From assembly GCF_030816075.1 (NCBI RefSeq), contig NZ_JAUSXO010000001.1:1736001-1800000 (forward strand): a stretch of 64,000 nucleotides of DNA. Reading direction: 5' to 3'. The translations under genes and the position numbers were made by a program. This document shows positions 1-64,000 of the stretch, one piece after another; position 1 is the first letter of the stretch, and every line of letters starts with the position of its first letter. This DNA is from Arthrobacter agilis. Lineage in GTDB: Bacteria > Actinomycetota > Actinomycetes > Actinomycetales > Micrococcaceae. The notes below the pieces were generated by a model. The model was not told the origin of the DNA, made no database searches, and saw only the letters and a program-made list of their open reading frames with translations.

Positions 1-1128
1 GTCGGCAAGGGCGGCCACGACGAGCGCACCAGCACCGACGTCGTCCTCTACGGCTTCGGCCGGATCGGCCGGCTCGTGGCCCGCCTGCTCATCGAGAAAG
101 CCGGCGGCGGCCACGGCCTGCGCCTGCGCGCCGTCGTGGTCCGCCGCGGCGCCGACAACGACCTCGTCAAACGCGCCAGCCTGCTGCGCCGCGACTCCGT
201 GCACGGCTCCTTCGACGGCACCATCCAGGTCGACGAGGCCACCAACACCATCACCGCCAACGGCATCCGCATCCAGGTCATCTACTCCGAGAACCCCGCC
301 ACCATCGACTACACCGCCTACGGCATCCGGGACGCCCTCGTCGTGGACAACACCGGCCGCTGGCGCGACGAGGCCGGCCTGTCCCAACACCTCATGAGCA
401 CCGGCGTCGCGAAAGTCCTGCTCACCGCACCCGGCAAGGGCGCCCTGAAGAACATCGTCCACGGCATCAACCACGCAACCATCGAAGAGTCGGACCGGAT
501 CATCACCGCCGCGTCCTGCACCACCAACGCCATCACCCCGGTCCTGAAAGCCATCCACGACCGCTACGGCGTCGCCCACGGCCACGTCGAGACCGTGCAC
601 TCCTTCACCAACGACCAGAACCTCATCGACAACTTCCACCGCGGCGACCGCCGCGGCCGCTCCGCAGCCCTGAACATGGTCCTCACCGAAACCGGGGCCG
701 CGACCGCCGTCGCCAAAGCCCTCCCCGAACTGGCCGGCAAACTCACCGGCAGCAGCATCCGCGTCCCCACCCCGGACGTGTCCATCGCCATCCTGAACCT
801 CACCCTGGACCACGCCACCACCAAGGACGAGATCAACACCTACCTCCGGGAAGTCTCCCTCCACTCCGAGATGCGCAAACAGATCGACTACATCGACAGC
901 CCCGAAGTCGTCTCCACCGACTTCGTCGGCTCCCGCCGCGCCGGCATCGTCGACGGCCTCGCGACCATCGCCGACGGCCACCACACCGTGCTCTACATCT
1001 GGTACGACAACGAATTCGGCTACAGCTGCCAAGTCGTCCGCGTCCTCGAGGAAATGGCCGCCGTCCACCCACCCACCTACCCCACCACCCACACCGACAC
1101 CGACACCGAAATCGCCGCGGGGGTCTGA
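1..1128 (+). CDS. gap: Glyceraldehyde-3-phosphate dehydrogenase, 3' part (5' end outside window)
   Basis: NAD(P)-dependent GAPDH of central carbon metabolism. The frame is open from base 1. The Rossmann signature GFGRIGR is at 55-75, the active-site Cys motif SCTTN at about 520-535, and the family's C-terminal YDNEFGYS near 1005-1025. In classical GAPDH the GFGRIGR motif lies a few residues from the start. Here coding sequence continues upstream of it to the window edge without a convincing start, which fits the longer actinobacterial type of about 480 residues with an N-terminal extension. The stop is TGA at 1126-1128. It converges on clpX across a shared hairpin. Family assignment is secure; the full length is not visible. 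Confidence 0.95.
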   Translation, partial: VGKGGHDERTSTDVVLYGFGRIGRLVARLLIEKAGGGHGLRLRAVVVRRGADNDLVKRASLLRRDSVHGSFDGTIQVDEATNTITANGIRIQVIYSENPATIDYTAYGIRDALVVDNTGRWRDEAGLSQHLMSTGVAKVLLTAPGKGALKNIVHGINHATIEESDRIITAASCTTNAITPVLKAIHDRYGVAHGHVETVHSFTNDQNLIDNFHRGDRRGRSAALNMVLTETGAATAVAKALPELAGKLTGSSIRVPTPDVSIAILNLTLDHATTKDEINTYLREVSLHSEMRKQIDYIDSPEVVSTDFVGSRRAGIVDGLATIADGHHTVLYIWYDNEFGYSCQVVRVLEEMAAVHPPTYPTTHTDTDTEIAAGV

Positions 1129-1160
1129 CCCGGATCTCCGTCGGACGCCTCGGCGCGTGA

Positions 1161-1200
1161 CACAGGAAAGGCCCGGCCTGACGGCCGGGCCTTTCCTGTG
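1161..1200. terminator. Bidirectional intrinsic terminator between gap and clpX
   Basis: A perfect 18-bp inverted repeat (arms 1161-1178 and 1183-1200, 4-nt loop). The arms begin and end with short A and T runs, so it can stop transcription from gap on the plus strand and from clpX on the minus strand. Confidence 0.85.
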
Positions 1201-1209
1201 CTGCGGGAG

Positions 1210-2502
1210 TCAGGCCGACTTGTTGCGGCGCTTCGCGACGACCTCGTGCGAGATCAGCGTGGGCTCCGCGCGCCGTCCGACGACGTCGTCCGTGATCACC
1301 ACGGTGGCGATGTCCTCGCGGCTCGGGAGGTCGAACATGACGGGCAGGAGCACTTCCTCCATGATGGCGCGCAGCCCGCGTGCGCCCGTGCCCCGGTCCA
1401 GGGCGAGGTCGGCGATCGCTTCGAGCGCCTTCGGTTCGAAGACGAGTTCCACGCCGTCGAGCAGGAACATCTTCTGGTACTGCTTCATGAGGGCGTTCTT
1501 GGGCTCGGTCAGGATCTGCATGAGCGCCGGGCGGTCGAGGTGCGTGACGGTGGTGATGACCGGCAGGCGGCCGATGAACTCGGGGATCAGCCCGAATTTC
1601 AGCAGGTCCTCCGGCATCACGTCGCCGTAGCTGGCTTCCTCGTTCTTCAGCGAGCTCAACGGCGCCCCGAAGCCGATCCCCTTGCGGCCCGCCCGCGACC
1701 CGATGATCTCCTCGAGGCCCGCGAAGGCCCCTGCCACGATGAAGAGCACGTTGGTGGTGTCGATCTGGATGAATTCCTGGTGCGGGTGCTTGCGTCCGCC
1801 CTGCGGAGGAACGGAGGCGACAGTGCCCTCGAGGATCTTCAGCAGCGCCTGCTGCACGCCCTCGCCGGAGACGTCGCGGGTGATCGACGGGTTCTCGCTC
1901 TTGCGGGAGATCTTGTCGATCTCGTCGATGTAGATGATGCCCTGCTCGGCCTTCTTCACGTCGTAGTCCGCGGCCTGGATGAGCTTGAGGAGGATGTTCT
2001 CCACGTCCTCGCCGACGTAGCCCGCCTCGGTGAGGGCCGTCGCGTCCGCGACGGCGAACGGGACGTTCAGCCGGCGGGCCAGGGTCTGCGCGAGGTACGT
2101 CTTGCCGCAGCCCGTGGGGCCGATGAGGAGGATGTTCGACTTCGCGATCTCGACGTCCTCGGCCTCGGCCGCATCGGCGAGGGTGCCTGCGGCGCGGGGG
2201 CCGCTGCCGGACTGGATGCGCTTGTAGTGGTTGTACACGGCGACGGCGAGCGAACGCTTGGCCGGCTCCTGGCCGACGACGTATTCCTGCAGGAAATCGA
2301 AGATCTCGCGGGGCTTGGGCAGCTCGAACGTGCCGAGATCCGCCACCTCGGAGAGCTCCTCCTCGATGATCTCGTTGCACAGGTCGATGCACTCGTCACA
2401 GATGTACACGCCGGGGCCGGCTATCAGCTTCCGAACCTGCTTCTGGCTCTTCCCGCAGAAGGAGCACTTGAGCAGATCGGTGCTCTCACCAATGCGAGCC
2501 AT
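1210..2502 (-). CDS. clpX: ATP-dependent Clp protease ATP-binding subunit ClpX
   Basis: AAA+ unfoldase that feeds substrates to the ClpP1P2 peptidase; 430 residues, full length. The N-terminal C4 zinc finger has Cys13, Cys16, Cys35 and Cys38. Walker A (GPTGCGKT) is near residue 120, Walker B (YIDEIDKI) near 190, and an IGF-type loop and sensor regions follow. ATG start at 2500-2502 with a GGGG-containing ribosome site upstream. It is the last gene of tig-clpP1-clpP2-clpX. A hairpin at 2579-2606 separates it from clpP2, so it may also have its own promoter in the 2507-2575 interval. Confidence 0.98.
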
Positions 2503-2578
2503 GGTTCAATCCCCTTAGGTATTACACGATTGCTATGACCACTGTAGGCCACATGGCTGCGGGAGCCAGTATCAAAAT

Positions 2579-2606
2579 GCCCGTGGTGCCTTGCGGCGCC
2601 ACGGGC
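2579..2606 (-). terminator. Hairpin with T-run downstream of clpP2
   Basis: 12-bp stem (2579-2590 with 2595-2606, one G-U pair) and a 4-nt loop, followed on the minus strand by ATTTTG. It lies between clpP2 and clpX and would at least attenuate read-through into clpX. Confidence 0.65.
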
Positions 2607-2666
2607 GTTGACCCTGCCGATCGGCGCATCCGGTGGCCGCGGGGACCGCCGGATGCGCCGTGCCGG

Positions 2667-3341
2667 TTACGGGGTGTTGATCTTCGGCGGGGTGATCTTG
2701 CGGGAGTTCAGGACCTCGTCCACCAGGCCGTACTCGACGGCGTCGGCGGCGGTGAGGATCTTGTCGCGCTCGATGTCGATGTTGACCTGCTCCGGGGTGC
2801 GGCCCGAGTGCAGGGCCAGCGTGTCCTCGAGCCAGGTCCGCATGCGCATGACCTCGTTGGCCTGGATCTCCAGGTCCGAGGCCTGCCCGCCCTGTCCTCC
2901 GGAGAGGGCCGGCTGGTGGATCAGTACGCGTGCGTTCGGCAGGGCGAGGCGCTTGCCCGGCGCGCCGGCGGCGAGCAGGACGGCGGCGGCACTCGCGGCC
3001 TGCCCGAGGCAGACCGTCTGGACCTCGGGCCGGATGAACTGCATGGTGTCGTAGATCGCCGTCATGGCGGTGAAGGATCCGCCCGGCGAGTTGATGTAGA
3101 GCGTGATGTCGCGCTCGGGGTCCGTGGACTCGAGCACGAGCAGCTGGGCCATGACGTCGTCCGCGGACGCGTCGTCGACCTGGGTGCCGAGGAAGATGAT
3201 GCGGTCCTCGAACAGCTTCGTGTACGGGTCCTGGCGCTTGAACCCGTAGGGCGTGCGCTCCTCGAACTGGGGAAGGATGTAGCGGCTCGTGGGGAGGTTC
3301 CGTGCGCTGGATCCCGCGGCTGCCTGGAAATCGTGGTTCAT
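2667..3341 (-). CDS. clpP2: ATP-dependent Clp protease proteolytic subunit ClpP2
   Basis: Serine peptidase subunit, 224 residues. The nucleophile Ser lies in [11 protein letters not shown], the His in LIHQPAL and the Asp in the [11 protein letters not shown] helix, giving the full ClpP triad. The N-terminal extension relative to clpP1 and its place downstream of clpP1 match the second ClpP of Actinobacteria, which assembles with ClpP1 into a mixed tetradecamer. The gap to clpP1 is 46 nt, so the two are co-transcribed. Confidence 0.95.
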
Positions 3342-3387
3342 GGTGTCTCCTGTAGGACGACTGGTAGGAGTGGGGCTGCTGCGCGGA

Positions 3388-4014
3388 CTACGCGGTCTGC
3401 TCGGTGCCGCCGCCGCCCGCGACGGAGCCGGAGTGCGCGGAGATGTGGTCGAAGAACCCGTAGTCGAGGGCTTCCTGGGCCGTGAACCACTTGTCGCGGT
3501 CGTTGTCCTTCAGGATGGTCTCGACGGTCTGGCCCGTCTGCTCTGCCGTCAGCTCGGCCATCACGCGCTTCATGTGGAGGATCAGCTCCGCCTGGATGCG
3601 GATGTCGGTCGCCGTTCCGCCGATGCCGCCGGAGGGCTGGTGCATCAGGATGCGTGCGTGGGGCGTCGCGTAGCGCTTGCCCTTCGTCCCCGAGGACAGC
3701 AGGAACTGGCCCATGGAGGCGGCGAGGCCCGTGGCGACGGTGACGACGTCGTTGGGGATGAACTGCATGGTGTCGTAGATGGCCATGCCGGCCGTCACCG
3801 ATCCACCGGGCGAGTTGATGTAGAGGAAGATGTCGCGCTCCGGGTCCTCGGCGGACAGCAGGAGCAGCTGGGAGCAGATGGCGTTCGCGTTGTCGTCGCG
3901 GACCTCGGAACCGAGCCAGATGATGCGCTCCTTGAGGAGCCGGTTGTAGATGTACTCGTCACGACCGCCCGCTTCGGGGCCTGCCATGCTCGGGGTGCGT
4001 GGTTCGGTTGCCAT
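3388..4014 (-). CDS. clpP1: ATP-dependent Clp protease proteolytic subunit ClpP1
   Basis: Serine peptidase subunit, 208 residues, normal length. Ser in [11 protein letters not shown], His in ILMHQPSGG, Asp in [17 protein letters not shown] start at 4012-4014 preceded by a GAGAGG ribosome site. It is the first gene of the clpP1-clpP2 unit. A ClgR-type box lies about 110 nt upstream (4126-4139), which suggests the actinobacterial ClgR proteostasis regulon. Confidence 0.96.
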
Positions 4015-4125
4015 TGACGTTGACCTCTCACTCTGGCGGGTGGTGCCTTGGCGGCCTACCCGACCTTTTGTCTCTCCTTGGACACTAACCCGCTGCCCCG
4101 CCGATTTGCTCCCGCTCGGGGAGCT

Positions 4126-4139
4126 GTTCGCTGACGGCG
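4126..4139. promoter_or_regulatory. Candidate ClgR operator upstream of clpP1
   Basis: GTTCGC, five bases, then GCG: an exact match to the ClgR box GTTCGC-N5-GCG reported upstream of clp genes in Streptomyces. It sits between tig and clpP1 at the position expected for an activator of clpP1P2. Matched by eye; no promoter was mapped. Confidence 0.55.
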
Positions 4140-4211
4140 CACGGTGGCCGCGCCGGCCCCGGCGGGCGTCGCAGCGGGGCCGCCCGCACCCGTCCCGGGC
4201 CCTTAACGCGG

Positions 4212-4246
4212 CAGCGGTGCCGCGCCCGGAGGCTGCGGCACCGCTG
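4212..4246 (-). terminator. Hairpin downstream of tig
   Basis: Perfect 12-bp stem (4212-4223 with 4235-4246, 11-nt loop) just after the tig stop on the minus strand. The T-run is weak, so it may be a terminator or an RNA-stability hairpin. Confidence 0.5.
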
Positions 4247-4262
4247 ACTGCACGAACGGGTC

Positions 4263-5792
4263 CTACTCGGCGGCCGGCTTCTTGCGCGGCGCGCGCTTCT
4301 TCTTCGGTGCCTCGGCGGCTGCAGGCTCCTCCGGAGTCTCCGCTGCCGCGGTGTCCTCGGATCCGGCCGTCTCGGCCTCGGCGGCCTGGACGTCCGTGGC
4401 GTCGGCGTCGACGACGTCGGCCTCCGTCGACCGGATGTCCTCGACGGCGTCCCGCTCGGACTCGACGTCGTCGGCCTGGAAGGTCTCGGCCTCGTCGCCC
4501 GCGGGGCGGACGAACTCCGTGAGGTCGACGCTTGCACCGTTGGTGTCGGTGACCGTCGCGTACTCGAGGACCTTGGCGAGGGCCTTGCGGCGGCGGACCT
4601 CTCCGACGATCATCGGGACCTGGCCGCTCTGGTCGAGCATCTGGGCGAACTGGTTCGGTTCCATGCCGTACTGGCCGGCGGTGGAGACGATGTAGTCGAT
4701 CAGCTCGTTCTGGCTGACGCCGACCTCTTCCTTCTCCGCGACCGCGTCGAGGATGACCTCGTTCTGGAAGGCGCGCTCCGTATTGGTGCGCACCTCCGCG
4801 CGGTGCTCCTCGGTGTCGTGGTCCTCGCCGGCGCTGTGGGCGTTCTCGCCGTTGAAGTGCTGCTCCAGCTGCTCCTCGATGACGCTCTCGGGGACGGGCA
4901 CGGCGACGATCTCGACGAGCTTGTCCAGCACCTTGTCGCGTGCCTCGACGCCCTGGTCCATGAGCTTCGACTCGGAGGCCTGCTTCGCCAGGTCGGCGCG
5001 CAGCTCCTCGGCGGTGTCGAACTCGCTGGCGAGCTGGGCGAACTCGTCGTTCACCTCGGGGAGCTCGCGCTCCTTGACGGCCTTCACAGCGACGGTGACC
5101 TGCGCGTCGGCTCCGGCGTGCTCCCCGCCGGCCAGCTTGGTCTCGAAGGTGGCGCTCTCATCCGTGGAGAGCCCGGTAACGGCCTCGTCCATGCCCTCGA
5201 GCATGGTGCCGGAACCGATCTGGTAGGAGAGGTCCTGGGCCGAGTCGACCTCTTCGCCGTCGACGGACGCGGTGAGGTCGATGGTGAGGAAGTCGCCGTC
5301 CTTCGAGGGGCGGTCGACGGTGGTGAGGGTGCCGAAGCGGCCGCGGAGCTCGTCCATGGCCTTCTCGATGTCCTCGTCGGACGCCTCGACGGGCTCGACG
5401 GTGACGTCGATGCCCTTGTAGTCGGGCAGCTCGATCTCGGGGCGGATGTCCAGCTCGACCGTGAAGGTCAGCTGGCCGTCCTTCTTCGCGGGGTCGGGGA
5501 CCTCGGTGATCTCGACCTCGGGGCGGCTCAAGGGACGGATGCCCGTCTCCTGCACGGCGCTCTGGTAGAAGCCGTTCAGGCCGTCGTTGATGGCGGTCTC
5601 GATCACGTAGCCGCGGCCGACCCGCTGGTCGATGAGCTGCTGGGGAACCTTGCCCTTGCGGAAGCCTGGAACCTGGACCTGGGTGGCGATGGTCTTGTAG
5701 GCCTCGTCGATGCTGGGCTTCAGTTCCTCGAAGGGGACCTCGACGTTCAGCTTCACCCGGGTGGGGGAAAGGGTTTCAACAGCGCTCTTCAC
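4263..5792 (-). CDS. tig: Trigger factor (ribosome-associated chaperone, prolyl isomerase)
   Basis: Chaperone that binds at the ribosome exit tunnel; 509 residues. The ribosome-docking signature [12 protein letters not shown] lies near residue 45, an FKBP-type PPIase domain from about 150 to 230, and the helical arms follow. I chose the GTG at 5790-5792 because AGGAG precedes it by about nine bases and the protein then begins with the conserved [12 protein letters not shown] start; the frame is open a further 20 codons upstream. The last 70 or so residues are a disordered acidic tail rich in Glu, Asp and Ala, ending in a Lys/Arg cluster, longer than in the E. coli protein. First gene of the Clp block. 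Confidence 0.96.
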
Positions 5793-5861
5793 AGCGTAGG
5801 ACTCCTGGGATGATTGGGATTGGTTCTGCAGCGGAGGCACTTTCCTCATCACACGACAGAG

Positions 5862-5935
<74 letters not shown>

Positions 5936-6048
5936 TAAGTGCGAGTGTCAGTCTACGCATCTTTGAGCGCACGGCGCACATTTGGCGATCGCGCGGCTGC
6001 TGTGGTGTAGTTGTAGGCGTTCCACGAGGGTCCGCCAGGGCCTGTTTC

Positions 6049-6119
6049 GGGGATGTAGCTTAATGGTAAAGCCTCAGTCTTCCAAACTGATTACGCGGGT
6101 TCGATTCCCGTCATCCCCT
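6049..6119 (+). tRNA. tRNA-Gly (anticodon UCC)
   Basis: 71-nt cloverleaf with acceptor GGGGATG/CATCCCC, anticodon arm TCAGT-CTTCCAA-ACTGA (UCC) and T-loop GGGTTCGATTCCC. CCA is not encoded. A hairpin with a short T-run follows at 6145-6168. Confidence 0.96.
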
Positions 6120-6144
6120 CTCCTTCCGGCCCTCGAGGGCCTTC

Positions 6145-6168
6145 CACCCGGACCGATGCGTCCGGGTG
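6145..6168 (+). terminator. Terminator after tRNA-Gly
   Basis: 9-bp perfect stem CACCCGGAC/GTCCGGGTG with a 6-nt loop, followed by TCCTGCTTT. Confidence 0.6.
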
Positions 6169-6211
6169 TCCTGCTTTAACCGGCCTGTCCGCCGCGCGGG
6201 CTCGGCCCTGG

Positions 6212-7099
6212 TCACGCCGCCTGGCACTGCGGGCACCAGTACACGTTCCGCGCCGCCATCTCCGCCGTCAGGATCGGCGTGCCGCAGCGGCGGCACGGCT
6301 CACCGGTGCGCTTGTACACGTAGTTCGGCGCCGACCGCTTGGGCCTGCCGTTCCGGGCCTCGGACGTCGTCGTGATGATCCGGCCCTCCCGCACGCCGTC
6401 CTTCATCAGCCGCACGGTGTCCGCCCAGATACCGGCCGCCTCGTCCTCCCGGAGCTGCCTGCCCGGGCGCCAGGGGTTGATGCCCTGCAGGAACAGCACC
6501 TCCGCGCGGTAGATGTTCCCGATCCCGGCGATGACCGCCTGGTTCATGAGCTGGATGCCCACCGCCGTGATGCTCGACATCACCTTGCGGACGAACACGG
6601 TGCCGTCGGACGAAGGCTGGAGTGGATCCGGTCCCAGCTTCGCCCGCGCGGCCTCCTCCTCGGCACCCGTGATCACCTCGCAGGCCGTCGGCCCCCGCAG
6701 GTCAGCCCAGCCGTGGGCCGAGACGAGCCGGACGCGCACCGCGCCGACCGGCTCCGGCGGGCCGCCGTAGGCGTCACCGTCGCCGTCACCGCTTCCGGAG
6801 GGCTGCTCCGACTCCCCCACCCGGCGGGGCGCACCGATACTGGACGCTCCCCGGAAGGTCGAATCGCCGCCGAAGCTCCAGGCGCCGTAGAGACCGAGGT
6901 GCACGCGGAGCACGCGGTCGCCGTCGAATCTCAGGAACAGCTGCTTGCCGTGCGCGAGTGCGCTCAGCAGGGTGCCGCCGTCGAGCAGCGCGGCTCCCGC
7001 CGAGAAGCGCCCCTGGGGGCTGGAGACGGCCAGCCGCTCGCCGGCGAAGACCGAGCCGAACTGCTTCGCCAGCCGGTGGACCGAGTGGCCCTCAGGCAA
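6212..7099 (-). CDS. Fpg/Nei-family DNA glycosylase (endonuclease VIII-like)
   Basis: Base-excision repair glycosylase/AP lyase, 295 residues. It begins MPEGHSVHR, so the catalytic N-terminal Pro2 and Glu3 are in place. The C-terminal zinc finger is CRRCG followed by YWCPQC (C-x2-C, C-x2-C). Because Pro2 must follow the initiator Met, the start is forced to be the TTG at 7097-7099. This TTG lies inside the 3' end of rpiB (8-nt overlap), so translation is coupled. It is nearer to actinobacterial Nei than to Fpg/MutM. Confidence 0.9.
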   Translation of the reverse strand: MPEGHSVHRLAKQFGSVFAGERLAVSSPQGRFSAGAALLDGGTLLSALAHGKQLFLRFDGDRVLRVHLGLYGAWSFGGDSTFRGASSIGAPRRVGESEQPSGSGDGDGDAYGGPPEPVGAVRVRLVSAHGWADLRGPTACEVITGAEEEAARAKLGPDPLQPSSDGTVFVRKVMSSITAVGIQLMNQAVIAGIGNIYRAEVLFLQGINPWRPGRQLREDEAAGIWADTVRLMKDGVREGRIITTTSEARNGRPKRSAPNYVYKRTGEPCRRCGTPILTAEMAARNVYWCPQCQAA

Positions 7100-7568
7100 T
7101 GCTTCCCGTTTCCTCGAACCGCGCGATCTGGGCGATCCGGCGGCTGTGCCGCTCGGCTCCGCTGAACGGTTCGGCCAGGAACGCCTCGATGATCTCCGTC
7201 GCCTCGTCCACGGTGTGCTGGCGTCCTCCGACGGCGATGACGTTCGCGTCGTTGTGCTGGCGCGCGAGGCGCGCGGTGTCGAGGTTCCAGGCCAGGGCCG
7301 CCCGCGCGCCCTGCACCTTGTTCGCTGCGATCTGCTCGCCGTTGCCGGACCCGCCGAGGACGATCCCGAGCGCCTCCGTGCCCGCAGCCCGGTCGGCGAC
7401 GACGGCCTGCGCGGCGTGGATGCAGAAGGAGGGGTAGTCGTCCTCCGGGTCGTAGGAGGCAGGGCCGTGGTCGACGACGTCGTACCCTGCCGCCGTGAGG
7501 TGCGAGAGCAGGTGGGCGCTCAGCTCCATGCCGGCGTGGTCTGTGGCGAGGTGGACGCGCATGGACAT
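7092..7568 (-). CDS. rpiB: Ribose-5-phosphate isomerase B
   Basis: Interconverts ribose 5-phosphate and ribulose 5-phosphate in the pentose phosphate pathway; 158 residues. It has the substrate-binding DHAG motif and GGSGNGEQIAANK, where Glu rather than the E. coli Cys serves as catalytic base, as known for the mycobacterial enzyme. Two in-frame ATGs lie at 7566-7568 and 7560-7562; AGGA precedes both and the true one is unresolved. Overlaps the nei start. Confidence 0.95.
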   Translation of the reverse strand: MSMRVHLATDHAGMELSAHLLSHLTAAGYDVVDHGPASYDPEDDYPSFCIHAAQAVVADRAAGTEALGIVLGGSGNGEQIAANKVQGARAALAWNLDTARLARQHNDANVIAVGGRQHTVDEATEIIEAFLAEPFSGAERHSRRIAQIARFEETGSIA

Positions 7569-7774
7569 CTGTTCCTTCGGGACGGCGCCGGGCGGGCCGG
7601 CGGTGATTGCGGGGCACCCCGCCCGGCAGGGCAGGACGCGTTCCAGCCTAGTCCGCCCCGGGGGCGGACCGATGACGCCCGGTGCGAGCGACGGGGTCTG
7701 GCGGAGTGAGAGAATCTAAGCGCCGCGTAGTCCCCATCACACGCGCGGACCCCGATACCACCTGGAGGCGATCC

Positions 7775-10339
7775 TTGCCCGGTCTGAACCTGACGCGCGA
7801 TGAAGCACGTACGCGCGCCGATCTGCTCACTGTCCACTCCTACGACGTCACCCTCGACCTGACCCGCGGCGAGCGCGTCTTCCGGTCCACGACGGTCGTC
7901 TCCTTCGACGCGGAGCAGGGCGCATCGACGTTCATCGATGCCGTGACCGACACCGTCCACCGGGTCGAACTGAACGGTGTCCCCCTCGAGACCGCCGAGG
8001 TGTCCGACGGCGTCCGGATCCAGCTGCCGTCGCTGGCCGCCGCCAACCGGCTCGTGATCGAGGCCGACATGCCGTACATGAACACGGGCGAGGGCCTGCA
8101 CCGGTTCACGGACCCCGTGGACGGGGAGGTGTACCTCTACACGCAGTTCGAGGTACCCGATTCGCGTCGCGTCTTCGCCGTGTTCGAGCAGCCGGACCTG
8201 AAGTCCACGTTCCGCTTCACGGTCACCGCGCCGTCGCACTGGGACGTCATCTCCAACAGCGCCACGCCGGAACCGGTCCAGGCCGGAGCGGACGGTACCG
8301 ACGGCGCCGCGGCCTCCACCTGGGCGTTCGAGCCGACGCCCGTCATGTCCTCCTATGTGACGGCGCTGATCGCGGGACCGTACCAGTCGGTGCGGAGCGA
8401 GCTCACGAGCTCCGACGGGCGGACCATCCCGCTCGGCGTGTTCGCCCGGAAGTCGCTCATGCAGTACATGGACGCCGAGAACATCTTCGACCTCACCCGG
8501 CAGGGGTTCGCGTTCTACGAGGAGCAGTTCGGCGCACCGTACCCGTTCGAGAAGTACGACCAGCTCTTCGTGCCGGAGTTCAACGCGGGCGCCATGGAGA
8601 ACGCGGGGGCGGTCACCTTCGTGGAGACCTACGTCTTCCGGGGCCGGGTCCCCGATGCGACCGTCGAGCGGCGCGCCATCACGATCCTCCACGAACTGGC
8701 CCACATGTGGTTCGGCGACCTCGTCACCATGCGCTGGTGGAACGATCTCTGGCTGAACGAGTCCTTCGCCGAGTTCATGTCCACCCTCGCCGCCGCCGAG
8801 GCGACGGAGTTCGAGCAGGCGTGGACGACCTTCGCGATCCTCGAGAAGGGCTGGGCCTACCGCCAGGACCAGCTGCCCTCCACGCACCCGATCGTCGCGC
8901 AGATCAACGACCTCGAGGACGTGCAGGTCAACTTCGACGGCATCACCTATGCGAAAGGCGCCTCGGTGCTCAAGCAGCTCGTGGCGTGGGTGGGCCAGGA
9001 GGAGTTCATGCAGGGCGTCCGCCAGTACTTCGCCAAGCACTCCTGGAAGAACACCGAGCTCGTCGACCTCCTGTCCGAGCTCGAGGGCTCCAGCGGCCGC
9101 GACCTGAAGGCGTGGTCCGGCCTGTGGCTGGAGACCGCCGGCGTCAACACGCTCCGCCCCGAGATCGGCACGGACGACGACGGCCTCATCTCGGCCTTCA
9201 CCATCGTGCAGACCGCGGTCGAGGAGTTCCCCACCATCCGGCCGCACCGCCTGGCGGTCGGCTTCTACGACCACGACGACGACGGCGCGCTGGTCCGTGT
9301 GCACCGGCTCGAGCTCGACGTCGACGGCGAGCGCACCGAGGTCCCCGACCTCGTGGGTCGCCGGCGGCCCGCGCTGGTCCTGCTGAACGACGACGACCTC
9401 GCCTACGCGAAGATCAGGCTCGACCCCGCGTCCCTCCGGACCTCGGTGCGCCACGTCAAGGACTTCAAGGACTCCCTCCCCCGCACGCTCGTCCTCGCCT
9501 CAGCGTGGGACGCCGCCCGCGACGGTGAGACGCCCGCCCGCGACTACGTGGAGCTGGTCCTGCAGAACATCGGCGCCGAGTCCGACTCCTCGGTGGTGCT
9601 CGTCCTGCTCCGGCAGCTCGCCTCGACGCTCGCCTTCTACGTGAATCCCGAGGACCGCGAGGCGATGGGCGAGGCCGCGGCGGACAGCCTGCAGGAGCTC
9701 GCCCTCGCGGCGGCCGCAGGGTCCGATGCGCAGCTGCAGTTCACCCGGGCGTTCTCCTCGCACGCCCGCACGGCGCCGCAGCTCGACGCCGTCGCGGCGA
9801 TGCTCGCCGGTGACCGGGTGCCCGAGGGCCTCACCGTCGACCAGGACCTGCGGTGGGAGCTGCTGACCAGCCTCGTGACCGGTGGCCGTGCCGGTGCCGC
9901 CGAGATCGACGCCGAACTGGCGCGCGACTCGACGGCGACGGGCGAGCTGGCCGCAGCGGCGGCCCGGGCGGCGCTGCCGACGGCTGAGGGCAAGGAGGCC
10001 GCATGGACGGCGATCGTCGACGCCACCGATCTGCCCAACGCCACGCAGCGGGCCATGATCTCCGGCTTCGGCCGCGTCCACGACCGCGCCCTGCTCGAGC
10101 CGTACGTGGAGCGGTACTTCGCGTCGCTCCGGCAGGTCTGGGCCACCCGCACGCACGAGATCGCCCAGCAGATCGTCGTCGGCCTGTACCCCTCGCTGCA
10201 GACGACGCAGGAGACGCTCGACCGGACGGACGCCTTCCTGGCCGACCTCGGCAGCGAGGCACCGTCGCTGCGCCGGCTCGTGCTCGAGAGCCGCGACGGC
10301 ATCGTCCGGGCGCTCAGGGCCCAGGCCGCCGACAGGTAG
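7775..10339 (+). CDS. pepN: Aminopeptidase N (M1 zinc metallopeptidase)
   Basis: Removes N-terminal residues from peptides; 854 residues from the chosen start. The substrate-binding GAMEN motif is near 8590-8605, the zinc site HELAHMWFGDL near 8690 with its third ligand in NESFAEFM, and an ERAP1-like C-terminal helical domain follows. The start is the TTG at 7775-7777, because GGAGG lies six bases upstream and the protein then begins with the family's PGLNLTRDEA. An open frame runs 31 codons further upstream but lacks a ribosome site. Confidence 0.95.
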   Translation: MPGLNLTRDEARTRADLLTVHSYDVTLDLTRGERVFRSTTVVSFDAEQGASTFIDAVTDTVHRVELNGVPLETAEVSDGVRIQLPSLAAANRLVIEADMPYMNTGEGLHRFTDPVDGEVYLYTQFEVPDSRRVFAVFEQPDLKSTFRFTVTAPSHWDVISNSATPEPVQAGADGTDGAAASTWAFEPTPVMSSYVTALIAGPYQSVRSELTSSDGRTIPLGVFARKSLMQYMDAENIFDLTRQGFAFYEEQFGAPYPFEKYDQLFVPEFNAGAMENAGAVTFVETYVFRGRVPDATVERRAITILHELAHMWFGDLVTMRWWNDLWLNESFAEFMSTLAAAEATEFEQAWTTFAILEKGWAYRQDQLPSTHPIVAQINDLEDVQVNFDGITYAKGASVLKQLVAWVGQEEFMQGVRQYFAKHSWKNTELVDLLSELEGSSGRDLKAWSGLWLETAGVNTLRPEIGTDDDGLISAFTIVQTAVEEFPTIRPHRLAVGFYDHDDDGALVRVHRLELDVDGERTEVPDLVGRRRPALVLLNDDDLAYAKIRLDPASLRTSVRHVKDFKDSLPRTLVLASAWDAARDGETPARDYVELVLQNIGAESDSSVVLVLLRQLASTLAFYVNPEDREAMGEAAADSLQELALAAAAGSDAQLQFTRAFSSHARTAPQLDAVAAMLAGDRVPEGLTVDQDLRWELLTSLVTGGRAGAAEIDAELARDSTATGELAAAAARAALPTAEGKEAAWTAIVDATDLPNATQRAMISGFGRVHDRALLEPYVERYFASLRQVWATRTHEIAQQIVVGLYPSLQTTQETLDRTDAFLADLGSEAPSLRRLVLESRDGIVRALRAQAADR

Positions 10340-10345
10340 CCACCC

Positions 10346-10386
10346 ACCGGGGCGGGGAGGACCGGTCAGGTCCTCCCCGCCCCGGT
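10346..10386 (+). terminator. Terminator hairpin after pepN
   Basis: Perfect 18-bp GC-rich stem (10346-10363 with 10369-10386, 5-nt loop) directly after the pepN stop. No T-run. Confidence 0.65.
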
Positions 10387-10421
10387 CCCCCTCCCCCCGG
10401 TACCGGTACTAGGGTCGAGGG

Positions 10422-10901
10422 ATGAACCTGCAGGAACACTCGTACGCGGCGCGGATCCTCTGGACGGGCAATCTCGGCGAGGGGACGTCCGGTTACCGGG
10501 CCTACAGCCGCGACCACGAGGTGGACGTGGAGGGTCCGGGGCGCCTCCTCGGGACCGCCGACCCCACGTTCCGCGGATCGAAGGAGCGGTGGAACCCCGA
10601 ACAGCTGCTGCTGACCGCCGTGGCGCAGTGCCACATGCTGTCCTATCTGCACGTTGCCGTGCAGGCGGGTGTGGTGGTCACCGGCTACAGCGACTCGGCG
10701 ACCGGGACGCTGCGCCTCAACCCGGACGGCAGCGGCGAGTTCACCGGGATCGTGCTGCGGCCCCGGGTGGAACTGCAGGACGCCGGCCAGGTCGCCCTCG
10801 CGGATTCCCTGCACGCCGAGGCGAACCGGCTGTGCTTCATCGCCCGCTCGCTGGCCTTCCCCGTGCACCACGAGCCGGTAGCCGCGGGCCCGACGGTCTA
10901 G
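10422..10901 (+). CDS. OsmC/Ohr-family peroxiredoxin-like protein
   Basis: Small cytoplasmic thiol protein of the OsmC fold that reduces organic hydroperoxides; 159 residues. The two family cysteines are in AVAQCHMLSYLHV (on the central helix) and NRLCFIARS. The N-terminal strands (YAARILWTGN, then DHEVDVEG) match the family. ATG start with GAGGG immediately upstream. Monocistronic in appearance. Confidence 0.85.
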   Translation: MNLQEHSYAARILWTGNLGEGTSGYRAYSRDHEVDVEGPGRLLGTADPTFRGSKERWNPEQLLLTAVAQCHMLSYLHVAVQAGVVVTGYSDSATGTLRLNPDGSGEFTGIVLRPRVELQDAGQVALADSLHAEANRLCFIARSLAFPVHHEPVAAGPTV

Positions 10902-11128
10902 ACGACCCGGGGAGACGCCGCCCCGGCGCGTCCGGCGGACGCAGCAGACAAGCCGGACAGGCCATCCGGGCGGAGCACGCCGGATCCGGCGTCCGGCGGG
11001 TGTCACCCCGTGGGTGTGGCGACCGTCGCCGGGCGCCGGCCGCGGGAGTCCCTGTAGCCTGTCAGTACATCCCCGCGCCACTGTGCCCTCGTGGCGGACG
11101 TCCCGGATGCCTGCATGAAAGTGACTCC

Positions 11129-11752
11129 ATGACATTCCTCACCCCCCTCGGCTACGGCGGCCAGGTCATCGCCGCTCTCATCATCCTGATCGGCGCCCTC
11201 CTGCTGTGGCTCGTGGTCCGTTACCTGATCGGGCGGTCGGTGACACGCGTCCAGAACGGCTACAGCGTGTTCAAGAAGCCGCACTTCAAGTGGGCGCAGC
11301 CGGCACTGCGTCCGTTCGACAGCGCACGGCGCGTCCAGCGCGCCGAGACCATCGGCGGCCTGCTCTCGAGCGTCGCCGCCGTGACCATCGCCGTCGTCGC
11401 GATCCTCATGGCCATCGAGACGCTCGGCTTCAACATCGGGCCGATCCTCGCGAGCGTCGGCATCGTCGGTATCGCCATCGGCTTCGGTGCACGCGAGGTG
11501 ATCCGCGACGCCTTCCTCGGCTTCTTCATCACCATCGAGGACCAGTACGGCATCGGGGACACCATCGAGGTCGGCGACACCGTGGGCGTGGTCCAGTCCC
11601 TCGGCCTGCGCATCACCCGCATGATCGACGAGCACGGCGCCATCTGGTACGTGCGCAACGGCGACATCACCAAGGTGGGCAACCGGTCGCAGGGCGACTA
11701 CGTCGCACCGGCCGCCGCTGCTCCCACCGCACCGGCGGAGGATCGGGCATGA
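11129..11752 (+). CDS. MscS-family small-conductance mechanosensitive channel
   Basis: 207 residues, near the minimal core of the family. One N-terminal membrane helix, then two more (residues about 80-135). The pore-lining helix is Gly/Ala-rich (ILASVGIVGIAIGFGAREVI), followed by the beta domain (IGDTIEVGDTVGVVQSLGLR) and a short Ala/Pro tail in place of a full C-terminal domain. It would gate under membrane tension. The stop overlaps the next gene by 4 nt (ATGA). The ribosome site is weak. Confidence 0.85.
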   Translation: MTFLTPLGYGGQVIAALIILIGALLLWLVVRYLIGRSVTRVQNGYSVFKKPHFKWAQPALRPFDSARRVQRAETIGGLLSSVAAVTIAVVAILMAIETLGFNIGPILASVGIVGIAIGFGAREVIRDAFLGFFITIEDQYGIGDTIEVGDTVGVVQSLGLRITRMIDEHGAIWYVRNGDITKVGNRSQGDYVAPAAAAPTAPAEDRA

Positions 11753-12300
11753 CCGGCGAGGGTTCGTCCGGCGCGCAGCGGCCGTCGACCGGCGGGGAGC
11801 CGCCCGTACCGGCCGAAGCGGCGCCTCCTGCCGGCACCGCGTCGTCCCCGTCCGCAGGCGCGCGCTCCGCGCTGCCCGTCGAGCGGCTCGTCACGGCGGG
11901 CCAGGGGTTCAGCCAGCCCCAGTACACGGACAACTTCTACGAGACCGTGGGCGGGCACGCGACCTTCGTGAAGCTCGTCGACGCCTTCTACGACGGCGTG
12001 GCAAACGACGACGTCCTGCGCCCCATGTACCCGGAGCAGGATCTCGGGCCGGCGAAGGAACGCCTGCTGCTGTTCCTCGAGCAGTACTGGGGCGGCCCCA
12101 AGACCTACGGCGAACAGCGAGGGCATCCGCGACTGCGCATGCGGCACATGCCCTTCCGCGTCGGCCCGCAGGCACGTGACCACTGGCTCCAGCACATGCG
12201 CGCGGCCGTCGACTCCCTGGGGCTCGCCCCCCTGCACGAGGCGACCCTCTGGGACTACCTGGACCGCGCCGCACACTCGATGGTCAACGCCGCAGACTAG
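11749..12300 (+). CDS. Group II truncated haemoglobin (trHbO type)
   Basis: Haem protein for O2/NO chemistry, 183 residues: about 45 residues of Ala/Pro/Ser-rich extension, then a 2-on-2 globin fold. Visible features are NFYETVGGHATF (helix B), RPMYPEQDL, the QYWGGP turn, the proximal His in LRMRHMPFRVG and the Trp in DHWLQHM. Coupled by a 4-nt overlap to the channel gene, so the two are likely co-expressed. The functional link to the channel is unknown. Confidence 0.88.
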   Translation: MTGEGSSGAQRPSTGGEPPVPAEAAPPAGTASSPSAGARSALPVERLVTAGQGFSQPQYTDNFYETVGGHATFVKLVDAFYDGVANDDVLRPMYPEQDLGPAKERLLLFLEQYWGGPKTYGEQRGHPRLRMRHMPFRVGPQARDHWLQHMRAAVDSLGLAPLHEATLWDYLDRAAHSMVNAAD

Positions 12301-12405
12301 CCCGATCCGAGGGACAGCCCGGGCGCCGGCCCGTTCACCCGCGCGACCGTCTGCTTGCCTGTTCGTTCGCTTGTTCGCCCGCGCGTCGGTTCGTCGGTGC
12401 GTGCG

Positions 12406-13062
12406 TCAGAGGATGGCCGCGGCGCGCACGAGGATATGACCGCGTGCGGTACTCACCCGGGACCAGCGGCCGTTGACGTGGACCGTGGCGCTGGCCTCCG
12501 GCACGAGGAACCCCAGGCTGAACGCACCGAAGGCGGCTCCCGCGGGCACCGATCCGGCCACGCCGTCGAGGGGGCGGCCCCAGACCGCTGTCCGCGCACT
12601 GCTCACGACCGGCGCCCCCGCCCGATCCGGCAGGCTCCGGGCCACGTTCCCGATGCCGTCCGTCGCTGCCCGGTCGAGGACGGCGCACGGCACATCCCCC
12701 ACGTAGGACCAGCCGGTACGCGGCGGGAGGATCCCGGCCCAGGGCTCGGTGACCGTCACGGTCGGGACAGGGAACACGACGTCGCCGGCGGGCATGCGAG
12801 CGAGCCGGTCGAGGACCGAGCCCAGGGAGACGGTCACGTCGACGTCGGCGTCGCTTCCGAGCGCCATGGTGCGGAGTCCGAGCACGGTCGGCAGCGGTTC
12901 CCCGAGCACCGTGGGGCCGAGGGTCCGGACGTAGGCGGCCGCGACCCGGCCGACCGCCACCAGGCGCATGCTGCCGTCGTCGTTCGCCCGGGCACGCGCC
13001 GTGAAGGTGCGGAAATCAGCGACCGACTGCGTGTCCGCGAATCGGAGTTCCGACGATCCCAT
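12406..13062 (-). CDS. Conserved hypothetical protein, thioesterase operon partner
   Basis: 218 residues; I do not recognise a named family. It is rich in Val, Ala and Gly, with no signal peptide or membrane helix and a patchwork of hydrophobic strands. The start is the ATG at 13060-13062. It follows the thioesterase stop by 8 nt and must be co-transcribed. A role linked to acyl-CoA hydrolysis is only a neighbourhood inference. Confidence 0.75.
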   Translation of the reverse strand: MGSSELRFADTQSVADFRTFTARARANDDGSMRLVAVGRVAAAYVRTLGPTVLGEPLPTVLGLRTMALGSDADVDVTVSLGSVLDRLARMPAGDVVFPVPTVTVTEPWAGILPPRTGWSYVGDVPCAVLDRAATDGIGNVARSLPDRAGAPVVSSARTAVWGRPLDGVAGSVPAGAAFGAFSLGFLVPEASATVHVNGRWSRVSTARGHILVRAAAIL

Positions 13063-13070
13063 GGCCCGCC

Positions 13071-13535
13071 CTACCTGGCGCGGGCGCGACGGAAGGGGAC
13101 GGCCGGGCCCTGCCAGGACAGCAGGATGCCCCGCTGGGCATCGGAGAGGCGCACAGGACGCCCGGTGGTCCGGCTGACCAGCACCATGGTGGTCGCCGCG
13201 ATCGCGCTCGTGCTGCTGCCCTCGGCGGCCACCCTGTCGCGCACGGCGTAGCCCAGGTCGAAGCTGGACCCGCCGACGGCGGTGACCCACAGGTCCACGG
13301 CGGCGGGGGTCGTGCTGAAGTTCAACGGCGCCAGGTACTCGATCTCCTGGCGCCCCACGAGGGTGTACTGGTCCGGGTCGATCAGATCCATGAAGGATCC
13401 CTCGGGCCGGGATCCGCTCATCAGGTGCACGCGTGCGTCCTCGAGGAACTGCACGAACCGGACATTGTTCACGTGGCCGTACGAATCCTCGTCGCCGAAG
13501 CGCAGCTGAAGGGGGAAGGTGTTCACGGGAGGCAT
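13071..13535 (-). CDS. Acyl-CoA thioesterase, hotdog fold (4HBT type)
   Basis: 154 residues. The N-terminal active-site strand and helix read RFGDEDSYGHVNNVRFVQFLEDAR, with the catalytic Asp/His-Asn pattern of 4-hydroxybenzoyl-CoA-type thioesterases. The central strand EIEYLAPLNF follows. Hydrolyses an acyl-CoA; the substrate is unknown. First gene of a two-gene minus-strand unit, divergent from tesB. Confidence 0.85.
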   Translation of the reverse strand: MPPVNTFPLQLRFGDEDSYGHVNNVRFVQFLEDARVHLMSGSRPEGSFMDLIDPDQYTLVGRQEIEYLAPLNFSTTPAAVDLWVTAVGGSSFDLGYAVRDRVAAEGSSTSAIAATTMVLVSRTTGRPVRLSDAQRGILLSWQGPAVPFRRARAR

Positions 13536-13627
13536 GGTGCAATCCTCTCAAGAAATCATGGAGTGTCCGGCCGCACGGCGTCCCGGACCGGGCACCCGCC
13601 TCGGGGCGGCCGGGTGTTGGCGTGGTT

Positions 13628-13657
13628 TTGAGCAGGACGGACGCGTCCGTCTAGTGT
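13628..13657 (+). promoter_or_regulatory. Promoter with an internal 16-bp palindromic operator upstream of tesB
   Basis: A -35-like TTGAGC (13628-13633) and -10-like TAGTGT (13652-13657) are 18 bp apart. The spacer holds the perfect 16-bp palindrome GACGGACG/CGTCCGTC (13636-13651). A repressor bound there would occlude RNA polymerase. The regulator is not identified. Confidence 0.6.
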
Positions 13658-13712
13658 CGGGGGTAGCCGTTCCCGGTTCACCGCTTCCGTCGACACCACC
13701 GCAAGGACCCCC

Positions 13713-14633
13713 ATGACCGATCAGCCGCACGCGGCCCGAGCCGCCGCTGCCGCCGAACCCCCGACCGATCCGACGCAGGCGCTCCTCGCCCTGCTGGACC
13801 TCAGCAGCGCCGAGGGGGCGCAGACCGACGAGGAGATCTTCGTGGGGTCCTCCGCCCGCCAGCCGGGACGCCGTGTCTTCGGCGGCCAGGTCCTCGCCCA
13901 GTCACTGGTCGCGGCCATGCGGACCGTCGAGCCGTCGCGCGACGTGCACTCCATGCACGGCTACTTCCTGCGCGCCGGCGACTCGGACCAGCCCATCACC
14001 TTCGGCGTCCAGCGGCTGCGGGACGGTCGCTCCTTCTCGGCACGCCGCACGCACGCCTATCAGAACGGCGTCCCCATCCTGTCCATGATCGCGTCCTTCC
14101 AGACGCCCGACGACGGGATCGTCCACCAGGACACCATGCCGGACGGTGTGCCGGACCCGGAGACTCTGCCCACGACGGCAGACCTGCTCGGCACACTCGA
14201 CCACCCCGTGGCCCGGGCATGGGCCTTCGACCGGCCGTTCGACATCCGGCACGTCGATGCTCCGCTGTACCTGACCAACGAGGGCTCGCGGGAGCCACGG
14301 AACGCCGTCTGGATGCGCAGCCTCGGGCCCCTGCCCGACGACCCGAACCTCCACCGGGCGGCCCTGGCCTACGCGAGCGACTACACCCTGCTCGAATCGA
14401 TCCTGCGCCCCCACGGGCTCAGCTGGATCCAGCCCGGCATGAGCGTGGCGAGCCTCGACCACGCCATGTGGTGGCACCGCCCCGTGCGGGTGGACGAGTG
14501 GCTCCTGTACGTGCAGACCTCCCCGAGCGCGTCGGGTGCCCGGGGCCTGGCTACCGGACACATCTACAACCGTGCGGGCGATCTCGTGGCGAGCGTGGCG
14601 CAGGAGGGCATGATCCGGATCCCGCCGGCCTGA
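13713..14633 (+). CDS. tesB: Acyl-CoA thioesterase II
   Basis: Double-hotdog thioesterase, 306 residues, standard length. N-terminal hotdog: GRRVFGGQVLAQSLVAA and the HGYFLRAG strand. C-terminal hotdog: the catalytic Asp of SDYTLLESILRPH, and ASLDHAMWWHRP. Hydrolyses medium to long acyl-CoAs. Starts at the ATG 13713-13715. Controlled by the palindrome-bearing promoter upstream and ends in a strong bidirectional terminator. Confidence 0.93.
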   Translation: MTDQPHAARAAAAAEPPTDPTQALLALLDLSSAEGAQTDEEIFVGSSARQPGRRVFGGQVLAQSLVAAMRTVEPSRDVHSMHGYFLRAGDSDQPITFGVQRLRDGRSFSARRTHAYQNGVPILSMIASFQTPDDGIVHQDTMPDGVPDPETLPTTADLLGTLDHPVARAWAFDRPFDIRHVDAPLYLTNEGSREPRNAVWMRSLGPLPDDPNLHRAALAYASDYTLLESILRPHGLSWIQPGMSVASLDHAMWWHRPVRVDEWLLYVQTSPSASGARGLATGHIYNRAGDLVASVAQEGMIRIPPA

Positions 14634-14662
14634 CCGGCACCCGGCCGGGAGGCACCGAGACA

Positions 14663-14702
14663 CAGAAGAGGGGACACGGCGCTCGCCGTGTCCCCTCTTC
14701 TG
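14663..14702. terminator. Bidirectional terminator between tesB and ettA
   Basis: Perfect 18-bp stem (14663-14680 with 14685-14702, 4-nt loop) between convergent genes. The arms read AGAAGAGGGG and CCCCTCTTCT, giving short T-rich ends on both strands. Confidence 0.85.
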
Positions 14703-14718
14703 TACCGATCCGCTCCCG

Positions 14719-16401
14719 CTAGTCGCGGGTGAGGCGGCGGTGGGTGACGCGGTGCGGTTTGGCCGCGTCGGCTCCGAGGCGCTCCACCTTGTTCTGCTCG
14801 TACGCGTCGAAGTTGCCCTCGAACCAGTACCAGTTGTCGGGATCGTCCTCGGTGCCCTCGTAGGAGAGGATGTGCGTAGCCACCCGGTCGAGGAACCACC
14901 GGTCGTGCGAGACGACGACGGCGCAGCCCGGGAACTCCAGCAGCGCGTTCTCGAGGCTCGACAGCGTCTCGACGTCGAGGTCGTTGGTCGGCTCGTCGAG
15001 GAGCAGGAGGTTCCCGCCCTGCTTCAGCGTCATGGCGAGGTTCAGGCGGTTGCGCTCACCACCCGAGAGCACTCCGGCCTTCTTCTGCTGATCCGGGCCC
15101 TTGAAGCCGAACGCCGACACGTAGGCACGCGACGGCATCTCGACCTGGCCCACCTGGATGAAGTCGAGACCGTCGGAGACGACCTCCCAGAGGCTCTTGT
15201 TGGGATCGATGCCGCCTCGCGACTGGTCGACGTAGGAGATCTTCACCGATTCACCGATGCGCAGCTCCCCGCCGTCGAGGGGCTCCAGGCCCACGATGGT
15301 CTTGAACAGCGTGGTCTTGCCGACACCGTTGGGGCCGATGACGCCGACGATGCCGTTGCGCGGCAGCGAGAAGGACAACCCGTCGATGAGGATCCGGTCG
15401 TCGTAGCCCTTGCGCAGGTCGTGGGCCTCGATGACCTGGCTGCCGAGCCTCGGGCCCGGTGGGATCTGGATCTCCTCGAAGTCGAGCTTCCTGGTGCGCT
15501 CCGCCTCCGCAGCCATCTCCTCGTAGCGGTTGAGGCGTGCCTTGGACTTCGTCTGCCGTCCCTTGGCGTTGGAGCGGACCCATTCCAGTTCCTCGGTGAG
15601 GCGCTTGGAGAGCTTCTGGTCCTTCTTGCCCTGGACTTCGAGACGCGCACGCTTCTTCTCGAGGTAGGTCGAGTAGTTGCCCTCGTAGGGGTAGAGGTGG
15701 CCGCGGTCCACCTCGGCGATCCACTCCGCCACGTGATCGAGGAAGTACCGGTCGTGGGTCACGGCCAGGACTGCGCCGGCGTAGGAGGAGAGGTGCTGCT
15801 CGAGCCACAGCACGCTCTCGGCGTCCAGGTGGTTGGTGGGCTCGTCGAGGAGCAGCAGGTCCGGCTTCTGCAGCAGCAGCTTGCAGAGCGCCACGCGACG
15901 ACGCTCACCACCGGAGAGGACCGTGACATCGGCGTCCGGCGGCGGGCAGCGCAGCGCGTCCATGGCCTGCTCGAGCTGGGAATCGAGGTCCCAGGCGTCG
16001 GCCGCGTCGATCGCTTCCTGCAGCTTGCCCATCTCGTCGAGCAGCGTGTCGTAGTCGGCGTCCGGGCTCGCCATCTCCTCGGAGATCTCGTTGAAGCGCT
16101 GGATCTTCCCGTAGATCTCGCCCACGCCCTCCTGGACGTTGCCCAGGACGGTCTTCTCCTCGTTCAGGGGCGGTTCCTGCAGGAGGATGCCGACGCTGTA
16201 GCCGGGGCTCAGGCGAGCCTCGCCGTTCGACGGCGTGTCCAGACCCGCCATGATCTTCAGGATCGTGGACTTACCGGCGCCGTTCGGGCCGACGACGCCG
16301 ATCTTCGCACCGGGGAAGAACGACATGCTGACGTCGTCCAGGATAACTTTGTCGCCGACGGCCTTGCGGGCCTTGGTCATTGTGTAGATGAATTCCGCCA
16401 T
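14719..16401 (-). CDS. ettA: Energy-dependent translational throttle protein EttA (ABC-F ATPase)
   Basis: Ribosome-binding ABC-F ATPase that gates entry into elongation at the E site; 560 residues. Two nucleotide-binding domains have Walker A GPNGAGKST and GPNGVGKTT, LSGGE signatures and LLLLDEPTNHLD / LLLLDEPTNDLD. The charged linker between them is the P-site tRNA interaction motif, and an arm insertion is present. No membrane segment. The start is the ATG at 16399-16401 preceded by GGAGG; the frame stays open far upstream but that part is not real. Confidence 0.96.
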   Translation of the reverse strand: MAEFIYTMTKARKAVGDKVILDDVSMSFFPGAKIGVVGPNGAGKSTILKIMAGLDTPSNGEARLSPGYSVGILLQEPPLNEEKTVLGNVQEGVGEIYGKIQRFNEISEEMASPDADYDTLLDEMGKLQEAIDAADAWDLDSQLEQAMDALRCPPPDADVTVLSGGERRRVALCKLLLQKPDLLLLDEPTNHLDAESVLWLEQHLSSYAGAVLAVTHDRYFLDHVAEWIAEVDRGHLYPYEGNYSTYLEKKRARLEVQGKKDQKLSKRLTEELEWVRSNAKGRQTKSKARLNRYEEMAAEAERTRKLDFEEIQIPPGPRLGSQVIEAHDLRKGYDDRILIDGLSFSLPRNGIVGVIGPNGVGKTTLFKTIVGLEPLDGGELRIGESVKISYVDQSRGGIDPNKSLWEVVSDGLDFIQVGQVEMPSRAYVSAFGFKGPDQQKKAGVLSGGERNRLNLAMTLKQGGNLLLLDEPTNDLDVETLSSLENALLEFPGCAVVVSHDRWFLDRVATHILSYEGTEDDPDNWYWFEGNFDAYEQNKVERLGADAAKPHRVTHRRLTRD

Positions 16402-16510
16402 ACCTCCAAGGCTAGTGGGTGTCCACCCTGTTCTCCCACTCGGCCGGTATCCGTCCGCCCCGGCCCCCGCGTCGCCTCCTGCGATCCGGCGGCGGCGGCG
16501 AGGCGGGACC

Positions 16511-17050
16511 TCAGCGCTGGTCGCCCACGAAGCATCGGCCCGAGGCCAGCGCGGGAAGCACCACGACCGAGACGACGCCCTCGCGCACCTCGCCGAACAC
16601 GCAGCGTCCGCCGAGGAGGCCGGCGCCCTGGATCGCGTCGACGTCCAGGCCCGTCGGCGTCCGGTCGACCGACACCTCGACCGATTCGGCCGCGGCGTCC
16701 GCCGCGCCGAACCCCTGCTCGATCGCACCTCGCACCTGGTCGCTCGTGACCGAGTCCTGGCCATCCACCAGCTCCTGCAGGGCGGCATCGACCGCGCCGG
16801 ACACCTTCGCCAGGTCTCCCTCCGGTGCGGACGCGGTGGCGGCCGCCTGCGCCGGCTCCTCCGGGCCCTCGGGCGTCGCCGCCGGGTCGGCCGCGTCACT
16901 CGCGGGGGCGACGACGGCGCTGTCGTCCGCCGGCGCGGATGAGGCGCAGGACGTCAGGGCGAGAAGGACGGACGCCAGCGCCATCGGGATGGCGGAACAC
17001 CGTCGCCCACGGGTGGGGCGGACAGGCTGGGCGGACGCGTCTGTGATCAC
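16511..17050 (-). CDS. Putative lipoprotein
   Basis: 179 residues from the GTG at 17048-17050 (another possible start is at 17074). A basic stretch (RPTRGRR) precedes a hydrophobic segment ending in the lipobox LLALTSC, so it is probably lipid-anchored. An Ala/Pro/Glu-rich linker follows, then a folded domain of about 100 residues with two cysteines (GGRCVFGEV and GRCFVGDQ) that may form a disulphide. Family not recognised. Confidence 0.75.
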   Translation of the reverse strand: MITDASAQPVRPTRGRRCSAIPMALASVLLALTSCASSAPADDSAVVAPASDAADPAATPEGPEEPAQAAATASAPEGDLAKVSGAVDAALQELVDGQDSVTSDQVRGAIEQGFGAADAAAESVEVSVDRTPTGLDVDAIQGAGLLGGRCVFGEVREGVVSVVVLPALASGRCFVGDQR

Positions 17051-17128
17051 GTGTTCATCCTGCCATGCGACCACGAGACGGGCCCTCCGGCGCCGCCGTG
17101 CCGAGCTCGAGTCCCCCTTCCATAGCCC

Positions 17129-17192
17129 TTCAGCCCTTCAGCCCTTCCGCCCTTCAGCCCTTCAGCCCTTCAGCCCTTCCGCCCTTCCGCCC
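17129..17192. repeat. Tandem octanucleotide repeat, 8 units
   Basis: Eight head-to-tail copies of TTCMGCCC (M = A or C; five TTCAGCCC and three TTCCGCCC). It lies in the gap between the divergent-SSB gene and the lipoprotein gene. The unit is not a multiple of three, and the tract is non-coding. Likely variable in length by slippage. Confidence 0.9.
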
Positions 17193-17233
17193 TTCTGTCG
17201 CACGCCCAGGGCCTGGATCGGGACCGCACCCGA

Positions 17234-17851
17234 TCAGAACGGCACCCCCTCGGCGTCAAGAGCGTGCCCGCGACGGGCATCGTCGCGGCCGTCAGCGCCT
17301 CTCGATTCAGCGTCACTCGATTCAGCGTCACCCGATGCAGCACCACCCGGATCAGCGCCGGACACGTCGAAGGTCGCGGGGGCGTACAGCTCACCCGTCG
17401 AGGCATCGACGCCCGCCGGCGGTCCGTCGTCGGCCGTGACGGGGCCCGGCTGCTCATCGGGTCCGGACGCGGAGTGGAGCTCGCCCCGGTCGGCCGTCGT
17501 CCGCCGGAAGTTTGCCGTACCCCACATCAAATCGTGCCCGGCCGTGTCGGCGTCGATCTCCACGGAGGTGCCCGTCTTGCCCTCCGCGTTGATCCACGGC
17601 CGCACCTTGAGCCGGCCCGTGACGATGACGCGGTCACCCTTCTTGATGCTGGCCCCGGCGTGGGTGGCGAGCTGGCGGAACATCGAGACGGAGTACCAGT
17701 TGGTGTGGCCGTCCACCCACGCGTTCGCCTCCTTGTCGAAGCGGCGTTCCGTGGAGCACATCCGGAACCCGGCGATCGCCAGCCCGCTCTGCGCGGAGGT
17801 GAGGCGCACGTCCGTGGCGACATAGCCCCGCACGGTGATGGTGTCGGTCAT
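17234..17851 (-). CDS. Divergent single-stranded DNA-binding protein (second SSB)
   Basis: 205 residues. An OB-fold domain (residues 1-115) reads TITVRGYVATDVRLT, then HTNWYSVSMFRQLA and KGDRVIVTGRLKVRPW, as in SSB. A low-complexity Asp/Ser/Ala/Gly tail follows, ending LDAEGVPF, which only loosely resembles the acidic SSB tip. Because the OB fold is diverged and the gene is outside the usual rpsF-ssb-rpsR setting, I take it as a paralogue. Its ATG overlaps the stop of the upstream flavoprotein gene (ATGA). Confidence 0.85.
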   Translation of the reverse strand: MTDTITVRGYVATDVRLTSAQSGLAIAGFRMCSTERRFDKEANAWVDGHTNWYSVSMFRQLATHAGASIKKGDRVIVTGRLKVRPWINAEGKTGTSVEIDADTAGHDLMWGTANFRRTTADRGELHSASGPDEQPGPVTADDGPPAGVDASTGELYAPATFDVSGADPGGAASGDAESSDAESRGADGRDDARRGHALDAEGVPF

Positions 17852-19051
17852 GGATCTGTCCTTCCGTAGGTCCGGAGGACGGCGGTGAGTGCCGGCCTCC
17901 GCCCAGTCTCGGCCGGGTGCACCGACGGCGCGGACGGCACAGGCGCTATGTTGACAACGCTCGGCCGGGACCGGGTCAGGTCCGCTGCGGGAACCGGCAC
18001 GGCGGCTTCGCGGGCGATCCGGTCGGCGATGTAGGCCGCGTCCCGCCCGACCCCGCCGATGAGTGCGGAGGTGAGCGCGTACTGGAACGGCAGGCCCAGG
18101 AAGTAGAGGCCGCGGAGGTCGGCCGCCACACCGCGATCGGTCCGCGGCACGCCGACATCGTCGACGTCGAGGGGCGGAAGCCATCGCAGGTCGGGCCGGT
18201 AGCCTGTCGCCCAGATGACCGTGTCGACCTGCGGCAGCGGGCCGTCGACCGTCTGCGGCTGCCCGCCTGTGACCCCGGTGACGGCAGGAACCCGGGTGAC
18301 GCCGACGTCCTCCACCTGGCGCATCGACACCCGGATGAGGGGAGCCCCTCGCCGTCCGAACCCCGCTGCGACGCGTCGCCCCGGTGGTGTGTCGATGGTG
18401 AGCAGCCTGTCGACGAGGAACCAGTAGGGGCGGCCCGCGTACCGGAAGACCGCATCGGGGATGTGCGGCGTCGGCCTCCCGGCGAGCACCACGGTGCGGG
18501 TCGCCGCGAGCTCGAGCGCTATCTCGGCCCCGGAGGTGCCCGCACCGACCACGAGGACCGTGTCTCCGGGCGTGCTCCGGGGGTTGCGGTATTCGGAGGC
18601 GTGGAGCTGCCGGATCCCTCCGTCGAGCCCCTCGGCGAACGACGGTCGGTGCGGCAACCCGGTGTGCCCCGCCGCTACGACGAGGTGGGTCGCGGCGACG
18701 GGCCCGGCGCTGGTGTCCAGCTCGAAGCCGTCGCCGCGGACGACGGCCTGGTGGACGCGCACTCCGCAGCGGACCGGGAGCGCGAACCGTTCCGCGTAGG
18801 CGGCGAGGTAGTCGGCGAACTCGTCCTTGCCCGCGAAACCTGCCGGGCCGGCGGGGTTGGCGGACCCCGGGAGGCTGCTGAACCTGCCCGGGGTGAAGAG
18901 CCGCAGCGAGTCCCACCGGCCCCGCCAGGTGTCCCCCACCTGCTCTCCTGCGTCGAGGATCGCGAAGGGCAGTCCCCGCTGTGCGAGATGGGTAGCCGGC
19001 GGCGAGGCCGGACTGGCCCGCGCCGACCACGACGGTCTCGAGATGTTCCAT
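17848..19051 (-). pseudogene. FAD/NAD(P)-dependent monooxygenase, frameshifted near its N-terminus
   Basis: Flavin-containing monooxygenase/oxidoreductase of about 400 residues if repaired. The first 20 codons (from ATG 19049-19051) encode HLETVVVGAGQSGLAAGY, the FAD-binding GxGxxG. One extra G in the GGG run at 18990-18992 (plus strand) shifts the frame. In the next frame the protein resumes and runs to TGA 17848: GDTWRGRWDSLRLFTPGRF, a second Rossmann motif VLVVGAGTSGAEIA, and ATGYRPDLRWLP. Either a genuine inactivating indel or a sequencing error in a homopolymer. Overlaps the SSB-like gene start and is divergent from the TetR gene. Confidence 0.85.
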
Positions 19052-19113
19052 GGCGATCTCCTGGACGGATCATTAGAATACGCCTCCAGTGAGTGGACGT
19101 CTATGCTAGCGAG

Positions 19114-19743
19114 ATGCCGGATTCCACGCTGCCGCCTCCGTCGCTCCGCGAGGCGCAGGCCGCCCTGACGCGCCGTCGCATCGTCGACGCGGCCGAGCGC
19201 CTCTTCCTCTCCGACGGCTACGTCGGGTCCTCGATCGCCGCGGTCGCGACCGGTGCCGGGGTGTCGATCCAGACGATCTACAACTCGGTCGGCAACAAGG
19301 CAGCGCTGCTGTCCGCGGTGCTCGATCTCGCGGCGTCAGGGCCGGCGGCGCCGACCCCCGTGCCCGAGTTCATGGCCGAACGGGTAGGGCGTGCCGGAAC
19401 CGCCGCGGAGGTGGTCGCGGTGCTCGCGGAGTGGTTCGTCGAGGTGAACGCGCGGACGTCCGGCGTGTGGGTGGTGATCCGCCAGGCGGCGGCCGTGGAC
19501 GTCGAAGTCGCCGCGGTGCAGCGCAGGCGGGACGAGCAGCGCCTCACCAACTACCGCCGCGCCGCTGCGGAACTGAGGAAGAGGGGCGCGCTCGGGGAGC
19601 TGAGCGACGCGCAGGCCGCCGCGGTGATCTGGACGACCGGGCACCCCGAGGCGTACCGCACCCTGACCGATCTGGGCTGGACGCCGGAGGACTATCACGA
19701 CCTGGTCCACACCACCCTCACCGGAGCGCTCCGCGCCGGCTGA
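19114..19743 (+). CDS. TetR/AcrR-family transcriptional regulator
   Basis: 209 residues from the ATG at 19114 (an in-frame GTG lies at 19093). The N-terminal helix-turn-helix reads RRRIVDAAERLF, then SSIAAVATGAGVSIQTIYNSVGNK. The C-terminal ligand-binding helical domain is unassigned. Divergent from the flavin monooxygenase with about 60 bp between, so the usual arrangement would have it control that gene. A short TCCA-N5-TGGA repeat at 19085-19097 is a weak operator candidate. Confidence 0.88.
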   Translation: MPDSTLPPPSLREAQAALTRRRIVDAAERLFLSDGYVGSSIAAVATGAGVSIQTIYNSVGNKAALLSAVLDLAASGPAAPTPVPEFMAERVGRAGTAAEVVAVLAEWFVEVNARTSGVWVVIRQAAAVDVEVAAVQRRRDEQRLTNYRRAAAELRKRGALGELSDAQAAAVIWTTGHPEAYRTLTDLGWTPEDYHDLVHTTLTGALRAG

Positions 19744-19881
19744 GACCGTCAGGGTCCGGGGCGGCCCCGGCCGGCACGGCGCGGTCCACCCGCACTAGGC
19801 GACGCCGGCGGGAAGCGGAAGGGCGGATGGGGCACGAATCGATGGTTGAGACACGTGTGGTTTCGTTTTTAGCGTGGAGGG

Positions 19882-20400
19882 ATGAAGACGGCGACACCTC
19901 CCCAGACCCGAACGGCCAGTCCGACGGCCACAGCGACGGGCAACGCGACGGACAACGCGACGAACAATGCACAGGGCACGGCGACCGGCACCGGCGACCG
20001 TGTCATCTCCACCCTCGACGAACTCTGTGACCTCGTGCAGGGCGACGAGCCGGTGTACCTCCGCTACTCGTGCGGATTCGAGGCCGATCGCGACGGGACG
20101 AGCAGCGACGGCGAGAGCGGGCTGGATCTGCCGGGGCTGTCCGTCAATCCGCTGACCCCCGAACCGTGGTGGACCCGGCCGCTCGGCGACTGGCTCGCCC
20201 GCCAGGTGTGCCAGTACCGACACCTGGCGGAGGAAGAGGAGCGTTTCCCGTGGGTGCTCACGGGGCAATGCGTGGGCCGCGGGCCGGACTCCGAACCGCT
20301 CCTGACCGACGTGGTGCCGCTCGGTCGGCTGCACGAGGACCTGCTGCAGGAGGCTGAGCGGGTGTACGGCGAGCGGTTCGATACCGGGAACCGCCCGTAA
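19882..20400 (+). CDS. DUF6098-like conserved protein
   Basis: 172 residues. The first 40 are Thr/Ala/Asn low-complexity. The remainder has VISTLDELCDLV, YLRYSCG, ESGLDLPGLSVNPLTPEPWW and DWLARQVCQY, which I recall as the pattern of DUF6098. No signal peptide or membrane helix. Function unknown. Followed by a hairpin shared with tRNA-Arg on the other strand. Confidence 0.75.
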   Translation: MKTATPPQTRTASPTATATGNATDNATNNAQGTATGTGDRVISTLDELCDLVQGDEPVYLRYSCGFEADRDGTSSDGESGLDLPGLSVNPLTPEPWWTRPLGDWLARQVCQYRHLAEEEERFPWVLTGQCVGRGPDSEPLLTDVVPLGRLHEDLLQEAERVYGERFDTGNRP

Positions 20401-20445
20401 CTGGGCCCCGGGGCCCGGACGGGACCGGTTGGGGTCGGGACGACG

Positions 20446-20474
20446 GAGGGCCGGACGCCAGGCGTCCGGCCCTC
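20446..20474. terminator. Hairpin between DUF6098-like gene and tRNA-Arg
   Basis: Perfect 14-bp inverted repeat (20446-20459 with 20461-20474). It could end transcription of the plus-strand gene and of the minus-strand tRNA. Confidence 0.65.
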
Positions 20475-20480
20475 GTACTG

Positions 20481-20553
20481 TGCCCCCGGCAGGATTCGAA
20501 CCTGCGACCAGAGGATTAGAAGGCCCCTGCTCTATCCCCTGAGCTACGGAGGC
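20481..20553 (-). tRNA. tRNA-Arg (anticodon UCU)
   Basis: 73-nt cloverleaf with acceptor GCCTCCG/CGGGGGC, loop CTTCTAA giving UCU, and T-loop GGTTCGAATCC. The pair next to the anticodon loop (31-39) is a C-U mismatch. CCA is not encoded. Confidence 0.93.
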
Positions 20554-20609
20554 AGTGGGCCCAGTTTACTATGGGCCGCTCCTGCTCCCCCGCGATACCG
20601 GCCCGCGGA

Positions 20610-21026
20610 CTACTCGTCCTCGCCGAAGCTCACCCTGAGTTCGAGGCGGTGCTGGCCGTCCGGGTCCTGTGAGTAGATCGCCTTGCCGGAGATGCCATGC
20701 AGCCCGTCCGTGCCGGAGCCGGGGATGATGTGCCCGGAACTCGCCGCATCGGCACCCTCGGCGACGCCCCAGTGCTGCACCGTCATGGACCCCGTGCGCT
20801 CGCCGACGGACCCGACGAACTGTTCGGACGCCACGTACCCGGCGCCGACGTCGTTGCCCGCCATGAGCAGCTCCGCCGTGCTCGTCCCGCTGATCTCGCC
20901 CTCGAACACCTTCGCGGCGCGGACCCTGGACAGCTCACCGGTGCTGCCGGGCTCCGTATACGGCTCGGCGTCCCAGCCGGTGATCTCGAACTCGCCGGTG
21001 TACGTCGTCGTTCCTGTTTCAATCAT
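20610..21026 (-). CDS. DUF3224 domain protein
   Basis: 138 residues covering a single DUF3224 beta-barrel: GEFEITGWDAEPY, RVRAAKVFEGEISGTSTAE, the GSMTVQHWG strand and IIPGSGTDGLHGISGKA. Cytoplasmic, monomer-sized, function unknown. ATG start at 21024-21026. Confidence 0.85.
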   Translation of the reverse strand: MIETGTTTYTGEFEITGWDAEPYTEPGSTGELSRVRAAKVFEGEISGTSTAELLMAGNDVGAGYVASEQFVGSVGERTGSMTVQHWGVAEGADAASSGHIIPGSGTDGLHGISGKAIYSQDPDGQHRLELRVSFGEDE

Positions 21027-21110
21027 CTGCTCAGTATTGCCGCTTCGCCCCCGTCCCGCATATCGCTTTTCGCCCAGGGGGCGGTCGGAAGCGCCCCGGG
21101 CGGGCCGGGA

Positions 21111-22631
21111 TCAGTGCAGTTGCCCGGGTTCCAGGGGGCGGTAGCGCTTGCGGAACAGGATCTTCGTGCTCCGGTCCACGAAGACGAGGTACAGCGCGAA
21201 CCCGAGGGCTACGACGGCGGCCACCTGCCGCGCCATCATCAGGCTGAAGTCGAAGTAGGGGAAGATGTCCAGCTGGTCCGTGATGGCGTAGACCATGAAG
21301 AAGGCCACCGTGAAGTAGAGGAACTTGACCTGCCAGTCGTCGCGGATGCCGGTGACGGCGAACAGCGGGATCAGCCACACCACGTACCAGGACTGGATCA
21401 TGGGCGACAGCAGGACGATCGCGGCGAAGGCGAAGGCGAGCCTGCGCACGAGGCGGCTGTGGTCGCCGTGGAAGATCTGGAACGCGATGATGACCAGCGA
21501 GGCCAACCGCGCGAGGGTGTGGAACCAGTTGGCGATGTCCCAGCCGCTCAGCCCGACGGCGTCGCCGAGGGTCGCGATGACGAGGCCCATGAACCCGATG
21601 GGCGCGTACCAGATCCAGACGCTGCCCGGCGTGCTGAGCGCCCCCACCCAGCCGAAGCCGAAGGTGTTCACGTACCCCATGACCCACAGGATCCCCAGGG
21701 ACAGCCCGGCGGTGAGGAACCAGTACAGGAAGCGCCGCGGCCAGGACGCCCCCTTGCCCGCCCACATCAGCCCGACGAACGGCAGGAAGATCAGGGTGAT
21801 CGGCTTGATGCCGACCGAGAGGGTGATGAGCAGGATCCCGAGGAGCGGCCGCCGGGTCGCCGCGAGGTACAGCCCGGCGAGTGCCAGCCCGATCATCAGG
21901 GAGTCGTTGTGGATGGCGGCCACGAAGTTGATGAGGAACAGCGGATTGGCGACCGTCAGCCAGAGGGCGCGGTTCGCGTTGATGGAGTGCAGTTCCGCCA
22001 GCTTGGGGACGAAGTAGACGCACAGGGCGACGCCGGCGAGTGCGACGACCCGGAACAGGATGATCGAGGTGTCGGGGTGTCCGCCCGTGATGCGGACGAT
22101 GCCCTCCTCGATCCAGAGGAACACGGGGCCGTAGGGCGTGGGGCTCTGGGCCCAGAGGTCGTCGGCGCCGATCTGCAGGTAGTTGGAGATCTGCGAGTAG
22201 CCGTCGACGTACGGGTTGAGCTTGGCCACCATCACCTGGCCCTGCGCGATGTACGCGAAGACATCCCGGCTGAACAGCGGTAGCGCGGCGGCGAGCGGGA
22301 TCGTCCACGCGACGATGGCCTTCAGCAGGTAGGGGCGCGTGTCGTCCGACCACCCGTTCAGCCGCTGGCCGAGACGCAGCCAGGCGCGGATCAGGAGCAT
22401 GCCGCCGAGCGCGAGCAGCAGCACGGACAGGACCGCACCGGCGGGCTCGAAGCGGAGCCAGATGATGACGGGATTCCGCCTCAGCTCCGCGGAGGCCAGC
22501 GACAGCCAGCCGACGCCGAGGGATCCCATCCACATCAGGAGGGAACCGACGAAGCCCTGCACGACGGCCACGTTGGGGCGGTTAGGGCCCGGCTGCGTCT
22601 CGACCTGCGTGAGGGGGACCTGGGCGGGCAT
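21111..22631 (-). CDS. GT-C-type polyprenol-phosphate-mannose-dependent mannosyltransferase (MptB-like)
   Basis: 506 residues, multi-pass membrane enzyme with about 12 helices. The first extracytoplasmic loop carries SRDVFAYIAQGQ, matching the actinobacterial MptA/MptB family, which transfers mannose from decaprenyl-phosphomannose to lipoglycans. The ATG at 22629-22631 is preferred because GGAA precedes it by nine bases; a TTG eight codons upstream is possible. Arabinogalactan-free Micrococcaceae still carry lipomannan, which fits. Exact acceptor unknown. Confidence 0.75.
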   Translation of the reverse strand: MPAQVPLTQVETQPGPNRPNVAVVQGFVGSLLMWMGSLGVGWLSLASAELRRNPVIIWLRFEPAGAVLSVLLLALGGMLLIRAWLRLGQRLNGWSDDTRPYLLKAIVAWTIPLAAALPLFSRDVFAYIAQGQVMVAKLNPYVDGYSQISNYLQIGADDLWAQSPTPYGPVFLWIEEGIVRITGGHPDTSIILFRVVALAGVALCVYFVPKLAELHSINANRALWLTVANPLFLINFVAAIHNDSLMIGLALAGLYLAATRRPLLGILLITLSVGIKPITLIFLPFVGLMWAGKGASWPRRFLYWFLTAGLSLGILWVMGYVNTFGFGWVGALSTPGSVWIWYAPIGFMGLVIATLGDAVGLSGWDIANWFHTLARLASLVIIAFQIFHGDHSRLVRRLAFAFAAIVLLSPMIQSWYVVWLIPLFAVTGIRDDWQVKFLYFTVAFFMVYAITDQLDIFPYFDFSLMMARQVAAVVALGFALYLVFVDRSTKILFRKRYRPLEPGQLH

Positions 22632-22903
22632 CTGGGCATTTCCAATCGTCGGCAAACAGGAGGTCGGCGTTGCATGCCCGTGTTCCAGGGCCGCCGGCGG
22701 GTCACGACCGGACGGCGGACACCGCGGTGCCCTGGGCCGGAGGCGGCGGGGGCACCCAGGTCTCCCCGCAGCCCTGAGCGGACTGTTCGAATATTAGCAC
22801 CGGGGCCCCATGCGAGTCCTCGGGTACGGCCGCTCCCGGCAGGCTGGACGCCACCCGGGGATCGGCGCGTGGGGCGGTCGGTCCCGGACGGTACATTGGT
22901 CGA

Positions 22904-23506
22904 ATGCCGATATCGAGTGAACACATCGTCTGGATCGACTGCGAGATGACGGGGCTGGACCTCACCCATGACGGCCTGATCGAGGTGGCAGTCCTGGTCA
23001 CCGACTCGGAACTCAACATCCTGGGTGAGGGTGTCGACGTCGTGATCAAGCCCACCGCCGAGGCCATGGCCCACATGGGGGACTTCGTGCGGCAGATGCA
23101 CACGACGTCGGGGCTGCTCGAGGAGCTCGACGGCGGCATCACGATGGACGAGGCGGAGCAGCAGGTGCTCGCCTACATCAAGAAATGGGTGCCCGAGCCG
23201 CGGAAGGCGCAGCTGGCCGGCAACTCCGTCGGGACCGACCGGAACTTCCTCGCCCGCGACATGCCACTCGTCGTCGACTACCTGCACTACCGCATCATCG
23301 ACGTGTCCACCATCAAGGAGCTCGCGCGCCGCTGGTACACCCGCGCCTACTTCCAGGCACCGCCGAAGACCGGCGGGCACCGCGCCCTCGGGGACATCGA
23401 GGACTCCATCCGTGAACTGCGCTACTACCGCGCCGCGGTCTTCGTGCCCTCGCCCGGCCCCGACTCGGCCACGAGCAAGGCGATCGCCGGCACCGTCGCT
23501 CCCTGA
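22904..23506 (+). CDS. orn: Oligoribonuclease
   Basis: 3'-5' exoribonuclease that degrades 2-5-nt RNAs (and pGpG); 200 residues. DEDDh motifs: WIDCEMTGLD (Asp, Glu), the Asp in GNSVGTDRNFL, and HRALGDIEDSI (His, Asp). ATG start at 22904. Essential in many bacteria. Confidence 0.96.
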   Translation: MPISSEHIVWIDCEMTGLDLTHDGLIEVAVLVTDSELNILGEGVDVVIKPTAEAMAHMGDFVRQMHTTSGLLEELDGGITMDEAEQQVLAYIKKWVPEPRKAQLAGNSVGTDRNFLARDMPLVVDYLHYRIIDVSTIKELARRWYTRAYFQAPPKTGGHRALGDIEDSIRELRYYRAAVFVPSPGPDSATSKAIAGTVAP

Positions 23507-23628
23507 CACCTGCCGGCGGGCTCCGACCGGCGGTCAGGAGCACACCGAAAAGTGTGTAAACTTGTATCCGCTGCCTGTCGCTGACAGCCCGGACGGAGTT
23601 CCTGAGGGCTGGCGAGCGACGACACATG

Positions 23629-23701
23629 GTGGGTATAGCTCAGTTGGCAGAGCGCCTGGTTGTGGTCCAGGAGGTCGCGGGTTCAACCCCCGTTACTCAC
23701 C
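23629..23701 (+). tRNA. tRNA-His (anticodon GUG)
   Basis: 73-nt cloverleaf. The anticodon arm CCTGG-TTGTGGT-CCAGG gives GUG. A G at 23628 can provide the G-1 opposite C73, as expected for tRNA-His. T-loop GGGTTCAACCC. CCA is not encoded. Confidence 0.96.
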
Positions 23702-23729
23702 CTCAGTTGCCAGGGAAGAACCTGGCCAC

Positions 23730-23764
23730 GTATGCCGTCCCGGAGATCATCCGGGGCGGCATAC
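23730..23764 (+). terminator. Terminator after tRNA-His
   Basis: 14-bp stem (23730-23743 with 23751-23764, one G-U pair, 7-nt loop), followed by GCATTT. Confidence 0.7.
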
Positions 23765-23846
23765 GCATTTGCGGCCCACCCAGCCCAGCCCCGGTCGGCA
23801 GCCCTCGGGCCGCACCCGCGGCTGACAGCACCGAAGGACCAGAACC

Positions 23847-25019
23847 ATGGAACGCACAGTGTTCGACGAGGATCACGAGCTCTTCCGCGATGTCGCCCGC
23901 GAGTTCAACGAACGGGCCGTCGCCCCCCACTACGCGGGGTGGGACCAGCAGCACATGATGGACCGGTCCGTGTGGACCGCCGCGGGCGAGCAGGGCCTGC
24001 TCGGACTCGCGGTACCCGAGGAGTTCGGCGGCGCTGGCATGCCCGACTACCGCTTCCGCGCCGTCCTCGACGAGGAGTTCGCCCGGAGCAACCATCTCGC
24101 CGTCGGGCTCGCCTTCCACCTGCACGACGACCTCGTCCTCCCGCACCTGCTCGCCCACGGCTCGGACGACCTCAAGGAACGCTGGCTTCCCGGCATGGTC
24201 TCCGGCGAGATCGTGACGTCCTGTGCGTGGACCGAGCCGGGGGCCGGCAGCGACCTGCGCGGCATCCGCACCCGTGCCGTGCGCGACGGCGACGACTGGC
24301 TGCTCTCCGGGCAGAAGGTGTTCATCGGGAACGGCATCAGCGGGGACGCCTCCCTCGTGCTCGCCCGCACCGACGGCAGCACCGGCCGCGGGGCCAGCGA
24401 CGCCTTCTCCCTGTTCATGGTGCGGCGGGGCGAGGGGTACACGCCCGGACGCCAGCTCGACAAGATGGGGCTGCGCGCGTCGGACACGGCAGAACTGTTC
24501 TTCGACAACGTGCGGGTCCCCGGCGCGGATCTCGTGGGCGAGGTGGGCCAGGGCCTGCGCTACAGCCTGGAGCAGATCCCGCAGGGCCGCCTCGGCATCG
24601 CCGTCGCCGCGGCCGCTCTCGCGCGGGCCACCTACGAGCAGACCGTCCGGTACGTGACCGACCGCAGCGCGTTCGGCGAACGCGTGCTCGACTTCCAGAA
24701 CACCCGCCACGTCCTCGCCGACATCCTGACCGAGGTCCAGGTCACGGAGACCTTCGTCGACCAGGCGGTCCTCGCGTTCAACGCCGGCACCCTGACCCCG
24801 ACGTCCGCCGCACAGGCCAAGCTGTGGGCGAGCGAACGCGCCAAGTCCATCACCGACCGGTGCCTGCAGCTGCACGGCGGCTACGGGTACATCCTCGAAT
24901 ACCCGGTCTCGCAGGCCTTCCTGGCCGCCCGGCTGCTGACCATCTTCGGCGGGACCAGCGAGATCATGCGCGAATCCATCGGGCGGTCCATCGCGGACCG
25001 TCCCACCCAGAACAGGTAG
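23847..25019 (+). CDS. Acyl-CoA dehydrogenase family protein
   Basis: FAD flavoprotein, 390 residues, all three family domains present: N-terminal helices, the beta domain with [14 protein letters not shown] and KVFIGNG, and the C-terminal helices with [25 protein letters not shown] and [10 protein letters not shown]. Two positions known to carry the catalytic Glu are not Glu here: the helix-G site reads PQGRLGIA where many long-chain and isovaleryl enzymes have PQERL, and the C-terminal site reads FGGTSE rather than YEGT. It may use another base or be non-dehydrogenating. Followed 4 nt later by def. Confidence 0.88.
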
Positions 25020-25023
25020 GTCC

Positions 25024-25596
25024 ATGGCAGTCCATCCCATCGTCATCTCCGGTGAGCCCGTCCTGCACCGGCGCGCCCAGCCGGTGGAGGCCTTCGACGA
25101 CGAACTGCGCACGTTCATCGCCGACCTCTTCGAGACCATGGACACCGCGAACGGCGTCGGTCTCGCAGCGCCGCAGGTAGGCGTCGGCCTGCGCGTGTTC
25201 GTGTACGGGATGGAGAACGACGACGGCGTGGCGCCACGCGGCGTCCTCGTCAACCCGACCCTCGTGACGTCGAAGGTGCCCGGATCGGACCCTGACCCCG
25301 ACGACGAGGCCGAGGGATGCCTCTCCGTGCCCGGGGAGGCCTTCCCCCTCAAACGCGCCGAATGGGCGAGGATCTCCGGGTTCGACGGCGACGGCACCCC
25401 CGTCGAGTTCGAGGCCACCGGCTGGTTCGCCCGCTGCATGCAGCACGAGTACGACCACCTCGACGGCAAGCTGTACGTCGACCGCCTCGACAACCGGCAG
25501 TCGCGGAAGGCCAGGAAGGCGATGAAGGCGAACGGATGGGGCGTCCAGGGTCTGACCTGGATGCCCGGTGTCGACCCTGATCCTTTCGGCCACTGA
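25024..25596 (+). CDS. def: Peptide deformylase
   Basis: Removes the N-formyl group from nascent proteins; 190 residues. All three metal-site motifs are intact: [19 protein letters not shown] and [12 protein letters not shown] start at 25024, preceded by AGGT close to the upstream stop, so it is probably co-transcribed with the acyl-CoA dehydrogenase. Confidence 0.96.
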
Positions 25597-25643
25597 GCCG
25601 TCCGGACCACTCCGCGGAGACCGCAGCCCGCTGACGCCGCGCG

Positions 25644-26936
25644 TCAGGCGTTCGGCCGGGCAGCGGCCCGCGCGTCGGGCTCGGCGGCCTCGACCAGGTC
25701 CTCGAGCCGCCGGACGCCGCGCAGGGACCCGAACAGGGCCACGAGGGGCGCCAGGCAGGCGATCGCGACGCCGACCACGACGGCCCCGCGCACGCCGATG
25801 GTCTCGGCGAGGATCCCGGCCAGGAGGCTCGCGAGCGCGAGCATGCCCCAGCTCACCATGCGCGACGCCGCACCCAGGCGTCCCATCATCCCCGGCGGGC
25901 ACACGCGCTGGCGGAAGCTGGAGCCGACCACGATGTTCCACGCGACACTCGCGCCCATGACGAACATGCCGAGGACCCCCCACAGCATCCCCCAGCCCGG
26001 AGTGAGCACCAGGAGGGAGGCGTAGCCGAACACCCCGGGCACCATGGACCACCGCCAGAGCGGTCCGGAGCCGAAGCGCTCCCCCAGCGCGTTCGCCGTC
26101 GTGCCGCCCGCCGCTCCGCCCACGGAGGCGGCGGCGAGCAGCAGCCCGAGCCACACCTCCGACTCCCCCAGGGTCCTCAGGACCAGGACGACGAGCAGGG
26201 AGGCCGCGATGTTGCCGCCCAGGTTCCACAGCGCCGCATTGAGGAGGATGGCGCGCAGCGGGGCCGTGCTGAAGGTGTAGCGCATCCCCTCGGACATCTC
26301 CTGCAGGATGCGCCGGTCGCTCTGCGGCCGGACGACCTCCCGGACATCGAGCCGCTGCAGGGCGAGGAGGGAGACCACCGAGGTGACCAGCTGCACGATG
26401 AGGGCATTGGACGCTCCTACCGCGCCGGCGAGCCACCCGGCGATGGACCGCCCCGCGGCGTCGGCCGCAGCACCGGAACCGGTGATCAGGCCGTTGCCCT
26501 CCATCAGCTCGTCCGGGGTCACCGCCTGCTGCACCAGGGCGGCGTCCGCCAGCTGGAAGAACACGGAGGCCACTCCTGCCACGAAGGCGGCACCGAAGAG
26601 CAGCGGCGTGCTGAGGAATCCGAGCCAGTAGCCGAGCGGGAGGAGCGCGAGGACGACGACGCGCACCGAGAGCGCGACGAGCATCACGAACCTGCGTGGC
26701 AGGCGGTCCACCCAGACACCGATGAGGAGGCCGAAGAGGAGCCAGGGCAGGAACGTCATGCCGGCCAGTGCGGCCACCGCGAAGTCGCTGGCATCGAGTT
26801 CGACGGCCGCGATGACGGGCAGGGCGACCGCTGCGACCGCGTTCCCGAGCACCCCGAAGGTGCTCGAGATCATGAGTGCGCGGAAGTTCCGGTTGCGCGC
26901 CAACAGGCGCCTGCTCCGCGGACCACCTGCATTCAT
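25644..26936 (-). CDS. MFS transporter (DHA3-type exporter-like)
   Basis: 430 residues, 12 predicted membrane helices. The N-terminus (RNFRALMISSTFGVLGNAV) and the loop GVWVDRLPRRFVM after helix 2 resemble enterobactin/macrolide-type MFS exporters. Substrate unknown. Converges on def; a small hairpin (25631-25647) overlaps its stop codon. Confidence 0.85.
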   Translation of the reverse strand: MNAGGPRSRRLLARNRNFRALMISSTFGVLGNAVAAVALPVIAAVELDASDFAVAALAGMTFLPWLLFGLLIGVWVDRLPRRFVMLVALSVRVVVLALLPLGYWLGFLSTPLLFGAAFVAGVASVFFQLADAALVQQAVTPDELMEGNGLITGSGAAADAAGRSIAGWLAGAVGASNALIVQLVTSVVSLLALQRLDVREVVRPQSDRRILQEMSEGMRYTFSTAPLRAILLNAALWNLGGNIAASLLVVLVLRTLGESEVWLGLLLAAASVGGAAGGTTANALGERFGSGPLWRWSMVPGVFGYASLLVLTPGWGMLWGVLGMFVMGASVAWNIVVGSSFRQRVCPPGMMGRLGAASRMVSWGMLALASLLAGILAETIGVRGAVVVGVAIACLAPLVALFGSLRGVRRLEDLVEAAEPDARAAARPNA

Positions 26937-27010
26937 CCGATCACCCTAGCCCAGTCCTGCGCCGTGTTCCGGACGCCTCGAGGTCGAGATCCGGACGACT
27001 TCGCGGGGTC

Positions 27011-27039
27011 TTGACGGAACAGGGACCCGGCCCGATACT
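27011..27039 (+). promoter_or_regulatory. Consensus sigma-70-type promoter of the candidate small RNA
   Basis: TTGACG (27011-27016), a 17-bp spacer, then GATACT (27034-27039). One of the best -35/-10 pairs in the window. The predicted start is near 27045-27047, exactly where a closing helix begins. Confidence 0.7.
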
Positions 27040-27044
27040 TGGTT

Positions 27045-27258
27045 GCCTCCGGCATCCTCTGTGAAAGTTCCCGAGTTCTCCCTTGGCTTAGAGGACCCCT
27101 CGTCGATTGCCGCGCCCTCGGTGGAAGCGGAGAATGAGAGCTGGGAGTGGGTCCCGCGGTCGTTCCCCCAGCAGTATCGCGGTCGACCGGCTCCCGAGGC
27201 GGCTATAGACGCCGGGCGGCCCCCCTACCTCTTGAGACCAGGTACGGGGGGCCGTTTC
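27045..27258 (+). ncRNA. Candidate structured small RNA, identity unknown
   Basis: About 210 nt between a consensus promoter and a terminator hairpin, with no convincing coding frame. The 5' end (GCCTCCGGC) can pair, with a bulge, to GCCGGGCGGC at 27211-27220. The terminator arms are 27217-27230 and 27240-27254 (14 bp, one bulge), followed by TTTCAT, so closing stem and terminator are partly alternative. Size and long-hairpin layout recall 6S RNA, but I see no diagnostic motif. It is not SRP RNA or tmRNA by sequence. It lies in host DNA just left of the prophage. Confidence 0.55.
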
Positions 27259-27316
27259 ATCTCCGGCCCGGAACGGGCCGCCCGACAGGGCGTTCGGGAA
27301 AGCGTTCCAGGGGAGT

Positions 27317-27359
27317 GAACGGGTCAGCCTCGTTGCCCCAGCGGTAGGCCGACCCGTTC
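27317..27359. terminator. Hairpin left of attL, possible ancestral rnpB terminator
   Basis: 9-bp perfect stem GAACGGGTC/GACCCGTTC with an internal smaller stem. Before integration this host sequence lay about 120 nt downstream of the rnpB 3' end. No T-run, so weakly supported. The rest of 27260-27479 shows nothing recognisable. Confidence 0.3.
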
Positions 27360-27479
27360 GTACCGTCGTGCTCGTCGAGGAGACCCACGGCGGTGTTCAC
27401 AGAGTATGCGGATCCCCAGTGTCCAGCCGGGCGCGACGCGCCGACGATCCTTGATCGAACGCGCGTTCTCCGTCGGCGT

Positions 27480-27514
27480 GGAGGTCGAGGGATGGGTCGA
27501 CCGATACGCCGGGT
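27480..27514. repeat. attL core (35 bp)
   Basis: Identical over 35 bp to 47793-47827. The shared block contains GGATGGGTCGACCGATACGC, the end of rnpB. Bases immediately outside differ, which defines the limits. Confidence 0.93.
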
Positions 27515-27555
27515 ATCTACTCGGCATCCTCCTAACGTGGGACGACATGTAGCCC

Positions 27556-27573
27556 GGGCGCTGTAGGGGCGCT
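27556..27573. promoter_or_regulatory. Candidate integrase arm-type sites, left arm
   Basis: Two direct GGGCGCT repeats (27556-27562 and 27567-27573) at an 11-bp period, 42 bp inside the core. The same heptamer recurs four times inside the other end of the prophage. Confidence 0.55.
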
Positions 27574-27594
27574 GCCAGCCGCAGAACCGTCCGC

Positions 27595-28695
27595 CTACAG
27601 AGCGACCACACCGTCCGTGAGAGTGGCCGCCCGCTGGTCATCGTCATGCCAGAGATGGGCGTACGTCTGCAGCGTCTCGGTCGCATCCTTGTGCCCTAGG
27701 CGGTGGGCGACCGCGACCGGCGACATGCCCCCGGCGATGAGCTGCGACGCGTGATAGTGGCGGAGCTGGTGGAACCCGTCGCCGATGCCTGGCACCTTCG
27801 CCCGAGCGTCGCGCCAAGCATCCCCGGCGTTCCCCCGGGTGAGCGCACGTCCGCCTGCCGTGAAGACCAGCTCCCCCACCCGTGGCAGGTCCTCGAGCAT
27901 TGCGATCGTCGCGGGGCCGATGCTGATCGTCCGGACACTCGACGCGGTCTCCGGCGGACCCCACGCCGGGCGGCCGGCGTCCCGTGACACCAGCTGCCGG
28001 TCAACGGTCACCGAACCGCGGGACAGGTTCACCCGGTCCCAGGTCAGCCCGCGCATCTCCGAACCGCGCAGCCCGGTCGCCGCCCCGAACACGACGAGCG
28101 GCCTGTAGGGCGCCCATATTGCCTCTACCAGCGCCCGCACCGTATCGGTCGACAACGGGCGCACCCGCTCCACCTCATCCCGTGGGAGTCGCATCCCTAC
28201 GCACGGCGTCGCCCGGATCACGCCGTCGAGGACAGCGGCCTTCATCATGCCCGCGAGGTACGTGTAGGTGAGCTTCACCGTCGACGCCGCCAGCGTCTCC
28301 GACCAGCCGATCACTGCGGCCTGCACATCCGTCCGCGTCACCGACTCCATCCGCTTGTGCCCGAGCACGGGCAGGATGCTCCGGTTCATCCGCCGGGCAA
28401 TCTGCTCCCGGGACGACGCCCGCTGGTGGATCTGCTGCTCCTGCCACCGGGCCGCGTACTCCGAGATGAGCAGCGCCCGCGCCGGCGCCGTGTAGATCCC
28501 GGGGTGGGTTCGAGCATTGACCTCGGTCAGGAACGCCTCCGCAGCGTCCTTCGTCGAGAACGACTTTGACCGCTTGCCGCCCTCATCCCAGTGCACCCGC
28601 CACCGCAGGCCCTGGCCGTACCGCTCCCGGCGGACACGCTTCGGTGGCCCCCCGTCAGGGTTGGCCCGCGTCCACCTGTCCTCGATGCTGGCCAT
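27595..28695 (-). CDS. int: Tyrosine-recombinase integrase
   Basis: 366 residues. An N-terminal arm-binding segment (RWRVHWDEGGKRSKSFSTKDAAEAF) and a SAM-like core-binding domain precede the catalytic domain. Catalytic residues: Arg in ATGLRGSEMRGL, HxLRH in FHQLRHYHAS, LGHKD, and Tyr in QTYAHLWHDD. The ATG at 28693-28695 overlaps the TGA of the upstream ImmA-like gene, so I prefer it to an ATG/GTG nine codons upstream. Lies next to attL, as usual. Appears intact. Confidence 0.95.
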   Translation of the reverse strand: MASIEDRWTRANPDGGPPKRVRRERYGQGLRWRVHWDEGGKRSKSFSTKDAAEAFLTEVNARTHPGIYTAPARALLISEYAARWQEQQIHQRASSREQIARRMNRSILPVLGHKRMESVTRTDVQAAVIGWSETLAASTVKLTYTYLAGMMKAAVLDGVIRATPCVGMRLPRDEVERVRPLSTDTVRALVEAIWAPYRPLVVFGAATGLRGSEMRGLTWDRVNLSRGSVTVDRQLVSRDAGRPAWGPPETASSVRTISIGPATIAMLEDLPRVGELVFTAGGRALTRGNAGDAWRDARAKVPGIGDGFHQLRHYHASQLIAGGMSPVAVAHRLGHKDATETLQTYAHLWHDDDQRAATLTDGVVAL

Positions 28696-29129
28696 CAGCC
28701 ACTCCCCCGTGGGTACCCGCACGGCGTCGTCTCGATCATCTTTCGGATCCCCAATCTCTCCTCATCGCTCAACGACCCGTAGTAGGCGGCGACGTCCGAC
28801 GGCATGACCTCGAGTTCCCGGGCCAGCAGGCCCACCCAGTTGACGGCCTTCAGTGTCGCCGCGACGCGCCCGGCGCTAATCAGCTGCCGCGCTGCCCATG
28901 CCTGCGCTTCCGCTTCCGCTTCCGCTTGCGGAGATGCCTCGGTGTGCCCGAGCGCCGCGTGCCCGAGCATCCTCGCCAGCACCGACCGGCGCTGTACCTT
29001 GCCCATCCCGGGCTTCAATGTCATCGTCTGCGTGGCGTGATCCCACGACCCCCAGCCCTGCTCGACGTTCCCCTCGATTACCTGTGTTCCTAGCTCTACC
29101 GCTGTCCCCATGAGACCCATGAGACCCAT
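28695..29129 (-). CDS. Degenerate ImmA/IrrE-like protein
   Basis: 144 residues. It resembles actinophage ImmA/IrrE metalloproteases: TMTLKPGMGKVQRRSVLARMLGHAALGH, then an Ala/Glu-rich helix with AWAARQLIS. The zinc motif normally reads HELGH; here it is RMLGH, so the first His and the catalytic Glu are missing and peptidase activity is unlikely. The N-terminus has three in-frame ATGs in a repeated GGTCTCATG element, so the start is uncertain. Lies between the repressor and int, the usual place for ImmA-type partners. Confidence 0.7.
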   Translation of the reverse strand: MGLMGLMGTAVELGTQVIEGNVEQGWGSWDHATQTMTLKPGMGKVQRRSVLARMLGHAALGHTEASPQAEAEAEAQAWAARQLISAGRVAATLKAVNWVGLLARELEVMPSDVAAYYGSLSDEERLGIRKMIETTPCGYPRGSG

Positions 29130-29159
29130 GGATGCACGCTATGGGACGGCTGTGACAGT

Positions 29160-29567
29160 TCACATACGCGTCGCCGAGCCGTTATCCGACACGCCGGGTC
29201 GGGCCGTGTCGGCGGCGTCCCATGCGGTCAAAAGTTGACGCGACATGCTCACCAGGAGCTGCTTCGACTCGGGAGGGAGGGCGCCAGCCCCCTGAAGCAC
29301 GAGCTCGTCCGGGTCCGAATCGGAGACGTTCAGTTCAAGGGACCGGGCCGCAGCGAGGACGACCCGCGTTACGGACACGTTCAGCCCCCGCGACAGACCC
29401 TTGATCGTGGGCGGGTCCGGGAAGTTGTTGATCTTCTGGCCGGCCGCGAGAGTGTTCAACCGGTTCGCTTTCGGGATCCCGCCGCAGTCTCGGGACAACC
29501 GCTCGAAGGACCGATCACCCTTCATCTCGAGGATCAGCGATCTGAGCGTTTCTGGGTTGCTAGACAT
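29160..29567 (-). CDS. XRE-type HTH protein, putative prophage repressor
   Basis: 135 residues. The N-terminal half has a lambda-repressor-like fold (SFERLSRDCGGI, then LNTLAAGQ and PPTIKGLSRGLNVSVTRVVLAAARSL). The C-terminal half is short with no protease domain. ATG start with AGGAGAAA upstream. Position before ImmA-like and int suggests immunity repressor or regulator of integration. Confidence 0.75.
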   Translation of the reverse strand: MSSNPETLRSLILEMKGDRSFERLSRDCGGIPKANRLNTLAAGQKINNFPDPPTIKGLSRGLNVSVTRVVLAAARSLELNVSDSDPDELVLQGAGALPPESKQLLVSMSRQLLTAWDAADTARPGVSDNGSATRM

Positions 29568-29608
29568 CGTGTTTCTCCTGACAGATTGTGTGCTTGATTC
29601 CAGTTGGC

Positions 29609-29624
29609 GCCCCCTGATGGGGGC
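29609..29624 (-). terminator. Small GC hairpin between the two XRE genes
   Basis: GCCCCC-TGAT-GGGGGC, a tight stem in the 132-nt gap between the two leftward regulator genes; it could attenuate transcription. The rest of the gap is unremarkable. Confidence 0.4.
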
Positions 29625-29699
29625 TGGTCAACCTCCTATTAGCGGGTGCAGTAGACACTCCAGTAGAGGTTGCATCGTGCGTGAGTAGTGGAGCTTCGC

Positions 29700-30032
29700 C
29701 TACTTGCGAGGAAGGCGCGGCAACTGCGTGATGTCCTCCGCGGGATCCACCCCGGGCTTCTCCGGATAGTGGGTAGTCCGGGCGAACCTCCGAGCGACCT
29801 CAGCAAGCAGCTCGGCGTCACTAGCTGAGTCGAGCGGTGGCGCCTGGCTATCCCTGTTCGGCAGGAAGTCTCCGAGAGCAGAGCGCAGGACGCCCTCCTT
29901 GTTGCGCGGTACGGACTCCCCGCGCTCCCAGTTCCCGATGGTCCGCAGGGACACGCCAACGCGCTCCCCTAGCTGACCTTGCGTCAGCGCCGCCCGCTCA
30001 CGAGCGGCCCTGATCTGCTCTCCGGTAATCAC
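29700..30032 (-). CDS. XRE-family HTH transcriptional regulator (CI-like)
   Basis: 110 residues from the GTG at 30030-30032, with AGGAG ten bases upstream. Classic helix-turn-helix: EQIRAARERAALTQGQLGERVGVSLRTIGNWERGESVP. The C-terminal part lacks an S24 protease fold. It faces the rightward Cro-like gene across a region rich in inverted TTGCC repeats, so it is the best candidate for the lysogeny repressor. Confidence 0.85.
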   Translation of the reverse strand: MITGEQIRAARERAALTQGQLGERVGVSLRTIGNWERGESVPRNKEGVLRSALGDFLPNRDSQAPPLDSASDAELLAEVARRFARTTHYPEKPGVDPAEDITQLPRLPRK

Positions 30033-30055
30033 AGGCGACACTCTCCTAGAAAGTT

Positions 30056-30204
30056 TTAGGCAACACAACTGCCCAACGTTGCACTTTACGGGTCCGAAAC
30101 CGGAAAACCATGCAAGTAGTTCGTAGGTAAAACCGCAGGTTAGAGCGGCTTTTCCCCGAGTCACCCATAGTTGCTTGACCTCGTTGCCTAAGGTTGCCCA
30201 TGCT
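30056..30204. promoter_or_regulatory. Immunity operator/promoter region
   Basis: TTAGGCAAC (30056-30064) is mirrored exactly by GTTGCCTAA (30183-30191). Further half-sites are GCCCAACGTTGC (30071-30082) and GGTTGCCCA (30192-30200). TTGACC (30175-30180), an 18-bp spacer and CATGCT (30199-30204) form a rightward promoter whose start would fall at the ATG 30211, implying a leaderless transcript. Operators overlap the -35/-10 region. Confidence 0.6.
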
Positions 30205-30210
30205 CTTCCT

Positions 30211-30450
30211 ATGCGAATGAGATTGGCGCACGGCCCAGCCATAAGGGCCATGCGGGAAGCCCTCGGAATCAAGCACGGGGTCTTTGCAGTCGACTGCAGC
30301 ATCAGCCCCGGATACCTGACCCACGTCGAGAAGGGCGCCAAGCAGCCCTCCGAAGAAGTGATCACCCGCATTGCCAAACGCCTCGGCGTCACCAAGGACG
30401 AGATCACCTACACACTCCACGCCGACGCGTCGAAGAAGCGTGCAGCGTGA
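30211..30450 (+). CDS. Cro-like XRE HTH protein
   Basis: 79 residues. HTH: PAIRAMREALGIKHGVFAVDCSISPGYLTHVEKGAKQPSEEVITRIAKRLGV. First gene of the rightward early operon. No ribosome site is visible, and the predicted promoter places +1 at the ATG (leaderless). Its stop overlaps the next GTG (GTGA). Confidence 0.82.
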   Translation: MRMRLAHGPAIRAMREALGIKHGVFAVDCSISPGYLTHVEKGAKQPSEEVITRIAKRLGVTKDEITYTLHADASKKRAA

Positions 30451-30575
30451 ACAGCGCAGAAGCCCATGCTCGCCGAGTGGTGCAGCGGCCGGCCTACGTC
30501 TACCGGATCTACACGCGGGGCGGGAAGCTCCTCTACGTCGGACGCACCACGAACCTCCTCGTGCGATGGGCCCGG
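30447..30575 (+). pseudogene. Stump of a GIY-YIG-type protein
   Basis: From the GTG at 30447, coupled to the Cro-like gene, about 40 codons encode [28 protein letters not shown], which fits the first strands of a GIY-YIG nuclease domain (Y-x-Y and YVGRT). Beyond about 30575 this frame becomes arginine/proline noise while a different frame becomes coding. I read it as a truncated gene left by a deletion. Confidence 0.55.
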
Positions 30576-30970
30576 CCGCGCATTCGGCCACGGCACGGCT
30601 CGCGGAGGCAGCAGCGGCCGCCACTCCCCCGCCTGCGCCCGAAGCAGCTGTGCCTGCCGGAGCGGAACCCGCGGAGCCGCTGTGCTCCCGGAAGCAGCAG
30701 ACGGATCTCGGCAACGCGCTCAAGGCCCTGGGCTACACGACGAAGGACGACATGCTCGGCGTCGTCACCGCGTGGGTCGGCCGCGAGATCAACGGATCGA
30801 AGGACCTTACCGTGTCCGAGGCGAAGCAGCTGACCGACGAGCTCGTCGCCGCCGCGCAGCAGCAAGCCGACGTTGACACCCAGCAGGAGGACGTCGTTGA
30901 CGACGACGGCGTCCTCCCCAAGCCGGTCGACGCGGACACTGACGCTGCATGCCTGGCAGGTACCAACTGA
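30566..30970 (+). CDS. C-terminal domain resembling phage recombination (Erf/RecT-type) proteins, probable remnant
   Basis: 134 residues from the ATG at 30566. An Ala/Pro-rich linker precedes a small helical domain ([45 protein letters not shown]) that I associate with the C-terminal end of actinophage ssDNA-annealing proteins, and an acidic tail. The catalytic N-terminal part is absent, so the gene is probably truncated at the same junction as the GIY-YIG stump. Its TGA overlaps the SSB start (TGATG). Assignment is tentative. Confidence 0.5.
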
Positions 30971-31449
30971 TGGCGGGCGAGACAGTCATCACCGTCATCG
31001 GCAACCTCACTGCCGACCCCGAGCTGCGCTTCACCCCGTCCAGTAGCGCGGTGGCGAACTTCACCATCGCATCCACCCCGCGGACCTTCGACCGGCAGGC
31101 CAACGACTGGAAAGACGGCGAGACGCTGTTCCTCCGGGCCAGCGTGTGGAAGGACGCCGCCGAAAACGTCGCCGAGTCCCTCACGAAGGGGACGCGGGTC
31201 GTCGCCCAGGGGCGCCTCAAGTCGCATTCGTACGACACGAAAGAGGGCGAGAAGCGCACCTTCATGGAACTCGAGGTGGACGAGATCGGCCCGTCCATCC
31301 GCCACGCCTCCGCGAAGGTGACCCGGACACAGGGGCCCGGCACCCGCGGCGGCGTCCAGCCCGCCACCAGCGGGCAGCATTGGGGCCAGCAGCCCGCAGA
31401 CGACCCGTCGGGTGCCGCCCCCACCGACGACGCAGAGCCCCCGTTCTAA
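30970..31449 (+). CDS. ssb: Phage single-stranded DNA-binding protein
   Basis: 159 residues. A typical SSB OB fold: [49 protein letters not shown] and [18 protein letters not shown] Gly/Gln/Pro linker ends in the acidic tip DDAEPPF. ATG at 30970 overlaps the upstream stop. Supports phage DNA replication and recombination. Confidence 0.95.
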
Positions 31450-31524
31450 CCACCCAGATTCACGCTGCCCTGCAACCCTCCCGTTGCAGGGCAGCTTTCA
31501 CCCCTTCTGAGAGGCACCCCAGTG

Positions 31525-31755
31525 ATGCTCACGATCTACACCCTGCCGAACTGCCAGCAGTGCAACGCCACAAAGCGGTGGCTCGAGAAGCGCGGCCTCC
31601 GATACGTGGCCGTCGACCTGGCCCAGGGCCCCGCCGACGCAGCCGCAGTCGCAGCCCTCGGCTACCAGCAGGCGCCCGTCGTCATCGTCTCCACCGGCGA
31701 CCCAGAAACCGACCTCCACTGGGGCGACTTCCGCCCCGACTACCTCGAACGCTAA
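31525..31755 (+). CDS. NrdH-like redoxin / glutaredoxin
   Basis: 76 residues from the ATG at 31525 (a GTG precedes it by one codon). Thioredoxin-fold redoxin with the CQQC active site in YTLPNCQQCNATKRWLEKRG, QAPVVIV as the cis-Pro strand, and HWGDFRPDYLER at the end, as in NrdH. Such proteins reduce class Ib ribonucleotide reductase and are common in actinophages. No nrdE/F is nearby. Confidence 0.9.
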   Translation: MLTIYTLPNCQQCNATKRWLEKRGLRYVAVDLAQGPADAAAVAALGYQQAPVVIVSTGDPETDLHWGDFRPDYLER

Positions 31756-31772
31756 GCAGGGAGCCTCGCAGC

Positions 31773-31865
31773 ATGAACACCACCACGACCATCACTAACC
31801 CTGAGATTTGCACCTCCTGCGGATCCCCCATCCGCACCACCGGCGAATGCAGGTGCTCGGATTGA
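31773..31865 (+). CDS. 30-residue four-cysteine (zinc-ribbon-like) peptide
   Basis: ATG at 31773 with GGGAG nine bases upstream; the product contains CTSCGSP and ECRCSD, two Cys pairs able to bind zinc. It starts 17 nt after nrdH and overlaps the start of the PP-loop gene, so it fits a tightly packed operon. Function unknown. Confidence 0.55.
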   Translation: MNTTTTITNPEICTSCGSPIRTTGECRCSD

Positions 31866-32803
31866 GCCGGCAGATTCTCTCGCTGGGCGCCGGGGTGCAG
31901 TCCACCGCACTCCTCCTGCTGTCCGCAATCGGTACGCTCCCGCGGCTCGATGGAGCCATTATCTCGGACACCGGCTGGGAGCCAGCGTCCGTTTACGCCC
32001 ATCTCGACCGCATCGAAAAGGAGATCGCCAAGCCCGCCGGCATACCGATCTACCGAGTTTCCTCCGGGAACATCCGCAATGACGCCCTCGACCCCGTGCA
32101 CCGCTTCGCGTCCATGCCGCTCTATATCAAGAACAAGGACGGCGGGGACGGTATGACCCGGCGCCAGTGCACAAGCGAGTACAAGCTCAAGCCAATCAAG
32201 GAGCAGGTGCGCCGCATCCTCGGCGCCGAGCCACGAGAGGACGGTAAGCCGGGCCGCGTACCCAAGGGCCGCTCCGTCGATCAGTGGATCGGCATCAGCA
32301 CGGACGAGCGCGACCGGGCTCTCGATCAGGACGGCAACCTCAAGACCGGCGATGTCTCCTACTCTCGCAACCGATACCCGCTGCTGGAGCTGGGCATGAG
32401 CCGCGAGCTGTGCGTCCTGCTCCTCACCTCGCAGGGCTTCGGGTCGACTCCGAAGTCGGCGTGCATCGGGTGCCCGTTTCACACCAACCGCCAGTGGCGC
32501 GAGCTGCGCGACAACAACCCCGCGGAGTGGCAGGACGCGGTCGAGTTTGATGCGGCGATCCGTGCGGGCTCCGCGAAGGCCAACGCCCAGGGGCAGCCAC
32601 TGCTGGGGCAGGCATTCCTGCACCGTTCGCGCATGGCCCTCTCGGACGCGCCGATCGACCGCGTCAGCTACCACGAGTGGGCGAGCCGTCAAGGCAATCT
32701 TCTGCACGCCATCGCTGCGGCCGAGTTTGAAGAGTCCCTCGAAGATGACAGCTCCCTCGCCGGGTGCAGCCCCTTTTCCTGCAGGTCAGAAGGTGATGAC
32801 TGA
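31847..32803 (+). CDS. Phage PP-loop ATPase, PAPS-reductase-like
   Basis: 318 residues from the ATG at 31847. The PP-loop is LSLGAGVQSTALLLL; then SDTGWEPASVYAHLDRIE, RRQCTSEYKLKPIKEQVR, QWIGISTDERDRA and PKSACIGCPFHTNRQW, a Cys pair that may bind metal or Fe-S. This is a widespread actinophage family of unknown role, related to PAPS reductase and DndC-type enzymes. No dnd/ssp partner is seen here. Appears intact. Confidence 0.85.
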   Translation: MQVLGLSRQILSLGAGVQSTALLLLSAIGTLPRLDGAIISDTGWEPASVYAHLDRIEKEIAKPAGIPIYRVSSGNIRNDALDPVHRFASMPLYIKNKDGGDGMTRRQCTSEYKLKPIKEQVRRILGAEPREDGKPGRVPKGRSVDQWIGISTDERDRALDQDGNLKTGDVSYSRNRYPLLELGMSRELCVLLLTSQGFGSTPKSACIGCPFHTNRQWRELRDNNPAEWQDAVEFDAAIRAGSAKANAQGQPLLGQAFLHRSRMALSDAPIDRVSYHEWASRQGNLLHAIAAAEFEESLEDDSSLAGCSPFSCRSEGDD

Positions 32804-32832
32804 TGCCGACTTGGACTCACATGCGGAACCGA

Positions 32833-33789
32833 TCAGAACGCCCGCGTCGAGCCGCCCTCGTGCAACTCGAAAGAGCTCGTGTCGCCGACGCGCCACACGG
32901 TAGCGATGTCGTGCTCGGCGAGGAGCTCCAGCAGGTCGGCATTCGGCGCGGCGGGGAGCAGCAGCCGGCAGGGGCGGCCGTCCACGTACCGGCGATAGTC
33001 GAGCAGCTGTCCGAGGCCAGCACGCACGCTGTTCCTGGTGGCGTCCGCTTTGGCTTCGTAGAGGATGCCTTCGGTGGCGTCGTGGATGTCTGTGAAGAGC
33101 GGCATGCTGCTGCCCTTCGGGTACACCTTGAACCGATCGAGCTCGCGGCCCCTGCTCTTCAGGATGGTCTGGAAGGCGTTGACGAGATCCTGCTCGCGCT
33201 TCTTGCCGGTGCCCGCTTCAGTCCCGGCTCGCTCAAACTCTTCGACGGCGTGGTTCTCGAGCGGAACCCGACTCGCACTGCCGGCATCCGTCGGATCTGC
33301 AGCCTTCGAGCTCAAGTCCTCGTCGCGACGGAGGATCTCCCCGACCGGCCGCAGGTGAAACACGAAGACAGTGCGCATGACTCCATCCACGCCGGGGGCA
33401 TCCTCCGTGGAGTACGGGTGGTCGTCGTCGATGGCGAACTCACCCAGGTAGATGCGGTCCTGGCCGTTCCCGACGGCGGCCTTCCCGCTCACACCGAAGA
33501 GGCGGACGGCCTTCCCGTTGAGCTTATGATCCCGCAAGGCGAGATTGCCCTTATGCACCTTCTGCGGACCGATCCGGTCCATACCCGTGTACGAGAACAC
33601 GTCTCCGTCGGCAGACCAACCGTCGAACTCATACCCGTTCTCCCGACCCACCTTCGGGTCAGTGAACAACAGCACGTTCGCCGAGGTGCTCGGCGTCTCC
33701 ATCCCTCCGAACCTCGTGCCGCCGTACATCGCAGCGATCTCTTTGCGCGTGCCCGTCCATCCGACGGGAGTCCCCCACTCAACAGTCAT
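32833..33789 (-). CDS. Putative modification-dependent restriction nuclease: SRA-like domain plus PD-(D/E)XK domain
   Basis: 318 residues. The N-terminal half (about 1-155) reads YGGTRFGGMETPSTS, then YTGMDRIGPQKVHKGNLAL and GKAVRLFGVSG, a pattern I associate with SRA-like (ScoMcrA-type) base-reading domains. The C-terminal half has FTDIHDATEGILYEAKADATR, an Asp-x(n)-Glu-Ala-Lys arrangement typical of PD-(D/E)XK nucleases. It sits on the strand opposite the phage operon with no strong ribosome site. Likely a type IV-like single-gene defence against modified phage DNA. Domain calls are by eye. Confidence 0.6.
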   Translation of the reverse strand: MTVEWGTPVGWTGTRKEIAAMYGGTRFGGMETPSTSANVLLFTDPKVGRENGYEFDGWSADGDVFSYTGMDRIGPQKVHKGNLALRDHKLNGKAVRLFGVSGKAAVGNGQDRIYLGEFAIDDDHPYSTEDAPGVDGVMRTVFVFHLRPVGEILRRDEDLSSKAADPTDAGSASRVPLENHAVEEFERAGTEAGTGKKREQDLVNAFQTILKSRGRELDRFKVYPKGSSMPLFTDIHDATEGILYEAKADATRNSVRAGLGQLLDYRRYVDGRPCRLLLPAAPNADLLELLAEHDIATVWRVGDTSSFELHEGGSTRAF

Positions 33790-33849
33790 AAGAGGAGGCT
33801 AGCTGCACGACCGCTCCTTAGCCGCCGGTCACGAGCGACCCGCCGAAGA

Positions 33850-34578
33850 CTATCGATTCGTTGGGCCCTCGCTTGTGAAGTACGGCGTGATGTGATCCCG
33901 AATCTTCGTCGACCTTTCCTCATAGTGCGAAAGATTTTCGCGCAGCTTGGTCAGCAACTTCTGACGGTCGCCCTCATCACCTACGGGCCACGTCGAAGCG
34001 GCTTCCCTCATCCTCGCGGAAATACCGATGTAATCGATAGCTATGTCATCGGCATCGTTGGGCAGCGGCATGACGTGATGTGCGCTACTAACCATGTGAG
34101 AGAGGCGTACGGATCTCGCCAATACAGAAACCCAACCCCTAAGAGCTTCGCCGAGCGCTCGGGAACCTGGTTCGAACGTCATGCGATAGCGGGCGGATCG
34201 GAGTTGTTGGTCATGAGCATCCAGTTGGCTCAAGTCATCAGCACCGTTGACCACACCCACTACAGCGGAAAGGAAGTCTGCGATGGCAGCTAGCTCCCTT
34301 GCTCGTGAGGATTCAGATCGTTGGTCGGTCAGTTGCCGCTCTAGGGAGTTTCGTTGCTCGTCAAGGGCCCTCTTTGCATCATCCCGTTGCGCAGTTAGGG
34401 CCTTCTCAGACAGGCTGCGTTGCTCCTCAAGTGCTCGCCGGGCCAATTCGGCTTGGTGGAGATTGGTACGCCAGAGAACGAGCAAAGCCACGCCGGCGGC
34501 CCCGATGGCTCCGACGAGCGATCCAATTACACCTGACCAAAGTTGCAGCCATACTTCCGACCCAAGTCCCCAGAACAT
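33850..34578 (-). CDS. Membrane-anchored coiled-coil protein, unknown function
   Basis: 242 residues. One N-terminal membrane helix (residues about 14-36), then a coiled coil of about 60 residues rich in Gln, Arg, Glu and Ala (RALEEQRSLSEKALTAQ repeats), then a helical cytosolic domain of about 130 residues. Base composition is more AT-rich than the neighbouring phage genes. Same layout as 34739-35377. Family not recognised; a superinfection-exclusion or abortive role is speculation from context. Confidence 0.7.
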   Translation of the reverse strand: MFWGLGSEVWLQLWSGVIGSLVGAIGAAGVALLVLWRTNLHQAELARRALEEQRSLSEKALTAQRDDAKRALDEQRNSLERQLTDQRSESSRARELAAIADFLSAVVGVVNGADDLSQLDAHDQQLRSARYRMTFEPGSRALGEALRGWVSVLARSVRLSHMVSSAHHVMPLPNDADDIAIDYIGISARMREAASTWPVGDEGDRQKLLTKLRENLSHYEERSTKIRDHITPYFTSEGPTNR

Positions 34579-34603
34579 CCATGAAGACTACAAGGAGAAA
34601 CTT

Positions 34604-34735
34604 ATGACTAAGCACGACTACATCATGACCGGCAACAAGCGGGAGCAGGTCAAGCAGGCCGGCAACGCCGTCACCCCGCCGGCCGCCCGCGACCTCATCA
34701 GCATCGGCGCCCAGGCGTTGGGGGTGGGTTCGTGA
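34604..34735 (+). pseudogene. C-terminal remnant of a DNA cytosine-5 methyltransferase
   Basis: 43 codons from an ATG with GGAG upstream. The peptide GNKREQVKQAGNAVTPPAARDL matches motif X at the C-terminal end of C5 DNA methyltransferases (R/K-x-x-Q-x-GNAV). The catalytic PCQ and ENV motifs are absent from the surrounding DNA. It is sandwiched between two minus-strand cargo genes, so the body of the gene was probably replaced by the cargo. It might still be translated as a short peptide. Confidence 0.6.
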
Positions 34736-34738
34736 ACC

Positions 34739-35377
34739 CTACGAGCCTCGTTCAACCCAGTCGGGCCAGTCGTCATTGCCCGTAAGAGCTGCGAGTTCAT
34801 CAAAGCGCGGAAACACAGTAGAGTCGCGCCACTCAGCAGTGCTCTCAGACCAGTTGATGACCAGCCTCCACATCTCGAGGAGAACTAGGCCCCGAACCGA
34901 TCTGGGCATGTCCCGGGTTTCAATCACGAATTTCCGCAACCGATCGAGGAGCCTTCGCTCTTCATGGCTGTTCGACTCCAGTCGTGCGGCCGCAATATCT
35001 CCGAGAACGCGGAAGTCCGTCGGCAGCGGCGTTCTCTTACCGTTGACAGATTGCAGCACGAGGTCTTCACCAAGTTCTCCGACCGATGCGAATATCGCTG
35101 CGAATGCTCTTCGCAGCCGGTCGGCGTGCTCTGCGGCCGACCGGTCCTTCTCAGCTTTGATGCGGGCCTTCTCTGACTTTTCGGCTTGGTCCTCAGCTGA
35201 GCGAGCCGTCCGCACCGCATACACCAAGACGGCAACCGACGCTGCCGCGGAAACCAGAGGAATCCAGATACTGGCAAACCACTGGAACATGCCAGGGTCA
35301 CGCCCTATCTCGTCCACAACTTTGAGAATGGCGCAGGTGATAGGGCCACCGTCTTCGCAAGTGAGTAGTTTTAGCAC
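34739..35377 (-). CDS. Membrane-anchored coiled-coil protein, second of similar design
   Basis: 212 residues from a GTG at 35375-35377; an internal ATG at 35288-35290, just before the membrane helix, is an alternative start. The helix (IWIPLVSAAASVAVLVYAV) is followed by a Lys/Glu/Ala coiled coil (RSAEDQAEKSEKARIKAEKD) and a C-terminal helical domain of about 120 residues. Ends 3 nt from the methyltransferase remnant. Relatively AT-rich. Function unknown. Confidence 0.68.
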   Translation of the reverse strand: MLKLLTCEDGGPITCAILKVVDEIGRDPGMFQWFASIWIPLVSAAASVAVLVYAVRTARSAEDQAEKSEKARIKAEKDRSAAEHADRLRRAFAAIFASVGELGEDLVLQSVNGKRTPLPTDFRVLGDIAAARLESNSHEERRLLDRLRKFVIETRDMPRSVRGLVLLEMWRLVINWSESTAEWRDSTVFPRFDELAALTGNDDWPDWVERGS

Positions 35378-35415
35378 CCGCTCACCCTATAAGCACTCCC
35401 GGGGGGCGTTCGCCA

Positions 35416-35760
35416 ATGGCGTGGTTCAACGCTGACGACAAGATGCATTCCCACCCGAAGGTGCGCGCTGCGGGTCTCGAAGCGACCGGCCTCTGGCTCG
35501 TGTGTGGCACGTACTGCACCGACTACCTCACTGACGGGGTCGTGCCGGGCTGGCACGTCCAGTCCTGGCCGAAAGGGCGACAGCTCGCACAGAGGCTGAT
35601 TACCGCGGGGCTGTGGACGGCTGAGGGCGACCAATACCGGTTCCTGTCCTGGACGGAGTACCAGCGCACGAAAGAACAGGTTGAGAACGAGAAGAGGAAG
35701 GCGCGAGAACGGAAACGGAAATGGCTCGACGGGCAGGAAAAAGACGGAGAAGAACGGTGA
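35416..35760 (+). CDS. Phage replication-associated protein, probably truncated
   Basis: 114 residues. The start WFNADDKMHSHPKVRAAGLEATGLWLVCGTYC resembles actinophage replication-module proteins that are usually over 200 residues. It ends in a charged helix (EKRKARERKRKW). Just downstream, in another frame from a GTG at 35757, a short Lys/Thr stretch (VPKTKAKTK) resembles the usual tail of such proteins, so a frameshift may have split it. Ribosome site is weak. Confidence 0.6.
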   Translation: MAWFNADDKMHSHPKVRAAGLEATGLWLVCGTYCTDYLTDGVVPGWHVQSWPKGRQLAQRLITAGLWTAEGDQYRFLSWTEYQRTKEQVENEKRKARERKRKWLDGQEKDGEER

Positions 35761-35933
35761 AGGAACGCCGTTCCGCGCCCGTTCCGAACGGCGAAAGTTC
35801 GTCGAAGGTTCAGGTGCCCAAGACCAAGGCCAAGACCAAGTAGTTAACTCACCTCCCAGCCCTCAAGGGTTTTCAACCCTCTGGCTGAGAAATCAATCAA
35901 TCGTCACCTAGGTGATAAGCGAGGTTCGAACAC

Positions 35934-36320
35934 TTGACTGACTTCCCAGAACTCACACAACCCCAGGCCACACTCCTCGCGCACATCCTCCACGAGATCC
36001 GCCCCGACTGGTCTATCCCCTCGATGATGAGCCTGCTCTGGGAGCACCGGGCAGACCACCCGTTCCCGGCACTCGTCATCGCAGCCGTCAAGACCGCAGC
36101 AACCCCCACGAACCGGACGCCCGCGGTGATCTTCATGGAAGGCCGGCACTGGAGGGCCGACGGAGACCACCCACGAGAGCAGCCACCACCCGGGCCGAAA
36201 TGCGAAGACCACCCCACCGAACCGGCCCACACCTGCCACTGCTGCAAAGCCGACATCCTCGTCGGCGACAGACCACCCACCCACCAAGGCAAACACTGGA
36301 ACCCAGGGAGCACACCATGA
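35934..36320 (+). CDS. Hypothetical prophage protein with Cys pair motifs
   Basis: 128 residues from a TTG start at 35934-35936, with GAGG nine bases upstream. The N-terminal half is helical; the C-terminal half is Pro/His-rich with TCHCCKADI, a possible zinc site. Its stop overlaps the next ATG (ATGA). Family not recognised. Confidence 0.6.
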   Translation: MTDFPELTQPQATLLAHILHEIRPDWSIPSMMSLLWEHRADHPFPALVIAAVKTAATPTNRTPAVIFMEGRHWRADGDHPREQPPPGPKCEDHPTEPAHTCHCCKADILVGDRPPTHQGKHWNPGSTP

Positions 36321-36811
36321 CCACCACCGAAACCCGCCGCACGAAGCGCAGATACGCACACGAGCTTTACCCCCACCCCGGCGAATGGGAATCACGCCCT
36401 CTCGATGTCGAACTCCCCTACCTCTACACCCGCGCCATCGGCTTCGACGTGCAGGGAACCAGCTGGTTCAACACCATCTCCGAGCGCACCGGAAGCCGCA
36501 CCGCGGAACTCATCGCCGCCCGCCAGATCGCGCTCATGGCCGACGCAATGCACCAAGGGCTCACCGGGCAGGAAGCGTGGGACTGGGCTGTGGAACGCAT
36601 GGACGACGCTGGCGAATGGATCTATGAACGAGCCGTGCACTACGGCGTCGACCCCAGCGCCATCAAGCCATACCCCTGCGGCCCGGAGCCAGAACACCAC
36701 GACCACGATGAGCCGATCCCGGGGTCCCGGTGGTCCAAGGTCCACCGCATCAGCGGCAAAGAGTCCGAATGCCCGGACTGCACCGAAGCCCGAGAGGAGG
36801 CCACCCGATGA
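36317..36811 (+). CDS. Hypothetical prophage protein
   Basis: 164 residues. The basic N-terminus is followed by helical segments (LIAARQIALMADAMHQGLTGQEAWDW), and the C-terminus has a His/Asp-rich stretch and SECPDCTEARE, a possible metal site. Coupled on both sides by ATGA overlaps. Not recognised. Confidence 0.7.
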   Translation: MTTTETRRTKRRYAHELYPHPGEWESRPLDVELPYLYTRAIGFDVQGTSWFNTISERTGSRTAELIAARQIALMADAMHQGLTGQEAWDWAVERMDDAGEWIYERAVHYGVDPSAIKPYPCGPEPEHHDHDEPIPGSRWSKVHRISGKESECPDCTEAREEATR

Positions 36812-37230
36812 GCACGAACATCACACCCTCCCGTAGGGCGACCAACCCTCCCGCGCACCGACCCACGGTGGTTGATGTGGCGGAGGCTCGTTTCGTGGAG
36901 GCGAAGGCGATAACGGATGCCCTGGTCGAGCGGTTGCGGCGGGAGCGTTCGGAGTCGGCTGGGGCGGCGGTGGATGCCCGGATCTCGGTGGAGCGTCGGG
37001 TGCAGGTGACGCGTTTGGAGCTGACGGATGCGGAGGCGTATGAGTCGCGGGTGTTTGCGGTGTGGGAGCATGAGCGTTCGGTTGCGGCTGGGCGGGACGT
37101 GGCGGGGGTCAGGAGCGTGCGGCGGGCGTCGGGTGGGTATCCGGGTGTCTCACATTCTGCTGGGGCTTCTGAGCGCCTTCCAGCCCCTCCATTGGGATTG
37201 ACGAGTGTTCATGCTGGGAGGGTGTCGTGA
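36808..37230 (+). CDS. Hypothetical prophage protein, coiled coil
   Basis: 140 residues, mainly a charged helix (AEARFVEAKAITDALVERLRRERSESAG). Codon third positions shift from C-ending towards G/T-ending within this gene, hinting at a different origin. Coupled to its neighbours by ATGA and GTGA overlaps. Confidence 0.65.
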   Translation: MSTNITPSRRATNPPAHRPTVVDVAEARFVEAKAITDALVERLRRERSESAGAAVDARISVERRVQVTRLELTDAEAYESRVFAVWEHERSVAAGRDVAGVRSVRRASGGYPGVSHSAGASERLPAPPLGLTSVHAGRVS

Positions 37231-37607
37231 ACGAGCCATGGACGCTGGAGGTCCCGGCGCCGGCCGCGTGGATCTCGATGAACGACCGGTCCCATTGGGC
37301 GACCAGGGCTCGCCTGACGAAGGCGTGGCGGCACTCGGCGCACGTGTACGCGAGGCTCGCCCGGCTCCCCAAGGGTCTCGGGCCAGTGCACATCACCGCG
37401 GCTGTCATCAAGTCGACGGGCAGGGCGTACGACGCGCACAACCTCACCCCCACCGCGAAGGCGGTCATCGACGGGCTCGTCGACTACGGGCTCACCCCGG
37501 ACGACACGAACGCCCACGTCGTCGGCCCAGACATGCGCGAAGGCGGCACCGGCAGGGCTGGACTTTTGCTCACAATCACTCCCATTGAGAGTGGTAGTGC
37601 CCTCTGA
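37227..37607 (+). CDS. RusA-like Holliday junction resolvase
   Basis: 126 residues from the GTG at 37227. The family pattern is visible: SMNDRSHWATRARLTKAWR at the N-terminus, the metal-binding DAHNLTPTAKAVIDGLVDYG (usually D-x-x-N-L) and the second Asp pair in LTPDDTNAH. Resolves recombination or replication junctions in phage DNA. GTGA overlap with the upstream gene. Confidence 0.8.
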   Translation: MNEPWTLEVPAPAAWISMNDRSHWATRARLTKAWRHSAHVYARLARLPKGLGPVHITAAVIKSTGRAYDAHNLTPTAKAVIDGLVDYGLTPDDTNAHVVGPDMREGGTGRAGLLLTITPIESGSAL

Positions 37608-37637
37608 TTGACACTAGACTGATAGGACACGTAGAAG
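37608..37637 (+). promoter_or_regulatory. Candidate prophage internal promoter
   Basis: TTGACA (37608-37613), an 18-bp spacer, then TAGAAG (37632-37637), in the 80-nt gap before the gene at 37688. It would drive the following run of small overlapping genes. Confidence 0.5.
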
Positions 37638-37687
37638 CCCCGCGACGCTGCGAACGTCCGGGGCACGACCGGAAGTGAGGTTCCGAT

Positions 37688-38119
37688 ATGACCAGCATAG
37701 ACACAACTCGCCGGCAGCTCGCCGCGACGATCAACGAGAACACAGACGTTCTGTGGTCGAACGGCAGCCTGGGCGAGGTGGTGGGCGCCATCCTGGCCGA
37801 GCACGCCGTCATCCCCCGCAGCGAACTGCCCATCGTCGAAGCGCACGGCATGGGCATCGGTATCGGTTCGAAGCGATTCGGCCCGGGCAACTCCGAAACC
37901 CGGTGGGAGTATGCGCTCAACAACATCGCACTCGCCCTGCACCTCGAAGCGAGGGAGGACGCAGTGGAAGCTGCCGCCGCCCAAGCGAAGCGGGCCGCAC
38001 GCCGCGACGAGCTGGTGATCGAGCTGTTCAACGGGCCAGGGTTTTTCTACAGCAGCATCCAGCCCGGGGCACGCGCCGCCATCGACCGGATCATCGACCT
38101 CGAGCAGGCCGCAGCATGA
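37688..38119 (+). CDS. Hypothetical prophage protein
   Basis: 143 residues. Helical N-terminus, a Gly-rich middle (AHGMGIGIGSKRFGPGN), then an Ala/Arg-rich helix and a hydrophobic C-terminal helix. First gene after the candidate promoter; stop overlaps the next ATG. Not recognised. Confidence 0.68.
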   Translation: MTSIDTTRRQLAATINENTDVLWSNGSLGEVVGAILAEHAVIPRSELPIVEAHGMGIGIGSKRFGPGNSETRWEYALNNIALALHLEAREDAVEAAAAQAKRAARRDELVIELFNGPGFFYSSIQPGARAAIDRIIDLEQAAA

Positions 38120-38337
38120 ACCGCAAGGAGATCACCGACGCCCGGGCGAAAGCGGTCCAGTTCATCCTCGACAGCGATGCCGCGATCGGCCGACTCGACC
38201 GAGAGTTGAAAGACCGTAGCTGGGGCGACGGGAAACCCAAGGCGTCCGACCACTCCTCCGGATCACCCGAGACCGGGCAGCTGCGCCGCACCTCCCTCGA
38301 CCTCACCCGCGCACTCGCCCGCATGAGGCGACCATGA
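38116..38337 (+). CDS. Small hypothetical prophage protein
   Basis: 73 residues, charged and helical (ARAKAVQFILDSDAAIGRLDRELKD). ATGA overlaps at both ends place it inside the small-gene operon. Not recognised. Confidence 0.62.
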   Translation: MNRKEITDARAKAVQFILDSDAAIGRLDRELKDRSWGDGKPKASDHSSGSPETGQLRRTSLDLTRALARMRRP

Positions 38338-38627
38338 GCGCTTCGGCAACCGTGGAGCGGTTGAGCGCAGCTCGGTCGCTCGCCTGGGCGTCGCTTCGGC
38401 CTGCTTTCGACCACGCGATCGTACTCGCAGAGGAGGCTGACGCGCTGGCCGCTATCGCCTCAACGGGAGCGCAGTCGAACATCCCACCGGCGTACCCCCC
38501 ACTCGTGACGAAACTCGCCGGCGCTGCCCCGACGCCCCCGGCCGGCTTCCTGCACACCACTTGGTGCCGGGGTGACGAGCGCGACGGGCACTGCCGGCGC
38601 GGACGATCTTCGGGCACTGAAGCATGA
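38334..38627 (+). CDS. Small hypothetical prophage protein
   Basis: 97 residues, Ala-rich N-terminal helices; the C-terminal region has a CRGDERDGHC segment that could be a metal or disulphide site. ATGA overlaps at both ends. Not recognised. Confidence 0.6.
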   Translation: MSASATVERLSAARSLAWASLRPAFDHAIVLAEEADALAAIASTGAQSNIPPAYPPLVTKLAGAAPTPPAGFLHTTWCRGDERDGHCRRGRSSGTEA

Positions 38628-38836
38628 GCGTCCGGGCCCTCACCTCCGCGCTCGAGGCGTACGAGCTGGCCATCGCGTGCGGGGCCCCGTCCATCACCCA
38701 AGCGGACCTGTTCGCTGACCTCACCGCAGCCCACCGCGCACACGTCACTCGGCTCGACGCCCTCGAAGGGTTCATCGCCGACCCCGAAGGGCAACGCCTG
38801 GTCGCCCGCATTCACAAACGACAGGAGGCAGCATGA
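38624..38836 (+). CDS. Small hypothetical prophage protein
   Basis: 70 residues, helical, no membrane segment (RALTSALEAYELAIACG). ATGA overlaps at both ends. Not recognised. Confidence 0.6.
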   Translation: MSVRALTSALEAYELAIACGAPSITQADLFADLTAAHRAHVTRLDALEGFIADPEGQRLVARIHKRQEAA

Positions 38837-39078
38837 GCACCGTTGAATCCGGGCTGAGGGCCCACGGCCCGGAATCCGACTACGAGGCGCTGATGGGCGA
38901 AGCCGCCGACGCCATCACCGCCCAGAGCGAGCAGATCAAGGCCGTTCTCGCGATGCACGTCGCAGAAGGCAATGGGTGCTGCATCTCCTGCTGGGACTTC
39001 AACGAGGACAAGGACGTCAAGTTCCCCTGCCCGACCAGCATCGCTCTCGGCGTAGACCCACAGCAGAAGCCATGGTGA
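38833..39078 (+). CDS. Small hypothetical prophage protein with Cys cluster
   Basis: 81 residues. The middle has NGCCISCWDF and later FPCPT, four Cys that could bind zinc. ATGA overlap with the preceding gene and overlap with the following one. Not recognised. Confidence 0.62.
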   Translation: MSTVESGLRAHGPESDYEALMGEAADAITAQSEQIKAVLAMHVAEGNGCCISCWDFNEDKDVKFPCPTSIALGVDPQQKPW

Positions 39079-39227
39079 GTCCGGCGCCGTTCCTCGACGT
39101 GATCGGGTTCCCCGACGAGGGTGGGCCCGTGGACCCGACGCCGCGGGCCGCACAGCATCTCGTCGCCGCCGGCGGGACATCACCGGACGAGGAACGACCA
39201 GCAGCCCACAACCAGGCAATAAGCTGA
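39072..39227 (+). CDS. Very small hypothetical prophage protein
   Basis: 51 residues from the ATG at 39072, or 50 from the GTG at 39075, which would overlap the upstream stop as GTGA. Pro/Gly/Ala-rich with little predicted structure. Kept because of the unbroken coupling pattern; could be spurious. Confidence 0.4.
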   Translation: MVSPAPFLDVIGFPDEGGPVDPTPRAAQHLVAAGGTSPDEERPAAHNQAIS

Positions 39228-39231
39228 GCTG

Positions 39232-40578
39232 ATGGGGTACACCAGATCCGACTTCTCGAACCGCAGCGCCAGAGCCGAACGGAAGGCGCTCGAGGGTGAG
39301 GCGCAACCAATCGATTTACCGTACATCTTCTTCTGGGGCTTCATTTTTTCCCTCACCGTCGTCTTCGGACTGATCTGGGTGGCAGCAGCATATGAGACGA
39401 AAGAGTGGATCTTCTGGCGAGCTGAACCGCGCTTGGAGCCTGATCGATTCTTTGCCGTGATCCGAAACGCAGTGACAGCCGCTGCGGCCTTAGGCGTTGG
39501 AGTGACGCTGTTCTTTTCCTATCGCCGACAGCAAACCGCGGAGCGAACCCTTAGGATCAGCGCTGAGGCGCAAAGAACTGCTGCCGAAGCACAGAAGACA
39601 GGCGTCGAAGTACAAAAGACATCAGCTGCAGCGCAAGAGACTGCCAACCGGAATTTCGAACTTGCGAATCGCAACTTTGAACTCGTCAGTCGGAAGCATG
39701 ACTTAGACATCGTAGCGTCACTCCGTGCCCGATACGCGCAATGCGCGGAGCAGCTCGCCAGTAAAGAGACTGCGGTGCGCCTCGCCGGCCTCTATGCCTT
39801 GAGCGCACTAGCAGATGATTGGTTTGATCGCGACGACACTGCCGAGCAACAAACCTGCCTCGACCTCTTCTGTTCAGTCATTCAGATAGAGAGTCAGGGA
39901 GATGCTTATGATCCCGCAAGACCCTCTGCGATTCAGCGCGCCGGCTGGCAGATACTTAGTGCACGATGGCAGAAAGATGTTGAGAAGCGGAAGTACTGGG
40001 GTAATCGTTCACTCAACCTAGAGGGCGTCTCAGCGATACAGCCCATCTCTAATGCCCTCATTTCGAACAACGGAATGTTGATACTTAAGGACGCGACTCT
40101 TGAAGACAACACCTTCTTCTCGGAAGTTGAACTGGATGGCGGCGCGCTTATTCTGCAGGGCGCCAAGGTTAACAGACCCGGGGGATTCTTCTCAATGATG
40201 GACTGCAAGTTTGGGAGTGGGCTGCTATTTTTCGAAACCCTGCATGAGTCTTTTAAGACAATGCACTTCTCAAACTGCAATTTCTCCGGCGCGATGGGCG
40301 CTACTTTTATTCATCATGAAAAGATTTCCTTCACCTTTGACAACTGCGTCTTTTCGGGTGGTCGATTCGGATTACTCTTTCATAGTCTCATAAAATCGCG
40401 AGAAGCGAACAGTCTTCGCGTGAGCTTCATAAATTGCACCTTCGAAGACCAAGTGTTCAACATTGACTACGACGGCGATGAGTCTCATCTAAAAGTCGAC
40501 TTTGACGAGCAGTGCATCTTCTCGGGTAAAGCATTACCCATGAGCAAAAACCCTGCGCAAGCCATCAGGGAAAAGTAG
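39232..40578 (+). CDS. Membrane-anchored coiled-coil protein with pentapeptide-repeat-type C-terminus
   Basis: 448 residues. Two membrane helices (residues about 30-52 and 78-98), then a coiled coil built from repeats (AEAQRTAAEAQKTGVEVQKT), then KHDLDIVASLRARYAQCAEQLASKETAVRLAGLYAL, the helical lead-in typical of membrane pentapeptide-repeat proteins, then about 170 residues of irregular beta-helix-like sequence (FSNCNFSGAM, FDNCVFSGG, FINCTFEDQ). Markedly more AT-rich than its neighbours, so probably recently acquired cargo. Proteins of this layout often neighbour defence genes; function unproven. Confidence 0.72.
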   Translation: MGYTRSDFSNRSARAERKALEGEAQPIDLPYIFFWGFIFSLTVVFGLIWVAAAYETKEWIFWRAEPRLEPDRFFAVIRNAVTAAAALGVGVTLFFSYRRQQTAERTLRISAEAQRTAAEAQKTGVEVQKTSAAAQETANRNFELANRNFELVSRKHDLDIVASLRARYAQCAEQLASKETAVRLAGLYALSALADDWFDRDDTAEQQTCLDLFCSVIQIESQGDAYDPARPSAIQRAGWQILSARWQKDVEKRKYWGNRSLNLEGVSAIQPISNALISNNGMLILKDATLEDNTFFSEVELDGGALILQGAKVNRPGGFFSMMDCKFGSGLLFFETLHESFKTMHFSNCNFSGAMGATFIHHEKISFTFDNCVFSGGRFGLLFHSLIKSREANSLRVSFINCTFEDQVFNIDYDGDESHLKVDFDEQCIFSGKALPMSKNPAQAIREK

Positions 40579-40642
40579 GTCGCGCATCCGAAGTCAGCGA
40601 AGACTGACCCGACCTTGGGCGCGCCCCAGCAGAGAGGAAGAC

Positions 40643-41248
40643 ATGCCCACTTGTGGTGCAAAGAAGCGTGACGGCGGTTCGTGTGGCGCTTCGCCCATGC
40701 GGGGTCAGAAGCGGTGCGCCCGGCACGGGGGCAAGTCCCCGCAAGCCCAGAAGGCGGCAGCGGCCCGGATAGCAGAGGCAGAGGCGAAGGACACCATGGA
40801 GAAAGCGATCGTCACCCTCGGGCTACCCCAGGACATCGACCCCGCGAAGGCCCTCCTCGACGAGATCAGCCGGACGTATGGGACGGTGCTGTGGTTGCAG
40901 GGGAAGGTGCGGGAGCTCGGGCCCGATCAGCTGGTGTGGGGCGAGGTGGAGAAGCAGCAGGGCATCGGCCCACAGGGCCCCGTCGACACGACCACAGAGC
41001 GGGCCGAGTTCAACGCCTGGTACCAGCTGTACCTCGGGGAACGGAAGCACCTCGTCGCCGTCACCACCGCGGCATTGAAGGCCGGCATCGAGGAACGCCG
41101 GGTGCGCCTCGCTGAGCAGCAGGGCGACCTCGTGGCGCAGGCAATCCGGTCCATCCTCAACGCCCTGAACCTCACGCCCGGGCAGTGGGAACTCGTGCCC
41201 ACCGTGGTGCCCGCCGCACTCCGATCGCTGGGCGAACTGGCGCCCTAG
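40643..41248 (+). CDS. Putative terminase small subunit
   Basis: 201 residues. N-terminal Cys/His motif (PTCGAKKRDGGSC, then GQKRCARHGGKSPQAQ) of a phage family often annotated as small terminase. A helical segment and a C-terminal region (AIRSILNALNLTPGQWELVPTVVPAALRSL) typical of that family follow. In actinophages it sits at the start of the packaging/structural module. That module is missing here. Confidence 0.6.
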   Translation: MPTCGAKKRDGGSCGASPMRGQKRCARHGGKSPQAQKAAAARIAEAEAKDTMEKAIVTLGLPQDIDPAKALLDEISRTYGTVLWLQGKVRELGPDQLVWGEVEKQQGIGPQGPVDTTTERAEFNAWYQLYLGERKHLVAVTTAALKAGIEERRVRLAEQQGDLVAQAIRSILNALNLTPGQWELVPTVVPAALRSLGELAP

Positions 41249-41327
41249 ATCCCTTCCATTTAGAGGTAATTATGCTCCTATTACGGTAGAATCGAAGGTG
41301 TTAGGGCGGGCAATTCAGGGGGACGAA

Positions 41328-41558
41328 GTGGCAACAACAGTGGACCAGTCGACGGGCGCTGAAACGTTCGAAAGCATGTGCCAGATAGCGTAGGAGAATC
41401 TCCCCGAATCCACTCCCTGGGCGGACCTCGACGACGCGTCCCGCACCTCGTACCGGGAAGACGTCCGCTGGGTCCTCACCGCGGCCGCCGACCTCATGCC
41501 CCTCGGAACCCTCCACGACGCCGACGGTGCCAGCATGTGGCTCCGAGGCCAGCAGTGA
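41328..41558 (+). pseudogene. Small prophage gene interrupted by an amber codon
   Basis: GTG at 41328 with GGGGA upstream starts a 76-codon frame ending TGA 41556-41558. It is coupled (GTGA) to the next gene. The only interruption is TAG at 41391-41393 (codon 22), between TFESMCQIA and ENLPESTPWADLDDASRTSY, which read as one protein. A single-base change from TAC, TAT, CAG or TGG would restore it. Nonsense mutation, or conceivably read-through. Confidence 0.6.
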
Positions 41559-42544
41559 CAGCGCAGGAGTGCACGGCACCCCACTGCGAGAAGCACCTCG
41601 CCGAGGGCGTGTACCTGTGCGACGACGACCTCACCAAGCTCAAGGACGCGCTCCTTGACGTCCGCGACACCCTCGCAGCGCTCGGCGCCGTCGCCATCCG
41701 CTCCACCGCCTACGGGGAGAGCGTCGGGGGTGCGTCCGCCGGCGACAAGCCCGTCATGTTCGACGAAGTCGCCCTCACCCGCGGCTACGAACTCCGCGAA
41801 CTCGTCAACGCCTGGGCCCGCTACATACTCGAGCCCCTCACAGCCCAGTGGGACCGCGACACCCTCGCATGGATGGAAGAGTGCGAACGGATCGACGCCC
41901 TCGCCCTCACCGGGGGACCCGCCCCACCAATGCCCGCCGAACCCCTGCGGCCCGGCCCCCGCGACCACCGGTCCCCCGCGACCGTCGCCGAATGGGTGGC
42001 CACCATGGCTGCGACCATCCGTGTCAGCGAGTGGGCCGGAGACATGTACGACGAGATCATCCCCGCCGTCCGCCAGTGCCTCCGCGGGGCTGACAGGCCT
42101 GTGCAGCGCGTGTTCGCTGGCATGTGCCCCACGGACATCGAAGGGGAGGTGTGCGGGTCGCCGCTGTACGCCCTGCAGGGCAAGCCGTACGTGACCTGCC
42201 GGACCTGCGGTGAGGCGTACGACGTCAACGGGTGGAGGGCCGCCGCCCTGGCCGCTGCTGGGATCATCGAAGGCACGGCCGCCGAGATCAGCCGGGCGCT
42301 CACCGACCCGACCACGGGGGAAGCCCTGCCCGCGGCGACGATCCGGAAGTGGGCGCAACGCAAGCAGCTCATCCGCTGCAACGGGCCCGAGATCCTCCAG
42401 GCGGTCGGGAGTCGGCAACTGGTCATCCCGCAGAAGCGGTACCGGATCAGCGAAGTGCAGGAACTCTGGCTGCGGATGAAGGCCTCGAAGTACGGGAATC
42501 CCGCGCTCAAAAACTCTCCCGTTGGGGTGAGTGTCGTCTCTTGA
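41555..42544 (+). CDS. Phage protein with zinc-ribbon and HTH regions
   Basis: 329 residues from the GTG at 41555. The N-terminus has ECTAPHCEKHLAEGVYLCDDD (Cys/His cluster). The middle has two further Cys pairs (GMCPTDIEGEVCGSP and YVTCRTCGEAY). The C-terminal part looks like a winged or helix-turn-helix region (AAEISRALTDPTTGEALPAATIRKWAQRKQL). Probably DNA-binding. Commonly seen next to packaging genes in actinophages; precise role unknown. Confidence 0.72.
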   Translation: MTAQECTAPHCEKHLAEGVYLCDDDLTKLKDALLDVRDTLAALGAVAIRSTAYGESVGGASAGDKPVMFDEVALTRGYELRELVNAWARYILEPLTAQWDRDTLAWMEECERIDALALTGGPAPPMPAEPLRPGPRDHRSPATVAEWVATMAATIRVSEWAGDMYDEIIPAVRQCLRGADRPVQRVFAGMCPTDIEGEVCGSPLYALQGKPYVTCRTCGEAYDVNGWRAAALAAAGIIEGTAAEISRALTDPTTGEALPAATIRKWAQRKQLIRCNGPEILQAVGSRQLVIPQKRYRISEVQELWLRMKASKYGNPALKNSPVGVSVVS

Positions 42545-42793
42545 CAGGGTGGGGCTTGTCACATAGTCTCAGACCATAATCGCCCGCAGTGGCAGATTTC
42601 CCCCGTCAACGCCCGCCCAGACATGGGGCGAAGGTCGGTTGAGGCTCCACCTCCTGACAGGAGCCAGTGACACCACCTGCGGGGCACAACTGAATACCTG
42701 CCGGAACATGAGCCGGCGGGCCAGACTTCCACCACGGGCTAGGGGGACTCCTGAGCACGAAAGGTGAAGGGCGCGGTTTAGTCCACGGCGTCA
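42545..42793. other. Non-coding, hairpin-rich interval upstream of the tRNA-like gene
   Basis: 249 nt without a convincing gene. Two hairpins are visible: GGCTCC/GGAGCC with an 11-nt loop near 42648-42670, and CCTGCCGG/CCGGCGGG near 42695-42720. It may be a leader RNA or simply the flank of a recombination point. Confidence 0.4.
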
Positions 42794-42862
42794 GCGCAGT
42801 AGCTCAGTGGATAGAGCACGGGCCTTCCGGCCCGTTGCGGCGGTTCAAGTCCGTCCTGCGCC
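42794..42862 (+). tRNA. tRNA-like gene with abnormal anticodon loop (possible tRNA-Gly UCC)
   Basis: Acceptor GCGCAG/CTGCGC, D-arm GCTC/GAGC and T-arm GGCGG-TTCAAGT-CCGTC all form. The anticodon arm can pair as CGGGC/GCCCG with a 6-nt loop CTTCCG, or as ACGGG/CCCGT with an 8-nt loop, but not with a normal 7-nt loop. By alignment to tRNA-Gly the anticodon would be UCC. At 69 nt with a 3-nt variable loop, it may be degenerate. CCA is not encoded. The stretch 42863-43046 after it shows no supported gene. Confidence 0.55.
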
Positions 42863-43046
42863 CCTAAGTCCTTCACACCCCTGCTTCGGCAGTGCGGAAC
42901 GTGCGGGCACCCCGTCACGGCCAGCCAAAGCGCCCGCCCCGCCCCACCCGTCTTAGGGCAGCTCAAGGCACAAGCCGGACGCAACACCGGGCACCGCCTC
43001 ACAACTGCGGCTGAAACAGGCAGAGGCGCCAAGCGTGGTCTGCCGT

Positions 43047-43481
43047 CTACTGGTAATTCGCCTTGCGAACTTGAGCTGCTGCGGCATGCCGCGCTAAGCG
43101 CTGCTCCTTAGTCTCCTTCGCCACTGGATTGTTCCAAGACTCCAGGCACGTTCTCACCACCGAAAGCAGTGCAATGACCTGCCCAAACAAAAGAGCGTCG
43201 ACGAACTTGGCTGTAATTTCTGGCTCGTCGACCAGAAAGGCCACGCCGGTTAGGAGTGTAAGCGCTGCATAGGAGACGAAGGCGGCGGCTGCTTCCCGCT
43301 GCAGCGTAAGGCTTCCGTGTGCGAAAACAGTGAATGAGGCGACGAAAATGCTCACTATCAACGGTGCAAACAGCAGGACACTCGCGGTCACCGAGTATCC
43401 ACTGTCAAAAGCGAAAATCATGAACAGTATGCCCACGGCCCCAGAAACGACCATTACGAGAACGATTGTCCATGTCTTCAT
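43047..43481 (-). CDS. Four-helix membrane protein, unknown function
   Basis: 144 residues with four hydrophobic helices and a basic C-terminal tail (KETKEQRLARHAAAAQVRK). Relatively AT-rich and on the strand opposite the phage genes, so likely cargo. Position resembles that of membrane superinfection-exclusion proteins, but no family is recognised. Confidence 0.68.
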   Translation of the reverse strand: MKTWTIVLVMVVSGAVGILFMIFAFDSGYSVTASVLLFAPLIVSIFVASFTVFAHGSLTLQREAAAAFVSYAALTLLTGVAFLVDEPEITAKFVDALLFGQVIALLSVVRTCLESWNNPVAKETKEQRLARHAAAAQVRKANYQ

Positions 43482-43595
43482 TTCGCAGCTCCTTCGCTTG
43501 CAAAAATGGTCTCATGCCCGAGGCTCGCGCCAAGGAGGAGGGTCAAAATTTAGCCGGTGGTAGCGCCAGCAACCACTCACACCCGAGGGGAACCC

Positions 43596-43735
43596 GTGAG
43601 CGTGACCTGGCTGGAACGTGCAGCGATGCAGTTCGAGCCGCGGAAGCCGAAGTGGGCGTCCCCGGGCGCCATGGCATTGGCGAGCTCGATAGGGCACACG
43701 CCGCGCTCAAGGCGGCAGGCCTGCCCACCCCATAA
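43596..43735 (+). pseudogene. Large-terminase N-terminal fragment fused to the tail of another phage gene
   Basis: GTG at 43596 with GAGGGGA upstream encodes about 28 residues, WLERAAMQFEPRKPKWASPG, that resemble the start of actinophage large terminases. Near 43675-43690 the sense passes to another frame reading IGELDRAHAALKAAGLPTP and ending TAA 43733-43735, like the C-terminus of an unrelated late gene. Best explained by one deletion that removed terminase through tail genes. Confidence 0.55.
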
Positions 43736-43755
43736 CCGCATATCGACTGCACTCT

Positions 43756-43784
43756 ATGACCGTCCTCGTGGGCGGTCATTTTTT
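43756..43784 (+). terminator. Strong intrinsic terminator before the lysis genes
   Basis: 10-bp stem (43756-43765 with 43770-43779, one G-U) and a 4-nt loop, followed by TTTTTT. The most canonical terminator in the prophage; it marks the end of the late structural operon. Confidence 0.85.
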
Positions 43785-43805
43785 ATGCCCGGGAAGGGGC
43801 CACTG

Positions 43806-44655
43806 ATGACCTACACGATTGACGAGTCCCTGTCCGACTCCGAATTCACCGACTCCCTGAGCGTCCTCGGGACCTTCGGAACTCCGCGCCGCATCGAGTC
43901 CATCACCATCCACCACTGGGGGTCCTTCGGGCAGACCCACGACGGCGTCGTCGACTTCTTCGTCCACCGAAACCCGAACACGTCCGCGCACTTCGTCGTC
44001 TCGGACGGGCGGATCCACTGCCTCGTCTCCCCCGTGAACGCCTCCTGGGCTGCGGGCAATGCCTACGGCAATGCGACGAGCATCCACATCGAGTGCCGCC
44101 CCGAGGCGACGAACGGTGACTACGCGACCGTGGCCTGGCCTGCGCGAGCACTACGGCGCGAACCTTCCGCTCATCAAGCATTCGTCCTGGTCCGCGACAG
44201 CATGCCCCGGGGTGTGGGATCTTGCCCGCGTGGATCGCGAGTCTCGGGCGCTGTCCGCCCCCGTGCCGGCACCCCCGATCACGGCGCCGCCCGCCGCCTT
44301 CGTGAAGCCGGCTGTCAACGCAGTGTACGAGCCGGATGATCACTGGCTGGTGGAGGCAGGCAAGGGCGAGACCCTCGGCAAGATTGCCAAGCACTTCGGA
44401 GTGAGCGTCGAGAAGATCGCCGCCTACAACGGCATCAAGGACCCGAACAAGATCAAGCCGGGTGAGCGCGTCTGGCCTCCGGTTGGCGCCGATACATGGG
44501 TAGTTGACGCCGGCGATACACTGTCAAGCATCACTGGCTGGTACCACGCGAACGGGCACAAGGCCCTGACGGTACAGAAGCTGCAGTTCGCGAACGGCAT
44601 CAACAACCCGGCCGCGGAAACGAAGGTCGGGCTGCGGCTCCAGATTCCGCATTGA
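43806..44655 (+). pseudogene. Endolysin (amidase plus two LysM domains), frameshifted
   Basis: From the ATG at 43806 (AAGGGG upstream) the N-acetylmuramoyl-L-alanine amidase domain reads SITIHHWGSFGQTHDG, NTSAHFVVSDGRIHCLVSP, then IHIECRPEATNGDYATVAW. Near 44138-44150 the frame is lost. The next frame resumes LREHYGANLPLIKHSSWSATACPG, including the third metal-ligand region, and continues into two LysM domains (GETLGKIAKHFGVSVEKIAAYN and GDTLSSITGWY) to TGA 44653-44655. A net loss of 3n+2 bases fits. The enzyme would be inactive unless frameshifting occurs. Confidence 0.8.
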
Positions 44656-44670
44656 GAGCCGCTTCTCGCG

Positions 44671-44793
44671 CTGACCACACTCGTTGTCGGCATCACAGCA
44701 CTGGCTCTGTGCTGGACGCTACCTACCCTATGGGAAGGCGCCTCCGCCCTCATCGGCATCGTCGCTCTCGCACTCGAAAGAAGCGCATCATGA
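44671..44793 (+). CDS. Possible small two-helix membrane protein (holin-like), start unclear
   Basis: An open frame of about 40 codons between lysin and holin encodes TTLVVGITALALCWTLP and ASALIGIVALALERSAS, two short hydrophobic helices. It ends in TGA overlapping the next ATG (ATGA), which favours a real gene, but only CTG (44671) is available as a start, so it may be a remnant. Confidence 0.3.
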   Translation: MTTLVVGITALALCWTLPTLWEGASALIGIVALALERSAS

Positions 44794-45041
44794 TCATTGC
44801 GGACCCTGCAATTCGTAAGTGGATCTATGGCATCGTGACGGCCCTAATCCCGATCCTCGTCATCTTTGGCGTCATCGGACCCGACGAGTCCCAAGCGTGG
44901 CTGAACCTTGCCGCGGCGGTTCTCGGGCTGGGCGCGGCCGGGCTTGCCTTTCCCAACACCCCGCCTCCCCCGCCTCCCCCGCCCGTCCCAGCGAACCCGC
45001 TCGATCGGGTCGAAGGACCCGACCACCGCGCCAATATGTAG
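44790..45041 (+). CDS. Holin-like protein
   Basis: 83 residues. Two hydrophobic segments (YGIVTALIPILVIFGVIG and AWLNLAAAVLGLGAAGLAF), then a run of prolines and a short charged tail; this matches small actinophage holins placed after endolysin. ATG at 44790 with AAAGAAG upstream. Followed by a terminator. Confidence 0.65.
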   Translation: MIIADPAIRKWIYGIVTALIPILVIFGVIGPDESQAWLNLAAAVLGLGAAGLAFPNTPPPPPPPPVPANPLDRVEGPDHRANM

Positions 45042-45090
45042 GCGCTCCGCTCCTAGCTGATACTTGGCCTTACTCCGTGAGACAAGACAG

Positions 45091-45126
45091 AAGCGCCCCA
45101 TTCTCCTTATGAGGGTGGGGCGCTTT
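45091..45126 (+). terminator. Terminator after the lysis cassette
   Basis: 10-bp perfect stem AAGCGCCCCA/TGGGGCGCTT (45091-45100 with 45116-45125) followed by TTCG. Confidence 0.75.
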
Positions 45127-45155
45127 CGTCATTGGCGGAAGCTACGGTCGCAGCC

Positions 45156-45464
45156 ATGGAACACAAGCCCCGCCCAGGGTGGCATGGCATCCCGCCCTCA
45201 CGGGACCGGTTCGCCCCACCCATCAGCCTCCCCGAGCCCACGGAGGGGGTCACCAGGACTACGGAGAACGCTCCGTCCATCTGGTGTGACCTCGTCTACC
45301 AGGACGGGCGTACACAGACGGTGAAGGGGTTCGCGATGGCGTGGACGAACAGTCTCGTCCTGTGCCAGTGGGTGGAGTACTCCATGGCACGGGAGGCGTG
45401 GGTGAACGCGAACGTCGTCAGCCGCCGGAAGCTCGCGGATCCCCGGCCGCATCGCGACGGGTGA
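45156..45464 (+). CDS. Hypothetical prophage protein
   Basis: 102 residues from the ATG at 45156. Pro-rich N-terminus, then a compact beta-type domain (SIWCDLVYQDGRTQTVKGFAMAWTNSLVLCQWVEY) with Trp/Cys. No signal peptide. Not recognised. Confidence 0.6.
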   Translation: MEHKPRPGWHGIPPSRDRFAPPISLPEPTEGVTRTTENAPSIWCDLVYQDGRTQTVKGFAMAWTNSLVLCQWVEYSMAREAWVNANVVSRRKLADPRPHRDG

Positions 45465-45482
45465 GGTTAGCCACCCTGACTG

Positions 45483-46583
45483 CTAGCTATCCCAGTCCGT
45501 CAGGAAGTATCGGGATCGGGCTGGCCCTTCAACTGGCCCTACAAGCTCTGGTTGCCCTGAGCCATCCATGGGTACTTTGAAGAGGCTCGTTTCGGTGCCC
45601 CTGTAGGCGATGAAGAAGGCATGGGTACCTTCGGGGTTCACGATTGCCGTGGTGATCTCAAAATCCGACACGGGCGTAATTGGTTTTCCAGGGAAGTTGC
45701 AGAACCCTTGTGACTCACTCGGCGGGCGCGCCTCTACTACGGATAGCTGACCGTCTTCAGTCAACTGAAACGCGCTTGTGTCGTCCACCCACGCGAGGAC
45801 GTTCTGTTGAACATCGAGATTCATCTGTGATTGCCCATCGGGGGCGACAGTTTTGTTGCAACTAGAGAGGCTAGTGCCCATATTGTCCACGCGTTGAGGC
45901 TCGCCTACCGCGTCCAGGAACACGGGCGGGCGCACGTCTCCCATCGGGACTGTCCTCGTAATTCCGCCTGCGTCGGCGTCCGCCCAGTTGTAGGTTTGCG
46001 TCGCTTGGTCGAAGAAGAACAGGGAGCCGTCAGGCGCAAATAGTGCGTTCCAGTGCTGTGGGGCTGCTGCGAAACCACCTGAACCGCCAGCTAACTTCTC
46101 CGAGAAGTCGGTTAGCTCCTTTGCCTGCATATCGACCCAGCCCACGCGACTGGAGTTGTCTTCCGCTCTTTTGAAGTCGGCGGCGCTGCGGGCATAGTCA
46201 TCAGAGAACCACTGCCGCATTCGGTCGGCACTGAACGCTCCCGACGGACAGGAGGGTGTGTCCCCGATGGTCATGTCGGAGATCGGGGTGAGAACTGCCG
46301 TTTCCGCATCGATCACCCAAACTTCAACTTGAGTAAGTTCCGAGGTTCCGGAGGTGCTGCAGGTAATGAGGGTGGGACCATCGGACAGTTCGGGAGCAGC
46401 GGCGGGTTCTTCTGTCGCTGCCGGCGTCACCGGCAGAGTTGCGCTAGGGGTTGCACTTGTTTGTTCCTGAGCAGAAGAACTCTCAGCAGGGCTGGTCGGG
46501 GATTCAGCAGGAGCGCCGCCGCAAGCCGTTGCCACTGCTGCTACTCCCACAAGCACGACAAGTCTTCGAACGAGATCCTCCAT
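45483..46583 (-). CDS. Putative lipoprotein, prophage cargo
   Basis: 366 residues. Signal peptide with lipobox VATACGG, a Ser/Thr/Pro/Glu-rich linker to about residue 65, then about 300 residues with repeated strand patterns (LFAPDGSLFFFDQATQTYNW, AFQLTEDGQLSVVEA) that suggest a beta-propeller-like surface domain. On the strand opposite the phage genes and more AT-rich. A lysogenic-conversion surface protein is plausible; family not recognised. Confidence 0.72.
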   Translation of the reverse strand: MEDLVRRLVVLVGVAAVATACGGAPAESPTSPAESSSAQEQTSATPSATLPVTPAATEEPAAAPELSDGPTLITCSTSGTSELTQVEVWVIDAETAVLTPISDMTIGDTPSCPSGAFSADRMRQWFSDDYARSAADFKRAEDNSSRVGWVDMQAKELTDFSEKLAGGSGGFAAAPQHWNALFAPDGSLFFFDQATQTYNWADADAGGITRTVPMGDVRPPVFLDAVGEPQRVDNMGTSLSSCNKTVAPDGQSQMNLDVQQNVLAWVDDTSAFQLTEDGQLSVVEARPPSESQGFCNFPGKPITPVSDFEITTAIVNPEGTHAFFIAYRGTETSLFKVPMDGSGQPELVGPVEGPARSRYFLTDWDS

Positions 46584-46747
46584 GTGCCCTCCAAGGCATA
46601 TCAGGCTCTTTCAAGCCCTCGCTTCTCCGGATGGCTAACATTTGCAAGAGGAGCATGCGGTGTCAATGACTCCGCTTTAGGGAGCATGCGAGGGAACAAA
46701 TCGGCAGGCCGAGCGAAGGGGCCATTCCTCGCCCTTAGGATCAGGTC

Positions 46748-46983
46748 ATGGCCGATCAATCCCGTTTCATGACCCTGCCCGACGTCGCCGCGGAGCTCGC
46801 AGTCAGTCAGTCGCAGATGTACGCGCTGGTGAAGTCCGGCGACCTGCCAGCCATGCAGGTGGGAGGCCGCGGGCAGTGGCGTGTGCAGCGGGTGAAGCTC
46901 GAGGAGTACATCGCAGCATGTACGAGCAAGCCGAGAAGCAGCGCGGCAAGCTCGCCCCTGAGGACGTTGCCGCCGAGGAGTAG
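46748..46983 (+). pseudogene. Excisionase-like HTH protein, probably frameshifted at its end
   Basis: MerR/AlpA-type DNA-binding fold typical of small actinobacterial HTH/Xis proteins: FMTLPDVAAELAVSQSQMYALVKSGDLPAMQVGGRGQWRVQ, then KLEEYIAA. After that the frame runs into arginine-rich noise to 47119, overlapping the next gene. A one-base correction near 46918 gives YEQAEKQRGKLAPEDVAAEE and a TAG at 46981-46983, five bases before the next ATG. The DNA-binding part survives. A TAGGAT element seven bases before the ATG suggests a leaderless transcript. Confidence 0.7.
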
Positions 46984-46988
46984 CGTCG

Positions 46989-47645
46989 ATGGACGAAAGT
47001 TGGGGGCCGTGCGAGTCACGCGAGGAGTGGCTGCTGATGTACGAGCACGGCCTCTCCCCAGAGCGGATCGCGGACTTGTGCCGTACGAGCGTTCGGAACG
47101 TCCGACGCGTCGCCGCTAGCAAGGACCGTCGCGATCGCGGCTTTTTCGATCGCCGGCTTGTCCTGCACGACCAGCCTGCAGTGCCGAAGCGACGCCCCCT
47201 GCTCACCTGGCAGCAGAAGTACGAGAACTTGTGCTGGTTCGTCAAAACTGCAGGGCGTCTCCCCCGCCAGGATGGTTCGACGTGGGAGCGGCAATGCCAC
47301 GGATTCCTTTACCAGCAGCGCCACGAGCACCACAGCGGTCGTTTGACAGCACAGCAGCTCGAGCTCTTGAATCTCGTACCCGGCTGGTACGTGCCACCCC
47401 GCGCCCCGGAACACTGGCAGCAGCGATTCACCGACTACCTGCGGTTCATGGAGCAGAATGGGCGCCGACCTCGGGTCGAGGCGCCAAAGGGAAGCGAAGA
47501 GCGATCCCTAATGATCTGGATGCTGTCCCAACGGAAACGGCTTAGGGCTGGCACCATGCCGGAAGCTCGGGTTGCTCTACTGGATCACGCATTGCCCCGC
47601 TGGCAGCGTCATGCTGCAGTGCAGGAGGGCCTCAATCCAGGGTAG
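46989..47645 (+). CDS. Helicase-associated-domain protein
   Basis: 218 residues. An N-terminal HTH-like region (GLSPERIADLCRTSVRNVRRV) is followed by two helicase-associated repeats (KYENLCWFVKTAGRLPRQ, LTAQQLELLNLVPGW; then FTDYLRFMEQNGRRPRVE, ARVALLDHALPRW). Such proteins occur at the edges of actinobacterial mobile elements and are thought to bind DNA. Last prophage gene before attR. Confidence 0.72.
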   Translation: MDESWGPCESREEWLLMYEHGLSPERIADLCRTSVRNVRRVAASKDRRDRGFFDRRLVLHDQPAVPKRRPLLTWQQKYENLCWFVKTAGRLPRQDGSTWERQCHGFLYQQRHEHHSGRLTAQQLELLNLVPGWYVPPRAPEHWQQRFTDYLRFMEQNGRRPRVEAPKGSEERSLMIWMLSQRKRLRAGTMPEARVALLDHALPRWQRHAAVQEGLNPG

Positions 47646-47650
47646 CTATC

Positions 47651-47697
47651 GGGCGCTCGTGGGGCGCTAGCAGTCGTCTCGGGCGCTCGGGGGCGCT
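47651..47697. promoter_or_regulatory. Candidate integrase arm-type sites, right arm
   Basis: Four direct GGGCGCT copies (47651-47657, 47662-47668, 47681-47687, 47691-47697), in two pairs with 11- and 10-bp periods. They lie about 96 bp inside the right core. Matches the pair at the left end. Confidence 0.55.
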
Positions 47698-47792
47698 GCC
47701 AATCCTCCACAGTAGGACGCAACAGTCCGCACTACTGGGAGGGAAAGTTGCCCGTAATCCCGGCTAAATCGCCAGAACCGACGCCATTTAGG

Positions 47793-47827
47793 GGAGGTCG
47801 AGGGATGGGTCGACCGATACGCCGGGT
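47793..47827. repeat. attR core (35 bp), overlapping the rnpB 3' end
   Basis: Perfect copy of 27480-27514. It supplies the 3' strand of helix P1 and adjacent bases of rnpB, so integration restores a functional gene end. Confidence 0.93.
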
Positions 47828-48204
47828 TCTGTCATCGCGCGCCGTCGCCGTCGCGCGAGTGGCGGCCATCCATCTACGGACGCCGTTGCCGACGCCCTCC
47901 AGCGGCCTACCCGTGCCCTCGGGCGGGCAGCCCTCGAGCGGACACTGTCTGGCCTTGCTCCGGGTGGGGTTTACCGAGCCACGCCGGTCACCCGGCGTGC
48001 TGGTGGTCTCTTACACCGCCTTTTCACCCTTACTCCCCGCGCCGGCCGGAGCCTGCAGCGGGAAGCGGTCTCTTTTCTGTGGCACTGGCCTGCGGGTTAC
48101 CCCGAGTGGGCGTTACCCACCACCCTGCCCTGCGGAGCCCGGACGTTCCTCGGTGGATCGGGCGCATGCGCACCGTCCAACGCGGCCGCCTGGTCGACCC
48201 ATCC
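47797..48204 (-). ncRNA. rnpB: RNase P RNA (A-type), 3' end supplied by prophage att core
   Basis: Catalytic RNA that matures tRNA 5' ends, about 400 nt. P1 pairs GGATGGGTCGACC (5', ending at 48204) with GGTCGACCCATCC (47803-47815). The conserved GAGGAACGTCCGGGCTCC lies at 48134-48151, ACAGAAA near 48070-48082, and the P15/L15 tRNA-CCA-binding region (GGTAAACCCC, GAGCAAGGCCA) near 47952-47978. A -10-like TAGAAT (48212-48217) lies seven bases upstream of the 5' end. The gene reads intact despite integration at its end. Confidence 0.95.
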
Positions 48205-48281
48205 GTCGTCCATTCTAGACGGGACGGGACGCCACACCGGACGGTGTCGGGAGGGCCCCGGAAGTTGGATAGGGTTGATCG

Positions 48282-49043
48282 GTGCTGATCCTGCTCCCCC
48301 CGTCCGAAGGCAAGTCCGCCGCCCGCACGGGCGGCCCCGTGCGGCTCGAGGAGCTCCACTTCGCCGGGCTGAACGACGCGCGCAGGGCCGTGCTCGCCGC
48401 GCTGAAGACGGTCAGCGGAGCCGACGACGCGCACGCGGTCCTCGGCGTCGGCGCGTCCCTCATCGAGGACGTGCAGAGGAACCTGGTGCTCGACGTCGCC
48501 CCCGCCGCCCCCGCCCACGACGTCTACTCGGGTGTCCTGTACGACGCCCTCGGCTACGCGCGGATGACGCCGGTGCAGAAGCGCAAGGCGCGCGAGCAGT
48601 GCGTCGTCGTGTCGGCCCTGTGGGGCGCCCTCGGCTTCGGCGACCGGATCCCGGCCTACCGCCTGTCGATGTCCGTGGACCTTCCCGGGACGGGCCGCCT
48701 GGCGTCCTACTGGAAGAAGCACCTGGCCGTACCGCTCGGGGAGCATGCGGGAGCGGGCCTGATCGTCGATTGCCGTTCGAGCACCTATGCCGCGGCGTGG
48801 ACGCCGCCGCCCCAGCAGAGCGCCGCCGTGAACGTCTTCCAGCTGCGCGGCGGGCGGCGGACGGTCGTGTCCCACTTCGCCAAGCACACGCGCGGCGAGT
48901 TCGCACGGCACCTGCTCACGCGGCGCGGAGCGGCTCCCGCGACACCGGCGGCTCTGCTAGCGGCGGCCCGGGAGAAGTGGAGCGCCGAGCTCGAGCCGGC
49001 GACGGCACGGAAGCCCGCCCAGCTCAACATCGTGCTCGACTGA
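48282..49043 (+). CDS. yaaA: YaaA-family peroxide stress protein
   Basis: 253 residues, DUF328. ILLPPSEGKSA at the N-terminus, ALWGALGFGDRIPAYRLSMSV and a C-terminal NVFQLRGGRR / VVSHFAKHTRGEFAR, all family landmarks. In E. coli YaaA limits free iron and oxidative damage. GTG start at 48282; no clear ribosome site, so possibly leaderless. Confidence 0.9.
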   Translation: MLILLPPSEGKSAARTGGPVRLEELHFAGLNDARRAVLAALKTVSGADDAHAVLGVGASLIEDVQRNLVLDVAPAAPAHDVYSGVLYDALGYARMTPVQKRKAREQCVVVSALWGALGFGDRIPAYRLSMSVDLPGTGRLASYWKKHLAVPLGEHAGAGLIVDCRSSTYAAAWTPPPQQSAAVNVFQLRGGRRTVVSHFAKHTRGEFARHLLTRRGAAPATPAALLAAAREKWSAELEPATARKPAQLNIVLD

Positions 49044-49049
49044 CCGGCG

Positions 49050-50003
49050 TCAGTCGGCGACCAGCTCCACCTCGAACCCCTCGGCGTTCTCGAGATACGC
49101 GGCGTAGTGCTCCGGCCCCCCGGCGAAGGGGTGCCGGTCACGGAACAGCAGCGACCACCCGTGGCTCGCGGCGCGGCGCGCCAGCAGGTCGACGGCCGCG
49201 CGCGTGCCGGCCCGGAAGGCGAGGTGGTTCACCCCGCTGCGACGGCGGTCGTGTCCGCCGGGGGCCACGTCCGGTCCGCTCTCGAGCACGATGTAGAACT
49301 CGTCGGTCCCGAAGCCGACCCCGTCCTTCCACGAGTCCTTCCGGGGGAACCCGAGGCGCTCGAGCAGCCAGCCCAGGCTGGCCTCGGCCGCGGGCAGATC
49401 CTCGGTCCACACCTCGATGTGGTGCAGCCTGCCCGCGGGTGCGCGGACCTCGTCGGCGGCCGGAGCGGGCGACGCTGCCGGCGTCGGGGCCGGGGCCTGC
49501 GCGGCGGCGCGGGGTTTCCACGGGACACCTGCCATCCCGGCGTCCATGGCCTCGTTCGAGAGCCGGTCGGCGTCCTTGTTGCGCTCACGCGGGATCCACT
49601 CGTAGGTCACACGGCGCGGGTCCAGGACCTTGCGTGCCTTCGCCGCGAGCACCTTCATGTCCGCGTGCTTGATCTGCCACCGCCCCGACATCTGCTCCAC
49701 GACGAGCTTCGAGTCCATCTTCACGTGGACGGAGGCCTGCGGGTTGATCTCCCGGGCGAGCTCGAGACCCGAGACGAGGCCCGAGTACTCGGCGACGTTG
49801 TTCGAGGCCTTGCCGATGTAGGCGGCCTTCTCGACGAGGATCCGGCCACTCTCCGGGTCGCGCACGAGGGCACCGTAGCCGGCGTGTCCCGGGTTGCCGC
49901 GGGAGCCGCCGTCGGCCTCGACGACGAGCCGGGCGGGGCCCGCCGCCGCGTCCTCGGTGGAGTCGTCGCGCTCATAGGGGTCGAACAGTTGCTGGTGTGT
50001 CAC
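49050..50003 (-). CDS. RNase HI domain fused to a VOC (glyoxalase-like) domain
   Basis: 317 residues. Domain 1 (about 20-165) is RNase HI with its acidic residues in VEADGGSRGNPGHAGYGA, NNVAEYSGL, KMDSKLVVEQM and RERNKDADRLSNEA. A Pro/Ala linker (about 170-200) joins a VOC domain (LHHIEVWTEDLPAAEASLGWLLERLG, then GVNHLAFR and AAYLENAEGFEVELV). In Mycobacterium the equivalent RNase H is fused to a phosphatase instead. GTG start at 50001-50003 overlaps the upstream stop (GTGA). Confidence 0.88.
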   Translation of the reverse strand: MTHQQLFDPYERDDSTEDAAAGPARLVVEADGGSRGNPGHAGYGALVRDPESGRILVEKAAYIGKASNNVAEYSGLVSGLELAREINPQASVHVKMDSKLVVEQMSGRWQIKHADMKVLAAKARKVLDPRRVTYEWIPRERNKDADRLSNEAMDAGMAGVPWKPRAAAQAPAPTPAASPAPAADEVRAPAGRLHHIEVWTEDLPAAEASLGWLLERLGFPRKDSWKDGVGFGTDEFYIVLESGPDVAPGGHDRRRSGVNHLAFRAGTRAAVDLLARRAASHGWSLLFRDRHPFAGGPEHYAAYLENAEGFEVELVAD

Positions 50004-50749
50004 GGCTGCTGGGTACCCCAGTCGCTCGAGCGGACCAGGATGCAGCCCGAATCGGGGCACAGCACGACGTCGTCGGGGGCCGCCGCGGCGATGTCCGCGA
50101 GGTCGCCGGGGCTGAGCTGCATGCCCGAACCCTCCGACTTGCCGTGGAACAGGCGGGCAGCGCCCACACCGCGCTTGACGAGGATCCGCTCGTACAGGGC
50201 CAGGAGCGGCTCCTCGAAGGTCGCGGCGAGCTCGTTGCGGCGCGCCTGCACATCCACGCGCTGCACGTCGATGTCGGCGAGTTCGAGATCACGCGCCTCC
50301 TCGAGGGCGAGCAGCTCGGCGCGGACGGCGTTGGTGCGCTCCGCGACCTCGTCCCGGGCGGCGCGTGCCGCCTCGACGCGTTCCATGACATCGAGCTCCA
50401 CGTCCTCGAGGTCGGAGCGACGCTTCGTCAGAGAGGCGACCTCGTGCTGGAGTGCCGTGAGGTCCTTGGACGTCCCGGTTCCGCTGTTCAGTCGCTTCTC
50501 GTCGCGTTCGAGGCGCGTGACCACGGACTGCACCTCGTCCTCGGCGCGCGTGAGTTCACGCTCGAGGTCTCCCAGTTCCGTGCCGGCCCGCACCAGTTCG
50601 GCATCCACCTCGGCCACACGGGCGGCGACGGCACCGAGCGCAGGGTTGCCACGGGCGGCGACGGCCTGGCGGGAGAGCTTGTTGAGGGTCGAATCGAGGG
50701 CCTGCAGGTCGAGCAGGCGGAGTTGTTCCTCGGGTGCAGCCTTGGCCAC
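50000..50749 (-). CDS. Coiled-coil protein of the C4-type zinc-ribbon family (CdsZ/DUF164-like)
   Basis: 249 residues: a long antiparallel coiled coil (residues 5-180, Glu/Arg/Leu/Ala-rich heptads), then a small C-terminal domain. The usual four zinc ligands are reduced: CPDSGC is kept, but the first pair is replaced (HGKSEGSGMQ). Conserved next to NIF3-like and RNase H genes in Actinobacteria. Role unknown. Confidence 0.85.
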   Translation of the reverse strand: MAKAAPEEQLRLLDLQALDSTLNKLSRQAVAARGNPALGAVAARVAEVDAELVRAGTELGDLERELTRAEDEVQSVVTRLERDEKRLNSGTGTSKDLTALQHEVASLTKRRSDLEDVELDVMERVEAARAARDEVAERTNAVRAELLALEEARDLELADIDVQRVDVQARRNELAATFEEPLLALYERILVKRGVGAARLFHGKSEGSGMQLSPGDLADIAAAAPDDVVLCPDSGCILVRSSDWGTQQP

Positions 50750-50905
50750 GGTTAACCTCCAGGGTCGGACGGACGGGGCTCGACGGGCGGGCCGGGTGCG
50801 TCGTCCCAGCCTAGGCCACCCGGACCGGCCCGCCGGCCGGTGACCAGGCGACCACCGGCCGGCAGGCGATCAGGGAAGGCGTTCGTGGGCGGGTCGGAGG
50901 GCGGG

Positions 50906-51826
50906 TCAGTGGCCTGGCGTGAGCACGAAGTCCCAGGGGTCGGTGTTGACCCCGCTGACGCGGATGTCGGTGCTGAAGCCCTGGTCCGTGAGGACAGTGC
51001 CCAGGGCGTCGGCCGCCGGCGTCAGCCACAGCCACTCGCTGCCGAAGTGCGAGACGTCGATGAGGTAGGGAGGACCGTCGGCGGCGGCCTCCCTGACCTC
51101 GGACGCCGGATGGTGGCGGAGGTCGGCGGTCACGTACACGTCGGCACGGCTCGCGCGGACGCGGTCGAACAGGGAGTCACCGGCCCCGCCGCAGACCGCG
51201 ATCCGGCGCACCAGCGCGTCCTTGTCCCCCGCCACGCGCACCCCGCCGGCCACGGCGGGCAGGATCGAGAAGACGGTCTCGGCGAAGTCACCGAGGGGGA
51301 CGGCCGCCTCGAGGTCACCCACACGCCCGATGCCCTCCTCGGGCAGGCCGTCCGCCGCCCGGACGAGGGGTTCCACGCCGTGCAGCCCCAGCGCGTCCGC
51401 CAGCACGTCGGACACCCCGCCGACGGCGCTGTCGCCGTTGGTGTGCACGGTGACGAGGGCGCAGCCCGCCTCGATCAGCCGGTGGACGGCCTCGCCCTTG
51501 AACCCGGACGCCGCGACGGTGGACACGGGCTTCAGCAGCAGGGGGTGGTGGGACACGATCATGGTCGCTCCCCACTCGAGCGCCTCGTCGAGCACGGCGG
51601 CCGTCGGGTCGACGGTGAAGAGGATCTTCTCCGCCCGGTTCCCGGCGCGGCCCGCGACCAGGCCGACGGCGTCCCACCCCTCGGCGAGGCTCTCGGGCCA
51701 CAGCTCCTCGATGGCGACGAGGACCTCGCCGACGGTCGGCACGCGGACGACCGGCGGATCCGCGCGCTCCGCGGCGGCCGGCGCGAGTGCCGGCGGGCCG
51801 ACGGCGTCGTGCTCCTTGTGTTCCAT
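50906..51826 (-). CDS. NIF3-like dinuclear metal centre protein (GTP cyclohydrolase I type 2 family)
   Basis: 306 residues from the ATG at 51824-51826. Metal-site motifs: SHHPLLLKPVSTVA, VTVHTNGDSA, and near the C-terminus DVSHFGSEW. The central insert is the PII-like/YqfO region (GRVGDLEAAVPLGDFAETVF). Function in bacteria is unsettled. Followed on the same strand by the zinc-ribbon and RNase H genes. Confidence 0.9.
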   Translation of the reverse strand: MEHKEHDAVGPPALAPAAAERADPPVVRVPTVGEVLVAIEELWPESLAEGWDAVGLVAGRAGNRAEKILFTVDPTAAVLDEALEWGATMIVSHHPLLLKPVSTVAASGFKGEAVHRLIEAGCALVTVHTNGDSAVGGVSDVLADALGLHGVEPLVRAADGLPEEGIGRVGDLEAAVPLGDFAETVFSILPAVAGGVRVAGDKDALVRRIAVCGGAGDSLFDRVRASRADVYVTADLRHHPASEVREAAADGPPYLIDVSHFGSEWLWLTPAADALGTVLTDQGFSTDIRVSGVNTDPWDFVLTPGH

Positions 51827-51931
51827 GACTCCAGTAATACCTGCCCCCGGCGGCCCCTCCAAGCCTCCGGGGTTCACTCAGGGCAGATGACGCCGGGGAA
51901 TCATCGGGGCGCACCGCGCATTGACACAGTC

Positions 51932-52456
51932 ATGAAGACTTTCGTGCTCGGTGGGGGCTGTTTCTGGTGCCTCGATGCCCTTTACCAGAAGACCCGTGGC
52001 GTGACCGAGGTGGTGTCCGGCTACACGGGCGGCCATACCCGGCACCCTGACTACGACTCCGTCTGCTCCGGCACGACCGGACACGCCGAGGTCGTCGCGG
52101 TGACCTTCGACGAGACCGTCATCCCCGAGGACGTCGTCCTGGACATGTTCTTCGTGTCCCACGACCCCACCACGCTGAACCGGCAGGGCTACGACGTCGG
52201 CACCCAGTACCGCAGCGTCATGTACTACCAGGACGCCGAGCAGCAGACACTGTTCGAGGACGCGACCCGCCGCAACCAGGAGAACTGGAAGAACCCCATC
52301 GTCACCGAGGTCAGCCGGCTCCCGCAGTTCCACGTGGCGGAGGACTGGCACCAGAACTACTACGCCAAGCACCCCGAGCAGGGATACTGCCAGGTGATCA
52401 TCAACCCGAAGCTGTCCAAGGCGCGGAAGTATTACGCCCAGTGGCTCGCCGCCTAG
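51932..52456 (+). CDS. msrA: Peptide methionine sulfoxide reductase MsrA
   Basis: Repairs methionine-S-sulfoxide; 174 residues. Active-site GGGCFWCLDALYQ at residues 7-19, SGYTGG, TGHAEVV, and DPTTLNRQGYDVGTQYRS. The C-terminal region has GYCQVII with a possible resolving Cys. ATG start at 51932, with TTGACA only six bases upstream. Confidence 0.95.
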   Translation: MKTFVLGGGCFWCLDALYQKTRGVTEVVSGYTGGHTRHPDYDSVCSGTTGHAEVVAVTFDETVIPEDVVLDMFFVSHDPTTLNRQGYDVGTQYRSVMYYQDAEQQTLFEDATRRNQENWKNPIVTEVSRLPQFHVAEDWHQNYYAKHPEQGYCQVIINPKLSKARKYYAQWLAA

Positions 52457-52564
52457 GCGCACCGGCGGCCACCCGTTAAGCTGACCGCCGTCGCCCCGGG
52501 GGCGCGCATCCCGCCCCGCCCCCACCGACGTCGCCCCTCCCTCTTCCGAACAGACAGGCTCCAC

Positions 52565-53500
52565 ATGGCAAAGATCTACGACGACGTCACCCAGCTCGTG
52601 GGACGGACCCCCCTCGTCCGGCTGAACCGCCTGACCGAGGGACTGGACGCCCAGGTCGCCGTGAAGCTCGAGTTCTACAACCCCGCCAACAGCGTGAAGG
52701 ACCGCATCGGCGTGGCCATCATCGACGCGGCGGAGCGGGCCGGCGCCCTCCGGCCCGGTGGGACGATCGTCGAGGGGACGTCCGGGAACACCGGGATCGC
52801 GCTGGCGATGGTCGGTGCGGCGCGCGGCTACCGGGTCATCCTGACCATGCCCGAGACCATGTCCACGGAGCGGCGCGTGATGCTGCGCGCCTACGGTGCC
52901 GAGATCGTGCTGACGCCCGGTTCGGAGGGCATGCGGGGTGCCGTCGAGCGGGCGAAGGACATCGTCGCGACGACGGAGAACGCCATCTGGGCCCAGCAGT
53001 TCGCGAACGCGGCGAACCCCGCGATCCACCGGACCACCACGGCGGAGGAGGTCTGGGAGGACACGGACGGCGAGGTCGACATCTTCGTGGCGGGCGTCGG
53101 CACCGGCGGCACCATCACCGGCGTCGGACAGGTCCTCAAGGAGCGCAAGCCCGGCGTGCGGATCGTCGCCGTCGAGCCGGCGGACTCCCCCATCCTCAAC
53201 GGCGGCGCCCCCGGCCCCCACAAGATCCAGGGCCTCGGGGCGAACTTCATCCCCGAGAACCTCGACCGCGAGGCGTACGACGAGGTGATGGACGCCACGG
53301 TCGAGGACTCGGTCCGCGTGGCCCGGGCCCTCGGCACCCAGGAGGGCATCCTCGGCGGCATCTCGTCGGGAGCGATCGTCTGGGCGGCCCTCGAGCTCGC
53401 GAAGCGTCCCGAGAACGCCGGTAAACTCATCGTGGCGGTCGTCTGCGACTTCGGCGAGCGCTACATCTCCACGGTCCTCTTCGACGACATCCGCGGCTGA
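52565..53500 (+). CDS. cysK: O-acetylserine sulfhydrylase (cysteine synthase A)
   Basis: PLP enzyme converting O-acetylserine and sulfide to cysteine; 311 residues, standard length. PLP Lys in [11 protein letters not shown], phosphate/substrate loop [17 protein letters not shown] and a C-terminal GGISSGA. ATG start at 52565. Followed 52 nt later by cysE, the enzyme that makes its substrate and forms the cysteine synthase complex with it. Confidence 0.97.
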
Positions 53501-53552
53501 CCGCCACGTCCCGTCCCTGAGCCGTTCCTGACAATCCCTGAGAAGGTAGCCG

Positions 53553-54140
53553 GTGAGCTTTCTAGAACGACTGCGCGAGGACCTCGACACCGCGCGCACC
53601 CACGATCCGGCTGCCCGTGGGTCCCTCGAGAACACCGTGGTGTACTCCGGGCTGCATGCCATCTGGATGCACCGCCTCACCCACCGCATGTGGCGGGACG
53701 AGCGGCTGCGCTTCCCGGCGCGCGTGCTGTCGCAGCTCACGCGCGCCCTCACGGGGATCGAGATCCACCCGGCGGCGACCATCGGGCGCCGGTTCTTCAT
53801 CGACCACGGCATGGGGATCGTGATCGGCGGTACCGCCGAGATCGGTGACGACGTCATGCTGTACCAGGGCGTGACGCTGGGCGGCCGGTCGCTCGAGAAG
53901 ATCAAGCGGCATCCCACCATCGGCGACCGGGTGACGATCGGCGCCGGCGCGAAGGTGCTGGGGCCCATCACCATCGGCGCGGGGAGCGCGGTCGGCGCGA
54001 ATGCCGTCGTCGTGAAGGACACCCCGCCCGACTCGATCGTCACCGGCATCCCCGCGACGTTCCGGCACCGGGATTCACGCCGCGAGACGCAGCCCGCGGT
54101 GGATCCCGCCGAGTACGTGGACCCGGCCATCTACATCTAG
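53553..54140 (+). CDS. cysE: Serine O-acetyltransferase
   Basis: Makes O-acetylserine from serine and acetyl-CoA; 195 residues. Helical N-terminus, then left-handed beta-helix hexapeptides ([51 protein letters not shown]). Catalytic His in FIDHGMG and the second in KRHPTIG. The C-terminus ends YVDPAIYI, where the final Ile is expected to dock into CysK. GTG start with AAGG upstream. Confidence 0.96.
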
Positions 54141-54173
54141 GCCCGCACCCCGCCCGTACGGGCCCTGCACGGC

Positions 54174-54203
54174 GGAAGCCCCGGACCACGGTCCGGGGCT
54201 TCC
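54174..54203. terminator. Bidirectional terminator between cysE and gnd
   Basis: 14-bp perfect inverted repeat (54174-54187 with 54190-54203; the two or so innermost pairs likely open as the loop) between convergent genes. Confidence 0.75.
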
Positions 54204-54230
54204 GTCGTTCAGTGAGCCGTCAATCAGCCG

Positions 54231-55670
54231 TCAGTGCGTGTCGACGGCGTCGATCTCGGACTTGTCCTCGCCCCACAGGGTGTGGAACGTGCCCTCGGTG
54301 TCCACGCGGTTGTAGGTGTGCGCCCCGAACAGGTCCCGGAGTCCCTGGGTGAGGGCGGCCGGCAGGCGCTTGCGGCGCAGGCCGTCGTAGTAGGCCAGCG
54401 ACGCCGAGAAGACGGGGACCGGGATGCCCAGCTGGACGGCGGTGGCCACCACACGGCGCCACGCCGGGACCGCGCCGGCGATCGCCTCGGCGAACGCAGG
54501 AGCGAGCAGCAGGTTGGCCGGACGCTCGTCGGCCACGGCGTAGGCCTTCATGATGTCGTCGAGCAGTTCGGCCCGGATGATGCACCCTGCACGCCACAGC
54601 GACGCGATCTCATCGAGCTTCAGCTCCCAGCCGTACTCCTTGGCCGCCGCGGTGAGCATGTCGATGCCCTGCGCGTAGCTCACCAGCTTGGAGGCGTAGA
54701 GGGCGAGCCGCACGTCCTCCACGAACGTCTCGGGCAGCTCGACCGTGCCCTCGTGGCCCTGCAGGATGTCCTGGGCCTGGAGCCGCTGCTCGAGCTGCGA
54801 GGACAGCGCACGAGCGAATACCGATTCGGCGATGCCCGAGGTCGGACTGCCCAGTTCCAGCGCGGAGACCACGGTCCAGCGTCCGGTCCCCTTCTGGCCG
54901 GCCGCGTCGACGACGACGTCGACGAAGGGCTTGCCCGTGCGCTCGTCGGTGTGGGCGAGCACCTCGGCGGTGATCTCGATGAGGAAGGACGACAGCGTGC
55001 CGGTGTTCCAGTCCGTGAAGATCGTCGCCTGGTCCGCAGGCTCGATCCCGGCGCCCGAGCGCAGCAGGTCGAACGCCTCGCCGATGACCTGCATGTCGGC
55101 GTACTCGATGCCGTTGTGCACCATCTTCACGAAGTGGCCCGCGCCGTCCGTCCCGATCCAGCGGCAGCACGGCTCCCCGTTGTACTTCGCGGAGATCTTC
55201 TCGAGCATCGGCCCGAGGGAGTCGTAGGACTCCCGGGACCCGCCGGGCATGATCGACGGGCCGAGGAGCGCGCCCTCCTCGCCACCGGAGACCCCGACGC
55301 CGACGAAATGCAGGTCCTGCTGCGACAGGGCCGCTTCACGACGCCGCGTGTCCTCGTAGTGCGAGTTGCCGCCGTCGATCACGATGTCGCCGGGCTCCAG
55401 CAGCGGGGTGAGCTGGTCGATCACCGAGTCGACCGGCTTGCCCGCCTTCACCATGATGAGCACCCGGCGGGGCTTCTCGAGGGAGTCCACGAGCTCCTGC
55501 AGCGTCTCCGTGCGGATGAACTCCCCGTCCCCGCCGTGCTTCTGCAGCAGAGCGTCCGTCTTCTCCACCGACCTGTTGTGCAGTGCCACGGTGTAGCCGT
55601 TGCGGGCGAGGTTCCGGGCGAGGTTCGCCCCCATGACTGCCAGGCCTGTGACGCCGATCTGTGCGCTCAA
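54231..55670 (-). CDS. gnd: 6-phosphogluconate dehydrogenase, decarboxylating
   Basis: Third step of the oxidative pentose phosphate pathway, NADP-linked; 479 residues, the long homodimeric form. N-terminal GVTGLAVMGANLARNLARNGY (GxAxxG plus Arg of HNRS for NADP), GGNSHYEDTRRR, GVGVSGGEEGALLGPSIMPGG, catalytic Lys in HFVKMVHNGIEY. ATG start at 55668-55670. Confidence 0.97.
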   Translation of the reverse strand: MSAQIGVTGLAVMGANLARNLARNGYTVALHNRSVEKTDALLQKHGGDGEFIRTETLQELVDSLEKPRRVLIMVKAGKPVDSVIDQLTPLLEPGDIVIDGGNSHYEDTRRREAALSQQDLHFVGVGVSGGEEGALLGPSIMPGGSRESYDSLGPMLEKISAKYNGEPCCRWIGTDGAGHFVKMVHNGIEYADMQVIGEAFDLLRSGAGIEPADQATIFTDWNTGTLSSFLIEITAEVLAHTDERTGKPFVDVVVDAAGQKGTGRWTVVSALELGSPTSGIAESVFARALSSQLEQRLQAQDILQGHEGTVELPETFVEDVRLALYASKLVSYAQGIDMLTAAAKEYGWELKLDEIASLWRAGCIIRAELLDDIMKAYAVADERPANLLLAPAFAEAIAGAVPAWRRVVATAVQLGIPVPVFSASLAYYDGLRRKRLPAALTQGLRDLFGAHTYNRVDTEGTFHTLWGEDKSEIDAVDTH

Positions 55671-55898
55671 TGTGTTCTCCGTCGTTAGTCAGCTGGATGC
55701 AGGTCGCTGCATCTGCCGGTGCTTCGGGCGCTCCCGCGCCGGCCATCCGGTCGGTTTCACACTATTACCGTGCCCGCACCGGCCGCCAGAGGCGGGACTG
55801 CCCGTCGCGTTATGTGTCAGCGCCCTCGGCGGGTGGCGTGTCGGACGCGACAGCCCTCCGGCTGGGACGCTGGCGCCATCCGTGAAAGAATGATAAGG

Positions 55899-57125
55899 AT
55901 GTCCGACGTTACGGTAACCCCCGCCCCCGCCCCCACCGCTGCCGCGCGACCCCAGGTCCGGCCCGAAGTGGAGGGCTCGCAGCCGATCGTCTCCAGCGAC
56001 GGCAGGCCCCTGCTGCAGTTCAAGTCACCCCGGGTGAGCCAGCCGCCGGTCCACCTGGCGGACCTCACGCTCGCCGAACGCCAGGACCGCCTGAAGGAGC
56101 TGGGCCACCAGGGCTTCCGCGCGAAGCAGCTGTCCACGCACTACTTCACGCACTACACCACCGACCCGGCGGCGATGAGCGACCTCCCGAAGGCGGGACG
56201 CGAGGAGCTGGTCTCGGCCATGTTCCCGCCGCTGCTCACCGAGGTGAAGCGCCTGACGACGGACAACGGCGACACCATCAAGTTCCTCTGGCGCCTGTTC
56301 GACGGCGCCCTCGTGGAGTCCGTCCTCATGCGCTACCCCGGGCGGGTGACCCTCTGCGTGTCCTCGCAGGCCGGTTGCGGCATGAACTGCCCGTTCTGCG
56401 CCACCGGCCAGGCCGGCCTGACGCGGAACATGTCGACGGCGGAGATCGTGGACCAGGTCGTCGCCGCGAACAGGGCGCTCGCCGAGGGCGCCCTCGGTGA
56501 TCTGCGCACGGACGGCGGGCACGACGCCGACCGCGTCACCAACATCGTCTTCATGGGCATGGGCGAACCGCTGGCCAACTACAAGCGTGTGATGGCCGCC
56601 CTGCACCGTTTCGTCGACGACTCCCCCGAGGGACTCGGCATGTCGGCCCGCAACATCACCGTCTCCACGGTGGGCCTCGTCCCGGCGATCAACAAGCTGG
56701 CCGCGGAGTCCCTGCCGGTCACGTTCGCGCTGTCGCTCCACGCGCCCGACGACGAGCTCCGCGACGAGCTCATCCCGGTCAACACGCGCTGGAAGGTGGA
56801 CGAGGCCCTCGACGCCGCGTACAACTACTACCGGACCACGGGCCGGCGCGTGAGCATCGAGTACGCGCTGATCAAGGACATGAACGACCACGCCTGGCGG
56901 GCGGACCTGCTGGCGAAGAAACTCAACCAGCGCGGCCGCGGCTGGGTGCACGTCAATCCGATCCCGCTCAACCCCACGCCCGGGTCCATCTGGACGGCGT
57001 CGGAGAAGAGCGTGTCCACCGAGTTCATCAATCGTCTCCGCGCCGCCGGCATCCCGACCACGCTCCGGGACACCCGCGGCAAGGAGATCGACGGCGCCTG
57101 CGGGCAGCTCGCCGCCGGCGAGTAG
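55899..57125 (+). CDS. rlmN: 23S rRNA (adenine2503-C2)-methyltransferase / tRNA methyltransferase RlmN
   Basis: Radical SAM methylase; 408 residues. The 4Fe-4S motif is [11 protein letters not shown] (CxxxCxxC). GMGEPLANY binds SAM, and the two further catalytic Cys are in SSQAGC and GACGQLA (C-terminal). The start is the ATG at 55899 with AAGG upstream. About 60 N-terminal residues are Pro/Ala-rich, beyond the usual family start. Confidence 0.95.
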
Positions 57126-57223
57126 CGACGGTCCGGATTGGCCGGATCCCGCGCGGAACCGGTATAGTCGACCCTCGTGATGCAGCCACCCGGCGCCGCC
57201 CGGAACAGTGCATCGCGAGGTGA

Positions 57224-57299
57224 GGGTCTTTAGCTCAGCTGGTAGAGCGCCACGTTTACACCGTGGATGTCATCGGTTCGATCCCGGTAGGACCCACCA
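57224..57299 (+). tRNA. tRNA-Val (anticodon UAC)
   Basis: 76 nt with CCA encoded. Acceptor GGGTCTT/AGGACCC, anticodon arm CCACG-TTTACAC-CGTGG (UAC), T-loop GGTTCGATCCC. It is the only tRNA of the window that encodes CCA. Confidence 0.96.
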
Positions 57300-57302
57300 T
57301 CG

Positions 57303-57339
57303 GAGAACCCCGCCGTCCCTCCTGGACGGCGGGGTTCTC
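57303..57339. terminator. Terminator after tRNA-Val
   Basis: Perfect 16-bp stem (57303-57318 with 57324-57339, 5-nt loop), shared with the convergent acyltransferase gene. Confidence 0.8.
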
Positions 57340-57393
57340 TGCTGTCCGGAGCACTCCCTCCCCTGCCCCTCCCGTGCGCGCCGGCTGGGCCGC

Positions 57394-58398
57394 TCAGGTG
57401 GCGCGCGGCATCCCGAGGAGCACCCGGGAGAGCGGCGTGCGATGCAGGATGAGAGCGACGGCCCACGGCAGGACCAGTGCCGCAGCCAGGACGTGGAACG
57501 ACCGCTCGGGCTCCGGTACGTCGAGCAGCCAGAGGACGTAGGTGTGGGTGAGCACCACCATCAGGCAACCGGCGGCAAGCGCCGTGGAGACCCCATGAAC
57601 CTCTTCGGGCAGCCGGGTGTACAGACCCTCGAGCACCAACAGGAGGCCGACGTCGATCAGGACCGCCACGGCCACGCTGAGGACCGGCGTGCCGAGCTCC
57701 CCGTACTTGATGTCCAGCGGTTCCGGCACCCCGGAGAGGACCAGCGCGGCGCCTGCCATGAGGCACACGGCGCCGGTCCGGACCGGGCTCCTCACCCGTC
57801 CGCGGACGTGCTGCAGTCCCTGGCCCGCGAGCATGAAGATGAGCGCGGCACCGGCGACCCCGACCGACAGGGGCAGCGGGGCGAGCACCTCCCGGAACTG
57901 GGAGATGAGGATCGTGACACCGGCGACCAGCGCGATCCGGAGGACGAGGGGAACACGTTCGAGCGCCCGGAACATGACGGCTGAGATGAACAGGGCGGTC
58001 ATGAACCAGTACGCGCCGAACGGCCCTGCGTTGAGGGACCCGCCGATCAGGGGCCGGGTCACGGCCTCCGGCGTCAGCGTCCCGCGGTGGGAGTGGAGGG
58101 CGACATGGACGATCAGGGTCATGGCCAGCCATGCGCAGTAGGGCGTCATGATGGTGCCGAAGCGCTTCCTGGCCTCCGTCACGACCGCCCGACGGGTGCC
58201 CGGCTCCCGGGTCTTCCAGAGGTACCCGGAGAGCAGGAAGAACGCGGGCACGTGCCAGGTGTACAGGGCGGCGTCGACGAGCGGACCGGACCAGACGTGC
58301 CCGGCGACGACCCCGACGACCGCGAGGACGCGTAGGGCATCGATGGCTCCGGATCGGGTCGCCGTGTCGTCCGGTGTCGGTGCGCGTAGGGTCGCCAA
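57394..58398 (-). CDS. Acyltransferase family 3 membrane protein
   Basis: 334 residues from a TTG at 58396-58398 just after GGAGGAGG (a GTG four codons upstream is possible). Ten or so membrane helices. The N-terminal GAIDALRVLAVVGVVAGHVW carries the catalytic His of the family, and FFLLSGYLWKTR follows. Such proteins O-acylate cell-surface polymers or lipids; substrate unknown. Confidence 0.85.
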   Translation of the reverse strand: MATLRAPTPDDTATRSGAIDALRVLAVVGVVAGHVWSGPLVDAALYTWHVPAFFLLSGYLWKTREPGTRRAVVTEARKRFGTIMTPYCAWLAMTLIVHVALHSHRGTLTPEAVTRPLIGGSLNAGPFGAYWFMTALFISAVMFRALERVPLVLRIALVAGVTILISQFREVLAPLPLSVGVAGAALIFMLAGQGLQHVRGRVRSPVRTGAVCLMAGAALVLSGVPEPLDIKYGELGTPVLSVAVAVLIDVGLLLVLEGLYTRLPEEVHGVSTALAAGCLMVVLTHTYVLWLLDVPEPERSFHVLAAALVLPWAVALILHRTPLSRVLLGMPRAT

Positions 58399-58560
58399 GC
58401 CCTCCTCCACGGTCGAACGGGGTCACCATCGGGCGAGCTCTCAGGACAAGCATGACCCGCGTCCGCGGGGAGGACAACCTCGGCGACGGGCGGCTCGCAG
58501 GGGCGCCGTGGTCGGGCCCGCGACGGTGAGTTCGCGGACAGCGCCTGCCTGCGGGTGGCT

Positions 58561-59178
58561 CTAGCCCTGCGCCTCGACGACGCCCACCGGCCGACCGTCC
58601 GCGAAGAGCACGACGTAGTCCTGTCCCATGATCGTGACGGTGCACTGCAGCGCCCCGGTGGTGCGGCAGTCCCCGCCGGGACCGGGCTCCGTCCCGGGGT
58701 CCTCGAAGATCGGTTCGAGGAGCCCGGGGTCGATGCCCGGTGGCGTCGGCTCGTGGAAGGGACGCGATGCGGGCGGGATGCACGTGTAGGGATCGGCCGG
58801 GTCGGTCCACCAGGCGCCGTCCTCGGTGATCGGGCACTGGGGATAGGGAGGATCCGGCAGCAGTCCGGGAGGCAGATCGCCGCCCATCCCGCTGCCCGAT
58901 GGCCGCGGCGCCGGGGACGGTGCCGGGTCCGTCAGAGGATCAGGCAGGGGGCCCGGCAGGAGGTCAGGCAGGGGGTCCGCAGCGTGCGCGGGCCCGAGGT
59001 CCAGGGACGCTTCCGCGGCTGCCGGCGCCAGGGCGGCCGGCGGCGTTCCCACCATCGGCACAGCCGCGGCCGGTGCGTCCTCGGGCGGCCGGCTGCCCGG
59101 GTTCGTCAGCAAGGGAGCAACGACGATGGCCGCCGCTGTGGTGAGACCTACGAGAAGAGACCTGTTCGCTGAACGCAT
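58561..59178 (-). CDS. Secreted proline-rich protein
   Basis: 205 residues from the ATG at 59176-59178 (GTGGAAA upstream). Signal peptide (RSANRSLLVGLTTAAAIVVAPLL), then a Pro/Asp/Leu-rich low-complexity region, then a small domain with four Cys (YPQCPITEDG, YTCIPPAS, GGDCRTTGALQCTVTIMG) probably forming two disulphides. Not recognised. Confidence 0.75.
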   Translation of the reverse strand: MRSANRSLLVGLTTAAAIVVAPLLTNPGSRPPEDAPAAAVPMVGTPPAALAPAAAEASLDLGPAHAADPLPDLLPGPLPDPLTDPAPSPAPRPSGSGMGGDLPPGLLPDPPYPQCPITEDGAWWTDPADPYTCIPPASRPFHEPTPPGIDPGLLEPIFEDPGTEPGPGGDCRTTGALQCTVTIMGQDYVVLFADGRPVGVVEAQG

Positions 59179-59267
59179 TTTCCACCCCGTGTGAGAGACC
59201 GATGGGATGAACCTACGGTCCACGGGAGGCTGCGGGACCAGTAGTCGCTACTCGGTTTCCGGTCGCA

Positions 59268-60251
59268 CTACTCGCGCCCCTGACGGATAATCGCCTCCGC
59301 GGACGGCAGGTCCGGCAATTGCCGGGCGAGGTAGCTGAGGGCCTCGGAGACGCCGGCCTCGATCTTCAGGGAGGCGAACTCGTCGCCCCGCGTGCGTCCG
59401 CGGTTGATGATCACCACGGGTTTGCCCGCCTTGAACGCATGGCGGACGAACCGCAGCCCGCTCATGACGGTCAGGGAGGACCCGGCGACCAGCAGGGCAC
59501 CGGCGGCGTCGACCATGGCGTAGGCATCCGCGACGCGCGCCTTGGGCACGTTCTCGCCGAAGTAGACGAAGTCCGGCTTCAGCATCCCGCCGCACACCGG
59601 GCACGGCGCCATCACGAAGTCCCCGGTGTCGTCGACGTCGGCATCGGCGTCCGGTGCGACGTCACCGGCGTCGGACTCCCGCTCGAGGTACCCGGGGTTC
59701 AGGTCCTCGAGGATCTCGGCGATCCGCGATCGCGGGAAGGTCGACGCGCACTGCAGGCACACGACGCGATCGAAGGTGCCATGGAGGTCGATGACGTTCA
59801 CACTGCCGGCCGAGGAGTGGAGCCTGTCGACGTTCTGTGTGATCAGGCCCGAGAGCAGGCCCCGCTGCTCCAGCAGTGCCACGGCCGCGTGGCCGGCGTT
59901 CGGGTCCGCCCGGCGCAGGTGGCGCCAACCCACGTGGTTGCGCGCCCAGTACCGGCGCCGGAGCGCCTCGTCTCCGACGAACTGCTGGTAGGTCATGGGG
60001 CTGCGGGGCACCGACTCCGGCCCGCGGTAGTCGGGGATCCCCGAATCCGTGCTGAGGCCCGCACCCGTCAGGACGGCGAGCCGATGGCCGCCGAGCAGCG
60101 CGACCGCTTCGTCCAGGAGCCGGCGCTCGTCGTCGGCCAGCGGGACGAGGCTCTCCGCGGGAGCGGCGCTCACGAAACCCGTGAGGCCGAGCCTCGGGTT
60201 GGTTGCGGGGCCGGGCAGGTCCTCCGGCCCCCGCCCCGGGCCACCCGTCAC
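59268..60251 (-). CDS. NAD-dependent protein deacylase, sirtuin family
   Basis: 327 residues. NAD-binding GAGLSTDSGIPDYRG, TQNVDRLH, catalytic His in LHGTFDRVVC. Zinc Cys pairs are VCLQC and CPVCG, with an acidic Asp/Ala insert between them (EsDAGDVAPDADADVDD). GTG start at 60249-60251 overlaps the peroxiredoxin stop (GTGA), so the two are translationally coupled. Confidence 0.93.
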   Translation of the reverse strand: MTGGPGRGPEDLPGPATNPRLGLTGFVSAAPAESLVPLADDERRLLDEAVALLGGHRLAVLTGAGLSTDSGIPDYRGPESVPRSPMTYQQFVGDEALRRRYWARNHVGWRHLRRADPNAGHAAVALLEQRGLLSGLITQNVDRLHSSAGSVNVIDLHGTFDRVVCLQCASTFPRSRIAEILEDLNPGYLERESDAGDVAPDADADVDDTGDFVMAPCPVCGGMLKPDFVYFGENVPKARVADAYAMVDAAGALLVAGSSLTVMSGLRFVRHAFKAGKPVVIINRGRTRGDEFASLKIEAGVSEALSYLARQLPDLPSAEAIIRQGRE

Positions 60252-60712
60252 AGTGCGGCTTCGACCGAGCTCAGTGCGCGGGCGTAGTCGGCGATCGGCC
60301 TGCCCTGGCCGTGCGGGGAGGACACCACGGCGCGCACCGTCCCGGCACCGTCGAGGACGTAACTGACCCGTTCGGCGTACCCGTGGACGTCGTCGAACGC
60401 GTCGAACGCCCGCGTGACGGTCCCGTGCGGCCAGAAATCGGCCAGGAGGTCGAAGGAGATGTCGTTCGCGTCGGCGAAGGCCCGCAGCGTGTACTTGTGG
60501 TCCACCGAGACCGCCACCAGGCTCACACCCGCGGCGTCGAAGAGGTCGAGGCTGTCCCGCAGTTGGCCCAGCTCATCGGTGCACACCCGCGAGAACGCGA
60601 ACGGGAAGAAGACGACCACGGCCCCGCCGACCAGCGACCGGCTCTCGACGGTCTCGCCGAACTGGTTCGCCAGCGCGAACTCCGGGGCGGCCGCCCCTAC
60701 TGCCAGTGCCAA
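60248..60712 (-). CDS. AhpE-like one-Cys peroxiredoxin
   Basis: 154 residues. Peroxidatic Cys in FFPFAFSRVCTDELGQL, which resembles the AhpE group (PLAF...C) more than Bcp. No resolving Cys is seen. A TTG start at 60710-60712 lies close to the upstream stop. In Mycobacterium ahpE also neighbours a DUF3052 gene and aceE, so the neighbourhood is conserved. Confidence 0.88.
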   Translation of the reverse strand: MALAVGAAAPEFALANQFGETVESRSLVGGAVVVFFPFAFSRVCTDELGQLRDSLDLFDAAGVSLVAVSVDHKYTLRAFADANDISFDLLADFWPHGTVTRAFDAFDDVHGYAERVSYVLDGAGTVRAVVSSPHGQGRPIADYARALSSVEAAL

Positions 60713-60715
60713 GAC

Positions 60716-61135
60716 CTACTGCTTCCGGCGGCTGACGAGCCGCGTGGCCGACCATTCGCGGGAGACGCCGGCGGAGGACGTCGAGTGCAGGCCCGCGGTA
60801 GGGGCTGCTTCCTGCACATCGGCGGGAGAGACGTAGCCGGGGCGGCCGGACTTCGGTGTGAGCAGCCAGACGACGCCGGTGGCACCGAGGGAGGTCAGCG
60901 CGTCCACGAGGGCGTCCACGAGATCGCCGTCCCCGGCCCGCCACCACAGGATGACGCCGTCGACGACGTCCTGGTCGTCCTCCGTGAGCAGTTCCGACCC
61001 GATGCCGTCCTCGAGGCCCTCGCGGAAGTCGAAGTCGACGTCGTCGTCGTAGCCGAGTTCCTGGACAAGGTCACCGTCTTTGAAACCCAACTTGCCTGCC
61101 ACGTTGACCGCAGTGGCGGCTTCAGCCTCGCTCAC
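60716..61135 (-). CDS. DUF3052 family protein
   Basis: 139 residues. NVAGKLGFKDGDLVQELGYDDDVDFDFREGLEDGIGSEL matches DUF3052, followed by VILWWRAGDGDLVDALVD and GVVWLLTPKSGRPGYVSPADVQEAA. No membrane segment. Divergent from aceE. Function unknown. Confidence 0.9.
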   Translation of the reverse strand: MSEAEAATAVNVAGKLGFKDGDLVQELGYDDDVDFDFREGLEDGIGSELLTEDDQDVVDGVILWWRAGDGDLVDALVDALTSLGATGVVWLLTPKSGRPGYVSPADVQEAAPTAGLHSTSSAGVSREWSATRLVSRRKQ

Positions 61136-61478
61136 TTAGCTCCTCCTGAAAAGACGGGACTGTCGGGTGACCGGCCCTCGTATGGATGTACATGACTACC
61201 AGCCAACACCCTTATCCGCCAAGCATCAAGCCAGTCGGCGGATTCGGGCCCGCCACACCCCGTCGCCCGCGCCACGCGACGAAGTGTGCGCAAGCCCTCG
61301 GCGTAATCTCCCGCTTGACCCTGGTCCCGCTACGCACTCACCGCGTGGCGGCGATAGAGTGAAGCGGTATGTGGCCGCGGTGCTAGCGCCGGGCATGCAT
61401 TCTCTGCGCGGGCCCAATCGAGCCATGCGCAGGCATTAAGCGACACGGACAAGATCCGTGGAAGTGGAGAGATATCGC
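61136..61478. other. Divergent intergenic region between DUF3052 gene and aceE
   Basis: 343 nt holding the promoters of both divergent genes. TTGACC at 61315-61320 and TAGAGT at 61355-61360 are suggestive but 34 bp apart, so not one promoter. No operator or RNA gene was recognised. Confidence 0.4.
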
Positions 61479-64000
61479 GTGGCTGCAGAACAAGGTACGG
61501 CGGATATTCTGAGTGGTCTGACTGTCGGTAAGCCCGATGGGGATCCTGAGGAGACCGCGGAGTGGATCGAGTCCCTCGATGAGTTGATTCGCACCCAGGG
61601 CACGGAGCGTGCGCAGTACATCATGCGTTCGCTTCTGCAGCGTGCCGGTGCGCAGTCCGTGGGTGTGCCCATGGTCACGACGACGGATTATGTGAATACG
61701 ATCCCGGCGGATCAGGAGCCGGAGTTCCCGGGCGATGAGGAGATCGAACGGAAGTACCGTGCGTGGTTGCGCTGGAACGCCGCGGTCATGGTGCACCGGG
61801 CGCAGCGGCCGGAGATCGGGGTCGGCGGGCACATCTCGACCTACGCGGGCGCGGCGACGCTGTATGAGGTGGGTTTCAATCATTTCTTCAAGGGCAAGGA
61901 CCATCCCAGCGGTGGCGACCAGGTGTTCTTCCAGGGTCATGCCTCCCCGGGGATGTATGCGCGGGCGTATCTGGAGGGCCGGCTGAGCGAGGAGGACCTG
62001 GACGGGTTCCGGCAGGAGAAGTCCAAGGAGGGCCACGCACTGTCCTCCTACCCGCACCCCCGGCTGATGCCGGAGTTCTGGGAGTTCCCCACGGTGTCGA
62101 TGGGTATCGGCCCGATGAACGCGATCTATCAGGCGCAGTCCAACCGGTATCTGCACAACCGGGGCCTGAAGGACACCTCCGGGCAGCAGGTCTGGGCGTT
62201 CCTGGGTGACGGTGAGATGGACGAGCCGGAGTCGCGGGGCCTGCTCCAGCTGGCGGCGAACGAGAAGCTCGACAACCTGAACTTCGTGATCAACTGCAAC
62301 CTGCAGCGCCTGGACGGGCCGGTGCGCGGTAACGGCAAGATCATGCAGGAACTCGAGGCGTTCTTCCGCGGTGCGGGCTGGAACGTCATCAAGGTCGTCT
62401 GGGGGCGCGAGTGGGACTCGCTGCTGGCCAAGGACACGGACGGCGCGCTGGTGGACATCATGAACCAGACGCCCGACGGCGACTACCAGACGTACAAGGC
62501 CGAGTCCGGCGGATTCGTGCGGGACCATTTCTTCGGGAAGTCCCCCGAGACCAAGGCCATGGTCGAGGACCTCTCCGACGACGAGATCTGGAAGCTCAAG
62601 CGCGGCGGCCACGACTACCGCAAGGTCTACGCGGCGTACAAGGCGGCCACGGAGTTCACGGGCAAGCCGACCGTCATCCTCGCCAAGACCGTCAAGGGCT
62701 ACGGCCTGGGCCCGCACTTCGAGGGCCGCAACGCGACCCACCAGATGAAGAAGCTGACCAACGCCGACCTGAAGGCGTTCCGCGATCACCTGCGGATCCC
62801 GGTCACGGACGAGCAGATCGACGACGACCTCTACAACGCCCCGTACTACCACCCGGGCGCCGATGCACCGGAGATCAAGTACCTCATGGAGCGCCGGCGT
62901 GAGCTCGGCGGTTTCGTGCCCGAGCGGCGCACCAAGCACGCCGAGGTCGTCCTGCCGGGCGAGAAGGCGTACGAGATGGGAAAGCGCGGCTCCGGCAAGC
63001 AGCAGGCCGCGACCACGATGGCGTTCGTGCGGATCCTGAAGGACCTCATGCGGGACAAGGAGTTCGGCAAGCGCATCGCGCCGATCATCCCCGACGAGGC
63101 ACGCACCTTCGGCATGGACTCGTTCTTCCCCACGGCGAAGATCTACAACCCCAACGGGCAGAACTACCTCTCCGTGGACCGCGACCTGGTCCTGGCGTAC
63201 AAGGAGTCCGTGCAGGGCCAGATCCTCCACGCGGGCATCAACGAGGCCGGATCCATGGCCGCGTTCACCGCCGCGGGCACCGCCTACGCCACGCAGGGTG
63301 AGCCGCTGATCCCGATCTACGTGTTCTACTCGATGTTCGGGTTCCAGCGCACCGGGGACTCCATCTGGGCCGCGGCGGATCAGATGGCCCGCGGGTTCAT
63401 CATCGGGGCGACCGCCGGGCGCACCACGCTCACCGGTGAGGGCCTGCAGCACGCCGACGGGCACTCCCCGATCCTGGCCTCCACGAACCCGGCCGTGATC
63501 ACCTACGACCCGGCGTTCGGGTACGAGATCGGGCACATCATGCGCGACGGGCTGAACCGCATGTATGGGGACATCGGCGACAAGCCCGAGTCCTTCCGCA
63601 ACGTCATGTACTACATCACCGTCTACAACGAGCCCTTCGTGCAACCCGCCGAACCCGAGGAACTCGACGTCCAGGGACTGCTCAAGGGCATCTACCTGCT
63701 CAAACCCGCCAAGGTCGACGGCCCCCGCACCCAAATCCTGGCCTCCGGCGTGGCCGTGCCCTGGGCGCTGGAGGCGCAGAAGATCCTCGCCAAGGACTGG
63801 GGCGTCTCCGCGGACGTCTGGTCCGTGACGTCCTGGAACGAGCTGCGCCGCGACGGCCTGGACGCCGAGGAAGAAGCCTTCCTCAACCCCGGCGCCGACG
63901 CCCGTAAACCCTTCATCACCCAGCAACTCGAAGGCGCCACGGGCCCCATCGTCGCCGTGTCGGACTTCATGAAGGCCGTGCCCGACCAGATCCGCCAGTT
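61479..64000 (+). CDS. aceE: Pyruvate dehydrogenase E1 component, homodimeric type (3' end outside window)
   Basis: Thiamine-diphosphate enzyme that decarboxylates pyruvate for the PDH complex; 840 of an expected 910-930 codons are present. GTG start at 61479 with GGAGA eight bases upstream. Visible: [23 protein letters not shown], the ThDP motif [12 protein letters not shown]...[22 protein letters not shown], and the pyrimidine-domain [30 protein letters not shown]. Codon choice in the first few hundred bases is less C-ending than later on. Confidence 0.96.

Follow-up and report, generated by a model that had tools for sequence, protein, structure and literature searches.

A compact SRA–PD-(D/E)XK protein on an integrated phage element of Arthrobacter agilis, a probable restriction endonuclease for DNA with modified cytosine

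Introduction

The restriction enzymes MspJI, AspBHI and LpnPI are fusions with an SRA-like domain in the N-terminal part and a PD-(D/E)XK nuclease in the C-terminal part (PMC6212794, PMC4499157). In the MspJI family the SRA-like domain reads 5-methylcytosine (5mC) and 5-hydroxymethylcytosine (5hmC), and the solved MspJI chains are about 450 residues long; MspJI-type enzymes are tetramers that cut 12/16 nt away from the modified cytosine. The PvuRts1I family has the opposite order, nuclease first and SRA second. In the McrA-type enzymes ScoMcrA, TagI and Sco5333, the SRA domain is joined to an HNH nuclease. A further class of predicted type IV enzymes, EVE-PD-(D/E)XK and EVE-HNH, likewise combines a reader of the PUA superfamily with a nuclease (PMC7641849). 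An SRA-bearing, modification-dependent restriction enzyme is also encoded by a virus: HHPV4I of the archaeal virus HHPV4, which has been proposed to exclude other viruses (PMC10101028). Domain shuffling of this kind is a usual trait of modification-dependent restriction enzymes (PMC7641849, PMC6212794).

Here we analyzed a stretch of 64,000 nucleotides of the A. agilis genome, called the window below, and in it a gene for a 318-aa protein. Like the MspJI family, this protein has a predicted SRA reader first (residues 10-150) and a predicted PD-(D/E)XK nuclease second (residues 186-318), the reverse of PvuRts1I. Its reader is of the SRA and not of the EVE kind. Like HHPV4I it is encoded by a virus-derived element, but HHPV4I differs in its m6A specificity through a winged helix, its HNH nuclease and its archaeal virus.

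Results

The gene and its family

The gene occupies 32833..33789 on the minus strand, exactly as an earlier note on this DNA had delimited it. Family members were gathered from phage, plasmid, viral-contig and genome searches, and 21 full-length sequences, 31-81% identical to the window protein, were aligned. They came mainly from actinobacteria (Arthrobacter, Pseudarthrobacter, Streptomyces, Nocardiopsis, Clavibacter and Microtetraspora), with one from the myxobacterium Polyangium, and homologues were abundant on chromosomes and plasmids. Close copies (64-93% identity) were present in two genomes of the same genus and in viral contigs; those of viral contig L003 and genome G021 are one and the same copy.

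Residues Y53, D56, Y67, G69, Q76 and N82 in the N-terminal half and E199, D234, E245, A246, K247, Q261 and Y265 in the C-terminal half were invariant in all 21 sequences. The dN/dS ratio was 0.04-0.18 among close copies, and the family is under purifying selection. The two motifs that the earlier note had pointed out, YTGMDRIGPQKVHKGN (residues 67-82) and the aspartate followed by EAK (D234 and E245-A246-K247), are therefore real and not due to chance.

A predicted SRA domain with a conserved base pocket

When the 318-aa protein was searched as a single sequence against Pfam, PADLOC, NCBIfam and the PDB, no significant match was obtained, and only PHROG 15103 (function unknown) was hit. The family profile was needed because the window protein alone reached only E 0.068 for Pfam SAD_SRA, below the Pfam cut-off. 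SAD_SRA was matched by 15 of the 21 members (best E 3.9e-6), and a relative matched the PADLOC type IV model mREase_IV (E 6e-8). In the PDB, the family profile matched the SRA domains of ScoMcrA (5zmn, E 7.5e-9; 5zmm, E 1.5e-8) and SUVH5 (3q0b, E 0.0059). At the level of sequence profiles these matches identify the N-terminal half as an SRA domain, at about residues 10-150 (33340..33762, minus strand), for which Foldseek returned ScoMcrA, KRYPTONITE and SUVH5.

In the alignment with SUVH5, Tyr416, Asp418 and Tyr428 fell on the invariant residues Y53, D56 and Y67 (33589..33633, minus strand), which are predicted to form the pocket for a flipped base. In SUVH5 these residues stack on and hydrogen-bond the flipped 5mC or 5hmC (PMC4740795), and the pocket of TagI contains the same tyrosine-aspartate-tyrosine set (PMC6212794).

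A predicted PD-(D/E)XK nuclease domain

The C-terminal half (residues 186-318; 32836..33234, minus strand) is a predicted PD-(D/E)XK nuclease. The combination E-D-EAK-QxxxY is a motif set of PD-(D/E)XK enzymes, and its members E199, D234, E245-A-K247 and Q261-xxx-Y265 (32995..33195, minus strand) form the predicted catalytic set. The model of this domain had pLDDT 91 and pTM 0.84. Its top Foldseek matches in the PDB included McrC, Bax1, Can2, MspJI, EndoMS, BsoBI and PvuRts1I, all of the PD-(D/E)XK fold; the matches were weak, with a best E of only 6e-3 and TM of 0.4-0.56, and most of the top ones were PD-(D/E)XK.

The AlphaFold model of the whole protein (pLDDT 82.6, pTM 0.65) gave MspJI as the first Foldseek match in the PDB and the best solved match over both domains (4f0p, E 4e-8), followed by ScoMcrA, KRYPTONITE and SUVH5; because the rmsd of the MspJI match was large, the relative placement of the domains in the model is unreliable. 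Profile searches, invariant residues, AlphaFold with Foldseek, and synteny thus agreed with the proposal of the earlier note that an SRA reader and a PD-(D/E)XK nuclease are combined on an integrated phage element.

Two other assignments were rejected. A weak match to the toxin domain Tox-REase-9 (0.1; best 0.0076 in relatives) was taken as shared nuclease fold. The similarity to the CRISPR nuclease Can2 (E 5e-3) was limited to the nuclease part, and the 318-aa protein had no sign of a CARF domain.

Comparison with described enzymes and exchange of domains

The pairing of the two domains had been thought possibly new; it is already present in MspJI, AspBHI and LpnPI. The window protein, at 318 residues, is shorter than MspJI, its SRA domain is closer to that of ScoMcrA, and its nuclease motif is E-A-K with QxxxY. 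No MspJI chain was recovered by the family-profile hmmsearch of the PDB at E<=5, and since no sequence homology was found, we class the family as working like MspJI and not as a member of the MspJI family. ScoMcrA has the SRA domain closest in sequence to the window family, but here PD-(D/E)XK replaces HNH (no HNH match to the window protein or its family in Pfam at E<=1) and the sulfur-binding domain is missing. The family is thus a compact, sequence-distinct variant with MspJI-like architecture and a ScoMcrA-type SRA domain. We found no paper on this family in the open literature, though one may exist, and relatives may already be listed by Lutz et al. 2019 in their screen of domain architectures.

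Both domains also occurred in other combinations, with partners known from restriction enzymes. The same SRA was joined to HNH nucleases (L014, L017, L027), to an AAA ATPase of McrB-like type (L016) and to NOV_C (L021), and the same nuclease domain lay behind an EVE domain in L007 (E 0.008), with L028 similar by eye. Streptomyces records L051-L053 (about 3545-4888) showed by eye an EVE-SRA-PD-(D/E)XK order, in which two base readers seem to be joined to a single nuclease; the L051 protein had no match in the Pfam scan. In L024 (789-2414, minus strand) and L030 (292-1773, plus strand), the EAK nuclease domain followed other N-terminal domains, PUA-like by eye and with no Pfam match.

The integrated element and its cargo slot

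The gene is part of an integrated element some 21 kb long (window about 27400-48250). The element carries an integrase (27595..28722, minus strand; phrog_1 E 7e-63, Pfam Phage_integrase E 2e-15), a phage single-strand-binding protein (30949..31449, plus strand; phrog_44 E 2e-47), a PAPS-reductase-like phage gene convergent with the SRA-nuclease gene (31808..32803, plus strand; phrog_424 E 6e-44, SspD-like E 1e-11), and also RusA, an amidase/LysM endolysin and a holin-like ORF. Terminase, portal, capsid and tail genes were not found among the element ORFs examined, and we read the element as either a prophage that has undergone deletion or a satellite of a phage. Elsewhere in it, an ORF of 448 aa (39232-40578, plus strand) had third-position G+C clearly lower than its surroundings and no Pfam, PHROG or PADLOC match; we take it as a recent foreign insertion.

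The gene had been described as standing alone on the strand opposite the phage operon. It does lie on the minus strand within a plus-strand replication module, but two further minus-strand ORFs adjoin it: one of 242 aa (33850..34578) with a membrane segment and a coiled coil by eye, and one of 212 aa (34739..35377), a relative of which was found beside the SRA-nuclease gene in G021. The right border of this cargo slot is a phage replication initiator (35416..35760, plus strand; phrog_2447 E 2e-37). The same slot, between the Ssb/NrdH/PAPS-reductase genes and the initiator and with the gene on the opposite strand, was found in G007, G021 and L001, so that four related elements or more share this conserved slot. 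We rejected the idea that the nuclease and the PAPS-reductase gene function as a pair, for G021 and L001 gave no PAPS-reductase match yet keep the nuclease.

A related initiator was present in 19 viral contigs, and only two of these had the SRA-nuclease gene (L064, the same as L001, and L068, the same as G021). In L062, L063, L066, L073/L074 and L079, a C5-cytosine methyltransferase (PF00145) was placed just upstream of the initiator, and other contigs of this set had an N6/N4 methyltransferase. Relatives of ORF 33850-34578 were seen on the minus strand between the C5-methyltransferase and the initiator in L062, L066, L073 and L074.

Between the two additional cargo ORFs of the window we found a remnant of a C5-cytosine methyltransferase (34619..34735, plus strand), 79% identical (E 2e-12) to the C-terminus of the intact enzyme of L063, which matches PF00145. 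Because only its last 39 codons remain, this methyltransferase has been lost from the window element, and the SRA-nuclease gene and ORF 33850-34578 occupy the place where its body would be. Apart from this remnant, no methyltransferase stands beside the nuclease gene. PF00145 was likewise absent from the available records of the carrier phage contigs L001 and L003 and of phage Sidious.

The host chromosome has one C5-methyltransferase, about 59% identical to that of L062 over most of its length. It lies in an apparent second prophage of the host (about 1921651-1923638; L093 6652-8639), where it is followed by an N6/N4 methyltransferase. This C5-methyltransferase is a relative of the enzyme whose remnant adjoins the SRA-nuclease gene, and the host cell may itself make 5mC when the second prophage is active. 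The finding may be taken as a caveat, or as a hint that the two prophages are in conflict.

A putative leaderless promoter

A -10-like hexamer, TAGCCT (33796..33801, minus strand), was found 6 nt before the start codon, and TAGCCT-N6-ATG had its only perfect match in the window here. The G021 copy had the same hexamer, the G007 and L033 copies had similar ones, and ORF 33850-34578 begins with TAGTCT-N6-ATG. Together with the absence of a Shine-Dalgarno sequence, the hexamer suggests a leaderless transcript from a probable promoter of its own, by which expression of the SRA-nuclease gene could be independent of the phage operon.

C5-methyltransferases are scarce in carrier genomes

The association between the family and methyltransferases was examined in 199 Streptomyces genomes, with carrier and non-carrier groups compiled by hand from search output. 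A strong C5-methyltransferase, defined as PF00145 at E<1e-25 by a cut chosen after the data were seen, was present in 4 of the 25 genomes whose copy is full-length and intact, against 106 of the 150 that lack the family altogether (Fisher p 3e-7). With PF00145 at any E, the counts were 13/25 and 129/150 (p 3e-4). The control, the N6-methyltransferase family PF02384, was found in 19/25 and 125/150 genomes (p 0.40).

Correction for common descent was based on an rpoB tree, a single gene, of 79 of the 199 genomes. Pagel's test for C5-methyltransferases gave p 0.003 with intact and dead copies taken together; restricted to intact copies it was borderline (p 0.049), and the N6 control gave 0.45. 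Counts of independent pairs were 12:1 (p 0.003) and 10:1 (p 0.012) for the same two sets, and 4:0 (p 0.125) for the N6 control, leaning in the same direction. In the window's own genus, carriers (3 of 39 genomes) were too few for the test.

Relatives that have lost the EAK residues were observed in Streptomyces and Kitasatospora (L009-L013; L127, L129, L136-L141); all those checked except L140 keep the SRA pocket, and they are possibly readers without nuclease. They failed as a clean negative control: a strong C5-methyltransferase was present in none of 6 genomes with nuclease-dead copies, so the association is seen with active and inactive enzymes alike. That carriers are depleted of C5-methyltransferases, and not clearly of N6-methyltransferases, speaks for 5mC being among the targets.

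Discussion

We propose, with a probability of roughly 0.7, that the 318-aa protein is prophage cargo: a modification-dependent restriction endonuclease, encoded by one gene and probably independent of NTP, which flips 5mC or 5hmC, cuts at a distance and restricts C5-modified phages from the lysogen. The SRA domain would flip the modified cytosine into the pocket formed by Y53, D56 and Y67. The DNA would be cut some distance away by the C-terminal domain with its E-D-EAK-QxxxY set, the enzyme probably acting as a dimer or higher oligomer. Its own leaderless promoter would probably drive expression in the lysogen. Incoming or induced phages with cytosine-C5 modification would thereby be restricted, for example sister phages whose version of this slot holds a C5-methyltransferase. 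A lysogen-expressed, 5mC/5hmC-dependent endonuclease against modified phages is the most likely identity, and the protection of the lysogen against such phages that the earlier note had raised is plausible, with indirect support from the scarcity of C5-methyltransferase genes in carriers and from the methyltransferase remnant nearby.

An enzyme of the same class might have another target than plain 5mC, such as 5hmC, a bulkier phage cytosine modification or another modified base. The targets of SRA enzymes do differ: PvuRts1I prefers 5hmC and glucosylated 5hmC, and ScoMcrA prefers 5hmC (PMC6212794, PMC7461809), while in HHPV4I m6A is read by something other than the SRA domain (PMC10101028). 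However, pocket residues of the UHRF/SUVH5 type suit both 5mC and 5hmC, and the carriers were depleted of C5- and not clearly of N6-methyltransferases, and we consider a different target rather unlikely.

A role for the phage itself, either in the lytic cycle by degrading the DNA of the host or of competitors, or as a superinfection factor independent of base modification, would fit the location of the gene on a prophage next to replication genes, and the relative in phage Sidious sits within the plus-strand early operon. In the Arthrobacter elements, however, the gene lies opposite the operon strand with its own start signal, chromosomal and plasmid homologues are abundant and the modified-base pocket is invariant, which makes such a role very improbable. 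Still harder to credit is that the protein has no catalytic activity and serves to read or regulate modified DNA: several Streptomyces relatives have indeed lost the EAK residues with the SRA pocket kept, but in the window copy and in all 21 aligned members the catalytic residues are intact, under purifying selection.

Returning to the restriction endonuclease as the preferred reading, the history of the slot may be a case of exchange. Tentatively, and at somewhat less than even odds, one slot within one Arthrobacter phage family would alternate between making C5-cytosine methylation and destroying DNA that bears it, an ancestral C5-methyltransferase having been lost when the SRA-nuclease cargo replaced it. 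Phages that methylate and phages that hunt methylation would then be rivals in shared hosts, even where both are prophages of a single chromosome.

What stands out is the apparent exchange of methyltransferase for nuclease within a single phage slot, together with the rarity of C5-methyltransferases across the genomes of carriers. Comparing the two kinds of methyltransferase gene in carriers, of which C5 was depleted and N6 not clearly so, offers a general route to infer the targets of uncharacterized modification-dependent enzymes. The protein itself is a compact candidate tool for mapping 5mC and 5hmC. It would be a bacteriophage-borne SRA-PD-(D/E)XK restriction enzyme with roughly two thirds of the length of MspJI, and its family is widespread in actinobacteria, with no characterized member that we could find. 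It makes a directly testable case of phage-against-phage conflict over cytosine methylation.
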